Positions 1 to 64,000 of a stretch of 64,000 nt of DNA are shown here, one piece after another. Positions within the stretch are counted from its first letter, which is position 1; the number at the start of each line of letters is the position of its first letter. The position numbers were made by a program, and so were the translations under genes. The notes under the pieces were generated by a model that made no database searches, was not told the origin of the DNA, and worked only from the letters and a program-made list of their open reading frames with translations. Source of the DNA: Shouchella oshimensis (GTDB taxonomy: Bacteria; Bacillota; Bacilli; Bacillales; Bacillaceae_D); assembly GCF_002019765.1 (NCBI RefSeq), contig NZ_KV917380.1:796707-860706 (forward strand), in the 5' to 3' direction.

Positions 1-725
1 CGCTCGGTAGTGTAAACAGTAGGGAACGGCGTATAGAAAGAATCTTGTATTAGTTCTTCTAAGCTGCCATCTTCTAGAATGCCGTCAGTGTCAATTCTTT
101 TTAAGCGACTATAAAGTTCTTCTACTAATGTTTTATCGACAATGCCATTTACGTAAGCAATGGATATCGTGGTTCTGGAGCGCTCGCCTAAAGTCATGGA
201 TTCAATCCATAGATTCTCATCGGATAGTCGCCGTCGAATTAATGAGGTGTTGACTCTCATATTTTCCACGAATCCTTCTCTAGGACCTCTGACGACGGTT
301 TCAGTTGTTGGTTCTGCGACGGTGCGTTCTGAAAATTGCGGTATGGCAATAGCGATTGCAATTGATGAACCTTCTGTTAAGCAAATCGCATTCCCCTTTA
401 ACAGTTTTTCCAAGATAGTGGTATACGTTAACGCTTTTTCTGTATGACCAATTTCTTCTAAGCTAAGCTGGATATCCTCCATCGGGTTATCTACGGAAGG
501 CTCTGTATGTTTCGCTCCGGCCATCATTTTCTGTAAGGCACGATCATCGACTAAGCCATCTATGTATAGAAGGGAAGCTGATATTGTATGATCTCTACCA
601 AAAGAAAATGGACGCTGAACAAGATCATCACTCTTTCCTATAACCTGTTCGATGTATGCAATCTTTTCATCTAAAGCTTTAGCAGGCTGCAGATAGACCG
701 AGTTCGAATCTTTTGTTTTACTCAT
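1..725 (-). CDS. GerA-family spore germination protein, subunit A (partial, C-terminus beyond the window)
   Basis: About 241 codons are open from an ATG at 725, preceded at 8 nt by the ribosome site AAGGGGG, and run off the window edge. The residues include the block GPREGFVENMRVNTSLIRRR followed by ENLWIESMTLGERSRT, which is the typical soluble N-terminal domain of GerAA/GerBA-type germinant receptor A subunits. These proteins sit in the spore inner membrane and, with B and C subunits, respond to nutrients. The membrane half of the protein and any gerB/gerC partners would lie beyond position 1. The family is clear; the receptor type cannot be told from this part. Confidence 0.9.
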   Translation of the reverse strand, partial: MSKTKDSNSVYLQPAKALDEKIAYIEQVIGKSDDLVQRPFSFGRDHTISASLLYIDGLVDDRALQKMMAGAKHTEPSVDNPMEDIQLSLEEIGHTEKALTYTTILEKLLKGNAICLTEGSSIAIAIAIPQFSERTVAEPTTETVVRGPREGFVENMRVNTSLIRRRLSDENLWIESMTLGERSRTTISIAYVNGIVDKTLVEELYSRLKRIDTDGILEDGSLEELIQDSFYTPFPTVYTTE

Positions 726-789
726 ACGAATGCCCCCCTTTCTTTTCCTGAATATAGCTTATTATGTCGAACCGAAAAGAAAACATACA

Positions 790-816
790 TAAAAAAAGCG
801 ACCCTTTTAGGCCGCT
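790..816 (-). terminator. Rho-independent terminator of the aldolase gene
   Basis: On the minus strand AGCGGCC, loop TAAAAG, GGTCGCT (one G-U pair) is followed by seven T. It lies 14 nt after the aldolase stop codon. Confidence 0.85.
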
Positions 817-829
817 CCATCTTTGGATC

Positions 830-1666
830 TTATTTATTTTTATAAAGTGTCACAATTTTTTCCATATGATCGACCATTGCATGTTGAGCGTTTTCCATGA
901 CGACACTTAAGTGTGCTTTTGAATTTTCTTTTACTGTTTTAGCAATGCTTTCTACAGCCGTTAGAGAAATTTCCGTATTAACGTTGATTTTGCGAATCCC
1001 TTTTTCAATAGCTTGAAGTACTTCTTTTTCAGGCGTTCCGGACCCGCCGTGTAAAACAAGTGGCGTCTCAATTCGTTCTTTTAATGCGTCAAGTAAATCT
1101 AAGCGAATCTCTGGGTCACCGTCATACATACCATGAACCGTTCCAATAGAAGCTGCAAGAAAATCGACGTTTGTCTTTCGAACAAAATCGGCTGCTTCAT
1201 CAGGATCTGTTAAGCGACCGTCGCCTTCTTCTTCATCCGAAAACGCGCCTTTTTGCATAGAACCTATCTCTGCTTCAACATTAACCCCATGATCATGAGC
1301 AAAATCAACGACTTCTTTTGTTTGCTTAATGTTCTCTTCCAAAGATAAAGCTGATCCATCGAACATAACCGATGTGAATCCAGCATGAACGGCGCGACGA
1401 ATCGTTTCAAACTCATAACTATGATCCAGATGAAGAGCTACGTCAACGGAAGCTTGTTCGGCAATCACCTTTGTAAATGCAGCAAATGCTTCTAAACTCA
1501 TATAATCCTTGTATCGTTCACCGTACGCGATGATCACTGGTTGCTGTTGATTTTCTGCTGCCTGAACAGCAGCTTGGATGGTTTCAGCATTGTAACAATT
1601 AAATGCAGCAATAGCTGTATTTGTTTTTTCCGCATAAATAAGAACGTCTTTTGTTGTAGTAAACAT
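830..1666 (-). CDS. Class II fructose-bisphosphate-aldolase-family ketose-phosphate aldolase
   Basis: A 278-residue zinc-dependent aldolase of the FbaA/GatY/KbaY type, with the usual length. HLDHS (about residues 79-83, catalytic Asp and zinc His), EAEIGSM (about 132), GTVHG (His about 178), LHGGSG (about 206) and NVNTE (about 228) are all in order, so the metal and substrate sites look intact. The ATG at 1666 has AGGAGG 8 nt upstream; an in-frame TTG two codons earlier would sit almost on that site. The gene is divergent from an RpiR regulator, a GntP permease, a sugar-acid dehydrogenase and a DUF1537 kinase. I infer that it cleaves the phosphorylated oxo-acid made by that kinase rather than acting in glycolysis. 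Its true substrate is unknown. Confidence 0.85.
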   Translation of the reverse strand: MFTTTKDVLIYAEKTNTAIAAFNCYNAETIQAAVQAAENQQQPVIIAYGERYKDYMSLEAFAAFTKVIAEQASVDVALHLDHSYEFETIRRAVHAGFTSVMFDGSALSLEENIKQTKEVVDFAHDHGVNVEAEIGSMQKGAFSDEEEGDGRLTDPDEAADFVRKTNVDFLAASIGTVHGMYDGDPEIRLDLLDALKERIETPLVLHGGSGTPEKEVLQAIEKGIRKINVNTEISLTAVESIAKTVKENSKAHLSVVMENAQHAMVDHMEKIVTLYKNK

Positions 1667-1684
1667 TACCAATTCCTCCTGTTT

Positions 1685-1700
1685 TGTAGTTAAAACTACA
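1685..1700. promoter_or_regulatory. Operator palindrome 1, probable RpiR site for the aldolase
   Basis: TGTAGTTAAAACTACA is a perfect inverted repeat (half-site TGTAGT, 4-nt centre). It lies just downstream of the expected transcription start of the aldolase promoter and 18 nt before its start codon, where a bound repressor would block transcription. The same half-site recurs at 1790-1807. Confidence 0.7.
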
Positions 1701-1710
1701 TGTTAAGCAC

Positions 1711-1739
1711 ATAATAAGCCTCTAGTTTGTACAAATCAA
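1711..1739 (-). promoter_or_regulatory. Sigma-A promoter of the aldolase gene
   Basis: On the minus strand TTGATT (1739-1734), a 17-nt spacer and TATTAT (1716-1711) fit a sigma-A promoter. The predicted start near 1704 abuts operator 1. Confidence 0.6.
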
Positions 1740-1771
1740 GTCGAAATATGTAGAAAAAGAAAAATATCCTG

Positions 1772-1800
1772 TTGTGTAAGCGTTGTATATGTAGTAATAT
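1772..1800 (+). promoter_or_regulatory. Promoter of the rpiR-type regulator, with cre-like overlap
   Basis: TTGTGT (1772-1777), a 17-nt spacer and TAATAT (1795-1800) form a sigma-A-like promoter whose -10 lies inside operator 2. TGTAAGCGTTGTAT at 1775-1788 matches 12 of 14 positions of the Bacillus cre consensus, so CcpA repression is possible but unproven. Confidence 0.5.
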
Positions 1801-1807
1801 TACTACA
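1790..1807. promoter_or_regulatory. Operator palindrome 2, probable RpiR autoregulatory site
   Basis: TGTAGTAATATTACTACA is an 18-bp perfect palindrome with the same TGTAGT/ACTACA halves as the site at 1685-1700, but 6 nt apart instead of 4. It covers the putative -10 of the regulator gene and ends 19 nt before its start codon. Confidence 0.7.
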
Positions 1808-1826
1808 GAAATGAGGAGGGAAGAGA

Positions 1827-2672
1827 ATGCTTCGGTTTGAAGAACGCATTACGCTTAAAAAGAAATCGCTTACGGCAACTGAAGAAAAAATCATTCATCA
1901 GTTAAAAGTGCAGGACAAACCATTTCTTCTGTCTATGGGAGAATTAGCAATGCTAAGTGAAGTAAGTGAACCGAGTGTTGTTCGCCTGTATAAAAAGCTC
2001 GAATATCAATCCTATCAAGAGCTTAAAGTTGCTTTAGCGCAAGAAATGGCTGATATGAAACCGTCTTCTTTAGAAATTATTGATATTGCGAAGGAAGATA
2101 CGGCAGAAACCATTTTCGAAAAAATGGCTGATCAAGTTTTTCAAGCCATGGCTCTAACAAAAGAAAAGCTCTCAAATGAACGTGTAGAAGAAGCAGTTCA
2201 AGCCATTATTGAAGCAAACAGACTTTACTTCTTTGGTCAGGGATTATCTGCCACAATGGCTGAAGACGGTGCGCACAAATTTATGCGCTTAGGTGGGAAT
2301 GTTCTTTCAGTGAAAGATCCACATTATCAAGCGATCTATGCAAGTCACATGACGAACAAAGATGTCATTGTGGCGATTTCTCATTCTGGAGAAACGACGA
2401 ATATATATGAAGTGTTAACGATGGCAAAAAAACATGGGGCTTATCTTATTGTCATTACGGCAAATGAACATTCTAGTATTGCCAATGTTGCAGACAATGT
2501 TTTACTAACTCAGGCTCATGAAACAAAGCATCAATCGGATGCCATGATTTCAAGGCTCGTTCAACTCGTCTTAATGGATACGATCTATACAAGAGTTGCA
2601 GCTGAAGCGGGAGATGATGGGAAGAAAAAAATAAATCAATCACGTTTAGCCGTAACACGCATGAAAAAATAA
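1827..2672 (+). CDS. RpiR/MurR-family transcriptional regulator (HTH plus SIS domain)
   Basis: 281 residues. The N-terminal winged helix-turn-helix (about 1-77) contains SEVSEPSVVRLYKKL. The C-terminal SIS domain (about 120-250) contains YFFGQGLSATMAED and AISHSGETTNIYEV, the phosphosugar-binding pattern of this family. GAGGAGGG lies 7 nt before the ATG. It opens the rightward catabolic gene group and is divergent from the aldolase. Two palindromes in the shared intergenic region make it the probable local repressor, relieved by a sugar-phosphate or acid-phosphate intermediate. Regulator type is certain; the effector is inferred. Confidence 0.9.
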   Translation: MLRFEERITLKKKSLTATEEKIIHQLKVQDKPFLLSMGELAMLSEVSEPSVVRLYKKLEYQSYQELKVALAQEMADMKPSSLEIIDIAKEDTAETIFEKMADQVFQAMALTKEKLSNERVEEAVQAIIEANRLYFFGQGLSATMAEDGAHKFMRLGGNVLSVKDPHYQAIYASHMTNKDVIVAISHSGETTNIYEVLTMAKKHGAYLIVITANEHSSIANVADNVLLTQAHETKHQSDAMISRLVQLVLMDTIYTRVAAEAGDDGKKKINQSRLAVTRMKK

Positions 2673-2724
2673 CAATGTACAAACGTTAAACAAAAGTAAA
2701 AACACAATCTAATGAGGTGGGCTC

Positions 2725-4089
2725 ATGTTAACTGGCAATGGATTAATTATCGGATTTGTTGTCGCTCTTATCGTTCTTTTTATTCTTATTATGAAATTTA
2801 AATGGGATGCATTTATCTCATTGCTCGTTATCGCTGTTGGACTAGGTCTTGTTTCGACGATTCCTACACGAAATGTACCGACTGTTGTGGCAGAAGGATT
2901 TGGGGCTACGCTTACAGGAGTTGGGATTTTAATTGGTCTTGGAATTATTTTTGGACAGTTCCTTGCTGCTTCTGGTGCAATTGAAAAAATTGCCAGTTCT
3001 ATGTTGCGGGCATTCGGTATAAAAAATTCTCCATACGCGTTGGCTGCTACAGCTACAACAGTGGCAATTCCGGTATTTTTTGATGCAGCCTTTATTATTT
3101 TAAATAAACTCATACAAAGCTTATCGATTAAAACAAAAATCTCTTTGGCCACCTTTGTAGCTATTCTTGCTATTGGCTTGATTGTGTCCCATAGCTTAAT
3201 TATACCAACTCCTGGTCCTTTAGTTGTTGCAGACCAAATGGGCACAGACATTGGCATATTCTTTCTCTATGGGCTCCTTGTAGCTATTCCTGCAACGTTA
3301 GTAGGCGGTGTTCTTTATGGGAGATTTATCGGAAAACGAATTCCGAATGGCAATCGTTTAGATGATGCAGTTGAAGATATCGAAAACGTTGATAACACAG
3401 TATCACGTGAAATCCCAACTTGGCTTTCATATGCCATGCTTGCATTACCAATTGTACTTATATTATCGAACACATTAATTAATAACGTCATCTATCGAAA
3501 TGATCAAGAGCAAATCATTCCGACAATCTTTGCCACAATTGGTGACAAAAACATGGCACTCTTAATTAGTGTTGTTGTCGCAATGTTTGTTTTGCCTAAA
3601 TACATTAAAGAATCAACTCCGACAGTCTTTCGTCAAGCATTTGAAGCTTCTGGTATGGTCGTTTTAATTACAGGTGCTGGTGGAGCTTTTGGACGAGTTG
3701 TACAAGAAACAGGTTTAGGTGATTTATTAATAAGTGTTATGCAGGGAATGAACATGCCTGCGCTTTTATTAGGTTTTGTTTTTGCGCAAATCTTAAGAGC
3801 TTCTCTTGGTAGTGCAACAGTCGCTCTTGTTACAACAGCAAGCATCTTAGGGCCAATGGCGTTGGATCTAGGTGTGTCGCCAGTTTTACTGGGACTAGCC
3901 ATTTGTGCAGGAGGTATCGGTCTTTCATTACCGAATGACTCGGGCTTTTGGGTTGTTTCTAAATTTGGTCGATTGTCCGTTGCAGAAACGCTACGAGTTT
4001 GGAGTTTAGGCGGATTCATCGCTGGAGTAACAGCGCTTGCCTTTATTTTCTTCTTAAGTGCAATCGCAGGATTTTTGCCAGGACTTTAA
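2725..4089 (+). CDS. GntP-family sugar-acid permease
   Basis: 454 residues, mostly hydrophobic, with about twelve membrane segments. PTPGPLVVADQMG (about residue 155) and FAQILRASLGSATVALVTTA (about 352) are hallmarks of the GntP/DsdX/YgbN family of proton-coupled permeases for gluconate and related hydroxy acids. GAGGTG precedes the ATG. In the E. coli ygbJKLMN cluster a GntP-type permease is grouped with an LtnD-type dehydrogenase and an OtnK-type kinase, as here, so it probably imports the acid that the module degrades. The exact substrate cannot be read from sequence. Confidence 0.88.
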   Translation: MLTGNGLIIGFVVALIVLFILIMKFKWDAFISLLVIAVGLGLVSTIPTRNVPTVVAEGFGATLTGVGILIGLGIIFGQFLAASGAIEKIASSMLRAFGIKNSPYALAATATTVAIPVFFDAAFIILNKLIQSLSIKTKISLATFVAILAIGLIVSHSLIIPTPGPLVVADQMGTDIGIFFLYGLLVAIPATLVGGVLYGRFIGKRIPNGNRLDDAVEDIENVDNTVSREIPTWLSYAMLALPIVLILSNTLINNVIYRNDQEQIIPTIFATIGDKNMALLISVVVAMFVLPKYIKESTPTVFRQAFEASGMVVLITGAGGAFGRVVQETGLGDLLISVMQGMNMPALLLGFVFAQILRASLGSATVALVTTASILGPMALDLGVSPVLLGLAICAGGIGLSLPNDSGFWVVSKFGRLSVAETLRVWSLGGFIAGVTALAFIFFLSAIAGFLPGL

Positions 4090-4097
4090 ATGACAAT

Positions 4098-4128
4098 GGA
4101 AAAACCGACTACTTAGTTGGTTTTTTCC
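4098..4128 (+). terminator. Intra-operon terminator or attenuator hairpin
   Basis: GGAAAAACCGACT, loop ACTT, AGTTGGTTTTTTCC forms a near-perfect hairpin ending in a T run between the permease and dehydrogenase genes. As the downstream genes have no obvious promoter, it may allow partial read-through. Confidence 0.6.
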
Positions 4129-4183
4129 AGGTTTTCTTACAGAAATGAACCATTAACAACAGAGATAAAGGTGGAGAAGAAAT

Positions 4184-5089
4184 ATGAACAAACGTGTAGG
4201 ATTTATTGGATTAGGTATTATGGGTATGCCAATGACGCGGAATTTACTAAAAGCTGGTTTTAGCGTTACGGCTTTTGACTTGAATCAAGAAGCAGTAAAG
4301 GCTATCGCTGCTGAAGGTGCTGTTGCAGCTTCGTCAGGGAAAGAAGTTGCTCAAAACAGCGATGTGATTATTACGATGTTACCAAAAGGTGAACATGTTC
4401 GGGCAGCTGTTTTTGGCGTAAATGGGGTAATGGAAGGCGCAGAACAGGGGTTAATTATTGTCGATATGAGCTCTGTATCGCCTGTTGATTCAAAGCAAAT
4501 GGCAGCACATGCAGCAGAAAAAGGTGTACATTTCTTGGACGCCCCTGTAAGTGGTGGAGAACCTAAAGCCATAGATGGGACGCTTGCTATTATGGTTGGT
4601 GGCGAAGAAGACGTTTTTGCCCAAGCAAAACCTGTACTAGAAGCAATGGGAACTGACATTGTTCTAGTTGGAGATGCTGGTTGTGGAACAACAGCCAAAC
4701 TAGCAAACCAGATTATTGTGAACTTGAACATTGCAGCTGTTTCGGAGGCGCTTGTGTTGGCATCTAAGGCAGGTATTGATATTGAAAAGATGTACCAAGC
4801 CATTCGAGGCGGGCTAGCTGGCAGCACCGTCATGGACGCAAAAATACCGATGATTTTAGATCGCAATTTTGTTGCTGGTGGTCGGATTGATATAAATATG
4901 AAGGATTTAACGAATGTTATGAATACAGCCCATGAGATGCACGTTCCATTACCACTTTCTAGCCAACTGCTTGAAATTTTCCATTCGTTAAGTGCTGATG
5001 GTAAACAAGCAATCGATCACGGTGGCATTGTTCAGCATTATGAGAAGCTAGCCAATGTCATCGTTCAGCGTAAGGAGGATAAAGAATGA
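4184..5089 (+). CDS. garR: GarR/LtnD-type beta-hydroxyacid dehydrogenase
   Basis: 301 residues of the 3-hydroxyisobutyrate dehydrogenase superfamily. The N-terminal Rossmann motif is GFIGLGIMGMPM. The substrate loop DAPVSGGEPKA lies at about 119-129, and catalytic Lys172 sits in AKLANQ with Asn176. The run AIRGGLAGSTVMDAK strongly resembles tartronate semialdehyde reductase GarR, but LtnD L-threonate dehydrogenases share these features. Its stop overlaps the start of a DUF1537 kinase by 4 nt (ATGA), which favours oxidation of a sugar acid before phosphorylation, the LtnD role. The symbol reflects sequence likeness; the physiological substrate is open. Confidence 0.8.
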   Translation: MNKRVGFIGLGIMGMPMTRNLLKAGFSVTAFDLNQEAVKAIAAEGAVAASSGKEVAQNSDVIITMLPKGEHVRAAVFGVNGVMEGAEQGLIIVDMSSVSPVDSKQMAAHAAEKGVHFLDAPVSGGEPKAIDGTLAIMVGGEEDVFAQAKPVLEAMGTDIVLVGDAGCGTTAKLANQIIVNLNIAAVSEALVLASKAGIDIEKMYQAIRGGLAGSTVMDAKIPMILDRNFVAGGRIDINMKDLTNVMNTAHEMHVPLPLSSQLLEIFHSLSADGKQAIDHGGIVQHYEKLANVIVQRKEDKE

Positions 5090-6519
5090 AACAGTTAAAT
5101 GCGGAAGAGACGTTTGCAAGCATTAAGGCTGTCAATCGCAATGAAATACAGGCACTGTTAAAAGCGGAACAACAAGCTTCTCCCTACAAAATCGTCGTTT
5201 TAGATGATGATCCAACAGGCATTCAAACTGTTCACGGTGTTTCTGTATTTACAGATTGGACGAAAGCATCGATTCAAGCTGGTTTTAAAGAAGAGCAATC
5301 GATGTTCTTTATATTAACGAATTCACGAGGTTTCACTGAAGAGGAGACCGTTAAATGCCATGAAGAAATTGCAGAACGTGTACAAGAAGTAGCGGATGAA
5401 GAGAATCTTCCATACTTGCTCATTAGCCGAGGTGACTCAACATTACGTGGTCATTATCCATTAGAAACGGAAACCATTAAAACAAAAATTGAATCAATGG
5501 GACAAAAACGTTTTGATGGTGAAATTATCATTCCTTTCTTTAAAGAAGGTGGACGCTTTACCATTCATAATATCCATTACGTTCAGAATGGCGAAGTGCT
5601 TGTGCCTGCTGGAGAAACCGAATTTGCAAATGACCGTACATTTGGCTTTGCTGCTTCCCATCTAGGTGAGTACATTGAAGAAAAAACAAATGGTCGTTAC
5701 CAAAAAGGGGAGACAATCTACATTTCTCTTGAAGATTTACGAGCTGTTGCCATTGAAAAAATTACAGCACAATTAACAGCAGCGACTGATTTTCAAAAAA
5801 TTGTTGTGAATGCAGTTGGCTATGAAGATGTTGAAGTGTTTGCAACAGCTTTATTAAAAGCGTTGAAGCAAGGAAAGCATTATATAGCTCGTAGTGCTGC
5901 TGCTTTAACAAAAGTTATTGGTGGAATTGCTGATAAACCGTTACTTAAACGTGAAGATATGGTAACAAAAGGAAGTCGGCATGGTGGATTAATTGCCGTA
6001 GGCTCCCATGTGAAAAAAACAACGGAGCAACTTAAGCATCTTCTTGAAAGTGGCTTAGTAAAAGGAATTGAGTTTGATGTTCATCTTGTGCAAGATGACG
6101 AGAAATTTGCACAGGAAACGAAGCGCGTACGGCTTGCATGTGAAGAGGCCATTAAAAATGGTGAATCAGTTGTTTATTATACACGTAGAGAACGACTAGA
6201 TTTAGGCGACAATATGCAAGAAGAGGAATTGAAACAATCGGTTAAAATTTCTAATGCCGTTACAAGCATTGTAAAAGAGCTAGAAGTTGAACCGAGTTAT
6301 ATTGTCGCAAAAGGCGGCATTACCTCAAGTAGTATTGGTACAATTGGTTTAAGTGTGGAGCGAGCTGTCGTAGCCGGTCAAATCAAACCAGGGATTCCTG
6401 TTTGGAAAACAGGACAAGAAAGTAAGTTCCCAGGAAAAGCATATGTAATCTTCCCAGGAAATGTAGGGCAACCTGAGACATTAAAAGAAGCTGTTGCCAT
6501 TCTTGAAGGAAAAGAGTAA
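5086..6519 (+). CDS. Four-carbon acid-sugar kinase family protein (DUF1537, OtnK/DtnK type)
   Basis: 477 residues, full length. The N-terminal domain has the family signature LDDDPTGIQTVHG (about 39-51) and SRGDSTLRGHYPLE (about 113), which form the acid-sugar site. The C-terminal nucleotide-binding domain has AKGGITSSSIG, KTGQESKFPG and FPGNVG. Members phosphorylate 3-oxo-tetronate, D-threonate, D-erythronate and related acids with ATP. It overlaps the dehydrogenase gene by 4 nt, so the two are translationally coupled. The usual partner genes for the 3-oxo-tetronate route (OtnC decarboxylase, OtnI isomerase) are absent; the class II aldolase at 830-1666 takes their place in the cluster. Confidence 0.9.
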   Translation: MKQLNAEETFASIKAVNRNEIQALLKAEQQASPYKIVVLDDDPTGIQTVHGVSVFTDWTKASIQAGFKEEQSMFFILTNSRGFTEEETVKCHEEIAERVQEVADEENLPYLLISRGDSTLRGHYPLETETIKTKIESMGQKRFDGEIIIPFFKEGGRFTIHNIHYVQNGEVLVPAGETEFANDRTFGFAASHLGEYIEEKTNGRYQKGETIYISLEDLRAVAIEKITAQLTAATDFQKIVVNAVGYEDVEVFATALLKALKQGKHYIARSAAALTKVIGGIADKPLLKREDMVTKGSRHGGLIAVGSHVKKTTEQLKHLLESGLVKGIEFDVHLVQDDEKFAQETKRVRLACEEAIKNGESVVYYTRRERLDLGDNMQEEELKQSVKISNAVTSIVKELEVEPSYIVAKGGITSSSIGTIGLSVERAVVAGQIKPGIPVWKTGQESKFPGKAYVIFPGNVGQPETLKEAVAILEGKE

Positions 6520-6525
6520 ACAAGA

Positions 6526-6555
6526 GAAGGCGTGGTACATCCATGCCTTCTTTTT
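6526..6555 (+). terminator. Terminator of the acid-sugar operon
   Basis: GAAGGCGTGG, loop TACAT, CCATGCCTTC followed by TTTTT, starting 6 nt after the kinase stop codon. Confidence 0.9.
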
Positions 6556-6557
6556 GT

Positions 6558-7472
6558 TTATGTAAGGCTTGCTTCGTAAAGGCTTACATTTGTATAAACA
6601 GTTGAAAGTGTTGGGACTTCAATTCCGTGTATTGCAGCCCGTTCCATCAAATACCCTTGAAGATGGTGGGCTTCTGTTGTTGACCCCTGTTCCATATCAC
6701 GGAGCATGGACGACTTCATATTATCGTTAACCGATTCAAAGGTTCGCATATGATCCGCAATAATCGTTGGGGACAAAGGCGCCTCTTCCGCCTTCATGAT
6801 CGTAACGCATTCTGTTAACAATCTTCTTATAAAGGTTCTACCCTCTTCACTACTGATAATGGGGCCAATACTTGATCGAAAAAGGGTTGTGATGCCTGAA
6901 GCCACCGTGATAAACAAGTACTTATGCCAAATTTCTTGTTCGATCGTAGTGGAAAAAAGAAAATCTGCTTTTGTTCCTGATAAGTGTGCTTGTAACTGCT
7001 CAATCCGATCTCTTTGGCGATTCGAGCGACTTCCATAAACGAGACGGTGAGCTTGACTAGTTTGTCGAATTGCTCCGGTTGAGTCGATGGCGCTTTCGAT
7101 GAAACAAAGACCGCCTATCACATTCTCGCCAAATGCTTTATCGAGGGTTTCATAATGCGCAACACCGTTTAGCAATGGCAAAATCAAAGTTTGGTCGTCT
7201 ATAAAAGGACGAACATCTTGAATAGCTTGTTCAAGGTGGTATGCTTTCGTCGTAAAAATCACAAGGTCAAAGGGGGGTGCCTTATCGTTTGACGTTATAA
7301 GTGATGGCGTTAACTGAATGTCTCCGTGAATACTGTTGACACGTAAACCTTGCTCAATAAGCTTTTTCTTTTTCTTTTCTCTTACTAAAAAGGTAACATC
7401 TTCTCCTTTTTCTGCAAGTCTTGCGCCAAAGTATCCACCCACGCCTCCAGCACCAACTGTTAATATTCGCAT
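6558..7472 (-). CDS. 2-dehydropantoate 2-reductase family protein (PanE/ApbA-like)
   Basis: 304 residues from the ATG at 7472, which has AAAGGAG 7 nt upstream; earlier in-frame ATG and TTG codons lie on or before that site. The N-terminus MRILTVGAGGVGGYFGARLA is the NADPH-binding motif of ketopantoate reductases, followed by FTTKAYHLEQA and a C-terminal helical domain. The family reduces 2-dehydropantoate for pantothenate synthesis, but many paralogues are uncharacterised and no panB/panC is nearby. It is the last gene of a four-gene minus-strand group (sigma factor, repeat protein, MFS transporter, this gene), so its role may be linked to that group. Confidence 0.8.
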   Translation of the reverse strand: MRILTVGAGGVGGYFGARLAEKGEDVTFLVREKKKKKLIEQGLRVNSIHGDIQLTPSLITSNDKAPPFDLVIFTTKAYHLEQAIQDVRPFIDDQTLILPLLNGVAHYETLDKAFGENVIGGLCFIESAIDSTGAIRQTSQAHRLVYGSRSNRQRDRIEQLQAHLSGTKADFLFSTTIEQEIWHKYLFITVASGITTLFRSSIGPIISSEEGRTFIRRLLTECVTIMKAEEAPLSPTIIADHMRTFESVNDNMKSSMLRDMEQGSTTEAHHLQGYLMERAAIHGIEVPTLSTVYTNVSLYEASLT

Positions 7473-7521
7473 ATGCATTCTCCTTTCCTTTGTAGTATAA
7501 AACAAAAGGTACGTTTTTTCC

Positions 7522-8874
7522 TCATAAGCCTGAGCTATCGTAATGGATTCTTTTCTTTTTCGTAGAGAGTCTCTTCTGCTTCACTTTTACTAAAACAGGT
7601 AATGACAAGCAGATGATTAGCACGATGCCAGACAAAGCGAACATGGTTTGAACTCCGACTACTTGAGTAAGGATGGCTCCAGTCGGTGGTGCAACAATAA
7701 CAACAAGGCTTGTAAGTGACTGTGAGATAGAGGCAATACTTGCTACCTCTTCATCTCGTGGAATGGTCTGTATCGCATAATTTATGGTTGTTATTGACAA
7801 ACCTGTACCGACTCCACATATAAAACCAAGGACAAGTAGAAAATGAGCTGAATGATGAGCTTGAATTTGGCTAAAGCCAATAAATGAAAGTGCAATAAGT
7901 ACGAGTGATAGACTAATCCAAAAAAGCAAATGGGTAAGTTTTTTCAACCTGTTAAGAATGGACATAATGGTTACCGCCCCAAAACCAATAGCGGATATAA
8001 CAATCGTAAGAGATTGCGGATCTGTTGAGATTTCCCTAAATAGGATAGGGAATTGGGAATCAACAAATTGAATGCAAAATATACCGATTAAAGACAGACT
8101 AAATAATGAAAGAAGTAAAGGGTAAGAGAAAAGGGCTAGCCAACCTGATTTCCATTGTTCATAAAAGGAAGTTTTAGCATATGTTTTAGTTGTTTTAGTT
8201 GTTTTAGTTGTATTCGTTGACGGAACCAGTTGTTGAATCGAAAATAAAATGGCTGCAGAAATAAGAAAAGCAGCTGCATTAAGGAGTAACAATGTTTGTG
8301 GAGCAAGTACGGTTAGAAAGAGCCCTCCAAGAAAAGGAACAATTATTTTGGCGCCTTGACTAACTAGACCATTCCATGACACTGCTTTCAGTCGAAGGTG
8401 CTCAGGTATAAGTTCTCGAACAAGGCTTTGCTGGATAGGGTAATGAACAACGTTTGCCGTGCTACGTAAACTTAGTAAAATGAGTGCAAGCCATGGTGTT
8501 GGTGAAAAAAAGAGTCCGATGGTGAAGCAGGCTGTTAAACAGTCGGCAAATGCCATTAACCGAATTTTATGAAAACGTTTGAGTAAGTTCGTTACGAACT
8601 GAGAGAAAAGAACGTGTGGCAGTGCCAATGCTACTGGAATCAAGCCCAAATAAATGGGGCTTGATTGCCAAATATAAGCGAATAAAACCATTAATGCAAT
8701 GGAGTCAAACCATTGACCAATAACAGAAATACTGTAAGAGGTGAACAAAGCAGGGTATCCACGAATGCCCCATATGGTCTTGGGAGGTTGTTCTCTTTTT
8801 AATGATTTGTCCAATTGATGAGTCTCTGCTTCTTTGTATAGTCGATCAAGACGATCCTTTGGTGGTAAGTACAT
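7522..8874 (-). CDS. MFS transporter
   Basis: 450 residues with about twelve membrane segments in two halves, joined by a central hydrophilic linker (about residues 219-240) rich in Thr and Lys and encoded by a 9-bp tandem repeat. LRSTANVVHYPIQQSLVREL and LKAVSWNGLVSQGAKIIVPFLGG resemble drug- and siderophore-exporter-like MFS proteins. A charged N-terminal tail of about 35 residues precedes the first segment. AAGGAG lies 8 nt before the ATG. It starts 14 nt after the repeat-protein gene, in one operon with the upstream sigma factor. The substrate is unknown. Confidence 0.85.
   Translation of the reverse strand: MYLPPKDRLDRLYKEAETHQLDKSLKREQPPKTIWGIRGYPALFTSYSISVIGQWFDSIALMVLFAYIWQSSPIYLGLIPVALALPHVLFSQFVTNLLKRFHKIRLMAFADCLTACFTIGLFFSPTPWLALILLSLRSTANVVHYPIQQSLVRELIPEHLRLKAVSWNGLVSQGAKIIVPFLGGLFLTVLAPQTLLLLNAAAFLISAAILFSIQQLVPSTNTTKTTKTTKTYAKTSFYEQWKSGWLALFSYPLLLSLFSLSLIGIFCIQFVDSQFPILFREISTDPQSLTIVISAIGFGAVTIMSILNRLKKLTHLLFWISLSLVLIALSFIGFSQIQAHHSAHFLLVLGFICGVGTGLSITTINYAIQTIPRDEEVASIASISQSLTSLVVIVAPPTGAILTQVVGVQTMFALSGIVLIICLSLPVLVKVKQKRLSTKKKRIHYDSSGL
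8183..8209. repeat. Three tandem 9-bp repeats inside the MFS gene
   Basis: GTTTTAGTT occurs three times without interruption. In the gene it encodes a repeated Thr-Lys-Thr tract in the central cytoplasmic loop. The unit is a multiple of three, so slippage would change linker length without breaking the frame. Confidence 0.85.
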
Positions 8875-8888
8875 TTTCTGACTCCTTC

Positions 8889-10073
8889 TTATAAACTTAA
8901 TTCACCATAGTTTGATAGTCCTCGTTCTTGTTGATCAGACGTGTGAATGAGTCCATTTTTATTTTCGATCATTCGTTGTTGAATAACGTGTTTTGATTGT
9001 TCATTAGGAACCGATATTTCACCTAAGAGAACGATTGAATGGTCCTTTATGATTTCAGGCGATAAGGGATCGTCAAAACGCAGATAACGGTAGACTACAA
9101 TGGTTGTTGGACTTTCGAGCTGCTGTAATGTTTCCGATTTCCATGTTTCGTTTGTAATGAATCGAAAATCGTCCTTGTACGTATAGACATCTGTTTCAAA
9201 GCGGTTTAATACTTCGTATACAAGGTCCTCAATGTCTTCGGAGCAAAGAATAAATGAGTGAGAATGAATTGAAGTGAACGCATCTTGAAACGCTTCTCTT
9301 GTAATCGATTTATCAAACACAAGTGGTTTTGTTGTATAGACACGCTCTTGTTTAAATCGTCTGATCGACTTGCTTGAGAGTTGAAACACGCTTTTTAGCT
9401 GTTTGTAATCAGTAGGAATGATTCTTGTTGTTCCATTTATTGTTACTTTTGACATGACGCTTGCCACTTGATGTTCATAAAGCTCAATTATCCCGTTAAT
9501 TTGTATCGATTCAATTTTATGGCGTATTTGTTCTAAATCAAGGTCAGCTGCCAATGTAAGGATTCCATTTAGTGCTACATTTGTTTTAGGCGAATAACTA
9601 TCTACCAATGTGTTTGTTAGTAGAGTATCTCCTGATAAAAGCTTAGGTTCACTTCCTGTGTAGTCTACTGACACGCCAGAGTGTTTTTTTATAAGTCTAT
9701 TTACTGATCCTTTAAGTGCAGATGGAACGTAAACAATGCCATTTACGATAAACGAGAGTTCTGTCTCTAAGATCGTTTCAAGGCGCAAGTCATTTGAAAA
9801 CGTTAATAACCCGTTGATAATGATCGTTTGATCTGGTTTAGCATACGTTAATAGTTCATTATCTACAGTGAATAAACCGTTAATGACTTGAGCGTCTTTC
9901 GGTATTCTAAGAGAATAGCCTAGGTTGCCAATTGAAAGCTTAGGTACAAGGGAAGCTGTTTCAGTGGAATAAAGCAACAACCCGACGTTGTTAATATGCT
10001 GGATCGCTGAAATACTTTCTTCTGTTGCTTCTGTCAAATTAAGTGTTCCTACGTTGCCGATGGTTTTTTTCAT
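8889..10073 (-). CDS. Sigma-factor-linked repeat protein of unknown function
   Basis: 394 residues that I do not recognise. The first 230 residues carry a repeating pattern built on Asn-Gly turns: QVINGLFTV, IIINGLLTFSNDLRLE, FIVNGIVYV, VALNGILTLAADLDLE, IQINGIIELY, VTINGTTRI, spaced about 20-35 residues apart. This suggests a beta-solenoid or bactofilin-like stack. The last 150 residues lack the pattern and are mixed charged. There is no signal peptide or membrane segment. The start overlaps the stop of the upstream sigma factor gene by 4 nt (ATGA), so synthesis is coupled to it. It could be a regulator of that sigma factor or an effector; neither is proven. Confidence 0.7.
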   Translation of the reverse strand: MKKTIGNVGTLNLTEATEESISAIQHINNVGLLLYSTETASLVPKLSIGNLGYSLRIPKDAQVINGLFTVDNELLTYAKPDQTIIINGLLTFSNDLRLETILETELSFIVNGIVYVPSALKGSVNRLIKKHSGVSVDYTGSEPKLLSGDTLLTNTLVDSYSPKTNVALNGILTLAADLDLEQIRHKIESIQINGIIELYEHQVASVMSKVTINGTTRIIPTDYKQLKSVFQLSSKSIRRFKQERVYTTKPLVFDKSITREAFQDAFTSIHSHSFILCSEDIEDLVYEVLNRFETDVYTYKDDFRFITNETWKSETLQQLESPTTIVVYRYLRFDDPLSPEIIKDHSIVLLGEISVPNEQSKHVIQQRMIENKNGLIHTSDQQERGLSNYGELSL

Positions 10074-10528
10074 TCGTATGCCTCCTGAATTAGTTGTCTT
10101 AAGAAACCAATTGCTTTAGTAAGTTGATAGCGAACGGTTCCTGAAGGAATATTTAATGATTTGCCGATTTCAGTGCTAGATAGCCCTAGCCAGTAGCGTT
10201 TGAAAACAAGGTCTTTTTGTTTAGGTGGGAGTTTATTAAGAAGCTCAATGATTTCGAGATTGTTAAATTCTGTTGGAAAGAAAACGGGTTCTTTCGTTTC
10301 ATCCAGACCAATTTCACGCCTGTGTTTTCTTCTCAGGTCAATAAGTTCGTTTTTCATAACCCGATAAAACCATGCTTTTTGTTTATAATAAGGCCATTCA
10401 TGAAGCTCCTTATAGGAGAGGGATTTTTCCCACGCATATTGGATTAAATCGTTCGCTTCATGTTCATTTGCGGCGATAGAAAGCGCAAAGGATTGTATGT
10501 CTCTTTCTAACGCTTTGTGAACAATCAT
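10070..10528 (-). CDS. ECF-like RNA polymerase sigma factor
   Basis: 152 residues from the ATG at 10528. AAAGGAGGG lies upstream, 12 nt from this ATG to the end of GGAGGG; an in-frame TTG at 10552 would have to contain the ribosome site itself. Region 2 (about 15-75) contains ANDLIQYAWEKSLSYKEL and FYRVMKNELIDLRRKHRRE; region 4 (about 90-145) contains LPPKQKDLVFKRYWLGLSSTEIG and SGTVRYQLTKA. This is a compact group IV sigma factor without a membrane anti-sigma gene beside it. It heads a minus-strand operon with the repeat protein, an MFS transporter and a PanE-like protein. Confidence 0.85.
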   Translation of the reverse strand: MIVHKALERDIQSFALSIAANEHEANDLIQYAWEKSLSYKELHEWPYYKQKAWFYRVMKNELIDLRRKHRREIGLDETKEPVFFPTEFNNLEIIELLNKLPPKQKDLVFKRYWLGLSSTEIGKSLNIPSGTVRYQLTKAIGFLRQLIQEAYE

Positions 10529-10567
10529 AGATTTAGCACTCCCTCCTTTCAATTGTCTTCACATAGA

Positions 10568-10594
10568 TAACGGTTAACGAACAAGAACTGTTGG
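10568..10594 (-). promoter_or_regulatory. Possible ECF-type promoter of the sigma-factor operon
   Basis: On the minus strand TGCCAAC, about 17 nt, CGTTA resembles an ECF promoter (AAC -35 core, CGT -10 core) and would allow self-activation. No convincing sigma-A promoter is visible at this place. The match is loose. Confidence 0.3.
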
Positions 10595-10823
10595 CAAAAT
10601 AAGAAATCTTTTTTATGAAACAGGAACACACTACCGCGGAGGTGTTTTGAGCGTCCATTCTAAAGAGATTATAGGCTCCTATTCATTTTAAAGCAGTTGT
10701 TCGAGCTTTTTAGTGAAATTAGATCAATCCAACCTCGTCAATTATGAATGAATGTGGCATGATAATGATAACGTATTGTACTTGTGTAAACGACAGGTAC
10801 TTTTTATAAGGGGGAATAAACGG

Positions 10824-11480
10824 ATGGGAAAAATGATCCATGCATTATCTACAGGTTTGCCAAAGGAAATGAAGAAGGACGGGATGAAGCGTTCCATTGT
10901 TACAGGAATAAAAAAAGACCGTGTAGAGGAGGTATTTTTAACGAAAGATGGGTTTAAAGGAGACGATGTGGCAGACAAGAGAAATCACGGCGGACCAGAT
11001 CGAGCAGTTTGCTTTTACCCATTGGAGCATTATAAAAAATGGGAAGAAGAATTGGGTCGAGTACTTCCGAATGCGGCTTTTGGAGAAAACCTTACGGTGA
11101 CGAATATGCTAGAAGAGAACGTGTACATAGGAAATATTTACAAGGTAGGCACTGCCCTTGTTCAAATTACACAAGGACGGATTCCATGCAGTACAATTGA
11201 CCAGTATACTGAGGCTGACACACTACTGAAACGAACAATTGAGACTGGTTTTACAGGGTATTTAGCCCGAGTGCTTGAAGAAGGAACCATTACATCGAAA
11301 TCGACTATTGAGTTAGTGGAAGAACATCCAGAGAAGATGTCAATCCTTACTTGTAACCAGGTCTATTTTGCAAATGAAGATTGGAAAGCAATGGAAGAGA
11401 TTGCTTCGATTGAACCATTGGCTGAGGACTGGAAGAGGCGTTTAGCAAAACGAATGGATCGGCTAAAACAGCAATCATAA
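10824..11480 (+). CDS. MOSC domain-containing protein (YiiM-like)
   Basis: 218 residues. The ATG at 10824 has AAGGGGG 9 nt before it; in-frame codons further upstream lack a ribosome site. RNHGGPDRAVCFYPLEHY, FGENLTV and the conserved Cys in QGRIPCSTIDQYT are MOSC signatures, the domain that handles molybdenum-cofactor sulfur and, in YiiM-type proteins, reduces N-hydroxylated compounds. It lies 16 nt before a 2-hydroxyacid dehydrogenase gene, probably in one transcript. Family certain, substrate not known. Confidence 0.85.
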   Translation: MGKMIHALSTGLPKEMKKDGMKRSIVTGIKKDRVEEVFLTKDGFKGDDVADKRNHGGPDRAVCFYPLEHYKKWEEELGRVLPNAAFGENLTVTNMLEENVYIGNIYKVGTALVQITQGRIPCSTIDQYTEADTLLKRTIETGFTGYLARVLEEGTITSKSTIELVEEHPEKMSILTCNQVYFANEDWKAMEEIASIEPLAEDWKRRLAKRMDRLKQQS

Positions 11481-11496
11481 GAAGGGAAGTAACGGA

Positions 11497-12438
11497 ATGA
11501 CACATATTTTTATTTCAGGCGAAATTCCGGTTAGTGGATATGAAGCATTAAAAACGTATTCGGTTAATGTTTATCAGAATGAGGGGGTAATTAGTGAAGA
11601 TGATTTGATTAAAGGTGTAAGAGAAGCTACAGCTTTACTTTGCCCGTTATCTACAAAGGTAACAAGAAAAGTAATTGAGTCAGCGCCGTCTCTTAAGATT
11701 ATTGCAAACTATGGTGCTGGATTTGACAACATTGATGTAGTGGCAGCAAAAGAAAGAGAAATTGTAGTCACCAATACCCCAAAAGTATCAACGGATGCCA
11801 CGGCTGAATTAACATTAGGGTTAATGCTGAGCTTAATGCGTCGGATTCCAGAAGGCGATCAACTTTGTCGCACAGTAGGGTTCAATGGGTGGGCACCATT
11901 ATTCTTTTTAGGAAGAGAACTAAAAGGGAAAACGTTGGGGATTGTGGGCTATGGAAAGATTGGACAAGCGGTTGCCAAGCGTGCACAAGCATTTGGAATG
12001 AACATTTTATATACGGCGAGATCAAATAAAGAAACGGAAAACGATATAAACTACCGACCATTTAACCAATTGATTCAAGAAGCGGACATTGTTTCTATAC
12101 ATACAGTCTATTCAAAAGAGACCCATCACTTATTTAAAGAAGAAACATTTAAGCAAATGAAAAACAGTGCCATTCTTTTAAACGTATCGAGGGGTCCTGT
12201 TGTTCATGAAGAAGCGTTAGTACATGCGTTAAAACAACAAGAAATTGCAGGTGCAGCACTTGATGTGTTTGAAAAAGAGCCTCTTATCCATGAAGAATTA
12301 AAGACTTTAGCGAATGTTGTCTTAACTCCTCATATAGGGAATGCAACGGTTGAAACACGAGAGGAGATGGCACGACTTGCTGCAGGGAATATTACCTCTT
12401 ACTTAGAAGAAGGCATGGCATTAACGCCTATTGGGTAA
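11497..12438 (+). CDS. D-isomer-specific 2-hydroxyacid dehydrogenase
   Basis: 313 residues, usual length. The NAD(P) fold is GIVGYGKIGQAVAKRA (about 149). The catalytic set is present: Arg in LNVSRGPVV, Glu in DVFEKEPL and His in LTPHIGNAT. It resembles the glyoxylate/hydroxypyruvate/2-ketogluconate reductase branch. It follows the MOSC gene by 16 nt and is closed by a strong terminator. The physiological 2-oxoacid is unknown. Confidence 0.85.
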   Translation: MTHIFISGEIPVSGYEALKTYSVNVYQNEGVISEDDLIKGVREATALLCPLSTKVTRKVIESAPSLKIIANYGAGFDNIDVVAAKEREIVVTNTPKVSTDATAELTLGLMLSLMRRIPEGDQLCRTVGFNGWAPLFFLGRELKGKTLGIVGYGKIGQAVAKRAQAFGMNILYTARSNKETENDINYRPFNQLIQEADIVSIHTVYSKETHHLFKEETFKQMKNSAILLNVSRGPVVHEEALVHALKQQEIAGAALDVFEKEPLIHEELKTLANVVLTPHIGNATVETREEMARLAAGNITSYLEEGMALTPIG

Positions 12439-12447
12439 ACAGTCGAG

Positions 12448-12482
12448 AGCTTATTGATCATACGATCAATAAGCTTTTTTTG
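12448..12482 (+). terminator. Terminator after the hydroxyacid dehydrogenase
   Basis: AGCTTATTGATC, loop ATAC, GATCAATAAGCT is a perfect 12-bp stem followed by a T run. Confidence 0.95.
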
Positions 12483-12601
12483 ATCTTTCTTTTCTTTTTT
12501 ATAAAAAGTATGATAGAATAAAGGATTGTAGAATGTATTTATTTAACTATGTGTAGCATTAATATAAATGAAGAACGAAATTGATAGAAAAGAGGGATCA
12601 T

Positions 12602-13666
12602 ATGCAAAAGCAATCAATTTATGGTCTGACGATGGATAAATTAGCCAACTGGTTTGTTGAGCAAGGCCATAAAAAGTTTAGAGCAACGCAAGTATGGGAC
12701 TGGCTTTATCGTAAGCGTGTAACAAGTTTTGAAGAAATGTCCAACCTAAATAAAGAAACGGTTTCTTTATTAGAAGAGCATTTTGTGTTCGGATCATTAA
12801 AGGAGCACATTCGTCAGGAATCGAAAGACGGTACTGTGAAATTTTTATTCCAACTGAGTGACGGCAATTTAATTGAAACGGTACTCATGACCCATAAATA
12901 TGGATTTTCTGTTTGTGTGACAACTCAGGTAGGGTGTAACATTGGCTGTAGCTTCTGTGCGAGTGGATTGCTTAAAAAGAATCGTGATTTAACAAGTGGG
13001 GAAATTGTTGAACAGATCATGAATGTTCAATTCTTCCTTGATGAGCGTAAGAAAGAAGAGCGTGTTAGTCATATTGTTGTTATGGGGATTGGAGAGCCAT
13101 TTGATAACTTTGACAATACGGTCGACTTTTTAGATATCATTAAAGATCATAAAGGTCTTGCCATTGGAGCGCGCCACATCACTGTATCGACAAGTGGACT
13201 TGCTCATAAGATTAAAGAATTTGCAGATCTAAAGAGTCAAGTAAACTTAGCTGTTTCTTTACATGCGCCGAACAACGAACTCCGCTCAAAGATTATGAAA
13301 ATCAATAAAGCGTTCCCGATTGAGAAGCTTATGGATTCCGTTAACTATTATTTGGACAAGACCAATCGACGTGTTACGTACGAATATATTTTGATTAAAG
13401 ATGTGAACGATCATAAGGAAGAAGCGCTACAATTAGCAGAGTTAATAGGAGATAAGCGTCATCTTTCATACGTGAACTTAATTCCTTATAACCCAGTTGA
13501 TGAGCATGGTCAATACCAACGAAGTGAGCCTGAAGCTATTCAAGAGTTCTTCCAAACTCTTAAGAAAAAAGGGATTAACTGTGGTGTTCGCTTAGAGCAA
13601 GGAACAGATATTGATGCCGCTTGTGGTCAGTTACGAAGTAAACAAGAAAAGAAGCGAGTTGGCTAA
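12602..13666 (+). CDS. rlmN: 23S rRNA (adenine-2503-C2)/tRNA methyltransferase RlmN
   Basis: 354-residue radical-SAM methyltransferase. The cluster motif is CNIGCSFC (Cys112, 116, 119). The C-terminal Cys near residue 341 in AACGQL is the residue that becomes methylated or forms the covalent RNA intermediate. GEPFDN and [17 protein letters not shown] are family blocks. It methylates A2503 of 23S rRNA and A37 of some tRNAs. The ATG at 12602 is preceded by AGAGGG; a TTG at 12581 has no ribosome site. Cfr is a close relative but the overall pattern fits RlmN. The gene is monocistronic between two terminators. Confidence 0.95.
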
Positions 13667-13672
13667 TCTTTT

Positions 13673-13703
13673 AAGACTATGGATACAATCCATAGTCTTT
13701 TTT
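13673..13703 (+). terminator. Terminator after rlmN
   Basis: AAGACTATGGA, loop TACAA, TCCATAGTCTT followed by TTTT; perfect 11-bp stem. Confidence 0.95.
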
Positions 13704-13799
13704 ATTAACTTTTAAAGCAGGTTTAAATCGATGAAGATTAGGAAATAAGAACTATGTTACAGAAATGTGTCGAAACTTTTGTTTTAAGGAGGAGATTTG

Positions 13800-15437
13800 T
13801 TGAAAAAAAATTCATTAACACTCGTTTTTTGGGTTTCCCTAGCCATATCAAGTGTTTTCATTTTGTGGGGAATAATGTTTCCTACGAACGTTGAAAATGT
13901 GCTAGGGGCAGTCGATAGCTTGATCTCAACAAATTTTGGATGGCTTTATATCATTGCTACAACAGCTTTTGTTTTATTAGCTATTTTTCTTATTTTTGGA
14001 CCTTACGGTAAAATTCGCTTAGGTAAACCTGACGAAAGACCTGAATATAGTTATTTTACATGGTTTGCTTTTCTGTTTACAGCAGGAATGGGGGTTGGTC
14101 TTGTTTTTTTCGGAGTAACGGAGCCTTTAACGCATTATTACAACCCTCCTAGTGCCGAAGGGCAATCGATTGAGGCTATTGAACAGTCAATGATGTATAC
14201 ACTATTTCATTGGGGATTTCATCCTTGGGCTACATATGCGGTAGTTGCACTCTCACTGGCTTATTTTAAATTTAGGCACCAAGCACCAGCTTTAATTTCA
14301 TCTGCTTTTACGCCTATACTAGGGAAGCGTGCACAGGGTGGAATAGGACATAGTATTGACGTACTTGCTGTATTTGCAACCGTTTTTGGAATTGCAACAT
14401 CGTTAGGCTTAGGTGCATCACAAATTACAGCAGGATTAAGTTTTAGTTTTGAAGGAATTAATAACACAACAACTGTAAATTTAATTGTGATCGCTGTTGT
14501 TACTGTCTTATTCTTAATTTCATCTATAACAGGGCTTGATAAAGGGATTCGATACTTAAGTTGGACAAATATTGTTGTTGCTATTGCTCTTATGGTATTC
14601 GTATTTATGTTGGGATCAAGTGTTCAAATGATTGAATCCTTTACGACGACATTAGGAAACTATATTCAGAATTTACCTAGCATGACGCTAGGAATGAATG
14701 CTTTTACAGGTGATAGAGAGTTTCTTGATTCCTGGACTTTATTTTACTGGGCATGGTGGATTGGTTGGGCACCGTTTGTTGGAACATTTATAGCTAGAGT
14801 ATCAAGAGGGAGAACAATTAGAGAATTTGTGGTTGGTGTAACGGCGGTTCCTGTCTTGTTTAGTGCACTTTGGTTCTCAATATTTGGTGTAGCAGGAATT
14901 GAAATGGATGAGGAGCTAAGCGGACAAATCTTCAATCTCATGAGCGAAGAAGGGAATGAGGTTGCCTTATTCGCGTTTCTTGAGTCCTACCCAATGGCAC
15001 CTATTATTATGGGAATTGCGATATTATTAATTTCCTCATTTTTTATTACATCGGCAGATTCAGCTACATTCGTTCTGGGAATGTTAACATCTGGTGGACG
15101 TTTAAACCCAACATTAAAGGTGAAATTAATTTGGGGTGTTATATTAGCAGGTACTGCTGCAGCCCTTCTCCTATCCGGAGGATTAGAAGCGTTAGAGATG
15201 GCTATGTTAATAGCGGCATTCCCTTTTGTGATCGTTGTGCTGTTAATGTGTTTTTCATTGCTCAAAGCTTTAGGTAGTGAGTACGATATTTTAAAATTGG
15301 AAAGGAAACATCGAGATTGGGATCCAAGGTATCAAAAAGAATCCCATCAAGAATTAGAAGAAATGAAGGAAGAATTTGATAAGAACATCCCCGAAGAATC
15401 TATTCAAGGTGACGGAGAAAGCAAGGATAGTAAGTAA
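13800..15437 (+). CDS. opuD: BCCT-family betaine/choline transporter (OpuD-like)
   Basis: 545 residues with about twelve membrane segments. The glycine-rich segment AGMGVGLVFFGVTEP and the Trp-rich WAWWIGWAPFVGTFIARVSR are BCCT signatures of the sodium-coupled betaine branch. A C-terminal tail of about 60 charged residues is cytoplasmic and likely tunes osmotic activation. The start is probably the TTG at 13800 (AGGAGG, 7-nt spacing) rather than the adjacent TTG at 13797. Upstream, GTTTAA, 14 nt, GGAAAT (13731-13756) loosely resembles a sigma-B promoter, which would fit an osmoprotectant importer, but the -10 match is weak. The symbol denotes similarity; the substrate is inferred. Confidence 0.85.
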   Translation: MKKNSLTLVFWVSLAISSVFILWGIMFPTNVENVLGAVDSLISTNFGWLYIIATTAFVLLAIFLIFGPYGKIRLGKPDERPEYSYFTWFAFLFTAGMGVGLVFFGVTEPLTHYYNPPSAEGQSIEAIEQSMMYTLFHWGFHPWATYAVVALSLAYFKFRHQAPALISSAFTPILGKRAQGGIGHSIDVLAVFATVFGIATSLGLGASQITAGLSFSFEGINNTTTVNLIVIAVVTVLFLISSITGLDKGIRYLSWTNIVVAIALMVFVFMLGSSVQMIESFTTTLGNYIQNLPSMTLGMNAFTGDREFLDSWTLFYWAWWIGWAPFVGTFIARVSRGRTIREFVVGVTAVPVLFSALWFSIFGVAGIEMDEELSGQIFNLMSEEGNEVALFAFLESYPMAPIIMGIAILLISSFFITSADSATFVLGMLTSGGRLNPTLKVKLIWGVILAGTAAALLLSGGLEALEMAMLIAAFPFVIVVLLMCFSLLKALGSEYDILKLERKHRDWDPRYQKESHQELEEMKEEFDKNIPEESIQGDGESKDSK

Positions 15438-15472
15438 AGAGACGTATGTGACGAAATTTGCTTCCAGCATAA

Positions 15473-15507
15473 AAAAACGTATCCCTTAGAATGAGGGATA
15501 CGTTTTT
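15473..15507 (+). terminator. Bidirectional terminator between opuD and phr
   Basis: AAAAACGTATCCCT, loop TAGAATG, AGGGATACGTTTTT; the A and T runs let it serve the converging opuD and rap-phr transcripts. Confidence 0.95.
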
Positions 15508-15523
15508 CATAAGGCACGATGGA

Positions 15524-15661
15524 CTATCTACCATCGGCTTTATCTAAAGCTGTGATAGAACGACCGTCTGCTTTGTCAGCAGAGTGACTAGCGTCTAAAC
15601 TGAAGCTACCAATGGACAAAGCAACTGCTAGTGTAACAAGAAGAAACGTTTTCTTTTTCAT
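15524..15661 (-). CDS. Phr-type [17 protein letters not shown] precursor with duplicated DKADGR
   Basis: 45 codons. An N-terminal Lys-rich stretch and hydrophobic core (KKKTFLLVTLAVALSIG) form an export signal, followed by a short polar tail that contains DKADGR twice, at residues 29-34 and at the very C-terminus (40-45), separated by SITAL. Its ATG overlaps the stop of the upstream Rap gene by 4 nt (ATGA), and AGGAG lies 10 nt before it inside that gene. This is the classic rap-phr arrangement: the precursor is exported, trimmed, and a short C-terminal peptide is re-imported by Opp to inhibit the cognate Rap. The duplicated tail suggests two signal copies per precursor. The mature peptide is inferred, not shown. 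Confidence 0.8.
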   Translation of the reverse strand: MKKKTFLLVTLAVALSIGSFSLDASHSADKADGRSITALDKADGR

Positions 15662-16752
15662 GTTTGTTCAACTCCTATACAAGATTGATGAATGCGCATT
15701 CTATGTGCCATTCTCATGAAGTGCAATGCTTTCTCAAACTCTCCAAGCTTTGAATACACGTCAACTACTTCTTCTGCTAGTTCAGAAGCTTCAAAGTATA
15801 GTTCGGCTTGTTGTAATGCTTCAAGCCCTTCATTGATCATCTCTGTATCATTTAACACGTAAAGACCGAGGCTTACTTTACAGCGGATGACATATTCAGT
15901 CATATGAAGGGACTGAACTTTATGTGATATGGTATTTAATATGTCATGATTTTCTTTTTTATTCGGCTCTTTTCTTAGCTTCACATTAATGAGGTTGTAT
16001 TCTGTTTTTGCTCCGACTACCGAATCTCTATGTTCTTTAATTAGAAGTGCCTCTTCAAAATACTGGATCGCTTCATCTTGTCGGTTTTGTTTGACTCGAT
16101 TTAAACCGAGAATTCTCAAGAGAAGCGCTCGTGTAACAGGATACGGCTTAGAACGTCTAAAGGCATGTTGCAGTAAATCTTCTGCTTCTTCAAATTTATG
16201 AAGTTCCGTACTAATTCCACCTAAGAAAATATGGATGTTGAGCACAATTTCTTCATGATCGGGTTTCTTCTCAAAGATTTCAAGTGCTTGCTCAAAATAA
16301 GAAACAGCAAAGATGTATTGGTCTACTCGATAATAGCTAATAGCAGATCGATAATAAAATTCTGCTTTTTCAATTTGATCAGGTACTTGTTCTAAAAGTC
16401 TCTCTGCTATTTTATAGGAGCGAACAGCAGATTTATAACGTCCGTTATGAAATTCATTCTGCCCGTACATAAAGTAGTACATAAACTGCATGTACTCATC
16501 GGTTGCTTTGTCAGCAATCGCAATTGCTGCAAATTGTTTTTGCTCGCTTGCATTTGGTTCAATAAATAATTGATGTCTAAAGTTTACTAATTCATAATAG
16601 GACTTTACTTTTTCATCAGGAACCATTCGGTTCATCAACTGATTGACTTCATGTTTGGAAAGAATGGCTTGCTCCCGATCATAGGAAATGATGCAACTAT
16701 ACCACTCGACTATTTTAGCTCCGACTTCTGGTGCGGCTACAGTTGAAGACAT
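15658..16752 (-). CDS. Rap-family tetratricopeptide regulator
   Basis: 364 residues, the usual Rap length. The N-terminal helical bundle carries KIVEWYSCIISYDREQA and YYELVNFRHQLFIEP, matching the Rap three-helix domain. The rest is a run of TPR repeats, for example YRSAISYYRVDQYIFAVSYF and RILGLNRVKQNRQDEAIQYF, that binds the Phr peptide. Known Raps dephosphorylate Spo0F or block regulators such as ComA; the target here is unknown. A TATAAT-like -10 lies at 16788-16793 on the minus strand. The gene is followed directly by its own phr. Confidence 0.92.
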   Translation of the reverse strand: MSSTVAAPEVGAKIVEWYSCIISYDREQAILSKHEVNQLMNRMVPDEKVKSYYELVNFRHQLFIEPNASEQKQFAAIAIADKATDEYMQFMYYFMYGQNEFHNGRYKSAVRSYKIAERLLEQVPDQIEKAEFYYRSAISYYRVDQYIFAVSYFEQALEIFEKKPDHEEIVLNIHIFLGGISTELHKFEEAEDLLQHAFRRSKPYPVTRALLLRILGLNRVKQNRQDEAIQYFEEALLIKEHRDSVVGAKTEYNLINVKLRKEPNKKENHDILNTISHKVQSLHMTEYVIRCKVSLGLYVLNDTEMINEGLEALQQAELYFEASELAEEVVDVYSKLGEFEKALHFMRMAHRMRIHQSCIGVEQT

Positions 16753-16897
16753 TTGTGCAGCCTCCCTTCCTACCTGGTAGTTGTTTCATTATAACGTGTA
16801 TAACAGCAGTTGAATAGAGAAGACAGATATTTCCCAAATTTCTATGAAGGATTAGAGGCAGGTTGTCTATTTTTATGCAGTACAAAGAAGCCAATTC

Positions 16898-17974
16898 TTA
16901 AAGTTTTACGGTTATCATAATGATTTCAGAGCGACTACCAATTCTAAGGGCAGGACCCCAAAACCCAAATCCAGACGTTGTAAAAGAGTGGAGTTGATCG
17001 ATTTGTTTGTATCCCCAATCATTCTCATAGATTGCTTGAGTAAGTAAATTTCCAGGAAAGAGTTGTCCACGGTGTGTATGACCAGAAAAAATCATATCCA
17101 CATTGTAAGTAGCAGCTTCAACCGTTTCGTGTGGCTGGTGATCCATCATAATAATTGGAAGCTGTTCGTTCGCGTGTTCCATTAGTTCTGCTATACTCTT
17201 TCGGTCAAAATCAGTTTCATCTTTACGTCCAATGACGGTGAAAAGTCCATCTACATGTATGTGTTCATCTAACAAGACAGTAACTCCGTTAGAACGAAGC
17301 TCTTGTGTTAGTAAAGAAAGGTCACCCCCGTAATAATCATGATTCCCTGGGACCGCATAGACACCGAGTGGTGCATCAAGTTGTAAAAAACCATCGGCAA
17401 TTTGTTCTTCAATAAAAGCGTCCATGTTGTCATCAATAATATCTCCAGCAAGAAAAATGGCATCAGGGGATTCTTGTTCAACAAGTTGAAGGAAGCGTTC
17501 AAAATGGTTCATGCCGATAACAGTGCCAAAATGAAAGTCCGCACCAAGTAAAAAACGAATTTCTTGAGTCGGTTCCTCTGTAAGTGAAACATCATAGTGG
17601 CGAATTGTTGGTGACCAAGCGTTAAAGGAACCAATAATAAGAATGCACAAAAAGCAAAACGATAGGATATAACCAGAAAGCAGATGAATAAGAGGCTTTC
17701 TTCCAGATAGAAAATAGATCAGGTTCACGAGAGGAAGAAGGAGTAAGCTGTACCCAACAATAGTGAGCCAGTAGCCTCCTATAAGTTCCAATAGCCTTGA
17801 TGAAACAATAAATGAGGCGATGAATGCAACAGATAAAAAGACAATGATTATCGTATAAGATCTCCTGTAACCGAAACCAAAACTCCTTTTAAGCCATCGA
17901 TACCCGTTAAAGGCTACGTAGTAACAAGCAAGGCCGTAGAGACATAAAAAAAGAAAAAAGTAAACGTACATCAT
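16898..17974 (-). CDS. Membrane-anchored metallophosphoesterase (YkuE/YaeI-like)
   Basis: 358 residues from the ATG at 17974 (AAGGAG 11 nt upstream; the ATG at 17995 has no ribosome site). Four hydrophobic segments fill the first 125 residues. The calcineurin-like domain follows with GADFHFG, GDIIDD, PGNHDYYGG, MMDHQP and SGHTHRGQ, supplying the two-metal site. The first motif has Phe between the metal-binding Asp and His (ADFH). Members of this group act on UDP-diacylglucosamine or other lipid phosphates; the substrate here is unknown. It lies upstream of rap on the same strand but 145 nt away. Confidence 0.85.
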   Translation of the reverse strand: MMYVYFFLFLCLYGLACYYVAFNGYRWLKRSFGFGYRRSYTIIIVFLSVAFIASFIVSSRLLELIGGYWLTIVGYSLLLLPLVNLIYFLSGRKPLIHLLSGYILSFCFLCILIIGSFNAWSPTIRHYDVSLTEEPTQEIRFLLGADFHFGTVIGMNHFERFLQLVEQESPDAIFLAGDIIDDNMDAFIEEQIADGFLQLDAPLGVYAVPGNHDYYGGDLSLLTQELRSNGVTVLLDEHIHVDGLFTVIGRKDETDFDRKSIAELMEHANEQLPIIMMDHQPHETVEAATYNVDMIFSGHTHRGQLFPGNLLTQAIYENDWGYKQIDQLHSFTTSGFGFWGPALRIGSRSEIIMITVKL

Positions 17975-18147
17975 GATGGGCGATACTCCTTGCATCTAGA
18001 ATTATCAAAAGCATAGCATGAACACTGCAAAAGCAACAATTTAAAGTCAATCACGTAGTAGAAAGAATGGAAAGGAGTGTGGGGATGTGCAAGGACCTGT
18101 CTTGCACAAACCTTCTTGATGTTCTAAGATGAAACGAGTAAGTTAAA

Positions 18148-18240
18148 ATCACTAGGGGTGCCATAAACGGCTGAGAGAGGTAATGAACCTTAACCCTTAT
18201 AACCTGATCTAGTTTGGACTAGCGGAGGGAAGTGTATACG
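18148..18240 (+). promoter_or_regulatory. TPP (THI-box) riboswitch
   Basis: The aptamer contains the universal blocks AGGGGTGCC, GGCTGAGAGAGG, ACCCTTATAACCTGATCT and AGCGGAGGGAAGTG in the right order and spacing. It precedes a terminator hairpin and tenA, so thiamine pyrophosphate should shut off tenA by premature termination. Confidence 0.97.
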
Positions 18241-18265
18241 AATCAGTTATTAAGATGACGTGTAC

Positions 18266-18298
18266 CCACTTTCCTTATTCAGAAAGTGGTTTTTTATT
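18266..18298 (+). terminator. Riboswitch expression-platform terminator
   Basis: CCACTTTC, loop CTTATTCA, GAAAGTGG followed by TTTTTTATTTT, between the TPP aptamer and tenA. The left arm ACCCACTTTC can alternatively pair with GGAAGTGT at the 3' end of the aptamer, giving an antiterminator. Confidence 0.9.
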
Positions 18299-18318
18299 TT
18301 TAACTAAGGAGTGATTGT

Positions 18319-18990
18319 ATGTCATTTACACAGCGTATTCGTTTACGTGCAGATGCCATTTGGAAAGCGAGTCATGACCATCCGTTTGTTCAAGGCATTG
18401 GTAATGGTACATTACCAAAAGAATCGTTCAAGTATTATATGAAGCAAGACTATAAGTATTTAATTGAGTACTCGAAAGTGATGGCAATGGGAGCAGTACT
18501 TGCCCCTGATTTAAAAACAATGTCTGGCTTTGCTACAGCTCTTGAGGAAACATTAAATACAGAGATGGAGCTTCATCGTACATACGCTGAACGACTGGGT
18601 GTAAGTCGAGAGGAATTAGAAGCAACTGTACCAGGGCCAGTTACGTTAGCTTACAGTAGTGCAATGCTAGCAGAAGCACAAAAAGGGTCTCTGGCTGAAT
18701 TAATTGCATCAATCTTACCGTGTGCTTGGAGTTATTATGAAATTGGAAAAGCCCTTGCAGCTTTACCAGGGGCACTGGATCATGAGTACTATGGAGAATG
18801 GGTAAGAATGTATTCATCAGAGGATTTTGGATCCATTGCCGACTGGTTAATTGCTACTCTTGACCAGCTTGCTGAATCAAAATCAGCTGAAGAGCTTGAT
18901 CGTTTAGAAGCGATTTTCATAAATACAAGCCGTTACGAATATATGTTTTGGGATATGGCATATAAACAAGAAAGTTGGCCAGTAGCGTAA
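18319..18990 (+). CDS. tenA: Aminopyrimidine aminohydrolase / thiaminase II TenA
   Basis: 223 residues. Cys135 in SILPCAWSYYEIG is the catalytic nucleophile and Glu207 in TSRYEYMFWDMAY the second active-site residue; FKYYMKQDYKYLIEYSK is a further signature. TenA hydrolyses amino-HMP from degraded thiamine to HMP for thiamine salvage. AAGGAGTG precedes the ATG. It stands alone under a TPP riboswitch, with no other thiamine gene in the window. Confidence 0.95.
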   Translation: MSFTQRIRLRADAIWKASHDHPFVQGIGNGTLPKESFKYYMKQDYKYLIEYSKVMAMGAVLAPDLKTMSGFATALEETLNTEMELHRTYAERLGVSREELEATVPGPVTLAYSSAMLAEAQKGSLAELIASILPCAWSYYEIGKALAALPGALDHEYYGEWVRMYSSEDFGSIADWLIATLDQLAESKSAEELDRLEAIFINTSRYEYMFWDMAYKQESWPVA

Positions 18991-18991
18991 A

Positions 18992-19028
18992 AAGAACCCC
19001 GTTACGATCTATTCGTAACGGGGTTTTC
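18992..19028. terminator. Bidirectional terminator between tenA and the acyltransferase gene
   Basis: AACCCCGTTACGA, loop, TCGTAACGGGGTT flanked by an A run and a T run; serves the two converging genes. Confidence 0.95.
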
Positions 19029-20090
19029 TTAGATACTTTTAGGGTAGCTTTTCTCTCGAAATGAGACTTGAGGGGTTCTCATTTTTGTCTTCTTATTCAT
19101 CTCTTTCTTACCTAGGAACCATGGATGTTTGTTGAAAAAGACGATAAACGGTATTGTTAATAAAAGCGTTAAGCCAGTGAATAGAAGGGTCCAAGGAAGC
19201 GTATTAGCCGTATCAAGATTGACCCCAAATCCATAGTGCATCATGGCTTTTACCAAATTCAAAACGGGCATATGAACGAGCAATACAATAATGGAATTTG
19301 AGCCTAAATAGAGCAACCCTTTTGTATGTTGAAGTTTTTGAATCAACATGAGAAAAGCAATCATGCCTAAGATAGCTGCTGGATAAAACAAGTACGCTTC
19401 TCCTAAAATATTCCCACGCATATCAATGCGTTCATTAAACGATTGAATAATGTACATGATGCTAAAGAAACTGACTGCTATAGGAGCAACGATTTTCCAA
19501 GAGTACGTTTTCCAGAATGTTTTTGTTAAAAATCCAAGTCCATAAAAAACAACGGCAGTAAGAGCAACAAATCCGTTCCAAGGGAGGGCAAATTGCAAAA
19601 AGGTTGAACCATAACCTAATACAGCAGTCGTCAGCAAAAATAGTCCGATCCATTTTCCTCGGCTCAAACGATAATAGAAAAAGAATAAGAGTTCAACTAA
19701 AAATAAGCAAGTTAAGAACCAAATTGCAGGATTATAAGTTAATTGATAGTTCTCTGGTGTCGATAAAAAGATCCCGGTAAAAGGGTGGATTGGATCAACA
19801 TTCTCGCCAGGTGTAAATGGGAGGTGACGAAAAAGGACAAACCAAGTCAAATAGGTTATGGCTGAAAAGATAAAATAGGGTAGCAGTAGTCCGCGCGCTT
19901 TCTTTTTAACAAAAGTAAGTGGTGCTTGGCGACTAGGCTTGAATACCACGCCAGATAAATAGAAGAATAAGGGCATATGAAAAGCAAATAAAAAGGCGCG
20001 GAGCTCTGGATTCATCGGTGCATGACTCATAATAACGAGAATAATACCGAGTCCTTTCGCTGCATCAATCCAATGAATTCGTTTTTCCAC
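19029..20090 (-). CDS. Acyltransferase 3-family membrane protein
   Basis: 353 residues, about ten membrane segments. RIHWIDAAKGLGIILVIMSH at the N-terminus and FAFHMPLFFYLSGVVF are hallmarks of the acyltransferase 3 / fucose 4-O-acetylase-like family, which O-acylates cell-surface or exported carbohydrates using the conserved membrane His. The GTG start at 20090 is preceded by AAGGCGGTG. No glycan genes lie nearby, so the acceptor is unknown. Confidence 0.85.
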   Translation of the reverse strand: MEKRIHWIDAAKGLGIILVIMSHAPMNPELRAFLFAFHMPLFFYLSGVVFKPSRQAPLTFVKKKARGLLLPYFIFSAITYLTWFVLFRHLPFTPGENVDPIHPFTGIFLSTPENYQLTYNPAIWFLTCLFLVELLFFFYYRLSRGKWIGLFLLTTAVLGYGSTFLQFALPWNGFVALTAVVFYGLGFLTKTFWKTYSWKIVAPIAVSFFSIMYIIQSFNERIDMRGNILGEAYLFYPAAILGMIAFLMLIQKLQHTKGLLYLGSNSIIVLLVHMPVLNLVKAMMHYGFGVNLDTANTLPWTLLFTGLTLLLTIPFIVFFNKHPWFLGKKEMNKKTKMRTPQVSFREKSYPKSI

Positions 20091-20276
20091 TTTTGTTCAC
20101 CGCCTTCTCTCTGTTCATGTTCTTGTACAAGTTAGTATACGTAAGAACGAACAGATGAGAAGGGATAAACGCAACTTTACACATACCTTTAAGGGAGTGC
20201 GGTTTATTGCGGAAGCTTTGCGGTTATTTTTGAATAGTATTACGAAAAAAGATATCGTATTGTTACATTTGTCATG

Positions 20277-21173
20277 TTACTCATGTTTCGTTTTTCGTAA
20301 ATAAATCTGTGAGAAATCGCCTTTTTTGCGAAAAAAACTTGCGCTGGATCCAGTGTAACGTCGGAAAACTTTATGAAAATAATTTACATCGAGAAAGCCC
20401 ACCTCGAAAGAAATATCTTTAATGGGACGGTTCGTGTGTATTAACATAGAACAGGCTTTCCGAATTCGGAGTTCGCGAACAAATTCCATTGGTGTTGCCC
20501 CGGTTTGCTTTTTAAACAATCGTGTCAAACTATAGCGTGATAACCCAATCTGTTCAGCTACATCATCTAAAGAAATCTGTTTGTGAAAATTGGATTCGAT
20601 ATAGGAGTAGGCTTGCTGATAATAATAGGAATCCCCTTTTGGCGTATGAGAGTGCAGCGTTCGAAAGCATTCAAGTAAAAATTGATAGCCTTGGGCTGCC
20701 GCTAGGTAAGGGTCCCGAAGTCGGTCGGCTTTTGTTTCCGCATATATAGAGAACAACGAGCGAATTAAATAGCTATCTGGTGAAAGTGGGACAACTGGCC
20801 CCGTTTCTTGAATGAGACGTGACCAAATATCTTCGACTGTCGGGCCTTGCAACGCAATGTAAATAAATTCCCACGGCTCTTTCCCATCTTCAGGGTAATA
20901 GTAACGATGATCACCAGGAACAGCAATGATAAAGGCCTCATGCTGATGAACTGTAAAGGTTCGACCATCAATTTCTAACTTACCTGAACCTGCAATGGTA
21001 TATTGAAAGATTAGTGTATTATGATCTACATTTCTTGCTTGCCCATCCCAATAATAAGAAGGATCTGATCGTACTTCCCACCCAATATTCCATAAACTGA
21101 GTAAACCGGTTTCAGGTAAGAACTGAAACGTGAATGAGTGTGTACCTCTAATAAAGGCTGAGTGATCAGTCAT
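20277..21173 (-). CDS. AraC-family regulator (cupin plus two HTH), divergent from a sugar ABC importer
   Basis: 298 residues. The N-terminal cupin-like sensor (about 15-165) contains FQYTIAGSGKLEIDGR. The C-terminal AraC domain contains ISLDDVAEQIGLSRYSLTRL and ISFEVGFLDVNYFHKVFRRY. It is divergent from the importer at 21374-24460 and probably controls it. The regulator at 38691-39578 is a clear paralogue: both share LWNIGWEV near residue 28, then FQYT-AG-G and WEFIYI at matching positions. Confidence 0.9.
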   Translation of the reverse strand: MTDHSAFIRGTHSFTFQFLPETGLLSLWNIGWEVRSDPSYYWDGQARNVDHNTLIFQYTIAGSGKLEIDGRTFTVHQHEAFIIAVPGDHRYYYPEDGKEPWEFIYIALQGPTVEDIWSRLIQETGPVVPLSPDSYLIRSLFSIYAETKADRLRDPYLAAAQGYQFLLECFRTLHSHTPKGDSYYYQQAYSYIESNFHKQISLDDVAEQIGLSRYSLTRLFKKQTGATPMEFVRELRIRKACSMLIHTNRPIKDISFEVGFLDVNYFHKVFRRYTGSSASFFRKKGDFSQIYLRKTKHE

Positions 21174-21244
21174 AAGAAAATCCTCCTAGAATGGAATCAT
21201 GGTATAGACCGCAAAAAATTACCCTTGTCATAAAAAATTTTACA

Positions 21245-21274
21245 GACAACGAAAAGTGGAATCTGTTCTATAAT
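21245..21274 (+). promoter_or_regulatory. Promoter of the first sugar ABC importer
   Basis: A perfect TATAAT at 21269-21274 with a poor -35 (GACAAC, 18-nt spacing). The weak -35 fits activation by the divergently encoded AraC regulator. Confidence 0.45.
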
Positions 21275-21337
21275 AATGATATGAACCTTTTTTAAACGCA
21301 ACGTAATCGTTTTCGTCATTTTTTTAATAGTACAACT

Positions 21338-21351
21338 TGTAAACGTTTTCA
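21338..21351 (+). promoter_or_regulatory. cre site (CcpA) in the leader of the sugar importer
   Basis: TGTAAACGTTTTCA fits the Bacillus cre consensus TGWNANCGNTNWCA at every position. It lies about 57 nt downstream of the expected start and 22 nt before the start codon, where CcpA would act as a roadblock. Confidence 0.75.
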
Positions 21352-21373
21352 ATCAATCGGGGGAGTGAAAAAA

Positions 21374-22651
21374 ATGAAAAAAGTTTTTGGCGTTGGTTTC
21401 GTTTCTGCATTAGCTATCACGACATTGGCTGCGTGTGGATCAGGGTCAGACTCATCTACCGGAACTAACGGAGATGTTGTTGAGTTATCGTTTTCTGCAT
21501 GGGGCAATCCTGCTGAACTGGATGTATACAACCGGGCGGTAGAGGCGTTTAATGAAATGCAGGATGACGTTCAAGTGACGTTAACAGGCTTACCAAACGA
21601 TAATTATTTCCAAACGTTAACAACTCGTTTACAAGGCGGTCAAGCACCAGATGTGTTTTATGTCGGTGCCGAGAATATTTCTACTCTTATGTCAAATGGC
21701 ACAATTGAACCATTATCAGATTTTTTAGAAAGTGGAGATTCATACGTTACGGAAGATGAATTTACTGAAGATATCTGGGGTGCTTCAAGAAACGATGGCA
21801 TTGTTTATGGATTACCAGTTGATTGTAACCCTATTCTCATGTACTACAACAAAGCATTATTAGAAGAGAACAATATTCCGTCTCCTCAAGAATTATATGA
21901 GAACGGTGAATGGAATTGGGACACATTTGAAGACATCACGGGTCAATTAAATGAATCTGGTAATCATGGGTACATGCAAGAAAGTGGTCATGGGGCGATG
22001 CTAAACTGGATTTGGACAAATGGCGGGGAGTTTGCGACTGAGGATGCTATTGTTGGAGACACTGATGGAAAAACGATGGAAGCATTTGAATATGTTGATC
22101 GAATGATAGATGAGGGGAACTTTACTTATGCAGGAACGATGCCTGAAGGTCAAGGAATTGAAGCGATGTTTATGTCTAACCAAGTTGGATTCGTTTCAGC
22201 TGGTCGTTGGTTAACGCCAATGTTTTTAGACACAAGTATTGATTTTGACTACATTCCATTTCCTTCTAATACAGATGAACAAATTGAAACAGCAAATATT
22301 GCTACTGCCTATATGGCGGTAAACTCAAAATCAGATCACGTAGAAGAAGCAATGAAATTCATCTCCTACTACACATCCACAGATGGACAGGAAGTACGTT
22401 TGGATGGGGAAGGGAATGCGGTTCCTTCGGTTGTTGGTATTGATGAAATTGTCTTAAACCAGGATCGTCCGGAACATGGTCAATATTTGCTAGATGCTCG
22501 TAGTGTGGGGCGAGTCATTGGTCTTGAATTTACATCTCCAGGGTTAAGTGAAGATTTAGAAGATATATATGAATTAATGATGCTTGGCGATATTGATGCA
22601 GGGGATGCGTTAGAGCAAGCAACAGCAAAAGCAAAAGCAGCGGTTGAATAA
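21374..22651 (+). CDS. Sugar ABC transporter substrate-binding lipoprotein
   Basis: 425 residues from the ATG at 21374 (GGGGGAG 8 nt upstream; the GTG at 21365 overlaps that site). An N-terminal signal ends in the lipobox LAAC, so the mature protein is lipid-anchored. LQGGQAPDVFYVG and YYNKALLEENNIPSP are typical of CUT1-family sugar-binding proteins. Two permease genes follow; no ATPase gene is present, so a shared MsmX-type ATPase is needed. Genes for a divergent AraC regulator and a cre site support sugar uptake; the sugar is not identified. Confidence 0.88.
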   Translation: MKKVFGVGFVSALAITTLAACGSGSDSSTGTNGDVVELSFSAWGNPAELDVYNRAVEAFNEMQDDVQVTLTGLPNDNYFQTLTTRLQGGQAPDVFYVGAENISTLMSNGTIEPLSDFLESGDSYVTEDEFTEDIWGASRNDGIVYGLPVDCNPILMYYNKALLEENNIPSPQELYENGEWNWDTFEDITGQLNESGNHGYMQESGHGAMLNWIWTNGGEFATEDAIVGDTDGKTMEAFEYVDRMIDEGNFTYAGTMPEGQGIEAMFMSNQVGFVSAGRWLTPMFLDTSIDFDYIPFPSNTDEQIETANIATAYMAVNSKSDHVEEAMKFISYYTSTDGQEVRLDGEGNAVPSVVGIDEIVLNQDRPEHGQYLLDARSVGRVIGLEFTSPGLSEDLEDIYELMMLGDIDAGDALEQATAKAKAAVE

Positions 22652-22710
22652 ATAGAGAAACATGGATAGGGGGAGCTTGTCTCCTCCTCTTTCTCAAAGG
22701 AGGGGTTGTT

Positions 22711-23592
22711 TTGTTTACAAAACGTGAGAAGTGGTGGGGGTACGCGTTTATTGCACCACAGATGATTGGAATGATTCTCTTTTCTTTATTACCGCTACTA
22801 TTCGCTTTTGGTATAAGCTTTATGCATTGGGACGGGTTTGGAGAACGAACCTTTGTAGGACTTGAAAATTACATTACACAATTTCAAGATACTAATTTTA
22901 GAGCGGCGTTACGAAATACAACGATCTACTCTCTCATTGTCATACCTGGAGGGATAGCTGCTGCACTTCTTTCTGCTTTAGCCCTTAATAAAGTAAAAGG
23001 AAAAGATTTTTATCGAATGTTCTTTTTTATGCCTGTCGTCACAAGCTCAGTTTCTATCGCCGTCATTTGGATGTGGTTGTTAAACGGTGATTTTGGATTG
23101 ATTAATCAAGTGCTTGCGTCTGTTGGTATTGATGGACCAAATTGGTTAACAGATCGACGTTTTGTTCTTCCATCAATCGCAATGCTAAGTATTTGGTGGG
23201 GACTTGGAACGAATATGGTTATTTTCTTAGCTGGACTTCAAGGAATTTCAAGAAGTTATTATGAGGCGGCCGAGATTGATGGCGCTTCCGCTTGGCAGAA
23301 ATTTAGAAACATTACGATGCCATTATTATCTCCAACAACGTTCTTTGTTGCGATTATGACAGTAATCGGTTCATTCCAAGTGTTTGACCAAGCATACGTA
23401 ATGACACAAGGAGGACCAGGAAACGCCAGTTATACACTCGTGCTTCATATTTTTGATGAAGCCTTTACGCGAAGTTCGTTCGGTACGAGTACGTCTGCGG
23501 CAATGATATTATTTGTCATTATTTTAATCTTTACTTTAATCCAGTTTACGGTTTCAAGAAAGTGGGTGCACTATGAAGACAACGGCAGATAA
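22711..23592 (+). CDS. Sugar ABC transporter permease (MalF/UgpA type)
   Basis: 293 residues, six membrane segments. The cytoplasmic EAA loop YYEAAEIDGASAWQKFRNIT contacts the ATPase. The start is the TTG at 22711 with AGGAGG 7 nt upstream and no nearby ATG. It overlaps the next permease gene by 20 nt, so the two are coupled and probably form a heterodimer. Confidence 0.9.
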   Translation: MFTKREKWWGYAFIAPQMIGMILFSLLPLLFAFGISFMHWDGFGERTFVGLENYITQFQDTNFRAALRNTTIYSLIVIPGGIAAALLSALALNKVKGKDFYRMFFFMPVVTSSVSIAVIWMWLLNGDFGLINQVLASVGIDGPNWLTDRRFVLPSIAMLSIWWGLGTNMVIFLAGLQGISRSYYEAAEIDGASAWQKFRNITMPLLSPTTFFVAIMTVIGSFQVFDQAYVMTQGGPGNASYTLVLHIFDEAFTRSSFGTSTSAAMILFVIILIFTLIQFTVSRKWVHYEDNGR

Positions 23593-24460
23593 CGCACAGC
23601 GCCAATTACAACCTCCTGTTCAACCAGCAGTGAAGCGAAGAGTGAAACCCTCTACGGTTTTGCTTCATCTTGCACTCATTTTAGGTTCTATTGTTATGGC
23701 AGGACCGTTTATTTGGATGGGATTGAGCAGTTTAAAGTCGTTTGAGCAAATGTTTTCCATTCCCCCCACTATTATTCCAGATCCTATTATGTGGAGTAAT
23801 TTTGTTGATTCCCTAAATGCAATGCCGTTTGGGCGAGCATACTGGAATAGCTTCTATATCTCAACTATTGTAGTGCTTAGTCAGATTATTACGTGCTCGA
23901 TGGCAGCTTATGCTTTTGCCAAATTAAAGTTTCCAGGTTCCAAAGTGTTGTTCATTGCCTTTTTAGCAACGATGATGGTGCCTATGCAAGTAACGCTTAT
24001 TCCGCTTTATCTCATATTAGATCAGCTTCAATGGGTAAATACCCATTTATCCATTATTGTTCCTAATGCACTTTTTAATGCATTTGGCGTTTTCTTACTT
24101 AGACAATTTATGCTTGGGATTCCAAAAGAAATGGAAGAGGCAGCAGTAATGGATGGTGCCAACCCTGCTTTTATCTATTTGCGGATTATGTTGCCGCTAA
24201 TAAAACCTGCTTTAGCAGCATTTGGAATCTTTTCGTTTATCGGCATCTGGAATAACTTTATCCAGCCCCTTACTTTTCTAAGTAGTACTGAGTTGTTCAC
24301 GGTTCCCCTTTTACTGGCCATGTTCAAAGGATTGTATGTTACACAATGGCCTTTACTAATGGCAGGCGCTACAATATCTGTTGTTCCTGTATTGATTGTT
24401 TATTTCTTCGCACAACGGCAAATTATCGAAGGAATTGCATTAACAGGTGTAAAGGGTTAA
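23573..24460 (+). CDS. Sugar ABC transporter permease (MalG/UgpE type)
   Basis: 295 residues, six membrane segments after a charged N-terminal tail of about 30 residues. The EAA motif is MEEAAVMDGANPAFIYLRIM. It overlaps the upstream permease gene by 20 nt and closes the importer operon before a strong terminator. Confidence 0.9.
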   Translation: MKTTADNAQRQLQPPVQPAVKRRVKPSTVLLHLALILGSIVMAGPFIWMGLSSLKSFEQMFSIPPTIIPDPIMWSNFVDSLNAMPFGRAYWNSFYISTIVVLSQIITCSMAAYAFAKLKFPGSKVLFIAFLATMMVPMQVTLIPLYLILDQLQWVNTHLSIIVPNALFNAFGVFLLRQFMLGIPKEMEEAAVMDGANPAFIYLRIMLPLIKPALAAFGIFSFIGIWNNFIQPLTFLSSTELFTVPLLLAMFKGLYVTQWPLLMAGATISVVPVLIVYFFAQRQIIEGIALTGVKG

Positions 24461-24468
24461 TTACGAGG

Positions 24469-24503
24469 GCTTATTGACGAAAAAAGGTCAATAAGCTTTT
24501 TTT
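24469..24503 (+). terminator. Terminator of the first sugar importer operon
   Basis: GCTTATTGAC, loop GAAAAAAG, GTCAATAAGC followed by TTTTTTT. Confidence 0.95.
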
Positions 24504-24511
24504 ACGATCAT

Positions 24512-24552
24512 AAAAAGAGCCACACCATCCCTAAACAAAAGGGACGATGTGG
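24512..24552 (-). terminator. Terminator for nhaC transcription
   Basis: On the minus strand CCACATCGTCCCT, loop TTTGTTT, AGGGATGGTGTGG (one mismatch/wobble region) is followed by CTCTTTTT. It lies 117 nt beyond the nhaC stop codon. Confidence 0.75.
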
Positions 24553-24668
24553 TCATGGTTTCACCTCAATTAATTGCGTGCGCAGTCATCTTCATGAACA
24601 TAACGGTTGATCGGGTACGGATTACATCGGTAACAGCTATGATCACTTTTGAAATAGCAACTGTCTTT

Positions 24669-26177
24669 TTAGATTTGAGCATGTTTTGGTTTTCGTTTTC
24701 CTATGAGGAAGACGGCTATCATCATGAAAGCTAATGCAGCTAAAAAGACGAGTGAGCTTCCTGTAATACCAGCAAAAATAAAGACGATAAATGCAATGAA
24801 ACCATTTAACAAAGCATACGGGAATTGCGTTTTAACGTGATCGACATTATCGCAACCTGCACCAGTAGATGAAAGAATGGTTGTATCAGAAATAGGTGAA
24901 CAATGATCTCCGAATATGCCTCCTGAGAGAACCGCTCCGATACAAATCGCGAGATGGGCATCCAGTCCAAAAGCCATCGGTATCGCAAACGGCATCATAA
25001 TCGCAAATGTTCCCCATGACGTTGCAGTTGCCAACGAGATACAGACTGCCACAAGGAAGAGAATTGCAGGAACAAGGTAACCAGGAACACTGTCTTGTAA
25101 TAACTCTATCACATAGTTTGCCGTCCCCATTTCACTCATAACGGTTCCTAATGCCCAAGCTAATACAAGTGTTGCTAATACAAAAACCATCTTCTGCATT
25201 CCTTTTGAATAAAGCTCAAATGCTTCAGAGAACCGTTTTACTTTTAATAGAACCATTAAGCCAATAAGAACAATACTAGCAAACAAGTAAGCCGTACTTA
25301 AAGCAACCCGAAAATCACCGCCGGCAACAGGTTCAAATGGAAAGCCATGGGTTAGCAAAAGGCCAAATAATGTAACGAAGAGTGTTAATAATGGCAACCA
25401 AATCAACACTGCATAACTTTTTTGGTTCTCATCAACTGGCTCACTGTAACGAAGGGGACGAGAGGTCTTCCAGTACAATTCACCAGTTTTTTCAACACGT
25501 TGTTCTGCTCGTGCCATTGGGCCAAAATCTAATTTGGTTAAAGCGATAAACGGAACAATCGCGACAGCTAAGATCGGGTAAAGCTGAAACGGAATGGCCT
25601 GAAGAAAAGCGGTAAATTCAGACATGTCCGAACCAATGTTATCAAACTCTTGACGAATTAACCCCATGATGTAAACACCCCAGCCGATAAAAGGAATCAT
25701 AACGGCAAGTGGGGAAGCGGTAGAATCAATAATCCACGCTAATTTTTCTCGAGATAATTTTGCTTTATCAAAAATCTTCTCAAAGATGGGACCAACAATT
25801 AAAGGAGAGCCTAAATCAGAAAAGAAGATCGTTAAACCTCCGACATAAGCTGCCATCTGTGTTTTAGCCTTTGTATCTAAAAAGCGGACAACTCGCTTTG
25901 CTAACGCGGCTGATCCACCTGATTTCTCAATCAATCCAACAAATCCACCGATAAATAAGAGTAGAACAAGGACGGCAGCATTGTAGCTATCTGTTAATTG
26001 AGGGAATAAATATTCACCTATTGTTTCTGTAGTCGCTGTTATTGGGTTGCCGCTAGTAAGTAAAAGAACGCCAGCAAACAATCCGGTAAACAGAGAAACG
26101 AGTACGTTCTTAGTTGTAATCGCTAATCCTATCGCTATAAGCGGGGGAATGAGCGAGATGAAGCCCATGTGTTCCAT
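24669..26177 (-). CDS. NhaC-family Na+/H+ antiporter
   Basis: 502 residues, about eleven membrane segments. FGDHCSPISDTTILSSTGAG and IISFSDL-type region FFSDLGSPLIVGPIFEKIFD are NhaC-family signatures. AGGAGG lies 6 nt before the ATG. NhaC antiporters expel sodium in exchange for protons, which supports growth at high pH and salt. Related members exchange malate/lactate or amino acids, so transport of organic ions cannot be excluded. The gene is monocistronic. Confidence 0.85.
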   Translation of the reverse strand: MEHMGFISLIPPLIAIGLAITTKNVLVSLFTGLFAGVLLLTSGNPITATTETIGEYLFPQLTDSYNAAVLVLLLFIGGFVGLIEKSGGSAALAKRVVRFLDTKAKTQMAAYVGGLTIFFSDLGSPLIVGPIFEKIFDKAKLSREKLAWIIDSTASPLAVMIPFIGWGVYIMGLIRQEFDNIGSDMSEFTAFLQAIPFQLYPILAVAIVPFIALTKLDFGPMARAEQRVEKTGELYWKTSRPLRYSEPVDENQKSYAVLIWLPLLTLFVTLFGLLLTHGFPFEPVAGGDFRVALSTAYLFASIVLIGLMVLLKVKRFSEAFELYSKGMQKMVFVLATLVLAWALGTVMSEMGTANYVIELLQDSVPGYLVPAILFLVAVCISLATATSWGTFAIMMPFAIPMAFGLDAHLAICIGAVLSGGIFGDHCSPISDTTILSSTGAGCDNVDHVKTQFPYALLNGFIAFIVFIFAGITGSSLVFLAALAFMMIAVFLIGKRKPKHAQI

Positions 26178-26336
26178 TCGTATCCTCCTACACTTTCTGT
26201 AAATTGAATAATTTAATAAATATGCATAGATATGAATATATCATAGTTTATCAAATGGCGCGATCATTTTTTTCTGTGCATTGTAAAAAAAGATCGCTAT
26301 ACTAAAGCTAATACAATTGGAAAAGAGGTTAGCTCA

Positions 26337-27563
26337 TTGAAACAACAACTTATTGAACGCTTAATGCGCTATGCAAAAATAAATACGCAGTCATCAGAAG
26401 CAAGTCATGAGGTGCCAACAACGAAGGGGCAGCTTGAGCTCGGGCAGTTACTGGTAGAAGAGTTAGAACAGATTGGTATGACCGACGTGAGTATGGATGA
26501 GAATGGGTATGTAATGGCGACACTTGAAGCAACTAGCGACAAATCAACTCCGACAATTGGATTTTTAGCACATACGGATACAGCGACAGACTTTACAGGT
26601 GAAGGTGTACAACCACAAGTGCATGAGAACTACAGTGGAGGCGACATTCAGCTCAACGAAACGATTACGCTGTCGCCAAAACAATTCCCAGAATTAGCAA
26701 ACTACGTTGGTCACACGCTCATGACAACAGATGGAACGACGTTGCTTGGCGCAGACGATAAAGCTGGTATTGCTGAAATCGTTACAGCAATGGCGTATTT
26801 AATCGACAACCCCTCTATTAAGCACGGCAAGATTCGAGTGGCGTTTACACCAGATGAAGAAATTGGAAGAGGGCCACATCACTTCGATGTTGAAGCTTTT
26901 AACGCTGATTTTGCCTACACGTTAGATGGGGGACCGCTAGGTGAATTTCAATATGAGAGCTTTAATGCGGCAGCAGCGAAGGTTTGTTTTCAAGGTGTGA
27001 GCACCCATCCAGGCACAGCAAAGAATAAAATGGTTAATGCCATGAAGCGTGCCATGGAATTTAATGATCAATTGCCTGCAGATGAGGCGCCTGAATTTAC
27101 GGAAGGCTACGAGGGTTTTTATCATCTTCTATCAATGAAGGGTGATACGGATTATGCGGAATTGCATTACATCATTCGTGATTTTGACCGTAAAGCATTC
27201 GCTAATCGAAAAGCAAAAATGGAATCTGTTGTAAGGCAGATGCAAGGAAAACACGGTGATCACAATGTCACACTTGAAATTCGGGACCAATATTACAATA
27301 TGAGAGAGAAGATCGAGCCTAATCCAGAGATTGTTGATGTAGCATTAGATGCTATGAAAGCATGCGACATTGACCCAATTGTTGGACCAATACGTGGTGG
27401 TACCGATGGCTCCCAGCTGTCTTATAAAGGATTACCAACGCCAAATATATTCACTGGAGGACAAAATTATCACGGGCGTTATGAATATATATCCGTTGAC
27501 GATATGGAAAAAGCAGTCCAAGTCATTGTGAACATTGCTCAAATGGTAGAACAGAGAGCGTAG
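26337..27563 (+). CDS. pepT: Peptidase T (tripeptide aminopeptidase)
   Basis: 408 residues, M20 metallopeptidase of usual length. [16 protein letters not shown] (zinc His and catalytic Asp), [12 protein letters not shown] (bridging Asp), [14 protein letters not shown] (catalytic and zinc Glu), [10 protein letters not shown] and [11 protein letters not shown] (C-terminal zinc His) are all present. It removes N-terminal residues from tripeptides in the cytoplasm. The start is a TTG with GAGGT 6-7 nt upstream. An acetyltransferase gene follows 19 nt later, probably in one transcript. Confidence 0.95.
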
Positions 27564-27582
27564 ACAGAAAGGAGGCGGTGAG

Positions 27583-28425
27583 GTGAAGGTTCATCTGTAT
27601 AGAGACAGTGACGTTTTTTACAACGAAATTGTAAGAGCGTTAAAGGAGAACAGCGCCGAAAATAGTTTATTCTTAGGTTTATTACAACAAACAATAAGAG
27701 GGAACAACCTTCCATTGTTTATGTGTAGAGCTGAAAATGATGTGTTTTGCTTGCAGACAATACCGAACCAAGCCGTCTTAGCTTTTAAAACGCGCCAACC
27801 ATCAGCTTCCACAATGAATATGCTCGTTCAAGCGCTAAAGGATCGACCCATTACTCGCTTTATCGGTGTCAAGGAACCGGTCCTGCGACTGGTTCACCTA
27901 CTAGCTAAAGTGAGATCAAGTTCTGTGCTGACGGTAATGAAACAGCGATTGTATCAATTAAATCATGCATCTTTAATTCCTTTAACTAGCGGAACGATTC
28001 GAAAGATGAATCGAGAAGATCTTCCATTTGTTGCAAAATGGATTCAAGAATTTGACGATGAAGCGAATCTATCAGAGAAGCGCATTACGGTAAAGGAAGC
28101 TGAAAAAACCGCACGACAGCAGCTGGATAAAGGTGGTTTATATCTATTAGAAGTGGATGGCATTCCTGTAGCGATGGCAAATGCTACGAGAAAAATGGGT
28201 CAAAGTGTGACAATTAATTTAGTATACACACCAAGACCGTTTCGTAAAAAAGGATACGCTACCAGTTGCGTCACTGCTTTATGCCATCAGTGTATAAAAG
28301 ATGGGTTTTCCGTTGTGTTACTGTATACAGACTTAGGTAACCCTACTTCTAATCATATTTACCAAGAAATTGGGTTTGAGCCAGTTAGTGATTCCGTTGT
28401 AATGGAAGTGAAAAAGGTCGATTAA
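27583..28425 (+). CDS. GNAT-family N-acetyltransferase
   Basis: 280 residues. The C-terminal half (about 140-280) is the GNAT fold with YTPRPFRKKGYATSCVTALC for acetyl-CoA binding and NHIYQEIGFEPVSD. The N-terminal 130 residues form a second, degenerate GNAT-like or family-specific domain. The GTG start has AAAGGAGG upstream. It follows pepT closely. Substrate unknown. Confidence 0.85.
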   Translation: MKVHLYRDSDVFYNEIVRALKENSAENSLFLGLLQQTIRGNNLPLFMCRAENDVFCLQTIPNQAVLAFKTRQPSASTMNMLVQALKDRPITRFIGVKEPVLRLVHLLAKVRSSSVLTVMKQRLYQLNHASLIPLTSGTIRKMNREDLPFVAKWIQEFDDEANLSEKRITVKEAEKTARQQLDKGGLYLLEVDGIPVAMANATRKMGQSVTINLVYTPRPFRKKGYATSCVTALCHQCIKDGFSVVLLYTDLGNPTSNHIYQEIGFEPVSDSVVMEVKKVD

Positions 28426-28437
28426 TGGCCTTTTTTT
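28411..28437 (+). terminator. Terminator overlapping the acetyltransferase stop codon
   Basis: AAAAAGGTC, loop GATTAAT, GGCCTTTTTTT; the left arm is inside the coding sequence and the stop codon is in the loop. Confidence 0.85.
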
Positions 28438-28533
28438 GTTGTGAACAAAAGTTGCTGTAAAGGATGACAACAGAGTGTTATAAATCTAAAAGAAGTATTA
28501 TTTTAAAAGTGTAATAGAAGCGATATAGTAAAA

Positions 28534-28547
28534 TGAAAGGGCTTTCA
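28534..28547 (+). promoter_or_regulatory. cre-like site of the LplA-type importer operon
   Basis: TGAAAGGGCTTTCA differs from the ideal cre TGAAAGCGCTTTCA at one base. It lies 5 nt after a TATAGT -10 (28524-28529), at the expected start of transcription, an ideal position for CcpA repression. Confidence 0.6.
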
Positions 28548-28599
28548 AAAAAGGGTAGGAAGAAGCCTAATTACACAAAAAGGTAAGGGGGAGCAAGAA

Positions 28600-30270
28600 G
28601 TGAAAAGATATGGATCAATTTTAATGACCAGTGTTGCTGTGATAGCGCTTGCAGCTTGTAGCAATACGTCTAACGACCGAGAGAGCACGGTGGAAGCTGT
28701 AGCATCTGCTGATGAATTGCCAGAGCGATTTGAAGAGCCTGTAAGGTTAGACTTAATTAAACATGTCTCAGGTGATATATTTTTTCGAGACGGTGAAACA
28801 ATTGAAAATAATGTTCATACAGAATGGGTAAAAGACACGTTTAACATTGATTTAAACTATATGTGGACTACTAGTGGACCTGGTGAGACATTTGAAACGA
28901 AGCTTCAACTAGAGATGTCTTCAAATCAACCATTACCGTCTATTTTAGCGTTAAGAAGTCCTCTGACACAGGATTTAATTGATTCTGGACGGGTAAAAGA
29001 GGTCGGAGAATTGTTTGATAAATATGCATCCGATACGTGGAAAGAGGCAATGGCAGCTGATCCACATGCATGGGACCCCTATACGCGAGAAGAAGGGCGA
29101 TTTGCCATTCCCATACTAGATTATGAAATGAATGGTGATACCGTTCTGTTCATTCGACAAGATTGGATGGACAATCTAGGTCTTGACGCTCCTGAAACGT
29201 TGGAGGACATCGAAGAAATCATGGATGCATTTGTGAATGGTGACCCTACTGGAACCGGGGAAAAAGTATACGGGCTTGCTGCAGGCTTTACCAACCAATT
29301 AAACACGTGGATGTCAACGGTAGACTGGGTTTTTGGTGCACATGGTGGGATGCCAAATCAGTATAACCTTGCTGAAGATGGCAGCCTCGTAAACGGAGAT
29401 ATCCAGCCAGAAATAAAAGATGGTTTAGAGACGCTAAAACAGTGGATGGATGAAGGCTACCTTCACCCAGAATCTGGTTTATGGGACGAAGGTAAGGCTG
29501 CAGAATTGTTTACGGCTGGTCGTGCTGGAATCATTGCAGGTCCACATTGGATGCCAGATTGGCCATTAGCGGAAGTGTTGGAAAATGTAGAAGGTGCGGA
29601 GTATAAAGCGTATGATATTCCAACTGGACCAAATGGACAAAAAGGCCGTTCAACAGGAATTACATCGCAAAATGGGGCGGTGATGTTTAATGAAAATGCG
29701 ACAGAAGATGAGATTCAAGCATTTTTTGTCTATCAAAACTATTTATTTGAGAACTTCGCCAATCCAGACGAAGGAAGCGAGTTTGAATATGGATTTGCTG
29801 AAGGATACGACTATGTCTTCGAAGGTAATGATGTGAAATATGGGGAAGATGACATCCCAGGTGGGCGGATCGATCCGGTAAAATATACACTTACATTTGA
29901 TGGTGCGCGAATCCCAAGTCTTTACATTAACGCGCTTGCGGATTTTGCAAGAGGAGAAGAGCCACAAACCCCGTTTGAGCGCAAAGTTTACCTTCAATAC
30001 CCGGAACAAGCATGGGAGGGTGCACGCATTGTTGTTGATAGTGCGGATGCGCAAATTCCAAGTATGTTTACAGGTCGACCGACAGAAACAATGGTTAGCC
30101 GGGGTGATGCACTTGATACGCTATTAAGCGAAGGCTTTAATAAAATAATTTATGATGAAATACCAATTGATGAATTTGATCATCTTGTTGATCAATGGAA
30201 AAGTCAAGGTGGCGACGATGTTATGAAAGAAGTAAATGAGTGGTTTGACGTTGTAAATGCCAGTGAATGA
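28600..30270 (+). CDS. Sugar ABC transporter substrate-binding lipoprotein (LplA/YtcQ type)
   Basis: 556 residues. The signal peptide ends with lipobox LAAC, and the large size is typical of the LplA/YtcQ oligosaccharide-binding group. IRQDWMDNLGLDAPETLED and TAGRAGIIAGPHWMPDWP are family features. The GTG start has AAGGGGGAG upstream. It is followed by a YesMN-type two-component system and two LplB/LplC-type permeases, an arrangement used for complex plant glycans; the sugar cannot be named. A cre-like site suggests glucose repression. Confidence 0.88.
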   Translation: MKRYGSILMTSVAVIALAACSNTSNDRESTVEAVASADELPERFEEPVRLDLIKHVSGDIFFRDGETIENNVHTEWVKDTFNIDLNYMWTTSGPGETFETKLQLEMSSNQPLPSILALRSPLTQDLIDSGRVKEVGELFDKYASDTWKEAMAADPHAWDPYTREEGRFAIPILDYEMNGDTVLFIRQDWMDNLGLDAPETLEDIEEIMDAFVNGDPTGTGEKVYGLAAGFTNQLNTWMSTVDWVFGAHGGMPNQYNLAEDGSLVNGDIQPEIKDGLETLKQWMDEGYLHPESGLWDEGKAAELFTAGRAGIIAGPHWMPDWPLAEVLENVEGAEYKAYDIPTGPNGQKGRSTGITSQNGAVMFNENATEDEIQAFFVYQNYLFENFANPDEGSEFEYGFAEGYDYVFEGNDVKYGEDDIPGGRIDPVKYTLTFDGARIPSLYINALADFARGEEPQTPFERKVYLQYPEQAWEGARIVVDSADAQIPSMFTGRPTETMVSRGDALDTLLSEGFNKIIYDEIPIDEFDHLVDQWKSQGGDDVMKEVNEWFDVVNASE

Positions 30271-30279
30271 GCAAAAAAG

Positions 30280-30309
30280 GGCAGCGTGAAAAGAAAACGC
30301 TGTCTTTTT
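30280..30309 (+). terminator. Terminator or attenuator after the binding-protein gene
   Basis: GGCAGCGT, loop GAAAAGAAA, ACGCTGTC followed by TTTTT. It separates the binding-protein gene from the sensor and permease genes, which could raise expression of the binding protein above the rest. Confidence 0.7.
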
Positions 30310-30370
30310 CTCTGAACCATCGTACCAGCTCGTTATTTATACTTTACAATAACGCTTAGGGGGGAGCGTT

Positions 30371-32092
30371 ATGTTCAAACAAAAAAGTTTATTTTACAAG
30401 ATGGTCGTAAGCATTATGTTATTGCTTGTACCTGTTGTCATTGTCTATACGTATTCAAACATAGTTAGTGAAAGAGTCGTCCGGGAAGAAATTGATACGC
30501 GTAATATGAATCGACTTGATGTCTCAATGAATCGACTGGAAGCGGATCTTTGGCAAGTGTCGCAATTTCTTGTAGCGTTGAGCATTGATTCAGATACAAA
30601 TCGACTCAGAAATATTGATCTACTTAGTCCGTACGATTCAATAGAGCTTCAGGGGGACATTCAGGAGAAGCTATTGCTTTACCAGCAGCTTAGTACCTTT
30701 TTAGTGGATGTGACGATCTTCTTTCCAGATGGAGAAAGACAATTATCCACCATGATGAAATCCCCAGAACGACCAGAGACTCTATCTCCTTCTTGGACTT
30801 ATATTGCAGACGGAAAAGGAAATGATTCGGATCGACCTTATTTTGTTCAGCACGTAAAAGACTCGATCACGCATCATAATGAGAATCAAGCTGTTATTGT
30901 TGAGGCAAGGATTTACATTGAAGCTTTTCAGCATCATTTAAATGATTTAGCTCTAGCAAATGATGGCTATTCTTTTTTGTATCATCCACATCACGAATTA
31001 ATTAAACCAGTAGGCACCAATCACGAGTTTCCACTGGATTACAATTTTTCACTCCAATTAAATAACGAAGAGAGAGGAACGGAACGGTTTACATTAGGTC
31101 AAGATGATTACACATTATCTTATATTTCCTCTACGAGTTTAGATTGGGTTCTCGTCGATTTGGTTCCACTAGAAGATGTGTTAAGTCCTATTGCGACAAC
31201 ACGAACATGGTTTTATGCAACTGGACTTGTGTTACTTCTTCTAGGTGTCGCTGCAGCTTGGTTATTAAATACGCAACTATTGCAGCCTATTGGAACATTA
31301 AAGGATGCCATTCTCCATTTTAAAAGAGGGCACTACTATACGCGGATGGCGGTTCCAGACCAAAAGGAATTTGCTATTGCAATGAGTGGGTTTAATGATA
31401 TGGCAGATCAAATTCAAACGTTAATAGAAGAAGTGTATGAAGAGAAAATTCGTTCTCAGCAAGCAACATTAAAATTGCTGCAAGCGCAAATCGATCCACA
31501 CTTTTTATATAATTGCCTCTTCTATATTAAGAACATGGCGAAAATTAACAATACAGATGCTGTCGAAGCAATGGCTCTTCATTTAGGTGACTATTTCCGC
31601 TATCGAACAGAGGTAGAAAAGGAAGAAACGACTGTGGAAGAAGAATTGAAGTTAGTAAACAATTTTTTAGCTATTCATTCTTTGCGAAAGCGTGATTTAA
31701 GTTATTCAATGAATCTACCAGACGAACTTTTAAAGCAACCTATTCCGCCACTACTTATTCAACCTATTGTGGAGAATGCCATCGTTCATGGGATAGCTGA
31801 CGTAGAAGAAAGGGCAGAGATTCGAATAGATGGAGTGGTTTTAGAAGAGGGCTGGCAAATAAGCGTTGACGATAATGGCCAAGCTGTTTCAGCCGAAACA
31901 GTAACGAGAATCCATAAGCTACTAGAATCTCAAGAAGAGGCAACCAATCATTATGGATTACGAAATGTCCATCAACGTATGCGCAATCGTTTTGGTGCAA
32001 AATCAGGCGTAGTTGTTAACTATTCTAAGCTTGGAGGTTTAAACGTTACTCTTTTATGTAAAGGGGACAAAGCTGATCAAAAAGGGGAGTGA
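30371..32092 (+). CDS. Sensor histidine kinase (YesM type)
   Basis: 573 residues. A first membrane segment (about 12-28) and a second (about 277-298) bracket an extracellular sensor domain. A HAMP segment, the His_kinase domain with phospho-acceptor His in LLQAQIDPHFLYNCLFYIKN (about 370) and an ATPase domain with QPIVENAIVHG follow. GGGGGAG precedes the ATG. It lies 4 nt before the response regulator gene and probably senses the sugar handled by the surrounding importer. Confidence 0.92.
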   Translation: MFKQKSLFYKMVVSIMLLLVPVVIVYTYSNIVSERVVREEIDTRNMNRLDVSMNRLEADLWQVSQFLVALSIDSDTNRLRNIDLLSPYDSIELQGDIQEKLLLYQQLSTFLVDVTIFFPDGERQLSTMMKSPERPETLSPSWTYIADGKGNDSDRPYFVQHVKDSITHHNENQAVIVEARIYIEAFQHHLNDLALANDGYSFLYHPHHELIKPVGTNHEFPLDYNFSLQLNNEERGTERFTLGQDDYTLSYISSTSLDWVLVDLVPLEDVLSPIATTRTWFYATGLVLLLLGVAAAWLLNTQLLQPIGTLKDAILHFKRGHYYTRMAVPDQKEFAIAMSGFNDMADQIQTLIEEVYEEKIRSQQATLKLLQAQIDPHFLYNCLFYIKNMAKINNTDAVEAMALHLGDYFRYRTEVEKEETTVEEELKLVNNFLAIHSLRKRDLSYSMNLPDELLKQPIPPLLIQPIVENAIVHGIADVEERAEIRIDGVVLEEGWQISVDDNGQAVSAETVTRIHKLLESQEEATNHYGLRNVHQRMRNRFGAKSGVVVNYSKLGGLNVTLLCKGDKADQKGE

Positions 32093-32096
32093 TGGT

Positions 32097-33284
32097 ATGT
32101 ACCAGCTATTAGTTGTGGATGATGAAGACGCGACCTTACAAGGATTAGCAAGCTTACCATGGCGTCAACTTATGATTAGCCAGGTTCACTGTGCACACTC
32201 CGTTCGAAAAGCCCATGAAATCTTAGAGGCGTTTCCTATAGACGTTATGGTAACTGATATCCGTATGCCAGGCAGGTCAGGTCTTGAGTTATTACAGGAT
32301 GTAACCGATTTTTCTATACAACCTAAATGTATTCTGCTTTCTGGCTATTCAGATTTTACCTACGCGCAAGCTGCCATAAAGGCCCAAGCAGTGGATTATT
32401 TAGTAAAACCAGTTAGGGATGAAGAGCTACTTCATGCTGTTGAACGAGCATTAGTTAAAAAGAGTGAAGAGAAAAAGGAACGGTATATGCAAGAGCAAAC
32501 AGTTGCTGCAATAAAAAAGAACGTAAGTTTTTTAGCGGACTCTGTCTTTCAACCATGGATCAGGGGAGAAAAGGGGGAGGAAACGCTGAAAGCAGAGCTT
32601 CTGCATTACGGCATTGCTCACCATCGTGATATTCGTACCATTCCGATTACTGTTCGTGTTGATGATAGTAAGAATGTAAGCCATGGATGGAAGCTAATGG
32701 TTGATGAAGAACTTGCAGAAGCTTATGTGCTACTCGAAAAGCATATCGCTTTAAATACGGTCTCGTATCTTCTTTATCCTGTACATCATAACGATCCGCT
32801 AGTAGTAGAAAAAGATGTTCACGATCGTGCGATTCGATTGCGAAAAGCATTAAAAAAAGATCTTTTTTATGGAGTGACCATTAAAGTGGGAGAGCCATTA
32901 ATCTTTTGGAAACAGGCAAAACGGTATCTTCATAAACCACTAATGGATTCAACCAACAAAGAAATCCAACAAGATTCGTTAGCAAAGAGAGTGAAGGAAT
33001 TTATTGATGCTTCGTTTATGAAGCAGCCATCGTTACAGGACATAGCAACGAACTTGTATTTAAATCCATCCTATGTATCAAAGCGTTTTAAAGAAGAGAC
33101 CGGGGAAACAGTAACAGATTATACTCACCGCTTGCGGATGAATCGCGCAGTTACGTTATTAACAGAAACGAATATGAAGGTGAGTCTAATATCAGAAGAA
33201 TTAGGGTACCAGCATGCATCTTATTTTATACGCGTATTCAAAAAAGAATTTAAGCAGACGCCCCATGAATTTAGGCAGCGCTAA
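32097..33284 (+). CDS. Response regulator with AraC output domain (YesN type)
   Basis: 395 residues, short for YesN proteins. The receiver (1-120) has the acidic pocket VVDDED, phospho-Asp in VTDIRMPGRSG, and Lys in DYLVKPV. The C-terminal AraC domain (about 297-395) has PSLQDIATNLYLNPSYVSKRF and LISEELGYQHASYFIRVFKK. The linker between them (about 125-295) is shorter than usual. It is the partner of the kinase 4 nt upstream and should activate this operon. Confidence 0.92.
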   Translation: MYQLLVVDDEDATLQGLASLPWRQLMISQVHCAHSVRKAHEILEAFPIDVMVTDIRMPGRSGLELLQDVTDFSIQPKCILLSGYSDFTYAQAAIKAQAVDYLVKPVRDEELLHAVERALVKKSEEKKERYMQEQTVAAIKKNVSFLADSVFQPWIRGEKGEETLKAELLHYGIAHHRDIRTIPITVRVDDSKNVSHGWKLMVDEELAEAYVLLEKHIALNTVSYLLYPVHHNDPLVVEKDVHDRAIRLRKALKKDLFYGVTIKVGEPLIFWKQAKRYLHKPLMDSTNKEIQQDSLAKRVKEFIDASFMKQPSLQDIATNLYLNPSYVSKRFKEETGETVTDYTHRLRMNRAVTLLTETNMKVSLISEELGYQHASYFIRVFKKEFKQTPHEFRQR

Positions 33285-33298
33285 GGAGGGAAAGAAGC

Positions 33299-34246
33299 GT
33301 GGCTCAACTAAAAAATGAGACGATACAGCCTCTTGTGAAAAAGAAAAAGCAGCCTTGGAATATGAAGCGTAATTGGCCACTACACGTGCTTGTGCTACCA
33401 GCGATTCTCTTTGCACTTGTATTTAACTATATTCCTTTAGCAGGTATTATAATGGCATTTCAAAACTTTAAGCCATGGGAAGGCTTTCTAGGATCAGAAT
33501 GGGTTGGGTTTGATCAGTTTACCCGCATTTTTGAATTTCAAGAAGGTAGGCAAGTGATTTGGAATACACTTGTCATTTCCACCTTTAAAATAATCTTTCA
33601 GCTTATTGTGCCAATCGTGTTTGCTTTACTATTGAATGAAGTTCGAATTATTGCTTACAAGCGCTCTATCCAAACGTTAGTCTACTTGCCCCATTTTTTG
33701 TCATGGGTTATTTTAGGCGGTATTTTACTTGATCTGTTATCGGTGGATGGTGGCTTAATTAATCAATTTATTGGCTTCTTCGGTATAAATCCAATTTTCT
33801 TTTTAGGAGATAGTGATTGGTTTCGTGTAACCGTTATCGTATCAGATGTATGGAAAGACTTCGGGTTTTCAGCAATTATTTTTTTAGCAGCATTAGCAGG
33901 GATTAATCCCAGTTTGTATGAGGCTGCAATCGTTGATGGAGCGAATCGCTTGCAACAAGTTTTGCACATTACGCTCCCAAGTTTACTACCTATTACCATT
34001 GTTGTCGCAACCCTCGCACTAGGAAATATCTTAAATGCAGGATTCGATCAAATCTTTAATTTATATAACCCTCTTGTTTACGATAAAGGAGACATCATTG
34101 ACACCTATGTCTACCGACAAGGCCTACTTGGCGGGAATTTCAGTTACGCAACAGCAGTCGGTGTATTTAAATCGGTTATTGCCTTTATTTTGATCGTGAC
34201 CGGTTATCGCTTAGCTTACAAGTACGCAAACTATCGCATCTTTTAA
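33299..34246 (+). CDS. Sugar ABC transporter permease (LplB type)
   Basis: 315 residues with six membrane segments after a basic N-terminal tail. FNYIPLAGIIMAFQNFKPWEG and the EAA loop LYEAAIVDGANRLQQVLHIT are typical of LplB. The GTG start has AAGGAGGG 9 nt upstream and follows the response regulator by 14 nt. Confidence 0.92.
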   Translation: MAQLKNETIQPLVKKKKQPWNMKRNWPLHVLVLPAILFALVFNYIPLAGIIMAFQNFKPWEGFLGSEWVGFDQFTRIFEFQEGRQVIWNTLVISTFKIIFQLIVPIVFALLLNEVRIIAYKRSIQTLVYLPHFLSWVILGGILLDLLSVDGGLINQFIGFFGINPIFFLGDSDWFRVTVIVSDVWKDFGFSAIIFLAALAGINPSLYEAAIVDGANRLQQVLHITLPSLLPITIVVATLALGNILNAGFDQIFNLYNPLVYDKGDIIDTYVYRQGLLGGNFSYATAVGVFKSVIAFILIVTGYRLAYKYANYRIF

Positions 34247-34261
34247 AAAGGAGGAGGAGCT

Positions 34262-35143
34262 ATGCATCATCGAAGTCGTTCGTATAAACTGTTTTCATTA
34301 TGTAATAATATCTTTCTTCTTGTTCTTGGAATTCTATGTATCTTGCCGCTTATTCATATTTTAGCTGTATCGTTTAGCGCTTCAGCCCCGGCAAATGCAA
34401 ATTTGGTTCGTTTCTTTCCGATTGACTTTACATTTGCTGCTTGGGAGCAAACTCTTGGAAATGAAAATTTCTTAAGAGCCCTTTGGAATGGTGTTTTTCG
34501 AACGGTTCTTGGAACGCTAATTAGCTTAACGGTTGTGACACTGGCGGCCTATGCATTGTCAAAAGAAGATCATGAATTCCGCGGTCGAAAGTGGTATGTA
34601 TATACACTTATTTTTATTATGTTGTTTAACGGGGGATTAATTCCAACGTATATTTTAATCCAAAACCTCGGAATGATTAATACGATTTGGGCACTTGTTC
34701 TACCAGGAGCAGTAAATGTGTTTAATATGATTTTACTGTTGAATTTCTTTCGAACAGGAGTGCCTAAATCGTTAGAAGAGGCGGCTTTAATAGACGGTGC
34801 CGGTCACTTTAAAATCCTTTTTCGTATTTCCCTACCGATTTCCTTACCAGCACTTGCAACAGTAGGTCTGTTTACAATGGTAGGCCAATGGAATTCATGG
34901 TTTGATGGGCTTATTTATTTAACCGACTCGTCTAAATACCCTTTATCTACGTTTTTGCAAACAATTATTGTACAAAATGATTATTCGCAAATGAATGTGA
35001 ACCCTGACGAAGTTCGGGCATTATCAGAACGAACGGTCCGCTCCGCTCAAATCTTTATTGGTGCATTACCAATTATTCTCGTTTACCCTTTTCTTCAAAA
35101 GTACTTTGTAAAAGGGATTGTGTTAGGTTCTGTTAAAGAATAA
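34262..35143 (+). CDS. Sugar ABC transporter permease (LplC type)
   Basis: 293 residues, six membrane segments. LFNGGLIPTYILIQNLGMIN, the EAA loop LEEAALIDGAGHFKILFRI and the C-terminal FVKGIVLGSVKE are classic LplC/YtcP features. AAGGAGGAGG precedes the ATG. No ATPase gene is present in the operon. Confidence 0.93.
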   Translation: MHHRSRSYKLFSLCNNIFLLVLGILCILPLIHILAVSFSASAPANANLVRFFPIDFTFAAWEQTLGNENFLRALWNGVFRTVLGTLISLTVVTLAAYALSKEDHEFRGRKWYVYTLIFIMLFNGGLIPTYILIQNLGMINTIWALVLPGAVNVFNMILLLNFFRTGVPKSLEEAALIDGAGHFKILFRISLPISLPALATVGLFTMVGQWNSWFDGLIYLTDSSKYPLSTFLQTIIVQNDYSQMNVNPDEVRALSERTVRSAQIFIGALPIILVYPFLQKYFVKGIVLGSVKE

Positions 35144-35150
35144 TGACTTA

Positions 35151-35190
35151 GTAGAATCGCTGTTCTTTTGAAATAGAGCGATTCTACTTA
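35151..35190. terminator. Bidirectional hairpin between the importer operon and the split sigma genes
   Basis: GTAGAATCGCT, 15-nt loop, AGCGATTCTAC followed by TTATATTC. It overlaps the stop codon of the converging small gene at 35184. Confidence 0.6.
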
Positions 35191-35435
35191 TATTCTTTCT
35201 TTTTCTTTTCGTGACGTTGTAAATATAAACCAATGGTTTCCGCTACTTCTTCATGACCGCTAACAAACTCGTAAAACCCTGGCGCATCGATATTCTGAAT
35301 AACATCCATCTTCTCATAGATTTTCATCTTTATTTCCTGTTCCAAATCCTCTCTGTTTGCTGGAGCGGTTTGGTAAAGGCTTTTTTTAATTTTCGGTTGA
35401 AAATCTTCTAAAATCTTTTCATATTGAAAACTCAT
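35184..35435 (-). CDS. rsoA: RsoA-like small co-sigma protein (sigma region 2)
   Basis: 83 residues. The segment ANREDLEQEIKMKIYEKM resembles the core-binding helix of sigma region 2. Its size and place, directly after a protein that has only sigma region 4-like features, match B. subtilis RsoA (79 residues), which with SigO forms a two-protein sigma factor. Its ATG overlaps the stop of the upstream gene by 4 nt. The assignment rests on size, order and this helix, so it is probable rather than certain. Confidence 0.65.
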   Translation of the reverse strand: MSFQYEKILEDFQPKIKKSLYQTAPANREDLEQEIKMKIYEKMDVIQNIDAPGFYEFVSGHEEVAETIGLYLQRHEKKKKEYK

Positions 35436-36010
35436 TGTATAGTCACCTCGTTGTTATTTGGAACGCTTGCTTTTAACCGTTCAAGTGCGCGTTTCTTGTT
35501 GTAAGAAATTCGTTGTTCCGATGCATCTAGGAAAAGGGCAATTTCTTTGTTTTGATAGCCATAAAAATAAGAATAGATTAAAATGGTTTGTTGCATGGAA
35601 TTAAGCTGTGAAAATGCTTGAGAAATATGCTTATCTGCAAATAATTCAGTAGTAGAACCTTCTTCATCCAATGCCTGTTCAAGATCACCTAGAACATCAC
35701 CAGCGCGAATCATTCCAATAAAAGTAGAATAGCCATCTTCCGTTTGTTTCTCGTCTATAGAAACAGTTAAAGGCTGATTTCGTACACGCTTATCAAAATC
35801 AACTGAATACCCTTTAATAAGTTTACTAATGTATTGAACCGTTTTAATACGTGTGAAAAAACGACGAAACGCATCATCAAGTGCAAGCTGATTCATTGGA
35901 GTAGGATATTGTTGCGCAGTTAAAAAAAGCTGCTGATGCTCACGCTCTTTTAGGAATAATTCAATCATTAATCGGACGGACTGTTTTCTCTTTGTATGGG
36001 CTACATCCAC
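35432..36010 (-). CDS. sigO: SigO-like sigma factor subunit (region 4)
   Basis: 192 residues, near the 191 of B. subtilis SigO (YvrI). The C-terminus LNSMQQTILIYSYFYGYQNK-EIALFLDASEQRISYNKKRALERL is a sigma region 4 helix-turn-helix; no region 2 is present, that part being supplied by the next gene. In B. subtilis SigO-RsoA drives oxalate decarboxylase genes under acid stress; no such target is in this window. The GTG start has AAGGAGGTC upstream. A phage-type activator such as Xpf is an alternative for this protein alone. Confidence 0.7.
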   Translation of the reverse strand: MDVAHTKRKQSVRLMIELFLKEREHQQLFLTAQQYPTPMNQLALDDAFRRFFTRIKTVQYISKLIKGYSVDFDKRVRNQPLTVSIDEKQTEDGYSTFIGMIRAGDVLGDLEQALDEEGSTTELFADKHISQAFSQLNSMQQTILIYSYFYGYQNKEIALFLDASEQRISYNKKRALERLKASVPNNNEVTIQ

Positions 36011-36044
36011 ATAAATGACCTCCTTGACCTCTTTTTATAATAGA

Positions 36045-36113
36045 GAACGTTCGTAGAAAAAATAAAAACACGAACATATTTTCGTATAAAAAAAGTATAC
36101 AGAACAATTGTTC
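36045..36113. promoter_or_regulatory. Cluster of GAAC/GTTC palindromes upstream of sigO
   Basis: Three inverted repeats lie in the sigO promoter region: GAACGTTC (36045-36052, just upstream of a TATTAT -10), ACGAAC-ATATT-TTCGT (about 36070-36085) and GAACAATTGTTC (36102-36113). The last two resemble the Bacillus LexA box CGAACNNNNGTTCG with one or two differences. A dedicated repressor or SOS control is possible. Confidence 0.4.
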
Positions 36114-36166
36114 GCTAATCAAGAGCTTGTACATTGGGAAATATGATAGAGATTGAAAGAAGGCAA

Positions 36167-36197
36167 AAAAAAGACTACTTCAAATGACTAGAAGTAG
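36167..36197 (-). terminator. Terminator for the ATC-hydrolase gene, with alternative pairing
   Basis: On the minus strand CTACTTC, loop TAGTCATTT, GAAGTAG is followed by TCTTTTTTTT. The sequence at 36242-36253 (ATTTGAAGTAGC) can pair instead with 36174-36185, giving a competing long-range stem. Confidence 0.65.
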
Positions 36198-36268
36198 CGA
36201 AAAAGAAGGACCTTTAAGTCGTTCATTTTATAAAAAAATTTATTTGAAGTAGCTTTTGTTCATATAGA

Positions 36269-37030
36269 CTAATCGGATTCATCCTCTTTCATTTGAAAGC
36301 GAAAATGGCAGTCGCCTTCTTTTAACACATAGCGATCATGAATAACATCGAAGTTTGGGTTATAGCCCTTTGCAATAGAAGGATCGATCATTTGACAGTA
36401 GAGAATGCCGTGTTCACCTGTTCCGTCCTTTTTCCATTGGTTTCCGAAGGCGCAAACCGTAAAGGTTTGCTCGATTTCTTTGGGATGATAGGTGGTCTCA
36501 AATTCGAACAAATCACTACGACCCATATCATAATTTGTTAAATAGTTTTCAGCTGTGTTGGGCAATCCTTTTGCTGCTGCTCGTCTGGCGATATCTCGAC
36601 CACGGGCTTCACCAAATTGTCGAACGCCTTCTTTAATTGCTTTTCTACCACTTTCACCAAAACGATCAACAACGGCTTTCGCGATATGGGCAAAAAGCTT
36701 TGCCATCATAGCGTAAATCGTATAGGGTTCAATTCCTGCCTCTTTTTGAATGTGTTCATAAGCACGCTGAGTTTCTTTGACTTCTGAAGCATTGGCTAAA
36801 TGTGGAATAGAATAACGTGCACGTTCGTCAAGCTGCTTATAGGAAAGATCAGATCGTTGATTTAAATCATTCAATTGTTCATCAAGTAAGGCTTGAACCC
36901 CTTGCTCGACTTCTTTTAATCCTTCATCTCCAAATTGTTCATGGACCGCCTTTACGAGTGAAGCATATAACTTTGACGTGATCTGATCCATTGTTACTGG
37001 AACATCAGGTACATCGTTTCTCAAGGTCAT
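36269..37030 (-). CDS. L-2-amino-thiazoline-4-carboxylic acid (ATC) hydrolase family protein
   Basis: 253 residues. The C-terminal pattern YNPNFDVIHDRYVLKEGDCH and the helix FGESGRKAIKEGVRQFGEARG are typical of this family. The N-terminal third repeats the helix as FGDEGLKEVEQGVQALLDEQ, so the protein seems to contain a duplicated helical unit. The family name comes from a Pseudomonas enzyme of ATC-to-cysteine conversion; most members are untested, and no partner genes lie nearby. Role in this organism unknown. Confidence 0.75.
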   Translation of the reverse strand: MTLRNDVPDVPVTMDQITSKLYASLVKAVHEQFGDEGLKEVEQGVQALLDEQLNDLNQRSDLSYKQLDERARYSIPHLANASEVKETQRAYEHIQKEAGIEPYTIYAMMAKLFAHIAKAVVDRFGESGRKAIKEGVRQFGEARGRDIARRAAAKGLPNTAENYLTNYDMGRSDLFEFETTYHPKEIEQTFTVCAFGNQWKKDGTGEHGILYCQMIDPSIAKGYNPNFDVIHDRYVLKEGDCHFRFQMKEDESD

Positions 37031-37175
37031 AAGAGCTTCATCCTTTCTTATTCCGTCTTTTAGCTGAAAAATGGACCTTAACAGATGGTGATTATTCAGC
37101 TAGTTTATCATACTTCGTATCGTTGTTCAGTAAAGTGAGTCCTATTAGAAGGAGAGAGCCATAGCTTGAACAAAT

Positions 37176-37227
37176 AAAAAAGAAGCTTTTACGCCTGTTC
37201 ATAACGAATGGCGTGAAAAGCTTCTTT
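37176..37227 (-). terminator. Terminator of melA
   Basis: On the minus strand GAAGCTTTTCACGCC, loop, GGCGTAAAAGCTTC is followed by TTTTTTATT, just after the melA stop codon. Confidence 0.9.
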
Positions 37228-37231
37228 GAGC

Positions 37232-38533
37232 TTACGAATACGTTGGCAGGTAGTCTCCATGTGCCGCAATTAAATCATCACAAAGGGCTACGATATCATC
37301 AATAGATAATTCTGCTGATGTGTGTGGGTCGAGCATCGCCGCATGATAAATGTGGTCTTTCTTTTTAGTGATCGCTGCTTCAATAGTAAGTAACTGTGTA
37401 TTAATATTTGTACGGTTAACGGCAGCAAGTTGCTCTGGTAAATCACCAACAAATGTCGGTGTTACGCCTGAACGGTCGGCTATGCACTGAACTTCTACAC
37501 AAGCGTTTGTGGGCAAGTTTGAAATAAGACCACCTTTATTTAGAACATTGCCTCCAAATAAGAATGCTTCACCTGTTTCCATAGCTTCAATAATACGAGA
37601 GCCATATTCAATTGAACGTTTGTGTGTAATATCCCCGTCATTCATCAATGACTGCTTCATCTTCTCCCAGCCTTCGATTTGGTTTACACAACGTCTTGGA
37701 TATTCGTCTAGAGGAATGTTAAAGCGATCAATGAGCTCTGGATAAGCTGATTTTATAAAATATGGATGGTATTCAGCATTGTGCTCTGATGATTCCGTTA
37801 CGTAATAGCCAAAACGCTGCATCAGTTCAAAACGCACCATATCGTGATGTTTTTCCTTGCTTTTTTCCTTTGCTCGTCTTTTAATTTCTGGATAAAGATC
37901 AACACCGTCTTTTGTGACTTCAAGTAACCAAGCCACGTGATTAATACCGGCAATTTTTTCTTGAATTCCCGTATGGTCCATGTCTAGATGCTTAAATAAG
38001 TCGCGTGTACATACTTGAACGCTATGGCATAGACCGACATTTTGAACATTTGTAAAGCGTGACAACGTTCCAGTAAGCGCAGCCATAGGGTTGGTATAAT
38101 TTAGAAACCATGCGTCAGGTGCGACTTCCTCAATATCTTTTGCGATATCAAGCATGACTGGAATCGTTCGTAAAGAACGAAATAAACCGCCGATGCCAAT
38201 CGTGTCGCCAATGGTTTGACGAAGCCCATATTTCTTAGGAATGTCAAAGTCGATAACGGTACTCGGTTTATAGCCACCAACTTGTATAGCGTTAATAATA
38301 TAGCTAGCACCGCGTAAGGCTTCTTTGCGGTTGTCATATTTTTTAATGGTTACAGTAGACGATAAATTTTCTTTTAATTGAGTGAGAAGAGAATAGGATT
38401 CTTGCAAACGATCTGGGTTAATATCAAATAAAGCAAATTCAAATCCTTGTAAAGATTCAACATGCATACAGTCTCCAAGAACGTTCTTTGCAAAGATGGT
38501 ACTACCTGCGCCAATAAATGTTAATTTCTTCAT
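37232..38533 (-). CDS. melA: Alpha-galactosidase, glycoside hydrolase family 4
   Basis: 433 residues. The NAD-binding N-terminus FIGAGSTIFAKNVLGDC, the motif NYTNPMA (about 145), the metal-binding CHS (169-171) and GINHVAWLL define GH4 alpha-galactosidases, which use NAD+ and Mn2+ and a redox mechanism in the cytoplasm. It would release galactose from melibiose or raffinose-type sugars. It is divergent from an AraC regulator that is paralogous to the one controlling the sugar importer at 21374-24460, so the two loci may form one regulon. Confidence 0.93.
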   Translation of the reverse strand: MKKLTFIGAGSTIFAKNVLGDCMHVESLQGFEFALFDINPDRLQESYSLLTQLKENLSSTVTIKKYDNRKEALRGASYIINAIQVGGYKPSTVIDFDIPKKYGLRQTIGDTIGIGGLFRSLRTIPVMLDIAKDIEEVAPDAWFLNYTNPMAALTGTLSRFTNVQNVGLCHSVQVCTRDLFKHLDMDHTGIQEKIAGINHVAWLLEVTKDGVDLYPEIKRRAKEKSKEKHHDMVRFELMQRFGYYVTESSEHNAEYHPYFIKSAYPELIDRFNIPLDEYPRRCVNQIEGWEKMKQSLMNDGDITHKRSIEYGSRIIEAMETGEAFLFGGNVLNKGGLISNLPTNACVEVQCIADRSGVTPTFVGDLPEQLAAVNRTNINTQLLTIEAAITKKKDHIYHAAMLDPHTSAELSIDDIVALCDDLIAAHGDYLPTYS

Positions 38534-38690
38534 AGTGTAACCCCCTACTATTGTTATTCACAGTATAGTAATTGTTACTTTAAAAGTAGTAGAAAATTGC
38601 TGTTTACTTTATGGAAATTATTGCGCTTTCAAGAGAGTCTAGGCGCAACAAGCATTCTACGTTATACTGTGGGTCAAGGGGGAGAGAATC

Positions 38691-39578
38691 ATGAAAGAAC
38701 AAGGGCTTAAAGGTTCATATGGATTTCGCTTTCAAGAACATCCGTATCCATTTCAAGTGAATCTTTGGAATATAGGTTGGGAAGTTGTCAAGAGCCCTAC
38801 GTATTCATGGAACGGGCAAACCCGAATGGATAGAGAAAAAATTGTGTTTCAATACACGCTAGCTGGTCAAGGTGCTTTAGTGTATGAAGAAAAGACTTAT
38901 TCATTAGGCAAGGGACAAGCTTTTTTTGTCTCTATCCCAAGTAATCATCATTATTTTTACCCAAAAGAGGCTACTACTGATTGGGAATTTATTTATATTA
39001 CATTAGAAGGAAAAGAAGCATTATCGATACACGATCATATGGTAGAGAAGTATGGACCCATACTTGTTATTGAGAAAGAGGCAGAACCTATCCGTTTGCT
39101 TTTACGCATATTATCGGAAACCGCGTCAGGAGAAATTACGAACTCTTATAGTGGCTCGCAGCGCGCATATGAATTTCTGATGACGTTGTTTCACTTTCTT
39201 GCGGTTCCACCGAAGAAAAAACTGAAAGAACCAATTACACAAGCGATCACTTATATGAAAGATCATATGAGTGACCAGTTTGACTTGGCAACAGTTGCTC
39301 ATCATGTCGGTCTGTCTAAATATTATTTTATTAAACAGTTTAAACATGAATTGAACATTACACCAATGCAGTATGTTTCCATTCTACGCATTAAAAAAGC
39401 CGCTTATTTGCTTTCTAAAACCGATTTAACAGTGGCGGAGGTGGCTCATCAAGTCGGTATAGACGATGCGAATTATTTTACGAAGCTATTTAAAAAGACA
39501 GTCGGTGTGTCGGCTAGTAAATTTCGTAAGAATGAAGATGTTCATCTTATTGACTACATTATAACGGAGTGGGAATAA
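38691..39578 (+). CDS. AraC-family regulator divergent from melA
   Basis: 295 residues; cupin-like sensor (about 10-160) and AraC DNA-binding domain with FDLATVAHHVGLSKYYFIKQ and VAEVAHQVGIDDANYFTKLF. AGGGGGAGAG lies upstream of the ATG. The 157-nt divergent intergenic region should hold its sites for melA; a half cre-like GCGCTTTCA occurs at 38622-38630. The stop codon overlaps the next start (TAATG). Confidence 0.9.
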   Translation: MKEQGLKGSYGFRFQEHPYPFQVNLWNIGWEVVKSPTYSWNGQTRMDREKIVFQYTLAGQGALVYEEKTYSLGKGQAFFVSIPSNHHYFYPKEATTDWEFIYITLEGKEALSIHDHMVEKYGPILVIEKEAEPIRLLLRILSETASGEITNSYSGSQRAYEFLMTLFHFLAVPPKKKLKEPITQAITYMKDHMSDQFDLATVAHHVGLSKYYFIKQFKHELNITPMQYVSILRIKKAAYLLSKTDLTVAEVAHQVGIDDANYFTKLFKKTVGVSASKFRKNEDVHLIDYIITEWE

Positions 39579-41203
39579 TGCACGTTTACTTAGTAAATAG
39601 CGCCGTCTTTCTACTATGGGCGTTTTTCTTTAAGCCGACTGGTATTGATCTCGGTCTTGGTTTCGCTGTTATGGTCATTGTTCCGTTAGCGACAGTTCTT
39701 ATTACGAAGACAAATAAAGATACACCGTACATACTTATTATGACGTGGCTACAGAGGTGGATGTACCTTTTTTCGGTAGCTGGTTTAGCATCGATAACGG
39801 TTGAGATTGTATGGGTAGGGACGTTGTTTTCAATCGTATGGTTAGGAGCAACCTTGGTTATTGCCTGTTATGGTTTTTTTCGTTTAAGTTTACAAGGATT
39901 TCGAGATGCGGAGGAAGTACTCATAAATGTTGGATGTATCTATCTTGCTATCGGTGGTGGTTGGTTTGTTTTATCGGCAGTACAAGCAACAACTTTTCTG
40001 TCCTATAGTCAAACGATTATCGAATTAACGGCGATTCATTTTCATTACTCTGCCTTTGTACTACCTATTGCCAGCGGTATGCTAGGACGTTGGTTGAAGC
40101 GTCAATCTATTCCATTAACTGGGTTTGCTTATTTAGCAGCAGGTATCCTTGTAGGTCCTATTCTTGTAGCACTTGGAATTGAATTTGGACCGCCTCTAGA
40201 GCCTGTTCTTGTGCTCATTTATATTTTCTTTGTGTTTTGGCTTGCTCTTATTGCCATTCGTTTTAGCTTTGTACTAAGGGGTTGGTTACGATGGTTCTTA
40301 CTTCTTGCACATGTCGTTTTATTCATGACCATGGTGTTGTCTTATGTGTATAGTGCAGGGCTTGCTTGGGCCCCTCAGCGATTAACCATTCCTGATATGG
40401 TTCGTTTTCATGGCATGGCGAATGCATTTGGTTATGCATTGCTTGTACTAATGGTTTGGATTGTCGTTAGACCAACTGCGGATCATACATTTAGAATGCC
40501 ACTTCAGCCTATGAGAGGGAAGAAGTACATACAAGATCAGCTGTTTAATCATGTAGAGCTCAAGCCAACGAACGCACTTATAAAAAAGTGGCGTGAATAT
40601 GAGCATGAGCAGTTTCAGATTGAAAAAGTAAATCCAAACGTTTTACAGTTTCACGAACAGACTAGTCGTTACTCGTTAGAAGCAACCATTAAGTGGCAAC
40701 CTCCATTCCGATGGCTGTTGCTCATCCTTTTGTTTGTAACAAAACAATTAAAACAACTTCATCTGCCAGCTGGCGAGATACCAATGGAGGGGAATACATA
40801 TACTCTAGTTTCGACTGATCAACAGCATACAACGGTCTGGGTTCGCAAACATGCACAAACGAAAGAGCCGATTTTTACCGCGTATTATTCAAACTGGTTA
40901 GGAAGCAAACGGTACAACTTTATTCAGTTACCGCTACCGTTTGGTGTATTAACAGGTTTATTATTACCATTGAATGATGAAGGGGACGGTCTTTATTTAA
41001 TGGGAGATCAAACAGATCCTTTCACAGGTGTTTATTTGTCTTTTTGGAAGTGGACATGGAAAACACCACTACGAGAAACGTTTCATTTAGTTGAAAAGGA
41101 AGGCACTCTTCATGCGAAGCACGCCATTTCCTTTTTTCGTAAAGAGATGATTACCATTAAATATGTGATGAATGAAGACAAGTCACCGCAGTCTGGCCTT
41201 TAA
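39578..41203 (+). CDS. yndJ: YndJ-family membrane protein of unknown function
   Basis: 541 residues from the ATG at 39578, with GGAG 8 nt upstream; an in-frame GTG at 39569 overlaps the ribosome site. About nine or ten membrane segments fill residues 1-310, with RLTIPDMVRFHGMANAFGYA as the conserved YndJ segment. A soluble C-terminal domain of about 220 residues follows, rich in Trp and aromatic residues. Length matches B. subtilis YndJ. The ATG shares one base with the stop of the AraC gene (TAATG), implying coupled translation. Its stop overlaps the stop of the convergent fni gene. Confidence 0.8.
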   Translation: MHVYLVNSAVFLLWAFFFKPTGIDLGLGFAVMVIVPLATVLITKTNKDTPYILIMTWLQRWMYLFSVAGLASITVEIVWVGTLFSIVWLGATLVIACYGFFRLSLQGFRDAEEVLINVGCIYLAIGGGWFVLSAVQATTFLSYSQTIIELTAIHFHYSAFVLPIASGMLGRWLKRQSIPLTGFAYLAAGILVGPILVALGIEFGPPLEPVLVLIYIFFVFWLALIAIRFSFVLRGWLRWFLLLAHVVLFMTMVLSYVYSAGLAWAPQRLTIPDMVRFHGMANAFGYALLVLMVWIVVRPTADHTFRMPLQPMRGKKYIQDQLFNHVELKPTNALIKKWREYEHEQFQIEKVNPNVLQFHEQTSRYSLEATIKWQPPFRWLLLILLFVTKQLKQLHLPAGEIPMEGNTYTLVSTDQQHTTVWVRKHAQTKEPIFTAYYSNWLGSKRYNFIQLPLPFGVLTGLLLPLNDEGDGLYLMGDQTDPFTGVYLSFWKWTWKTPLRETFHLVEKEGTLHAKHAISFFRKEMITIKYVMNEDKSPQSGL

Positions 41204-42249
41204 GAACGTGAAGCATATGCTTTTGTATCAATACCTCTTTCATTCAACCAATGATGCGTCTCTCCTTTTATAATAAGGGGGACGTTTTTTAACTCCTCTA
41301 CAGTGTGAACATTCAAGGCAGTCATCATGTAGCGTAGCTCTTCCTGCATGCGCGTAACAGAAGCGATAACGGCATCAATGCCTTCATTCTGCAATGTCTT
41401 AATGAAGAAACCTGACATGCCTACTAGGGAGGCGCCTAATGAAAGAGCTTTAGCTATATCAACGCTTGATGTTATCCCGCCTGAAGCAATGAATGGGAGG
41501 GGAAGTGCTAATGAACGGGCTTCGAGTAATGCAATGGGTGTAGGAACCCCCCACGAATTAAAAAAGCCCAGTGAGAGTTGCCGGCGGGCGTTTTCAATTT
41601 GCGAGAAATTGGTTCCACCGGTGCCACTCACATCAACGGCATGAACGCCAGCTTCATATAGACGTTTCACTGCTTCTTTCGTCATGCCAAAACCAACTTC
41701 TTTCGCAATAACCGGTACAGGGCTTTTTGCCACAATTGCTTCCAAATTGCGTAGACGCATAGAAAAGTCCCGATCACCTTCTGGCATAGCTAGCTCTTGA
41801 ATATGATTAAAATGAATTTGCAGACCGTCCGCTTCAATCATATCAATCGCACGCAAGGCGTCCGATGGTGTTGCTTCGGCTCCTAAATTAGCTAAGCAAA
41901 CAATGTCTGGTGCTGTATCGCGAATAATTTGATACGTATGTATTTGCTCTTGATCTTTTATCGCTGCCATTTGCGACCCAACGGCCATTGGAATAGAGAA
42001 GTGTTGCGCCACTTCTGCAAGCTGCTGATTGATACGGGCTGTTTGCTTACCTCCACCGCCTGTCATTGCGTTTATGAGCAGTGGCAAGGATATGGATTTA
42101 TGAAGAAAAGTGGTTTCAAGCTGGCAGCGATGAAAGGACGAGGTAGCGAGCGTTTGATGGATAAATTGGATGTCCTCAAAAGGGGAGCGCGTTTGTTCCT
42201 GCTGAATAGCTTGTTGAATATGGTCATGTTTACGTTGTTCTCTAGACAA
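41200..42249 (-). CDS. fni: Isopentenyl-diphosphate delta-isomerase, type 2 (FMN-dependent)
   Basis: 349 residues. NAMTGGGGKQTARINQQLAE, VGSQMAAIKD, HFNHIQELAMPEGDRDF and VSGTGGTNFSQIEN are type 2 isomerase signatures for the flavin and diphosphate sites. It interconverts IPP and DMAPP in isoprenoid synthesis. The start is a TTG with AAGGAG 7 nt upstream. The coding end overlaps the convergent yndJ gene by 4 nt, leaving no room for a terminator between them. Confidence 0.95.
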   Translation of the reverse strand: MSREQRKHDHIQQAIQQEQTRSPFEDIQFIHQTLATSSFHRCQLETTFLHKSISLPLLINAMTGGGGKQTARINQQLAEVAQHFSIPMAVGSQMAAIKDQEQIHTYQIIRDTAPDIVCLANLGAEATPSDALRAIDMIEADGLQIHFNHIQELAMPEGDRDFSMRLRNLEAIVAKSPVPVIAKEVGFGMTKEAVKRLYEAGVHAVDVSGTGGTNFSQIENARRQLSLGFFNSWGVPTPIALLEARSLALPLPFIASGGITSSVDIAKALSLGASLVGMSGFFIKTLQNEGIDAVIASVTRMQEELRYMMTALNVHTVEELKNVPLIIKGETHHWLNERGIDTKAYASRS

Positions 42250-42352
42250 AGACGTGCTCCTTTCTACTAGTTCATTCTCTTATTTTCTATACCCGGTTTA
42301 CTTGAATTTAACCATACAGCACGCAGGTTTCGCAAGGAAGACAAGAACTAGA

Positions 42353-42389
42353 TAAAAAAAGCTTATCGACATGAACATCGATAAGCTTT
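42353..42389 (-). terminator. Terminator of mgtE
   Basis: On the minus strand AAAGCTTATCGA, loop TGTTCATG, TCGATAAGCTTT followed by TTTTATC. Confidence 0.9.
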
Positions 42390-42395
42390 CTTTCT

Positions 42396-43769
42396 TTATA
42401 ATAGCTGGTCAAGAAGTGTTGTTGCGATTGTAAAATAAATCATTAAACTAATAATATCGTTTAGTGTTGTAATAAAAGGTCCTGAGGCCACCGCTGGATC
42501 AATTTTTAACTTATTAATAGCGACAGGAACAGTTGCTCCAATGACTGCCGCCACACTTAATGCTGCAAAAAGTGAGAATCCAACAGTAAATGCCAAAATA
42601 AAATCGCCGTTGTAAAATAGATAAATAATACCCATCAACACAACCATACAAACAATACCGAGGATAATCCCTGTCCCAAGTTCTCTTTTTACGGTTTTCC
42701 ATACACCACCACGGTCAAATGAGCCAGTTGCAATACCCCGTACGGCAACTGCTAGTGATTGGGTGCCAGTATTCCCTGCTGTCCCCATAATGAGCGGCAT
42801 AAATGCAGCAAGCAGTACCACTTGTTCCAAAGTCGATTCAAATTGACCAATAATATTTGCAGTAATCAAACCAAAAAACATGAGTAAAATGAGCCAAGGT
42901 GCACGCTTCCTTGCAGCAGTTACGGCAGTTAATGATAAGTCCGTCGCTCCTCGTGTTGCAGCAAATTCATCGAAATCCTCTGTTGTTTCTTCTTCTAATA
43001 CATCAATGACGTCATCGACGGTAATGATCCCGACAAGTCGCTTTTCAGGTGTTACAACAGGAACCGCAAGAAAGTCATACTCTTTAATTAAGCGAGCAAC
43101 ATCTTCTTGATCTTCATGTTCACTTACAGATACCACTTGTGTGCTCATAATGTCTTCAACCGTCATTTCGGGTGTAGCAATAATAAGGTCACGAAGCGAA
43201 ACGACACCAGCAAGTTTCTGCTGTTGATCAACGACATACAAATAGTAAATCGTTTCTGCATCAGGGGCGCTTTCTCGTAGTTCAGCAATAACCTCTTTAG
43301 CAGAAGACTCAACTGATAAGCGAACAAATTCTTTTGTCATAATCGCACCGGCAGTTTTTGGTGCATAAGCCATTAATTCTTCTACGCGCTTCGCTTCTTC
43401 CAAATCCATTGAGCTTAAAATATCGTCGGCGCGTTCTGTATTAATTTCTGCTAAAAAGTCAGCAACATCATCGGCTGACATGGTGTTAAACATGGATACG
43501 GCATATTGATAGCTTAATCCTTCAAAGACAATAAGCTGATCTTCTAAATCTAACCCCTCGAATAGGTCTGCAAATTCAGCAGGGCTAAGAAATAACAACA
43601 CTTGCTTTTGAAGAGGACGTTCAATTTCATGAAATAATTCCACCTGGTCCGTTGGGTGAAGCTCTAAAAAAGTTTCTCTAAAAGCCTTTAAATTCCTTGA
43701 AACAAGATGCTTTACAATTTCGTTTTTATATTCATTCCGTTTCCGGTCGGTCTTTAATTTATCCATCAT
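42396..43769 (-). CDS. mgtE: Magnesium transporter MgtE
   Basis: 457 residues. The N-terminal superhelical domain (about 1-135), two CBS domains (about 140-265; VSLRDLIIATPEMTVEDIM, VTVDDVIDVLEEETTEDFD) and a five-segment membrane part with MGTAGNTGTQSLAVAVRGIA are in the usual order. The CBS domains sense cytoplasmic Mg2+ and gate the channel. An M-box riboswitch and terminator precede it. Adjacent ATGs at 43769 and 43766 are both possible starts; AGGAGG is 5 or 8 nt away. Confidence 0.96.
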   Translation of the reverse strand: MMDKLKTDRKRNEYKNEIVKHLVSRNLKAFRETFLELHPTDQVELFHEIERPLQKQVLLFLSPAEFADLFEGLDLEDQLIVFEGLSYQYAVSMFNTMSADDVADFLAEINTERADDILSSMDLEEAKRVEELMAYAPKTAGAIMTKEFVRLSVESSAKEVIAELRESAPDAETIYYLYVVDQQQKLAGVVSLRDLIIATPEMTVEDIMSTQVVSVSEHEDQEDVARLIKEYDFLAVPVVTPEKRLVGIITVDDVIDVLEEETTEDFDEFAATRGATDLSLTAVTAARKRAPWLILLMFFGLITANIIGQFESTLEQVVLLAAFMPLIMGTAGNTGTQSLAVAVRGIATGSFDRGGVWKTVKRELGTGIILGIVCMVVLMGIIYLFYNGDFILAFTVGFSLFAALSVAAVIGATVPVAINKLKIDPAVASGPFITTLNDIISLMIYFTIATTLLDQLL

Positions 43770-43888
43770 GCTCTCCTCCTACTTCCTAGAAGAGAACCAA
43801 ACTAAACGTGTGGAATGGCCCCCTTCTTATACTGTTAAAGCCTATCCTCGGTTTGGGTAAACTATCCATCCCACACCACCACCTTTTA

Positions 43889-43929
43889 GAAAAATAAAAA
43901 ACCGCCTCAGCAAATGGGAGGCGGTTTGA
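43889..43929 (-). terminator. M-box expression-platform terminator
   Basis: On the minus strand AAACCGCCTC, loop CCATTTGCT, GAGGCGGTTT followed by TTTATTTTT, between the M-box aptamer and mgtE. Confidence 0.93.
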
Positions 43930-43962
43930 ACGCATACTAAAGAAACATATCGTATCAGTAAA

Positions 43963-44125
43963 CTCTCCTCCATTCGTAGAGCTTTAGCACTGTGCGGCAT
44001 AGGAATACATATCCAGCTACGTTAAAAACCACCTTATGTCGATGGTTTCTGTTGACCCATTGGCGTCTTTGGACATTTTTGGGTAGCAGCGTATCTCCAG
44101 CACAGGAGCCTCACCTAACGAGGGC
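43963..44125 (-). promoter_or_regulatory. M-box (ykoK leader) magnesium riboswitch
   Basis: Read on the minus strand, the conserved M-box blocks appear in order: CGTTAGGTGAGGCTCCTGTG, GGAGATACGCTGCTACCCAA, AATGTCCAAAGACGCCAATG, GGTCAACAGAAACCATCGAC, ATAAGGTGGTTTTTAACG, AGCTGGAT and CAGTGCTAAAGCTCTACGA. At high Mg2+ it should favour the downstream terminator and stop mgtE expression. Confidence 0.97.
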
Positions 44126-44212
44126 ATATAATTTCTTGCAAATTTCACTTTACAATGCATAAGACAACTTGTCAAACCTTAATTTTTGTTGTAAAGAAAA
44201 AGACTCGCTTCC

Positions 44213-44884
44213 TTACGAATCTTTCACTACCACACGATCTTTAAGTGGTTTTATTTCTTTTGGGTTTGGATATTCATGGGGCCTACCAAACGGCATTTGC
44301 GCAACAAGATCCCAGTTACTCGGAAGATCCCATCGTTTTTTTACTACTTCATTAACCATAGGATTATAATGTTGTAAAGAAGCACCAAAACCTTTTGCTT
44401 CAAGGGAAACCCAAATTAAATATTGAAGCATCCCATTGTATTGTCCGGCAATAGACTTTGTATGAGTAGGAGAAAATGTCTTATGGTCATCAAAAAACAA
44501 AATAGTGCCATAAGCATGTTCAAACATTTCTAACCTTGCTTGGGTGTCAGTAAAATCAGCATAATCCATAATGCTTTTCATTTTTTCACGGGTTAACTGC
44601 CAGAAGGCATCATGCTCATCATGGAGCAATAGTACGATTCGGGCAGAAGGAGCATGTGCACTGATTGGCATGGAGCGAATGGTGAGCTCCATTAAACGTA
44701 GAATTTCTGAATCATCTTCAACCGTATCCTTACTTAAAACGTATATAGAGCGTCTATTTTCAATCGACTGGTAAAATTCATCATCATCTTTATCCGCTCC
44801 AAATTTTTGAACAGCAGGAGGAACAGGATTCTCTTTTCTAACAGGTTGAGATTCTTTTTGAAAAAAACGAGACCATTTTTTCAC
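44213..44884 (-). CDS. Nitroreductase-family flavoprotein
   Basis: 223 residues. ENRRSIYVLSKD near residue 42 and GASLQHYNPMV near 168 match the FRM2/YdgI-like branch of FMN nitroreductases. The first 35 residues are a charged Pro-rich extension not usual for the family. The GTG start at 44884 has AAAGGAG but with a long 12-nt spacing. It lies 150 nt from a MarR regulator gene with an MhqR-like operator, a setting known for quinone-detoxifying nitroreductases, but no such operator is visible in its own upstream region. Confidence 0.8.
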   Translation of the reverse strand: MKKWSRFFQKESQPVRKENPVPPAVQKFGADKDDDEFYQSIENRRSIYVLSKDTVEDDSEILRLMELTIRSMPISAHAPSARIVLLLHDEHDAFWQLTREKMKSIMDYADFTDTQARLEMFEHAYGTILFFDDHKTFSPTHTKSIAGQYNGMLQYLIWVSLEAKGFGASLQHYNPMVNEVVKKRWDLPSNWDLVAQMPFGRPHEYPNPKEIKPLKDRVVVKDS

Positions 44885-45034
44885 GAAGATGAGTGACTCC
44901 TTTCTTGTATTGTAATAGATTGACGTGATAAGAACGCTAGGATTCGATTAGACAATGTTTAGTGATGTTCTGTTAGGTAGAGCTACTATTCCCTTAGATC
45001 CTTGTTTGAAACATAAGGACGATTGTGGTTAAGA

Positions 45035-45478
45035 CTAGTCAGATAAGCGGTTCTCTTGCAAACCGACACGTTTTAAATACGTAATCATTTCTTTCTTTTC
45101 TTGGTCATTTAGTGGGGAGAAAATGGAGCTAAGCGCGCTAGCGTGTTGGGGGAAGACCGCATCCATCCAGTCTATTCCTTTTGATGTAATAGAAACATAA
45201 GTAACACGACGATCGGTTGGACTTGGTTTTCGAACAATCATTTCTTTTTTTTCAAGTTTATCAACGACATAGGTGATACTACTACTAGCAATAAGCACTT
45301 TTTGACCAATTTTTTGTACGGTTTGATCGCCCTTTGAATAAAGCAATTCAAGTACCGCAAATTCTGTAGGGTTAAACCCATGTTTGCGTATATCTGTTTC
45401 AACGTGGGATTTAACGGTTTGCATGGCTCTTGATAACACAGTAAATAGCTTTAATGAATCTTGATCTGTTTCCTTCAA
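45035..45478 (-). CDS. MarR-family regulator (MhqR-like)
   Basis: 147 residues if it starts at the TTG at 45478, which has GAGGTG 6 nt upstream; the GTG at 45487 lies within that ribosome site. The winged helix region has TVQKIGQKVLIASSSITYVV and the wing PSPTDRRVTYVSIT. An operator-like inverted repeat directly upstream (45500-45517) resembles that of B. subtilis MhqR, a repressor of quinone and azo-compound resistance genes. No Cys is present near the N-terminus, so a thiol-redox sensor of the OhrR type is unlikely. Confidence 0.85.
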   Translation of the reverse strand: MKETDQDSLKLFTVLSRAMQTVKSHVETDIRKHGFNPTEFAVLELLYSKGDQTVQKIGQKVLIASSSITYVVDKLEKKEMIVRKPSPTDRRVTYVSITSKGIDWMDAVFPQHASALSSIFSPLNDQEKKEMITYLKRVGLQENRLSD

Positions 45479-45499
45479 TGTGAACACCTCGAAATCATT

Positions 45500-45517
45500 T
45501 ATCTCGAATTTGAATTA
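45500..45517. promoter_or_regulatory. MhqR-like operator upstream of the MarR gene
   Basis: TATCTCGAATTTGAATTA: the left half TATCTCGAA is identical to the MhqR operator half-site, and the right half matches TTCGAGATA at 6 of 9 positions. Its place just upstream of the marR gene suggests autorepression. Confidence 0.5.
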
Positions 45518-45678
45518 ATTATAAAAGATAGTCCCTTAGACTGTCAATCAAAGGAGTGTCGTGATTAATTTTGTGAATTCATTGGAATTTGCTGATATTT
45601 TCAACTGAAACCTTTATACTAGAAAAGAGGTAAATAGATTAGTATAAATCTTCTTTAGAATTGAAAGGATGACATGGA

Positions 45679-46035
45679 ATGAGAGACGTATCGATTGTTA
45701 AAGAACAACGTAACATACTTCGTGAAGAATTAGGCAAGTGTATTAATAAGGTAAAAGAAATGAAAGTGAATGAAGAGTCATTTAAACAAATGGATCAGCA
45801 TGAGCAGCAAGTTTATATTTATCTTGATCGTACGATGCAGCGGTTACGTACTCAAATCAATGCATTAGAATTTGTATTAAACGAAGATAGCCAATTAGCG
45901 GATCCTTACGCTGATCGTGCCGCTGAGAAATTAAATATTAATCGCAACAGTATTTTTGGAACTAAGCCAACTGCAGTGAAGAAAGAAGATGGCGATTACG
46001 AATTGGATATGAGTCGCGTAGATAATCAACATTAA
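45679..46035 (+). CDS. Small charged, probably coiled-coil protein of unknown function
   Basis: 118 residues, not recognised. Residues 1-70 are strongly helical with heptad-like spacing (VKEQRNILREELGKCINKVK, YLDRTMQRLRTQINALEFVL). The tail is polar and probably disordered. No signal peptide or membrane segment. AAAGGATG precedes the ATG, codon use is like the neighbours, and a perfect terminator follows at once, so it is a real single-gene transcript. Confidence 0.75.
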   Translation: MRDVSIVKEQRNILREELGKCINKVKEMKVNEESFKQMDQHEQQVYIYLDRTMQRLRTQINALEFVLNEDSQLADPYADRAAEKLNINRNSIFGTKPTAVKKEDGDYELDMSRVDNQH

Positions 46036-46062
46036 AAAAGAGGGGGATCCCCCTCTTTTTTT
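46034..46062. terminator. Bidirectional perfect-palindrome terminator
   Basis: AAAAAGAGGGG, GATC, CCCCTCTTTTT is a perfect inverted repeat lying between two converging genes. Confidence 0.95.
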
Positions 46063-46567
46063 ATATGAGCTGCTTTTCAAAGCCAAAGAAGATGGCTTCT
46101 TTCTCAGGAAATTGAAGTGTACCGACTTTTTCATAGCCGTATTTTTCAAAAAGCTGTTGGGCTTTTTCATTTAACGAGTACGTATCTACTTGCATGGCTG
46201 TTAACCCTTTATGATGAGAAAGGTTTTCTGCAAAAGCAATAAGTGCTCCAGCAATGCCTGCTTTTCTTGCATTAGGGTCTACTAAAAGGCGATGAAATGT
46301 TCCTGCAAACTGCTGTTGTTCTGACCATCGTAGTGACGCATTTGCATACTCTGGTGCGAATGATTGATCAATTGTAATAGAACCGACTACGATCCCGTCT
46401 TGTTCATACACGAATAATGTGCCTAACTGAAGATCTTTTGTAAAATGGGCAATAGTAGGGTAGTGCTTGTCCCACTGGTCACTTCCTTCAGCATTCATTT
46501 TCTTAGTCGCTCGAATTGCCATTTCCTCTATTTTAACTAAATCCTGCTTCATTGCCTTGCGAATCAT
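46061..46567 (-). CDS. GNAT-family N-acetyltransferase
   Basis: 168 residues. LLVDPNARKAGIAGALIAFA is the acetyl-CoA binding motif, and LNEKAQQLFEKYGYEKVGTL the C-terminal GNAT element. GGAGGG lies 9 nt before the ATG. Substrate unknown. Confidence 0.88.
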   Translation of the reverse strand: MIRKAMKQDLVKIEEMAIRATKKMNAEGSDQWDKHYPTIAHFTKDLQLGTLFVYEQDGIVVGSITIDQSFAPEYANASLRWSEQQQFAGTFHRLLVDPNARKAGIAGALIAFAENLSHHKGLTAMQVDTYSLNEKAQQLFEKYGYEKVGTLQFPEKEAIFFGFEKQLI

Positions 46568-46839
46568 ATGAATTATCCCTCCAAGAACGAAATTTCTTTT
46601 TCGTTATGTTGCCTTATACAATAAAAAACACCTTCATTTTTTAGCATATCTTTTAGGCAGAATGCAAGAAAGATGCTTGTAGCCAGAAAAGAAAGAGAAG
46701 CACATGAATTTTTACAATTGCTGACTGTAGGTCATAAGTGGATACTTGCTCGCACCCTATCATCTAGCTTAAACTAGAGAGGTGAAATGAATGAGAAGGA
46801 AGTATGGATCTTCTTAATCTTCTAAGGGAGAGATCAACA

Positions 46840-48129
46840 GTGTCCAATGTAAATGAATTAACAGAAGAACAGCTTTATCAACGATATGAGCAGCTAAAAG
46901 CGCAATTGGAACGTTACAAAGGTGAAAATATGACGTTAGATATGTCTCGAGGTAAGCCGAGTCCCGATCAACTTAGCCTCTCAGAAGAAATGCTAGCTTT
47001 ATTAACGGCTGACGAGCTTATTACTGACGACGGCTTAGATACGCGAAATTATGGTCAGCTAGATGGTATCCCTGAAGCGAAATCTTGGTTTGCTTCCATT
47101 CTTGAAGTAGCGCCTAGTCAAGTCATTGTTGGGGGAAACTCTAGTTTATCCACAATGCACGACACGGTTGCACGTGGGTTGCTAAAGGGGGTAGAGGAAG
47201 AAGCTAAACCATGGTCTTCCTATCCATCTATTAAATTTTTATGTCCGTCTCCTGGATACGACCGGCACTTTGCCATTTGTGAATTTCTTGGGATCGACAT
47301 GATTCCAGTCGACATGACGAGTGAAGGTCCTAATATGGATCAAGTGGAAGCCCTTGTTCTAGAAGATGAAACGATTAAAGGAATTTGGTGTGTGCCGAAA
47401 TATAGCAATCCTGAAGGTGTGACGTATTCTGAAGCAGTAGTAAAAAGACTTGCATCTATGAAGACAAAAGCGACTGATTTTCGCATTTTCTGGGACAATG
47501 CCTATGTGATTCACCATTTAACAGATACACCTGATTCACTCGTACCTATCCTTGAAGAAGCAAAAAAAGCTGGCTATCCAAACCGCCCATACGTCTTTGC
47601 ATCAACATCGAAAGTAACATTCCCAGGAGCAGGCATTTCTGCGTTTGTTTCTTCTCCTGATAATATCGCGTTTACAAAAAAGCAGCTTAGTTTTCAAACC
47701 ATTGGTGCTGATAAAATTAACCAATTAAGACATATTCGTTTCTTTGAAAAAATTGGTGGTGTGGAAGAGCTAATGAAGAAACATGCAGCGATTATTAAAC
47801 CGAAATTTGATTTAGTTATTGACACGCTACAACAGAAATTAGGAAACAAAAACATCGCCACATGGACGGAACCGAATGGTGGGTATTTTATTAGTGTCAA
47901 TACAGAAAATGGATGTGCAGCACGAGTGGTAGCGCTATGTAAAGAAGTTGGGTTAACACTAACTGGCGCAGGAGCAACCTATCCGTATGGAAAGGACCCA
48001 CTTGATCGTAATATTCGTATTGCTCCATCTTTCCCGACTTTAGAAGAATTACAGAAAGCCATGAATGTTTTTTGTGATTGTGTAGAACTTGCTGCAATTG
48101 AAGGCAAGATTGAGAAGAGCAAGGCGTAG
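46840..48129 (+). CDS. Class I/II PLP-dependent aspartate-aminotransferase-like enzyme
   Basis: 429 residues from the GTG at 46840 (AAGGGAG 9 nt upstream). An ATG at 46804 is in frame, but residues NELTEEQL at the later start fit the usual family N-terminus. LDMSRGKPSPDQL, CPSPGYDRHF, KYSNPEGVTYS, DNAYVIHHL and the PLP lysine in ASTSKVTFPGAG identify the aspartate aminotransferase subgroup Ic (MocR-related fold). It likely transfers the amino group between aspartate and 2-oxoglutarate, but substrate specificity is unproven. The first repeat element begins right after its stop codon. Confidence 0.85.
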   Translation: MSNVNELTEEQLYQRYEQLKAQLERYKGENMTLDMSRGKPSPDQLSLSEEMLALLTADELITDDGLDTRNYGQLDGIPEAKSWFASILEVAPSQVIVGGNSSLSTMHDTVARGLLKGVEEEAKPWSSYPSIKFLCPSPGYDRHFAICEFLGIDMIPVDMTSEGPNMDQVEALVLEDETIKGIWCVPKYSNPEGVTYSEAVVKRLASMKTKATDFRIFWDNAYVIHHLTDTPDSLVPILEEAKKAGYPNRPYVFASTSKVTFPGAGISAFVSSPDNIAFTKKQLSFQTIGADKINQLRHIRFFEKIGGVEELMKKHAAIIKPKFDLVIDTLQQKLGNKNIATWTEPNGGYFISVNTENGCAARVVALCKEVGLTLTGAGATYPYGKDPLDRNIRIAPSFPTLEELQKAMNVFCDCVELAAIEGKIEKSKA

Positions 48130-48130
48130 A

Positions 48131-48375
48131 AAAAACGAGTAGTCTAAACTATGTTGAGTAGCACCGCTACAAGAGAATCCTTCGCTTTCCGGGGACACGG
48201 CCACAGCCTTCTCCGTGGAAAACCGCCACTCCAGCGTCTTCAGACACGTGCTGATCCCCCAGGAGTCTTCGGATTCTTCTTCCGCTCATGTTCATATAAA
48301 ACAAACGACGAACGTTCCTATTTTCAGGGATGTTCGTCATTTTAGTCTGTCGATCTACTTTTGTCCCAGCCTCTT
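48131..48375 (+). repeat. Dispersed structured repeat, copy 1 (left end deleted)
   Basis: About 245 bp, nearly identical to 49514-49797: only 6 substitutions in the 195-nt stretch 48151-48345. It contains a long imperfect hairpin (GAATCC with GGATTC, outer arms 48175 and 48270 regions) and a hairpin around ACGAACGTTCC/GGGATGTTCGT. The right end is TGTCCCAGCCTC as in copy 2, but the left end GAGGCTGGGACA and about 38 bp are missing, exactly between two ACGAG direct repeats. Confidence 0.9.
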
Positions 48376-48377
48376 TT

Positions 48378-49451
48378 TTAGTGTACACGCTCATCTTCTT
48401 GAATAGGCGAAAACCCGACTGATTCGATAATAGTTTGTGCCTCCTCTGATTGAATCCATTCCATAAATTCGGTTACATCCTCATTTGGTGTCATAGTTGT
48501 TACAGCGTAAATGGTTACAGGAATTGGATACTCCTGTGACTCAAGTGACTGTTGAGATGGTGCTACGTTATCAATCGCTAACAATTTGGTTTGGTTTGTG
48601 TTTTCAACGAATTGATAATTACTATAAAACGTAAACCCAATAGCATTTTCTATATTTTCATAGGGAGTTGTTGATTCTAATTGGCTCGTATATTCCATAA
48701 ACCACTCAAACGCCTCTTGACTATCTTCTTCTTCTCGTTGATACTTACGAATCGCTTGAGTTGCTCCACCGATCTGTGACCAATTAGTTAGCGAACCGGT
48801 GTAAATAGATTGAACTTGATCCCGGCTAATGGCTTCTACTTCCTGTTCTTGATGCGTGAAAAACACAAGCGCATCTTTTGCAATGGGAACGGCATCAATT
48901 GATTGGTTAAGCGGAAGGAGGTATTCTGGAACGAACGCAATCATGTCATTACCTAAAGAATCTAATGGACGGGATGCCGTATCTAGCACTTGTCGAGCAT
49001 AAGAAGGATCGACACTTGAAAAGGTAGCTTCAACAAATGAACTATAAAGTGGATATAAGAAGCTCTGGCCGGTAACTTTGATTGAATCAAGTGATAAGGC
49101 AGTTTCTGCTCTCTCGATTTCAATTGGACGATTAGGATGGAATGGTTCCCATAACGTTAATGACACGTATGGCTCTTCTATTGTTTCTAAAGCATGGTTT
49201 CGTTGCTCGTATGTATAAATACTGACCAATCCAACAATAACCATACTAAGAAAAAACATGCGTCGAAACCCCGGTAAATGCCATTGATAAAACATTAATG
49301 TTACATAAATGACGATGCAAATCGTTGCAGCTGAAAGAAACCATAAGTAGAAAATGGATAGACCTAAAAAAGCGCAAATGAGAACAATTGCTAATCCAAA
49401 CATAACAATGGCAGATAAAACAATGATTCGAATCATCTTTGTTACAAACAA
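48378..49451 (-). CDS. Membrane-anchored PstS-like substrate-binding domain protein
   Basis: 357 residues if the TTG at 49451 is used (AGGAGGTG 6-8 nt upstream); a GTG at 49460 directly abuts the ribosome site. Three membrane segments lie in residues 1-85. The rest is a periplasmic-binding-protein fold of the PstS type, with VQSIYTGSLTNWSQIGGATQ, where phosphate-binding proteins have the same -IFTGKITNW- element. There is no lipobox and no ABC partner gene. It lies between two copies of a dispersed repeat. It may sense or bind an anion at the membrane; function unknown. Confidence 0.75.
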   Translation of the reverse strand: MFVTKMIRIIVLSAIVMFGLAIVLICAFLGLSIFYLWFLSAATICIVIYVTLMFYQWHLPGFRRMFFLSMVIVGLVSIYTYEQRNHALETIEEPYVSLTLWEPFHPNRPIEIERAETALSLDSIKVTGQSFLYPLYSSFVEATFSSVDPSYARQVLDTASRPLDSLGNDMIAFVPEYLLPLNQSIDAVPIAKDALVFFTHQEQEVEAISRDQVQSIYTGSLTNWSQIGGATQAIRKYQREEEDSQEAFEWFMEYTSQLESTTPYENIENAIGFTFYSNYQFVENTNQTKLLAIDNVAPSQQSLESQEYPIPVTIYAVTTMTPNEDVTEFMEWIQSEEAQTIIESVGFSPIQEDERVH

Positions 49452-49513
49452 CCCAACCACCTCCTACATGTTTCATTTCCCTATTTTCCTAAATAAAACG
49501 CTTTTATTTCATA

Positions 49514-49797
49514 GAAAAAACGAGGCTGGGACATAACGAAAAGTAGTATTTGAAAAGACGAGTAGTCTAAAATATGTTGAGTAGCACCGCTACAGGAGAA
49601 TCCTTCGCTTTCTGGGGACACGGCCTCAGCCTCCTCCGTGGAAAACCGCCACTCCAGAGTCTTCAGACACGTGCTGATCCCCCAGGAGTCTTCGGATTCT
49701 CCTTCCGCTCATGTTCATATAAAACAAACGACGAACGTTCCTATTTTCAGGGATGTTCGTCATTTTAGTCTGTCGATCTACTTTTGTCCCAGCCTCG
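49514..49797 (+). repeat. Dispersed structured repeat, copy 2 (complete, with terminal inverted repeats)
   Basis: CGAGGCTGGGACA at 49521-49533 and TGTCCCAGCCTCG at 49785-49797 are perfect 13-bp terminal inverted repeats, extended inward by AAAAGTAG/CTACTTTT. Inside are GGAGAATCC (left) and GGATTCTCC (right), CTGGGG and CCCCAG, and CACGG/CCGTG, which can fold into one long hairpin. No transposase or target duplication is seen. It resembles a miniature inverted-repeat element or a structured RNA repeat family. Confidence 0.9.
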
Positions 49798-49830
49798 CAC
49801 TAATGGAATAGAGTCAGAGAAAAACTCATT

Positions 49831-50598
49831 TTATAGGTAAGTGTCGGCGTCCCCTTGATCGGTTAAAATAAGGGGGCCATTAGCAGTAATAACAAGAGTG
49901 TGCTCGTATTGAGCAGACAATGAGCCATCTACAGTCCGAGCTGTCCAACCGTTGGAGTCTAGTCTACTCTGATATGCACCTATGTTCACCATCGGCTCAA
50001 TGGTAATCACCATTCCTTCTTTTAAGCGAATTCCTTTACCTGGTGAGCCGTAATGCAGGATTTGAGGAGGTTCATGAAGAGTCGGGCCGATGCCGTGTCC
50101 AGTAAAGTCTCGCACAACGGAGTATCCTTTAGGCTCAACAAAAGACTGAATGGCGTGACCAATATCCCCAAGACGATTTCCGACCTTAGCTTGCTTTATC
50201 CCTTCGTATAAAGCCTGATGCGTTACGTTCATTAGCGCTTCCGCTTCAGGAGAGGGACGTCCAACTGCATACGTCCAAGCAGAATCTGCTAACGCTCCAT
50301 TTACGTTAAAGACGGAATCAATGGTAATGATGTCTCCATCTTTCAAAGGAGTTTTTCTTGGAAAGCCATGGCATATTTCGTCGTTGAGAGACGCGCATGT
50401 TGCGTATTGATAGCCGTTGTATCCTTTTTGTTCTGGTGTTGCACCATGTTCTTTTAAATAACCTTCTACAAAACGATCAATGTCATCTGTCGTTACGCCT
50501 GGTTTTATTCGCTTAGCAATTTCTTTATGACAAGCTGCAAGCAGTTGTCCTGCTTTATGCATCATTTGCTGTTCTCGTTTTGATTTGAATGTAATCAC
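49831..50598 (-). CDS. map: Methionine aminopeptidase, type I
   Basis: 255 residues. The five metal ligands are Asp94 (TIDSVFN), Asp105 (ADSAW), His168 (GHGIG), Glu201 (IEPMV) and Glu232 (YEHT); His77 is also in place. It removes the initiator Met from new proteins. It stands alone, not in the ribosomal adk-map-infA context, so it is probably a second map gene like B. subtilis mapB. The GTG start has AAGGCGGTTT upstream. Confidence 0.93.
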   Translation of the reverse strand: MITFKSKREQQMMHKAGQLLAACHKEIAKRIKPGVTTDDIDRFVEGYLKEHGATPEQKGYNGYQYATCASLNDEICHGFPRKTPLKDGDIITIDSVFNVNGALADSAWTYAVGRPSPEAEALMNVTHQALYEGIKQAKVGNRLGDIGHAIQSFVEPKGYSVVRDFTGHGIGPTLHEPPQILHYGSPGKGIRLKEGMVITIEPMVNIGAYQSRLDSNGWTARTVDGSLSAQYEHTLVITANGPLILTDQGDADTYL

Positions 50599-50744
50599 CT
50601 AAACCGCCTTCTTTCTTTAAATAAGCAGAGTTGATAAGTGTTGAACAAAATAAAGGGGGATTGAATTAAATGTAGTATTCCGTGTAAACAAAGTCAAGAA
50701 TGTCAACAGATCCTAGATAGTAGCATACGAATGTTAACGCTAAT

Positions 50745-50769
50745 TGTTGCAAGTTCAACTTGTTGCAAC
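50745..50769. promoter_or_regulatory. Palindrome upstream of the flavin reductase gene
   Basis: CAAGTTCAACTTG (50750-50762) is a perfect 13-bp palindrome, flanked by TTG on both sides, with TTGTTGCAA also present as a direct repeat 15 nt apart. It lies about 80 nt before the start codon and could be a repressor or activator site. Confidence 0.4.
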
Positions 50770-50843
50770 GTGATTTGAATGTAGGTATTATTTTAACTGA
50801 GTGCACACATATGGATAATAAATAAGAAAGAGGAGGGGAAGCA

Positions 50844-51296
50844 ATGGATGATCGTTTGTTTAAAACCGCAATGAGTAAATTTACAACAGGTGTAACGGTC
50901 GTGACAACAGAATGGGAAAATGAGGTTCACGGAATGACAGCAAATGCGTTTATGTCAGTTTCACTTGATCCTAAACTAATTTTAGTCTCTATAGATAATA
51001 AAGCAAGAATGAAAGCTGTTATCGAGCAGTCGGGGTCATTTGCCATCAGTATTTTAGCAGAAGGCCATGAAGATGTCTCTATGCACTTTGCTCGCCAAAA
51101 AGAAAAGGAAGATTTAGCATTAACCACTTTTGCTGGTGTGCCAACTGTTGATGGCGCAATCGCTACAATTGTTTGTGATCTCCACGATACAAGTTTGCAA
51201 GGAGATCATACGCTTTTTATTGGAAGGGTAAAGGATGTAGCTGTAACAGATCAAAGCCCACTCGTTTATTATCAAGGTAGTTACAAAAAGATCTAG
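50844..51296 (+). CDS. Flavin reductase-family protein
   Basis: 150 residues of the flavin-reductase-like FMN-binding split-barrel family. FTTGVTVVTTEWENEVHGMT and AFMSVSLDPKLILVSIDNKA are the typical FMN-binding and beta-barrel segments, and GDHTLFIGRVKDV the C-terminal one. Such proteins supply reduced flavin to two-component monooxygenases. No oxygenase gene is beside it. AGAGGAGGGG precedes the ATG. Confidence 0.88.
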   Translation: MDDRLFKTAMSKFTTGVTVVTTEWENEVHGMTANAFMSVSLDPKLILVSIDNKARMKAVIEQSGSFAISILAEGHEDVSMHFARQKEKEDLALTTFAGVPTVDGAIATIVCDLHDTSLQGDHTLFIGRVKDVAVTDQSPLVYYQGSYKKI

Positions 51297-51310
51297 TGTA
51301 GACTAGTCTA

Positions 51311-51369
51311 AAAAAAGCGCTAACGACAACACCGTTTACTCGAGAAATGGTCGTTATTAGCGCTTTTTC
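51311..51369. terminator. Bidirectional terminator after the flavin reductase gene
   Basis: AAAAAAGCGCTAACGA, long loop, TCGTTATTAGCGCTTTTT; A and T runs flank the stem, one 3-nt bulge. Confidence 0.85.
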
Positions 51370-51436
51370 TAGTGGAGTCGGATGCATCAACAGTACCCTT
51401 TATGGCTATGGTAAAAAGGTTGACAACCGCATGCAC

Positions 51437-52495
51437 TTACTCGTCACCAGCTTGCATTCGTTGAATAACAGCTTCTAGGTGGTCAGGTTTTAAAAACTCG
51501 ATAGGTGAAGCATTCTTATCAAACGTAACCTGTTCGGCATCAACAACAAGCACATAGCGATCATTAAATTTTGCAAGGTGAACGTTATCCCCGTATGCAT
51601 CTAGCGGAAATTTAACAACAACTTCCCCTAGTTTAATCGTTGTCTTTGAATCAGGAATATGAGCCGTAATAGCTGCTGTTGCTTCTACGACTTGATGATG
51701 ATTTAACTGTTCTTGCAATTCCCTCGTCTCACTAGCCGACCAAGACTCTAAGCGTTCCTCCATTTCTTGTCTTTCTGAACTCTCAGAAGAAAAGGTTTCA
51801 TTGACATGATCTTGAACCATTGTTTGTACTTGGGATTTGATTACTTCTGGCATAGGATCTCCGTATGTAACGAATGGAAGGAAATCTTCAAAGTATCGTG
51901 CATGAGAAGACTGATGAATTTTTACTTTATTGTATTCGAGCATGCCTTCTTCAATCATATAAGGATATTGTATGGATTTCATATTTTTCGTCGTGATGGC
52001 TCTTTCCACTTTTTTAACTAATGTATTGGCATCGCTAAGGACGGCAACATCATCCTGAAAATCACATTTTAATAGAAAGAGAAACAAGTCATCAAAGTAT
52101 TTTTTTGGTTTTGCTTGGCAAACGAGAAAAACGCCTCCTCGTACGGCACTCGTTTGAACATACGTTTCGACAAATGCTTCACTTTCTTTTTTAAAATCAG
52201 CACTGGTTTGTGCATGGAGAGCTCGTTGAAAAAGCGCATAATTTGGATTTGACTCCAAAGGATGGCTGCCTTCCGTTACGAATTCCCCTAGTTTCGTTGG
52301 TGCTTGTGCATGGTTGGGGTGGGACTGTGCTTTCCGTTTTACCACTCTTTTTAATTCCCCTTCTAAAAACTGGGAAAGAGCACTATTATCAAACGTTGCT
52401 TCATCCAATGTTTGATAATGACTGTAGGTTCGTTGGTCTTTTTGCTGATCAATCTCAATGACGTAAAAAGATAAATAAGAAATCGAAAACTCCAT
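51437..52495 (-). CDS. DUF3900-type protein of unknown function
   Basis: 352 residues from the ATG at 52495 (AAAGGAT upstream); ORF codons before it lack a ribosome site. The N-terminus MEFSISYLSFYVIEID, the block LGEFVTEGSHPLESNPNY and AVRGGVFLVCQAKPKKYFDD match what I recall of the DUF3900 family of bacilli. No signal peptide or membrane segment; a Glu/Gln-rich helical stretch lies at about 245-290. The family has no known function. The name is from memory and less sure than the gene itself. Confidence 0.7.
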   Translation of the reverse strand: MEFSISYLSFYVIEIDQQKDQRTYSHYQTLDEATFDNSALSQFLEGELKRVVKRKAQSHPNHAQAPTKLGEFVTEGSHPLESNPNYALFQRALHAQTSADFKKESEAFVETYVQTSAVRGGVFLVCQAKPKKYFDDLFLFLLKCDFQDDVAVLSDANTLVKKVERAITTKNMKSIQYPYMIEEGMLEYNKVKIHQSSHARYFEDFLPFVTYGDPMPEVIKSQVQTMVQDHVNETFSSESSERQEMEERLESWSASETRELQEQLNHHQVVEATAAITAHIPDSKTTIKLGEVVVKFPLDAYGDNVHLAKFNDRYVLVVDAEQVTFDKNASPIEFLKPDHLEAVIQRMQAGDE

Positions 52496-52662
52496 AAACA
52501 AATCCTTTCTCCGCTCCATTTTTCTATGAGGAGTATAGCACACATTTTTTTAAAAGTATGGACATTTGTCAAACGGGTTGTGTGATATTATTGAAATGCA
52601 CTTGTTAGGAAAGCGTAATGATTTAATTTGGGTTATACTAGGTAAAAAGGAGCAAGAGAGGT

Positions 52663-53418
52663 GTGGATTCATTGAAACAAGCCCTTTTTTTTGCTGTAGC
52701 GACGGGATTATTCGCCATCTTAGCAGCTTGTAGTGAACAACAAAACGTTATAACGGACGACGATATGGTTGCTACTGATGGTACGATCACAAATATAGAG
52801 TACGAAGGGAACGAGCATGCGGTAGCCGGCTTAAACGCTCACATATCAACTGAAGATGTGGAAGAATTACCGAGCATTGAATCGTTTGACGTGAATGGCG
52901 ATCCTCAGAAATCGGTTCATTTAAGTAATCGAACAGAAGTGTATATTAAACACTTGTCGTCTTACTTACGAGTGAACCAGTCTTATTTAAAAAATGATAT
53001 TGATGTCACAGTATATGAAGAATTAAATGACGAAGGTAGCGATGAAACCGTCGCGACAAAAATTGTTATTCAATCTAAAGATATGTCCATTACGGGCAAA
53101 ATTTCAAACGTAAACGAAGAAGAACAGACTTTCTTTGTGTCTGGTGAAGACGGTCATTATGAATCAGGCACGCGTTTTAATTATGACCCGGCTACTGAAG
53201 TATTGCTTATGAATGAAAATCAAGAATACGAGCGCTTTAATGGTGATTTAACACTTGGGTTAGTCGTGGAAGTCATTCCTCGGAGTAAAGTAACAGAAGG
53301 GATTCCAGCTCAGTCGGATACTGCTCGCGTTATTATTCATGAAGAAGAAAACGAAGGAATAGCAGAGAAGAGCGTTGAAGAAGAGAATGGAGATCTAGAG
53401 ACAGCGAACGAGGAGTGA
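52663..53418 (+). CDS. Lipoprotein of unknown function
   Basis: 251 residues. A hydrophobic signal ends in lipobox LAAC (Cys about 23), followed by a very acidic, beta-rich domain. GTITNIEYEGNEH and ITGKISNVNEEEQTFFVSGE look like two related repeats of about 95 residues. The start is the GTG at 52663 (AGGAG 10 nt upstream) or the TTG at 52672 (GAGAGGTG 8 nt upstream). It directly precedes a cyclophilin lipoprotein gene, so both probably act outside the membrane. Not recognised further. Confidence 0.75.
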   Translation: MDSLKQALFFAVATGLFAILAACSEQQNVITDDDMVATDGTITNIEYEGNEHAVAGLNAHISTEDVEELPSIESFDVNGDPQKSVHLSNRTEVYIKHLSSYLRVNQSYLKNDIDVTVYEELNDEGSDETVATKIVIQSKDMSITGKISNVNEEEQTFFVSGEDGHYESGTRFNYDPATEVLLMNENQEYERFNGDLTLGLVVEVIPRSKVTEGIPAQSDTARVIIHEEENEGIAEKSVEEENGDLETANEE

Positions 53419-53423
53419 AAGCA

Positions 53424-54062
53424 TTGAAATATGGGTTTTTGATTGTTTTTAGTTTACTAGTCTTTTCAGCATGTGGCTCTAGTGAAGGTGGGGACATTGA
53501 CGGTGGTGCACAGTCGCCAGAGGTGCCAAATGAAACAGCAGCTGAAGGGGTACCGGAAGTGCCTGTAGAAGCTGGCGATACACCTATTGCGACATTTGAA
53601 ATGGAGGATGGTGGAGAGATAGTTGTGGAACTATATCCCGATATCGCTCCAATTTCCGTTAATAATTTTGTTGCTCTCGCAGAAGACGGCTTTTATGACG
53701 GATTACGTTTTCACCGTATCATTGAAGGTTTTATGATTCAAGGTGGAGACCCAAATGGAAATGGTACTGGCGGACCTGGATACAGCATTAAAGGTGAATT
53801 TGAACGCAATGGTGTTGAAAATGACCTTAGTCATGAGCCAGGTGTTCTTTCAATGGCGAGATCACAAGGGATGGATACGGCCGGCTCACAGTTTTTTATT
53901 GTCCATGGTGATGCGACTCACCTCGACGGAGACTACGCTGCTTTCGGTAAAGTAATAGACGGTATGGACATTGTGGATGAAATCGCCACTGTGGAAAAGC
54001 AAGGTGAGAGCCCAGTAGCAGGTCAAGAACAAGTGATTCAATCCATAACAATTGAACGATAA
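53424..54062 (+). CDS. Cyclophilin-type peptidyl-prolyl isomerase lipoprotein
   Basis: 212 residues from a TTG with GAGGAG 8 nt upstream; the GTG at 53415 lies on the ribosome site. A signal with lipobox FSAC and a Pro/Glu-rich spacer of about 40 residues precede the cyclophilin domain. GLRFHRIIEGFMIQGGDPNG (catalytic Arg, Phe, Gln) and AGSQFFIVHG are intact. It should assist folding of exported proteins on the outer face of the membrane. The ribosome site lies inside the end of the upstream lipoprotein gene, so the two are one operon. Confidence 0.9.
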   Translation: MKYGFLIVFSLLVFSACGSSEGGDIDGGAQSPEVPNETAAEGVPEVPVEAGDTPIATFEMEDGGEIVVELYPDIAPISVNNFVALAEDGFYDGLRFHRIIEGFMIQGGDPNGNGTGGPGYSIKGEFERNGVENDLSHEPGVLSMARSQGMDTAGSQFFIVHGDATHLDGDYAAFGKVIDGMDIVDEIATVEKQGESPVAGQEQVIQSITIER

Positions 54063-54066
54063 AAGA

Positions 54067-54098
54067 AAACCAGCCCCCTACTAGAGGCTGGTTTTTTA
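54067..54098. terminator. Bidirectional terminator after the cyclophilin gene
   Basis: AAAACCAGCC, loop, GGCTGGTTTT followed by TT; lies between converging genes and touches the stop codon of the minus-strand hydrolase gene. Confidence 0.9.
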
Positions 54099-55610
54099 AC
54101 GTAAAGGTTGTTTAGCAAATGGCAATGTAAGCTGAGTTGCTTGATTCAACAGGAATGGGAGCATAGCGGATAGACTCTCTTCTTCAAACCCGTTAGTAGG
54201 ACTACGATACGTGTCTAAAGGAACAGTCGAATATTCAATAGAAATTCGTTCTCCTTTTTTAAAATGATACGCAACAGGTGAAAGGGTAATGGTGACTCCT
54301 TCGTTATCCGCATCCAACCGATTTACGAGTCCATCTGATAGCAGAAACGCCTCGCCGTTTTCATTTAAGACAGAGAGACGTACATAGAGACTTGTTCGTT
54401 CAGTAGTAGGGATCCGTAAAGTAGGAGAACCAATTAGTTCGTGAACCTCGGTAAAAGGTGCATGGGTAAAGGTCATCATAGATGAACCTTCCTCCTGAAG
54501 AAAGAAAGTATAAGCTGCATCCTGTTCAGAAGCCAAAAATGAAAACGAAGTATGGCGAACATCTTCCTCTTCTAGCGGCCATGAGCGCTCTTTACGCCAT
54601 TTGTTAATCCCCATTACAAATAATAAGACAGGTGCATCTTTATTTACGCCATTTTGTTCGTTCTTTAACCAATAGTCGAACCAACGTAAATGAAAATCGG
54701 TCAAGCTGCCTCCGTTTGCGAGCGACTCATTGTTCGCAGTATAGCCAAATGGATGCGGCAAAGTAGGCATAGAGAATGTGCCATTTTTCCACGGTCCAAT
54801 GAGGAGGAGATGCTTTTCTTCATCTTGCTGTCGTGCTGATTGAAAAGCGGCTAATGTGTGGGCAGCATGTTCATCAAACCAACCTGTTACGAAATGAGAT
54901 GCGGGCCAGCTCTCTAGGTCATTGGATTCAGAAGGTATCTCTGCCTCTAGAAATGATTGAAACAATGATTGGACGCCGAGCATTTTAAAAACAGGAAGGT
55001 TGGTCATTGATTTGAAGCGGTAAAGCTGATCTTTACGCTCTCGGTAAGCCTCTAGGTGAAACTGTTGATCTTTTTTATCTTCTGCACGTATGTTTCGCTT
55101 TTCAATGATATTCTCAGCGTAGGCTAATGTTGTATCAAGTAAGGTTTTACTTTTTAGTAGCCCTTCTCGATAAGAAAAGGCATGCATAGAATCAAACAAA
55201 TGGATGGGGAATAGTGCTGAAAGAAACGTAGAAGCGGTTTTAGCAGCTGCAAACTGTGTATACGCACTGTATTGATCCCCAAACATCGCAATTTTTTGGT
55301 TCGTATACGGTAAGTCGTTAATCCAATGAATCGTATCAAAGCCGTCTTCTTCTTCATGAACGAAAGGCTCAAAAACACCTTCAGATGCATATCGCCCACG
55401 CACATCTTGAACAATGACAACGTATCCTTCTTGAACAAACTGAAAAATGTTCGTTGGACGAAAAGTATGTCTGTCCTTCCCGTCTACGATTCGTGTTAGA
55501 AGAACTGGATAACGCTTTTCATCCTGTGGGCGATAAATAGTAGCGTATAGTGTAACCCCATCACGCATCAAACAGGGGACATTCTTTTCAATAAGTATGG
55601 TATTCGCCAT
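54096..55610 (-). CDS. CocE/NonD (X-Pro dipeptidyl-peptidase)-family protein lacking the catalytic triad
   Basis: 504 residues with the family layout: N-terminal alpha/beta-hydrolase (MRDGVTLYATIYRP, VIVQDVRGRYASEGVFEPF) and a C-terminal jelly-roll domain. Active members have the nucleophile in G-x-S-Y-x-G and the general-base His in IGPWxH. Here the first reads FGDQYSAY, with Gln113 instead of Ser, and the second IGPWKNG, with Asn276 instead of His; Asp246 in TGWFDEH is kept. The codons (CAA, AAT) are unambiguous. The gene is otherwise intact, so it looks like a pseudoenzyme or one with a changed mechanism. Its true substrate or partner is unknown. Confidence 0.85.
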   Translation of the reverse strand: MANTILIEKNVPCLMRDGVTLYATIYRPQDEKRYPVLLTRIVDGKDRHTFRPTNIFQFVQEGYVVIVQDVRGRYASEGVFEPFVHEEEDGFDTIHWINDLPYTNQKIAMFGDQYSAYTQFAAAKTASTFLSALFPIHLFDSMHAFSYREGLLKSKTLLDTTLAYAENIIEKRNIRAEDKKDQQFHLEAYRERKDQLYRFKSMTNLPVFKMLGVQSLFQSFLEAEIPSESNDLESWPASHFVTGWFDEHAAHTLAAFQSARQQDEEKHLLLIGPWKNGTFSMPTLPHPFGYTANNESLANGGSLTDFHLRWFDYWLKNEQNGVNKDAPVLLFVMGINKWRKERSWPLEEEDVRHTSFSFLASEQDAAYTFFLQEEGSSMMTFTHAPFTEVHELIGSPTLRIPTTERTSLYVRLSVLNENGEAFLLSDGLVNRLDADNEGVTITLSPVAYHFKKGERISIEYSTVPLDTYRSPTNGFEEESLSAMLPFLLNQATQLTLPFAKQPLR

Positions 55611-55740
55611 CGTTTATAACCTGCTTTTCTATAGTATGTCTTTCTTAAAGGTACTAATTTTAACTCGTAATTGCAACAGAGTAGACAGGGAAGTGCAAAA
55701 TTGATTACTCTTAAGGAAAGGATGTAAAGGGAGGAAGAAA

Positions 55741-56748
55741 ATGAAAGCGATTGGATTTTACAAAGCCTTACCAATTGAAGAACAACATAGTTTAGTGGAA
55801 CAAGAAGTCGAAACACCTATAGCAAATGGGTACGATTTGCTGATTGAAGTGAATGCTGTATCTGTCAATCCTGTGGATACGAAGCAACGAAAAGCGAAAA
55901 AGTCAAATGAAGAAGCATTTCGTATTCTCGGTTTTGACGGAGCTGGTATTGTAAAAGCCGTCGGTGACAAATGTACACTGTTTCAAATTGGTGATGAGGT
56001 CTACTATGCGGGAGATGTAACTCGAAATGGATCAAATGCTGAATATCAGCTTGTTGACGAACGGCTTGTAGGAAAGAAACCGAAACATCTATCGTTTGCT
56101 GAAGCTGCCGCGATGCCGTTAACAGCTATTACAGCATGGGAATCCCTACACGACCGTATGAAGATAACGGAAAAAGACAGAGGAAAGTCAATCCTTATTA
56201 TTGGAGGCGCAGGCGGTGTTGGTTCCATTGCCATTCAGCTTGCTTCTTTGCAAGGATTGACGGTTATCGCAACGGCGTCTAGACAAGAAACAACAGATTG
56301 GTGTCAATCACTCGGAGCAGACATTGTTGTGAATCATTACGAAGATTTATACACACAGCTACAAGCGAATCAATTAGAAGGCGTTGATTATATTTTATGT
56401 TTGGCTGATACAAATCAACATTGGGACGGTATGGCTGCCTGCATTAAACCCCAAGGAACGATTTGTGCCATCGTAGAGAATAAAGATAGTTTAGATATGC
56501 AAAAAATTCGCGCAAAAAGCGTGACATTTGCATGGGAATTTATGTTTACTCGCTCGATGTTCCAAGCAGAAGATCAAATTGAACAACACCATATGTTAAC
56601 GAAAATGAGCGAACTATTCGATGAAGGGAAGCTTCGCCATACGATGACGAGTGTTCTATCACCGTTAACTGCAGAGACGCTCAAGCAAGCCCATCAACAG
56701 CTAGAAGATGGGAAAATGATTGGAAAGCTTGTCATAGAACAGAAGTAA
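55741..56748 (+). CDS. Zinc-type alcohol dehydrogenase-like / NADPH:quinone reductase family protein
   Basis: 335 residues of the medium-chain dehydrogenase superfamily. VNAVSVNPVDTKQRK and GFDGAGIVKAVG are quinone-oxidoreductase segments; the NADPH site is IIGGAGGVGSIAIQLA (about 153). The structural and catalytic zinc cysteines of true alcohol dehydrogenases are absent, so it is most likely an NADPH-dependent quinone or enal reductase. AAGGGAGGAAG precedes the ATG. Substrate unknown. Confidence 0.85.
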   Translation: MKAIGFYKALPIEEQHSLVEQEVETPIANGYDLLIEVNAVSVNPVDTKQRKAKKSNEEAFRILGFDGAGIVKAVGDKCTLFQIGDEVYYAGDVTRNGSNAEYQLVDERLVGKKPKHLSFAEAAAMPLTAITAWESLHDRMKITEKDRGKSILIIGGAGGVGSIAIQLASLQGLTVIATASRQETTDWCQSLGADIVVNHYEDLYTQLQANQLEGVDYILCLADTNQHWDGMAACIKPQGTICAIVENKDSLDMQKIRAKSVTFAWEFMFTRSMFQAEDQIEQHHMLTKMSELFDEGKLRHTMTSVLSPLTAETLKQAHQQLEDGKMIGKLVIEQK

Positions 56749-56756
56749 ATGAACAT

Positions 56757-56791
56757 AAAAAAAGCGCTACTGGTTTAATACCGGTAGCGCT
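56757..56791 (-). terminator. Terminator of the phn operon
   Basis: On the minus strand AGCGCTACCGGT, short loop, ACCAGTAGCGCT followed by TTTTTTTATG. Confidence 0.9.
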
Positions 56792-56801
56792 CCTTTGTTG
56801 A

Positions 56802-57605
56802 TTAAATCACTTTCTTACGTAACGCACTAGAAATTAAATCAATAACAAGGACAAAAACGACAAGGCCAATTAAAATAATCGCTACTCGATCCCAGCTACG
56901 TCCATTGATCGCAAAGATAAGTGGTGCTCCAATCCCACCAGCCCCAACGATTCCAAGAGTGGCGGCAGAACGTAAGTTAATTTCAAAGCGATAAAGCGTA
57001 GCGGAGATAAAGCCTGGTAACACTTGAGGAACGACTGCAAATAACAGTACTTGCAGTTTATTTGCACCAGCGGCAACAAGTGCTTCAGACGGTCCAGGAT
57101 CGATTGCTTCAATTTCTTCTGCGTAGAGTTTACCGAGCATCCCCATTGCACTAACACCAAGGGCGAGCATCCCAGCGTAAGGACTAGGACCGACAATTGC
57201 AATAAAGATTAATGCCATGACGATGTCTGGGAATGTACGGAAGAAGCTTAAAAATGATTTTCCAGAACCAGAAATGATGCGTTTTACGCTTAAGTTGCGA
57301 GCAGCCCAGAAAGCAATCGGAAACGAAAGCACGATGGATAAAGTAATACCAACGAGGGCAATGGCGAATGTCTCAAGCAAGTTTTGAATTAAATCCTCTT
57401 GACCAGGACGATAGATGTAATCCCATTCTGGATTAAGAAACCCATCAAGAATAGCAGATGTAACGGTCCCAGCATTTGGAGAAATCCCTGAAAAGTTAAT
57501 GCCTGCAAAACCCCACACGTACAAAAGGATGAGTATGAGAATAATGAATGCGTTTTTAATACGATTCTTTTTCGGTTTCTGAACCTTACTTCTTAAATCA
57601 ATCAT
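56802..57605 (-). CDS. phnE: Phosphonate-type ABC transporter permease (second PhnE)
   Basis: 267 residues, about six membrane segments. FRTFPDIVMALIFIAIVGPS and the cytoplasmic loop IDPGPSEALVAAGANKLQVL are PhnE signatures, and [14 protein letters not shown] ends the core. Its start overlaps the upstream phnE by 4 nt. Paired with that gene it would form a heterodimeric channel. Confidence 0.9.
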   Translation of the reverse strand: MIDLRSKVQKPKKNRIKNAFIILILILLYVWGFAGINFSGISPNAGTVTSAILDGFLNPEWDYIYRPGQEDLIQNLLETFAIALVGITLSIVLSFPIAFWAARNLSVKRIISGSGKSFLSFFRTFPDIVMALIFIAIVGPSPYAGMLALGVSAMGMLGKLYAEEIEAIDPGPSEALVAAGANKLQVLLFAVVPQVLPGFISATLYRFEINLRSAATLGIVGAGGIGAPLIFAINGRSWDRVAIILIGLVVFVLVIDLISSALRKKVI

Positions 57606-58390
57606 ATTAGGCGCTCCCGAATTTTTAAACTAATAAAATCAATAATAAGCACGACAACAAGGGTGTACAAAATTAATGCAAATACTTGGTCGAATGAATA
57701 GGATGCTAGTGAATTGGTATAAAGGCGCCCGATCCCTCCGGCTCCAACGATTCCTAAGATAGCTGCTGCTCGTACATTAATCTCTAATGTATATAGCACA
57801 AAGGAAGTAAACTGTGGCAGCACTTGAGGGACAACACCAAAAACAATCCACTGGATCTTGTTTGCACCTACTGAAGTCATTGATTCAAGTGGACCTTTAT
57901 CAATGTTTTCAACGGCTTCATAGGAAAGTTTTCCAATAACACCAATGGAAAAAATACTTAAAGCAACAATCCCGGCTAATGTATTAAACCCTAAAATGGC
58001 AGCAAAAATAGCCGCTAGTAGAATATCAGGAACCGTACGCAATGCATTTAATGCGATTCTTGCAGGTTGATGTATCCAAACTGGTGTTGCAACGTTTGCA
58101 GCACAAAAGAATAGAATCGGGATTGCGAGAATGGCACCGAAAGTAGTTCCGATTAATGCCATACGAATGGTTTCAAGCATCGCAGGCGTTGCGCTAATAA
58201 AAAAGCTCATATCAGGAGGGAACATACGACCAATAATATCAAATGCCCGATCACCGCGCTCAATCAACGTGAGAGGGTTGGCATCGATGTACCAAGCGCT
58301 TGCTAAAATAACTGCTGCTATTAAGGCGAGCGTAGTGTAAAGCTTTGTTTTAGGTGGCTTAGTTAGTTGTTGGTGGAGTGGCTGGCTCAT
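57602..58390 (-). CDS. phnE: Phosphonate-type ABC transporter permease (first PhnE)
   Basis: 262 residues. [20 protein letters not shown], the loop [20 protein letters not shown] and [13 protein letters not shown] match PhnE. Its ATG (GGGGAGGATT upstream) lies 32 nt inside the 3' end of phnC, so translation is coupled. Confidence 0.9.
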
Positions 58391-59159
58391 GTAAATCCTC
58401 CCCTAAAAGCTCATCCTCTTGAATCGGTCGACCATAAATTTCTGCGAATTTCTCATCAGTCGCTTCAGAAACAGGTCCATCAAATACAACTTCACCTGCG
58501 CGTAATCCAATAATGCGTGTCGCATATTCACGTGCTAAATCTATAAAATGCAGATTAACGATGGTCGTAATCTTATCTTCTTTATTAATGCGTTTCAAAT
58601 CATCCATTACTTGCTTTGTTGTTAATGGATCAAGAGAAGCAGTCGGTTCATCGGCTAATATAACGCTTGGCTGCTGAGCAAGAGCGCGGGCAATGGCCAC
58701 ACGTTGTTGCTGTCCACCAGAAAGATCGCTTGCTTTTGCATAGGCTTTCTCAACAATATTGACTCGATCTAATGCTTGTAGCGCTAGTTCTACGTCATAC
58801 TTTGGAAATAGATTAAGGGTCGTTCGTAATGTACCATGGTAACCAACTCGACCAGACAAGACATTTCGCAAAACAGATGAACGTTTTACTAAGTTAAAGC
58901 TTTGGAAAATCATAGACGTCTGTTGACGTATTTTGCGTAAGGTGCGACCTTTTGCTGTGGTTATAGATTGATCATTAATTAAAATTTCGCCTTCAGTAAT
59001 CTCATTTAATCGGTTGATAGAACGAAGCAAAGTTGACTTTCCAGCGCCTGATAAACCAACAATGACGACGAATTCACCTTGTTCAATCGTTAAATTAATG
59101 TTCTGTAATCCTTTTGTGCCGTTTGGATAAACTTTAGACACATTCTTAATTTCGATCAT
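58359..59159 (-). CDS. phnC: Phosphonate-type ABC transporter ATPase PhnC
   Basis: 266 residues from the ATG at 59159. Walker [10 protein letters not shown], signature LSGGQQQR, Walker [10 protein letters not shown] and the switch His in IVNLHFID are intact. [20 protein letters not shown] and [12 protein letters not shown] are PhnC-specific. The ribosome site (GTTGGGA) is weak, which with a hairpin upstream may hold its level below that of the binding protein. Confidence 0.93.
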
Positions 59160-59210
59160 TACGTCCCAACTTTCTACATAAATCATAATCTAACAGTATT
59201 AAGAGTAGTA

Positions 59211-59239
59211 GAGCCCGTACATGTAAGATGAACGGGCTC
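59211..59239 (-). other. Intercistronic stem-loop between phnD and phnC
   Basis: On the minus strand GAGCCCGT, 13-nt loop, ACGGGCTC is a perfect 8-bp stem without a T run. It sits just 3' of phnD and could protect the phnD message or reduce expression of phnCEE. Confidence 0.6.
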
Positions 59240-59269
59240 AAAGAGCGTATAGTCGTAAATAACTAAAAT

Positions 59270-60181
59270 TTATTCTCCGATTTCTTCCTCATATTGACGA
59301 ACGATATCAAAGTTGCTATCTTCTGATTCCATATAGCCTTCATGTGAATACACATCAAAGATAATTTGGCGACCTACTTCACTTTTACCAATGTTAATAA
59401 AGGCCGTTTGTAATTTTTCTTGCCATTCTTCTGACATATCTGATCGAACTGAGATTGTGTCATTTGGAATCATTTCTGTTGTCGCAATAACCCGCGTTGT
59501 TTCCCATACGTCAGGGAAATCATTTGCAACAGTATTACGAGCGTCTTGGAAAGTCACGGCTACATCGACAGATTCATCAAGTAAACTTAAAATAGCTTGG
59601 TCATGTCCTTGACGTTCAACTGCATTAACATCTGTTTCAGGATCAATTCCAATATCGAGTAAGCTAGCTGCTGGCCATACGTACCCGGCAGATGATGAGC
59701 GACCTTGGAAAGCAACTGTTTTACCTTCAACATCTTCAAGTGTTTCAATATCAGAGTCTGCGCGAACAAGGAATTGTGATTTGTAGCCTTCTACAAGCTC
59801 ATCTGTTGGTGTACCATCTTCTTCGTTTACACCGTAGCGTAATGACTGAAGAATAACCTCTGCAAAGCCTTCTTCTTTAGCCGTTACGTATGCACTAGGA
59901 GGTAAGAACCCAACATCCACTGATCCTGAACCAAGCGCTGTAATTACAGATGGATAATCCGTTGACACGGACACTTCTACTTCAATACCGTCTAATTCTT
60001 CTGAAAGTAAGTCTTCAAGCGGCTGAGCAATGACATCTAGTGTCTCTGCATTTTGAGATGGAACGAACTGAACTCGTAATTTGTCAGTTGGCTCAAAAGC
60101 CTCGTCTCCCCCGTCTCCACATGCTGCTAACATAAGCGCTGTTGCTGCTACAAGCGTTGAACCCATCACCTTTTTTTTCAA
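59270..60181 (-). CDS. phnD: Phosphonate/phosphite-type ABC substrate-binding lipoprotein PhnD
   Basis: 303 residues. A signal with lipobox LAAC (Cys about 21) precedes a PhnD fold with FVPSQNAETLDVIAQPLEDL, SVDVGFLPPSAYVTAKEEG and VAFQGRSSSAGYVWPAASLL, the Ser-rich ligand loop. The start is a TTG with AGGGGG 9 nt upstream. It opens the phnD-phnC-phnE-phnE operon, which imports a phosphonate, phosphite or similar phosphorus compound; no C-P lyase or hydrolase gene is in the window. Confidence 0.9.
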   Translation of the reverse strand: MKKKVMGSTLVAATALMLAACGDGGDEAFEPTDKLRVQFVPSQNAETLDVIAQPLEDLLSEELDGIEVEVSVSTDYPSVITALGSGSVDVGFLPPSAYVTAKEEGFAEVILQSLRYGVNEEDGTPTDELVEGYKSQFLVRADSDIETLEDVEGKTVAFQGRSSSAGYVWPAASLLDIGIDPETDVNAVERQGHDQAILSLLDESVDVAVTFQDARNTVANDFPDVWETTRVIATTEMIPNDTISVRSDMSEEWQEKLQTAFINIGKSEVGRQIIFDVYSHEGYMESEDSNFDIVRQYEEEIGE

Positions 60182-60227
60182 TTGTAGATCCCCCTAAAAG
60201 TTGGTTAAAAATGTAGCTTCCTCGATA

Positions 60228-60256
60228 ATTGTAGATATAGTTTGTAAAACCGTCAA
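60228..60256 (-). promoter_or_regulatory. Promoter of the phn operon
   Basis: On the minus strand TTGACG (60256-60251), 17-nt spacer, TACAAT (60233-60228). The -35 lies in a run of 10-bp units, TTAAAAACGG, TTATTGACGG, TTTTACAAAC, which loosely recalls the TT(A/C/T)ACA direct repeats of PhoP boxes; phosphate control is possible. Confidence 0.6.
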
Positions 60257-60555
60257 TAACCGTTTTTAACACTTCTGTTTAGCGCTTTGCACGAATGAAG
60301 CGAAAAACGTATCACTATCAATGAATTTGACGAATTCCATCTCTTTTTAGCTGTGCTAATTTTTTGCCAAAAGAATGTGTTAAACGATGCTATTTCGACA
60401 ATTTACGAAAGAAACAAGTCTAGTATAATTGATTTTTGTAAACTGTGTATGAAGAAAATAATTTTTTAAAGTGAATTTCAAAAAAGAATGGCATATTTTC
60501 TTACAACGTATAGCTAGTTAAATAGGAATAAACAAGACTGCCTTTAACTTTGAGT
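60257..60555. other. Intergenic region without recognised genes
   Basis: AT-rich sequence between the phn promoter and the abgT terminator. I see no ORF with a ribosome site, no tRNA and no riboswitch in it. Confidence 0.5.
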
Positions 60556-60593
60556 TGAAAAAAAGGTAGAAATCTACTCATTTCTACCTTTTT
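60556..60593 (-). terminator. Terminator of abgT
   Basis: On the minus strand AAAAAGGTAGAAAT, loop GAGTAG, ATTTCTACCTTTTT followed by TTTC. Confidence 0.92.
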
Positions 60594-60599
60594 CATCGT

Positions 60600-62147
60600 T
60601 TATTCATAATAAATTGGTGCACCTGGTCCTAAATCAATACCGAGGAGCATCCAAATAATGAGCATCGCCGTCCACGCAATAGAGAAGAAAATTGTATACG
60701 GTAGCATCATGGAAATGAGTGTACCAATACCGATTTTCTTATCGTATTTTTGTGCAAAAGCAATAACCATGGCAAAGTACGTCATCGTTGGTGTAATAAT
60801 GTTTGTCGTAGAGTCCGCAATTCGGTAAGCAGCTTGTGTTAAAGCCGGTGAAAAACCAAATTCCATCATTAATGGAACAAAGACAGGAGCCATAATCGCC
60901 CATTTTGCAGATGCGCTCCCAATAAAGAGATTAATAACGCCACACACGATCATAAATCCTAGTAATAATGGGATTCCGCCAATTTGGAGGGTCTCAAGTA
61001 GTTCAGCGCCGAATGCACCGATGACTGTACCAATATTCGTTTCAGCGAAGTAAGCAACAAATTGTCCAGCTGTAAAGGCAAGGACAATAAACATGCCCAT
61101 CGAAGCCATTGTGTCTGACATTTGTTGTGCTGCATCTTTGTCATTGCGAATTTCTTTTGTCACAATTCCATAAACAATACCTGGTATAAGGAAAAAGAAT
61201 AAGAGAATGGCAACTAATGAATCCATAAATGGTGAATTCAAAATCGGGCTATCTCCTTCGCCTCGCAGTGGTCCCCATTCCGGGACAACAAGAAGCAGAG
61301 CAAGTACGATTAATCCGACAATGGTTAGTCCAGCGTAGGTTAGTCCTTTTTTTTCTACTTTAGATAGATACGTAATCTGATCTTTTTTATCTGTTTTTCC
61401 ATTAAAGCTCCCAAGTCTTGGTTCCACTATTTTTTCCGTTACAAGGGTACCAACTACCGTTAATAGCAAAATAGACACTGCCATGATGTAATAGTTCATT
61501 AAGTAGTTTAAGCCATCAGCGTATTGAGGGTCTACTGTGGCAGCAGCTTCTATCGTCAGTGCGCCTAGCATGGGATCAAGGGAGGTTATAAAAAGATTTG
61601 CCCCGAATCCAGCTGACACACCTGCGAAAGCTGCAGCAAGCCCAGCTAACGGATGCCGACCTAAAGATAAAAAGATTAATGCGCCGAGTGGCGGTAGAAT
61701 AACATAGCCTGCATCAACAGCCATGCTGGAAAGAACACCAGCAAAGATGAGTGCCGCAGTGACAAGTTGTTTAGGAACAGAGGTAACAATGCCTCGAAGC
61801 GCTGCACCAATAAGTCCACTTCGCTCAGCCACGCCAATTCCAATCATGGTAGCGAGAACAACGCCAAGGGGTGCAAAGTTTATAAAATTGTCAACCATGC
61901 TCGTAAATAAATACTGAATGCCTTCAGCACTTAATAAGTTTTGAACTTCAAGAGTTTCTCCTGCTTGAGTAGGGTCTTCTACCGAAATGTTAAAAGCTGA
62001 AAGAATCGCCGAAGCGATAATAACGAGTACTGCTAGAATGGCGAATAGCGTTATGGGGTGAGGTAGTTTATTGCCTAGCCACTCAACACGGTTTAACAAG
62101 CGATTAAACATGCGTGAGAAGAACCCTGTCTTTTGTTGTTGTGCCAC
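60600..62147 (-). CDS. AbgT-family transporter
   Basis: 515 residues, about eleven membrane segments. VERLGNKLPHP-like VEWLGNKLPHPITLFAILAV, MVDNFINFAPLGVVLATMIG, SSMAVDAGYVILPPLGALIF and the C-terminal ADSTTNIITPTMTYFAMV are AbgT signatures. E. coli AbgT takes up p-aminobenzoyl-glutamate, while other members (MtrF, YdaH) export sulfonamides by proton antiport, so direction and substrate are open. The GTG start has GAGGGAG upstream. Monocistronic. Confidence 0.9.
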   Translation of the reverse strand: MAQQQKTGFFSRMFNRLLNRVEWLGNKLPHPITLFAILAVLVIIASAILSAFNISVEDPTQAGETLEVQNLLSAEGIQYLFTSMVDNFINFAPLGVVLATMIGIGVAERSGLIGAALRGIVTSVPKQLVTAALIFAGVLSSMAVDAGYVILPPLGALIFLSLGRHPLAGLAAAFAGVSAGFGANLFITSLDPMLGALTIEAAATVDPQYADGLNYLMNYYIMAVSILLLTVVGTLVTEKIVEPRLGSFNGKTDKKDQITYLSKVEKKGLTYAGLTIVGLIVLALLLVVPEWGPLRGEGDSPILNSPFMDSLVAILLFFFLIPGIVYGIVTKEIRNDKDAAQQMSDTMASMGMFIVLAFTAGQFVAYFAETNIGTVIGAFGAELLETLQIGGIPLLLGFMIVCGVINLFIGSASAKWAIMAPVFVPLMMEFGFSPALTQAAYRIADSTTNIITPTMTYFAMVIAFAQKYDKKIGIGTLISMMLPYTIFFSIAWTAMLIIWMLLGIDLGPGAPIYYE

Positions 62148-62381
62148 GATCTCCCTCTTTTCAAGTAATCTAAATGAACAAGTCTATCATAATTAACAAA
62201 GGTTACAATACCCGATTGTTTAGATAAGTAAGTATGACTAAAGAGCTTACTTTTCCTTCCAAAATTGTAGGGAATTTCGTTCTACAAAAAAGTGAGTATA
62301 TAGAATCGTTTTTTTTTCGTTAAGGAGTGGTTCTATTTTTTAAGGAATTCAAAAAAAGGTGAAATAATATGTAATTTAACT

Positions 62382-62405
62382 GTCTGAATTTTATTAAATT
62401 CAGAC
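62382..62405. promoter_or_regulatory. Inverted repeat upstream of the subtilase gene
   Basis: GTCTGAATTT, loop TATT, AAATTCAGAC is a perfect 10-bp stem about 80 nt before the promoter. Without a T run it is more likely an operator or a boundary element than a terminator. The rest of 62148-62524 is AT-rich and holds no gene that I can support. Confidence 0.45.
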
Positions 62406-62460
62406 TTTGGTCGCATATGAAGTATAGTTGGTAAAAAAGTAAAACAATAGAAAATAATAC

Positions 62461-62488
62461 TTTTTGTTTTCTGTATTTTCGGTATAAT
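62461..62488 (+). promoter_or_regulatory. Promoter of the subtilase gene
   Basis: A perfect TATAAT at 62483-62488 with a poor -35 (TTTTTG at 62461, 16-nt spacing), which suggests need for an activator or growth-phase control. Confidence 0.45.
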
Positions 62489-62524
62489 CCCTATAAGCAC
62501 GTCATATTTCGACTGAAAGGGTGA

Positions 62525-64000
62525 ATGCATTTGAAAAAAACGACAAATCTTAACTGTACGAAATCACTATCTGTCGTCGCGCTATCATTTTGTATGGTGG
62601 CAAGTTCTTTTACTTCCGTGCAGTACGTAAAAGCGGAGGAGCAAACGGATACAAAACTTCTCTTACCGGATTCTATTAATCTTAGTAGTGATGAAGAGAT
62701 TTCCATTATTGTAGAGCTTGATGAGCTACCCGAACAAGTAGCTTTGGCGTTAGCTGAAGAAGAGGGAAATGTATTAACGGAAGCGGAGGCACAAGCGACT
62801 GTTACCGAATCACAAGAAGTGTTTGAAGACATTTTAGACGATGTCTTTGCTCAATCACCTGAAAAAGAAGTGGATTACACTGTAAATTTTACGTATACAA
62901 CTATATTTAACGGAGTAGCTCTTACATTACCAGCAAATAAAGTAGAGGATTTACTTCAATATGAAGAAGTTAAAGCCATTTATAACGATGAAGAAGTTGA
63001 ATTAATTCACCCTGTTGATGAAAAGGGCTACGACGAGCCTGTTGATGCAACCATGGTGGATAGCATTCCCTTCTTAGGAATAAGTGATTTACATATTGAT
63101 GGTTTAACTGGAGAAGGCATAAAAATTGGTGTACTAGATACAGGAGTCGATTACAACCATCCAGATTTAAAAGGTGTTTATAAAGGTGGATATGACTTCG
63201 TTGACAACGATGATGATCCAATGGAAGCGACATATGAAGACTGGTTAGCATCTGGACTACCTGAGTTCGATTCAGCTAACCGTTCTTATTATACAAGCCA
63301 TGGTACACATGTAAGTGGTACAACGAATGGAACAGGAGAAAATGAATCAGAATATGCGGTCACTGGTGTGGCGCCTGATGCAGAATTGTATGCGTATCGC
63401 GTGCTTGGTCCTTATGGGTCTGGTGCTACGTCTGGTGTTATTGCTGGTATTGAACGTTCTGTTGAAGATGGCATGGACGTCATAAACTTATCTCTAGGAA
63501 GTGCAACAAATAACCCTATTGCTCCAACCGGTATAGCAACAAATAACGCTGCTTTAGCAGGGGTTACAGTGGTTACATCTGCTGGGAATAGCGGGAGAAG
63601 TGGACTTTACACCATTGGTGCACCTGGCTCAGCGGCATTACCGATCTCTGTAGGAGCGAGTAATGTACCAATTGAAGTTCCCGAATTCACAAGTCAATAC
63701 GCTGTTGGTGGTGAGACATTAGCTGGCGACTTACGTGTCATTGCAGAATCATTTGAAACAGATCTTGCAAGTTTGACTGGAGAGACGTTACCAGTTGTAT
63801 CTGCAAGCTTAGGTAGAGTGCAGGATTTTGAAAACGTTGATGTCAAAGACAAAGTGGCGTTTGTTGCTCGTGGAGAGATTGCCTTTGTAGACAAAATTGC
63901 TAATGCTAAGGATGCAGGTGCTGCTGGAATTGTTATCTACAACAATATAGCAGGTGCTGGACATAATCCAGTCTATGTAGGTGCAAGTCATTCCTATATT
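62525..64000 (+). CDS. Secreted subtilisin-family serine protease, Vpr-like (partial, C-terminus beyond the window)
   Basis: 492 codons are present. A basic N-terminus and hydrophobic core (SLSVVALSFCMVASSF) form a signal peptide; an inhibitor_I9-type propeptide spans about 45-165. The catalytic domain starts with IKIGVLDTGVDYNHPDLKG (Asp about 205) and YYTSHGTHVSGT (His about 259), with the oxyanion region SAGNSGRSG. A PA domain is inserted from about residue 395 onward (KDKVAFVARGEIAFVDKIAN), as in Vpr and minor extracellular proteases. The catalytic Ser lies beyond 64000. The start may be the ATG at 62525 or the TTG at 62531, which is better spaced from AAAGGGTG. Confidence 0.92.
   Translation, partial: MHLKKTTNLNCTKSLSVVALSFCMVASSFTSVQYVKAEEQTDTKLLLPDSINLSSDEEISIIVELDELPEQVALALAEEEGNVLTEAEAQATVTESQEVFEDILDDVFAQSPEKEVDYTVNFTYTTIFNGVALTLPANKVEDLLQYEEVKAIYNDEEVELIHPVDEKGYDEPVDATMVDSIPFLGISDLHIDGLTGEGIKIGVLDTGVDYNHPDLKGVYKGGYDFVDNDDDPMEATYEDWLASGLPEFDSANRSYYTSHGTHVSGTTNGTGENESEYAVTGVAPDAELYAYRVLGPYGSGATSGVIAGIERSVEDGMDVINLSLGSATNNPIAPTGIATNNAALAGVTVVTSAGNSGRSGLYTIGAPGSAALPISVGASNVPIEVPEFTSQYAVGGETLAGDLRVIAESFETDLASLTGETLPVVSASLGRVQDFENVDVKDKVAFVARGEIAFVDKIANAKDAGAAGIVIYNNIAGAGHNPVYVGASHSYI

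Follow-up and report, generated by a model that had tools for sequence, protein, structure and literature searches.

Layout and regulatory sites of the cluster

Within the window, the 64-kb stretch of Shouchella oshimensis DNA (64,000 nucleotides) that was analysed, five genes form a cluster with two divergent arms. The minus-strand arm consists of a class II, zinc-type F_bP_aldolase (830-1672; PF01116, 4e-87), whose start, judging from its homologues, is likely an ATG lying two codons downstream of the listed TTG. On the plus strand are found an RpiR-family regulator with HTH_6 and SIS domains (1827-2672; PF01418, 4e-13, and PF01380, 3.4e-22), a GntP-family sugar-acid permease (2725-4089; PF02447, 2.8e-103; TIGR00791, 317 bits with a cut-off of 293), a beta-hydroxyacid dehydrogenase of GarR descent bearing an N180/G233/I237/N238 signature (4184-5089; NAD_binding_2/11), and a DUF1537 acid-sugar kinase of the 2-OtnK-like superclade (5086-6519; SBD_N and NBD_C). 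All five genes, as well as the 4-nt overlap between dehydrogenase and kinase (5086-5089), lie where a preceding sequence-only reading had placed them. Terminator-like hairpins occur on the plus strand in the permease/dehydrogenase gap (4098-4127, 13-bp stem) and 3' of the kinase (6522-6554, 14-bp stem), though the scan for such hairpins ran near background (7 found against 5.8 in shuffles), which makes the former a weak one. A promoter scan returned 8 matches, fewer than the 14.6 in shuffled sequence.

Between the two arms are palindromic operator-like sites, namely TGTAGTTAAAACTACA on the aldolase side (1685-1700), which is kept in relatives, and TGTAGTAATATTACTACA on the RpiR side (1790-1807). 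In fact, these are the only two occurrences of TGTAGT-N(2-8)-ACTACA in the 64-kb window, against an expectation of 0.05 (the mean over 40 simulated first-order Markov sequences), and the suggested common operator type for both arms is thus borne out. Moreover, with one mismatch allowed, all ten aldolase-bearing relatives that were scanned have at least one such site close to these gene starts, and nine of the ten have at least two. RpiR would bind both palindromes and control both arms, and the cluster is probably self-regulated.

The absence of OtnC and OtnI, as claimed by the same reading, also stood, since tblastn searches (E ≤ 1e-3) of the 64-kb window and the 10 kb to its left gave zero matches to either E. 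coli OtnC (YgbL) or OtnI (YgbM). The genome has three PF00596 (Aldolase_II) genes, all outside the cluster; one lies some 4.5 kb away from another DUF1537 kinase, of OiaK/OtnK-like type, one sits among methionine-salvage-like genes, as read by eye, and the third is at G000:C1:2402512. The PdxA2 partner of the D-threonate DtnK/PdxA2 route is absent among the cluster genes, and elsewhere in the genome two other DUF1537 genes have PdxA-like neighbours (also read by eye).

Proposed pathway and the place of the aldolase

We propose that the cluster serves the inducible breakdown of a short sugar acid, with a C4 aldonate of the threonate or erythronate type as the most likely substrate, and we infer both this substrate and every reaction from sequence. 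Here, GntP would import the acid, the dehydrogenase, from the tartronate-semialdehyde reductase lineage, would oxidise it to a keto acid, and the DUF1537 kinase would phosphorylate the terminal hydroxymethyl group. By DHAP-enediolate chemistry, the zinc aldolase would then yield DHAP, with loss of CO2 from a C4 substrate or by retro-aldol cleavage of a longer one. We give roughly even chances to the cluster being such a variant of the published three-step route, acting on a tetronate-sized acid with DHAP as end product. The original wording, in which phosphorylation is followed by retro-aldol cleavage, finds no support as stated, as the last step for a C4 substrate would be a decarboxylation. 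That oxidation, phosphorylation and class II aldolase make up one pathway is supported by the palindromes common to both arms, the layout in relatives, the association of aldolase with kinase, and the failure of the aldolase at the fba equivalog models, though this part is qualified by the aldolase not being a fixed member of the unit.

What is conserved is the dehydrogenase-kinase pair. Among 55 such loci, gathered by kinase similarity and hence not a random sample (the window itself and L047-L050, duplicates of genomes already in the set, are omitted), a GntP-type permease is near 50 and an F_bP aldolase near 20, with none within about 6.5 kb in the other 35. The 20 nearby aldolases include one resembling ordinary fba (L154) and one nearest KbaY (L160). 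In 13 further loci the kinase comes without a separate dehydrogenase call, one of these (L071) being a fusion. Moreover, of 26 kinase genomes tested that lack such an aldolase, 25 have no homologue of it above 44% identity.

The presence of an aldolase near only 20 of the 55 loci favours a reading in which permease, dehydrogenase and kinase form the core and the aldolase is an accessory under the same regulator, either for a related substrate or to speed a step that glycolytic Fba, or the spontaneous decarboxylation of a 3-oxo-4-phosphotetronate, carries out elsewhere. Shouchella clausii-type loci, which keep the RpiR-dehydrogenase-kinase arm without the aldolase, point the same way, as does an aldolase homologue in another, kinase-less cluster (G315: cupin, LacI, hydrolase, HpcH aldolase, TRAP). 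However, the palindromes are common to both arms, and a contiguous dehydrogenase-kinase-aldolase-permease order occurs in three genomes, two of them Planococcus; three distant Bacillota show it as well, with an aldolase that has diverged further. Kinase also adjoins aldolase in Deinococcus and Rhodococcus. Furthermore, this rare aldolase clade is almost confined to kinase genomes: when searched for by aldolase only, all four genomes besides its own with a match of at least 49% identity have the kinase (Fisher p 7e-5), as do four of five when a 44% match is included (Fisher p 3e-4). We consider an accessory role rather unlikely on balance.

Lineages of the three enzymes

The dehydrogenase passes two tartronate-semialdehyde reductase models, the curated GarR model PRK11559 of NCBIfam (450 bits, cut-off 397) and TIGR01505 (371 bits, cut-off 341), groups with GarR in the tree, and has 52.6% identity to E. 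coli GarR with an identical SGGEPKAIDGTL motif. As it fails the LtnD model NF043037 (212 bits, cut-off 350), only the first half of its earlier label, GarR/LtnD-type, is retained. The dehydrogenase of Arthrobacter sp. StoSoilB13 (L060), our sequence stand-in for Arthrobacter sp. ZBG10, is below the LtnD cut-off too (244 against 350), yet LtnD is its best-scoring model.

N180, G233, I237 and N238 are present in all 55 distinct kinase-linked dehydrogenases, the window's own included, whereas A180, F233, L237 and H238 are found in all ten GarR/GlxR-type rows, these being the unlinked rows with His238 plus E. coli GarR and GlxR, a partly circular selection. Outside this four-position comparison are L169 and L180 (NGIN; the kinase of L180 lies beyond its flank), L188 (SGIN), L192 and L193 (SGTN), L197 (AFLM), L198 (GFFQ), L060 (GAIF), L059_13545 (GSLF), YgbJ (GSIF) and YihU (IFLA), while L058_6245 and L059_12451 were omitted as members of another dehydrogenase family. 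G233 and N238 also occur in unlinked members of the signature clade (L169, L188, L192, L193); the four positions mark one clade and could be explained by common descent alone. An exception to the simple rule is L195, where a GarR-type (AFLH) dehydrogenase lies beside an OtnK/OiaK-like kinase. Phe233 is gone in LtnD as well (S233/I237 in YgbJ; A233/I237 in the Arthrobacter enzyme), and in the solved family members with alignments shown it is kept except in 3g0o, an LtnD-like chain. Its probable equivalent in a Pseudomonas homologue, Phe235, is described as contacting the substrate in docking (PMC3642240). The changed residues probably sit at the substrate pocket; a single-sequence predicted fold (mean pLDDT 34) was discarded, and we infer the three-dimensional place of residues 180 and 233-238.

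A GarR-type enzyme is also what a six-carbon route would call for. Here, GntP would import a 5-keto-hexonate (or a uronate-derived ketose would be made in the cell), the kinase would phosphorylate the CH2OH adjacent to the ketone, the aldolase would give DHAP and tartronate semialdehyde, and the dehydrogenase would reduce the latter to D-glycerate, a carboxylate version of what the sulfoglycolytic EMP route and IolC/IolJ do. Consistent with this are the two reductase models and the GarR identity, the best-matching solved structures for the aldolase (8q57/8q58, titled tagatose-bisphosphate / ketose-bisphosphate aldolase), and E. coli YdjI, whose annotated substrate is a uronate-ended ketose 1-phosphate. 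The kinases of Sulfo-EMP2 and YdjH/YdjI belong to another family. A glycerate kinase match in 47 of 47 kinase-bearing genomes tested is uninformative, since 31 of 33 comparison genomes have one too (one a 30-bit fragment). Against the route, the four positions differ from GarR/GlxR in every linked homologue collected, and the acids known as substrates of characterised DUF1537 kinases are C4-C5. Once our leading reading, this route was demoted to a rival when the signature positions were counted, and we now think it unlikely.

The superclade to which the kinase belongs takes in 62 of the 66 tree rows (SH-aLRT 100; near-duplicates omitted from the trees), and E. coli YgbK and the PdxA-linked kinases lie far from it. 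This superclade includes the Arthrobacter, Deinococcus and Rhodococcus kinases from F_bP-aldolase-holding clusters (L058-L060), and, against these stand-ins for ZBG10, the window has a DUF1537 kinase of the 2-OtnK kind neighbouring an F_bP aldolase. The kinase fails the OtnK model NF043035 (27 bits, cut-off 350), and phmmer against solved structures gave nothing relevant for it. In G237, G307 and G385, a kinase with about 42% identity to that of the window accompanies this type of dehydrogenase; of these kinases, L147 is in the tree, on the Arthrobacter/Deinococcus/Rhodococcus branch with a support of only 86, as if kinase types were interchangeable beside this dehydrogenase.

The aldolase passes the broad ketose-bisphosphate aldolase subfamily model TIGR00167 (255 bits, cut-off 216) and fails every fructose/tagatose-bisphosphate equivalog, such as TIGR01859 (266 bits, cut-off 343), which two other aldolases of the genome pass (432 and 387 bits). 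It retains the HLDH and GTVHG motifs, and the DHAP-site motifs LHGGSG and NVNTE are intact, though the usual GG-ED loop is replaced. By these model scores, it is not the glycolytic fba. Highly improbable, then, is an ordinary glycolytic fba with the true OtnC elsewhere, for while the aldolase passes TIGR00167 and an OtnC-like gene is present in the genome, that gene scores 131 bits where the curated OtnC model asks for 250, and is part of a kinase/TRAP cluster of its own, from which the exact palindrome is absent, and TIGR01859 separates the window's aldolase from its two own-genome counterparts. The window aldolase is 44% identical to that of L058, and the L059 and L060 branches are too long for placement in the tree.

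Returning to the three-step variant, it shares its functional trio with the in vitro route and with plant LTD. Set against it are the reductase models passed and the LtnD model failed, the lack of an aldolase near 35 of the 55 loci and of any homologue above 44% identity in 25 of the 26 kinase genomes mentioned above, and a window aldolase no closer to the Arthrobacter one (35%) than to its own fba (40%). A further and rather doubtful possibility is that the tartronate-semialdehyde reductase lineage gave rise in Bacilli to another sugar-acid dehydrogenase serving DUF1537 pathways, one that converged with LtnD in its change at the pocket Phe. Such an enzyme may turn the C3 (beta) hydroxyl straight into the ketone of a 3-oxo acid, and because a beta-keto acid would, after phosphorylation, decarboxylate with little help, OtnI would be dispensable, as would a dedicated aldolase in the majority of the loci read; the aldolase would be an add-on, recruited on more than one occasion.

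Should this hold, the dehydrogenase of the three-step acid-sugar route could be swapped and its aldolase would be optional. Many Bacilli genes beside DUF1537 kinases may then be wrongly labelled 'garR / 2-hydroxy-3-oxopropionate reductase', and four residues may separate tartronate-semialdehyde reductase from kinase-linked dehydrogenase function. The matter also bears on bacterial use of plant ascorbate breakdown products.

Comparison with known systems

Among the titles and abstract openings covered, a partial sample of the literature, we found no study of the Bacilli dehydrogenase-kinase-GntP unit. The combination of dehydrogenase, DUF1537 kinase and F_bP aldolase without OtnI/OtnC, which had been put forward as new, was published in 2024-2025: according to PMC12540250, a three-step L-threonate / D-erythronate route of Arthrobacter sp. 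ZBG10, comprising LtnD, 2-OtnK and an F_bP-type 2-OtnC, works in vitro (Guo et al. 2024). The window resembles it in its three enzyme kinds and in having no OtnI and no adducin-type OtnC, and the end product of that route is DHAP. By sequence, a dehydrogenase of GarR rather than LtnD descent is what differs from the published route, along with the RpiR neighbour and the diverged aldolase loop. The suggested plant parallel likewise proved right and already in print, as PMC12540250 describes LTD (At1g18270) with dehydrogenase, DUF1537 and class II aldolase domains and as needed for threonate metabolism. LTD is, however, one fusion with two LtnD-like copies, and was compared here by its kinds of domain. 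The E. coli four-step tetronate route (ygbJKLMN) also clusters a GntP-type permease, a beta-hydroxyacid dehydrogenase and a DUF1537 kinase, but YgbL/YgbM homologues are absent from the window cluster and its kinase is on a very distant branch. With GarR itself, the kinase-linked members collected differ by A180N, F233G, L237I and H238N. Finally, Sulfo-EMP2 (SqiA; PMC12890257) and YdjH/YdjI likewise use a kinase and a class II aldolase to take an anion-ended ketose phosphate to DHAP, whereas the window cluster has no isomerase.

Gene content and candidate operators of the cluster

Within the single-contig, 4.06-Mb genome of Shouchella oshimensis, gene calls and domain matches agree with the five genes described in the sequence-only reading, these being a class II (F_bP-type) aldolase (830-1672, reverse strand) and, on the forward strand, an RpiR regulator (1827-2672), a GntP permease (2725-4089), a dehydrogenase (4184-5089), and a DUF1537 kinase (5086-6519). 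The nearest of the eight named loci in a pattern scan was that of Shouchella miscanthi, whose kinase is 94% identical. To the right of the cluster, the opposite strand encodes a PanE-like reductase and MFS protein; loci L061-L064, the four closest, have both in that place, and others mostly do not.

Here, we noticed that the palindrome TGTAGT-N(2-8)-ACTACA occurs twice in the 64 kb (0.05 copies expected), with both copies falling within the 154-bp gap that separates the aldolase and RpiR starts. With one mismatch allowed, at least one palindrome lies close to these starts in all ten aldolase-bearing relatives scanned, and at least two in nine of them, while RpiR-bearing loci without the aldolase carry one (4/5) or none (1/5). 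Because the palindromes are shared by both arms and kept in relatives, they support co-regulation of the aldolase and RpiR arms and are candidate operators. At the permease-dehydrogenase junction, there is also a terminator-like hairpin (4098-4127), because of which expression levels may differ between the two halves of the operon.

E. coli OtnC and OtnI gave no match in the 64-kb window or in the 10 kb to its left. DUF1537 genes number four in the genome, including the cluster kinase; two others adjoin PdxA-like genes (by eye), and the fourth, whose top-scoring model is 3-oxo-isoapionate kinase (417 bits, below the cut-off of 700), shares its cluster with genes for an OtnC-like protein, a Zn-dehydrogenase, and a TRAP transporter. 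This separate cluster (L012, G000:C1:3428000-3447999), in which the DUF1537 kinase is OiaK/OtnK-like and a GntR-like gene also occurs, perhaps encodes an apionate-type route.

Lineage and probable pocket changes of the dehydrogenase

The dehydrogenase clears two curated GarR models and falls below the LtnD model cut-off, and its identity is 52.6% to E. coli GarR, 43% to GlxR, 33% to YihU, and 31% to YgbJ/LtnD. The tree unites dehydrogenases with a kinase gene beside them (linked) and a few unlinked relatives in a single clade of 52 rows (SH-aLRT 97), nested in a larger branch that also contains E. coli GarR. Comparison of 55 distinct linked dehydrogenases (own counted) with ten GarR/GlxR-type rows revealed four columns that are uniform within and different between the sets (linked/GarR-type: 180 N/A, 233 G/F, 237 I/L, and 238 N/H), though these changes are common to the clade by descent and the ten rows were picked partly by His238. 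At the same positions, LtnD has G, S, I, and F, and the dehydrogenase of Arthrobacter sp. StoSoilB13, which represents that of Arthrobacter sp. ZBG10 here, has G, A, I, and F. The Phe is retained in solved family members with displayed alignments, except for the LtnD-like 3g0o. In Pseudomonas 3HIBDH-IV, Phe235 touches the substrate in docking (PMC3642240); the catalytic Lys is 64 residues away from it there, 61 from the matching position here, and 62 in 5je8, so position 233 likely, though not certainly, corresponds to Phe235.

We thus read the dehydrogenase as a GarR-derived enzyme with a probably altered pocket, which weakens its reading as a tartronate semialdehyde reductase. As a counter-case, L195 has a GarR-type dehydrogenase beside a different kind of DUF1537 kinase. 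A 2025 paper lists as an over-propagation mistake the tartronate semialdehyde reductase number that a machine-learning tool gave to E. coli LtnD (PMC12506659), which calls for caution with such labels. Unlinked relatives (L188, L192, and L193) show SGIN or SGTN at the four positions, with L192 and L193 adjoining sugar-isomerase-like and Zn-dehydrogenase-like genes (by eye).

Spread of the kinase and its aldolase

Counting the own genome, the kinase is found in 27 of 120 relatives (E <= 1e-30), and at E <= 1e-60 in 39 of 398 class-level and 12 of 398 phylum-level genomes. Among 55 loci read with dehydrogenase and kinase together (window excluded), a GntP-family permease is nearby in 50, and an F_bP aldolase lies within about 6.5 kb in 20; at 13 further loci, the kinase is present but a separate dehydrogenase is not. 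Two Planococcus genomes and one other carry the one-strand order dehydrogenase-kinase-aldolase-permease, and three distant Bacillota have a more diverged aldolase in that slot. Of 26 kinase genomes with no aldolase nearby, one has a 49% homologue elsewhere, the top F_bP match in the other 25 being at most 44% identical.

When searched for alone, the aldolase clade (E <= 1e-66) appeared in six of 398 genomes, namely the genome of the window itself, four others with matches of at least 49% identity, each of which also has the kinase, and a sixth with a 44% match and no kinase. The association gave a Fisher p of 7e-5 (4/4) or 3e-4 (4/5), in a test that treats the kinase and aldolase draws of 398 genomes, which look alike, as identical. 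G315, one of these four, has its aldolase away from the kinase. The aldolase thus tends to accompany the kinase, yet the unit often exists without it.

Four F_bP aldolases, including the cluster one, are encoded in the genome. Of the other three, two clear TIGR01859, the equivalog model for class II fructose-bisphosphate aldolases; the cluster one fails it but clears the broad ketose-bisphosphate aldolase subfamily model. Its metal and DHAP-phosphate motifs are intact, and it lacks the GG-ED loop and C-terminal motif present in aligned fructose/tagatose-bisphosphate aldolases. In a quick-method tree, it joins YdjI and the aldolases linked to a kinase at L058 and L158-L160. Separate from this group are fba, GatY/KbaY, and the 8q57/8q58 pair, and the aldolases of Rhodococcus and Arthrobacter lie outside, with branches so long that their placement is untrustworthy. 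L086, L150, and L206 present a second setting of this clade, with a 377-aa cupin protein, a LacI regulator, a hydrolase, the aldolase, and an HpcH aldolase, the kinase being present or absent.

The kinase is distant in its tree from YgbK and PdxA-linked kinases, and its superclade includes those Deinococcus, Rhodococcus, and Arthrobacter kinases whose clusters contain F_bP aldolases. In three genomes, the same dehydrogenase type stands beside a kinase about 42% identical to that of the window, and L147, the representative of these included in the tree, is on the Deinococcus/Rhodococcus/Arthrobacter branch (support 86), which suggests that the two kinase types may be functionally exchangeable. 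Related kinases at L053, L161, and L162 adjoin BKACE-type beta-keto-acid cleavage enzymes, which a beta-keto acid substrate would fit, and L053 also has an Asp/Glu racemase-family protein. More distant superclade kinases (L148, L149, L157, and L163) adjoin transketolase-like subunits and, in three cases, a thiamine-dependent enzyme (both by eye).

Comparison with known threonate routes

The cluster is real and ordinary in kind, set apart by its dehydrogenase lineage and patchy aldolase; its chemistry and substrate we infer from sequence. The main idea of the sequence-only reading, a class II aldolase standing in for the OtnC and OtnI steps, is in print for other organisms and is no longer new, because PMC12540250 describes both a three-step bypass without OtnI, identified in 2024 and proceeding via an F_bP-type 2-OtnC, and the requirement of At1g18270/LTD for L-threonate metabolism, with LTD's own enzyme activities given there as still unproven. 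In a genome of the same genus, L071 (G002:C21, 7195-9525) has the dehydrogenase (residues 1-298) and kinase (301-776) fused in one 776-aa open frame, possibly through decay or assembly error, given the shortened permease upstream and an assembly of about 90 contigs. Dehydrogenase and kinase are likewise joined in the plant fusion At1g18270/LTD.
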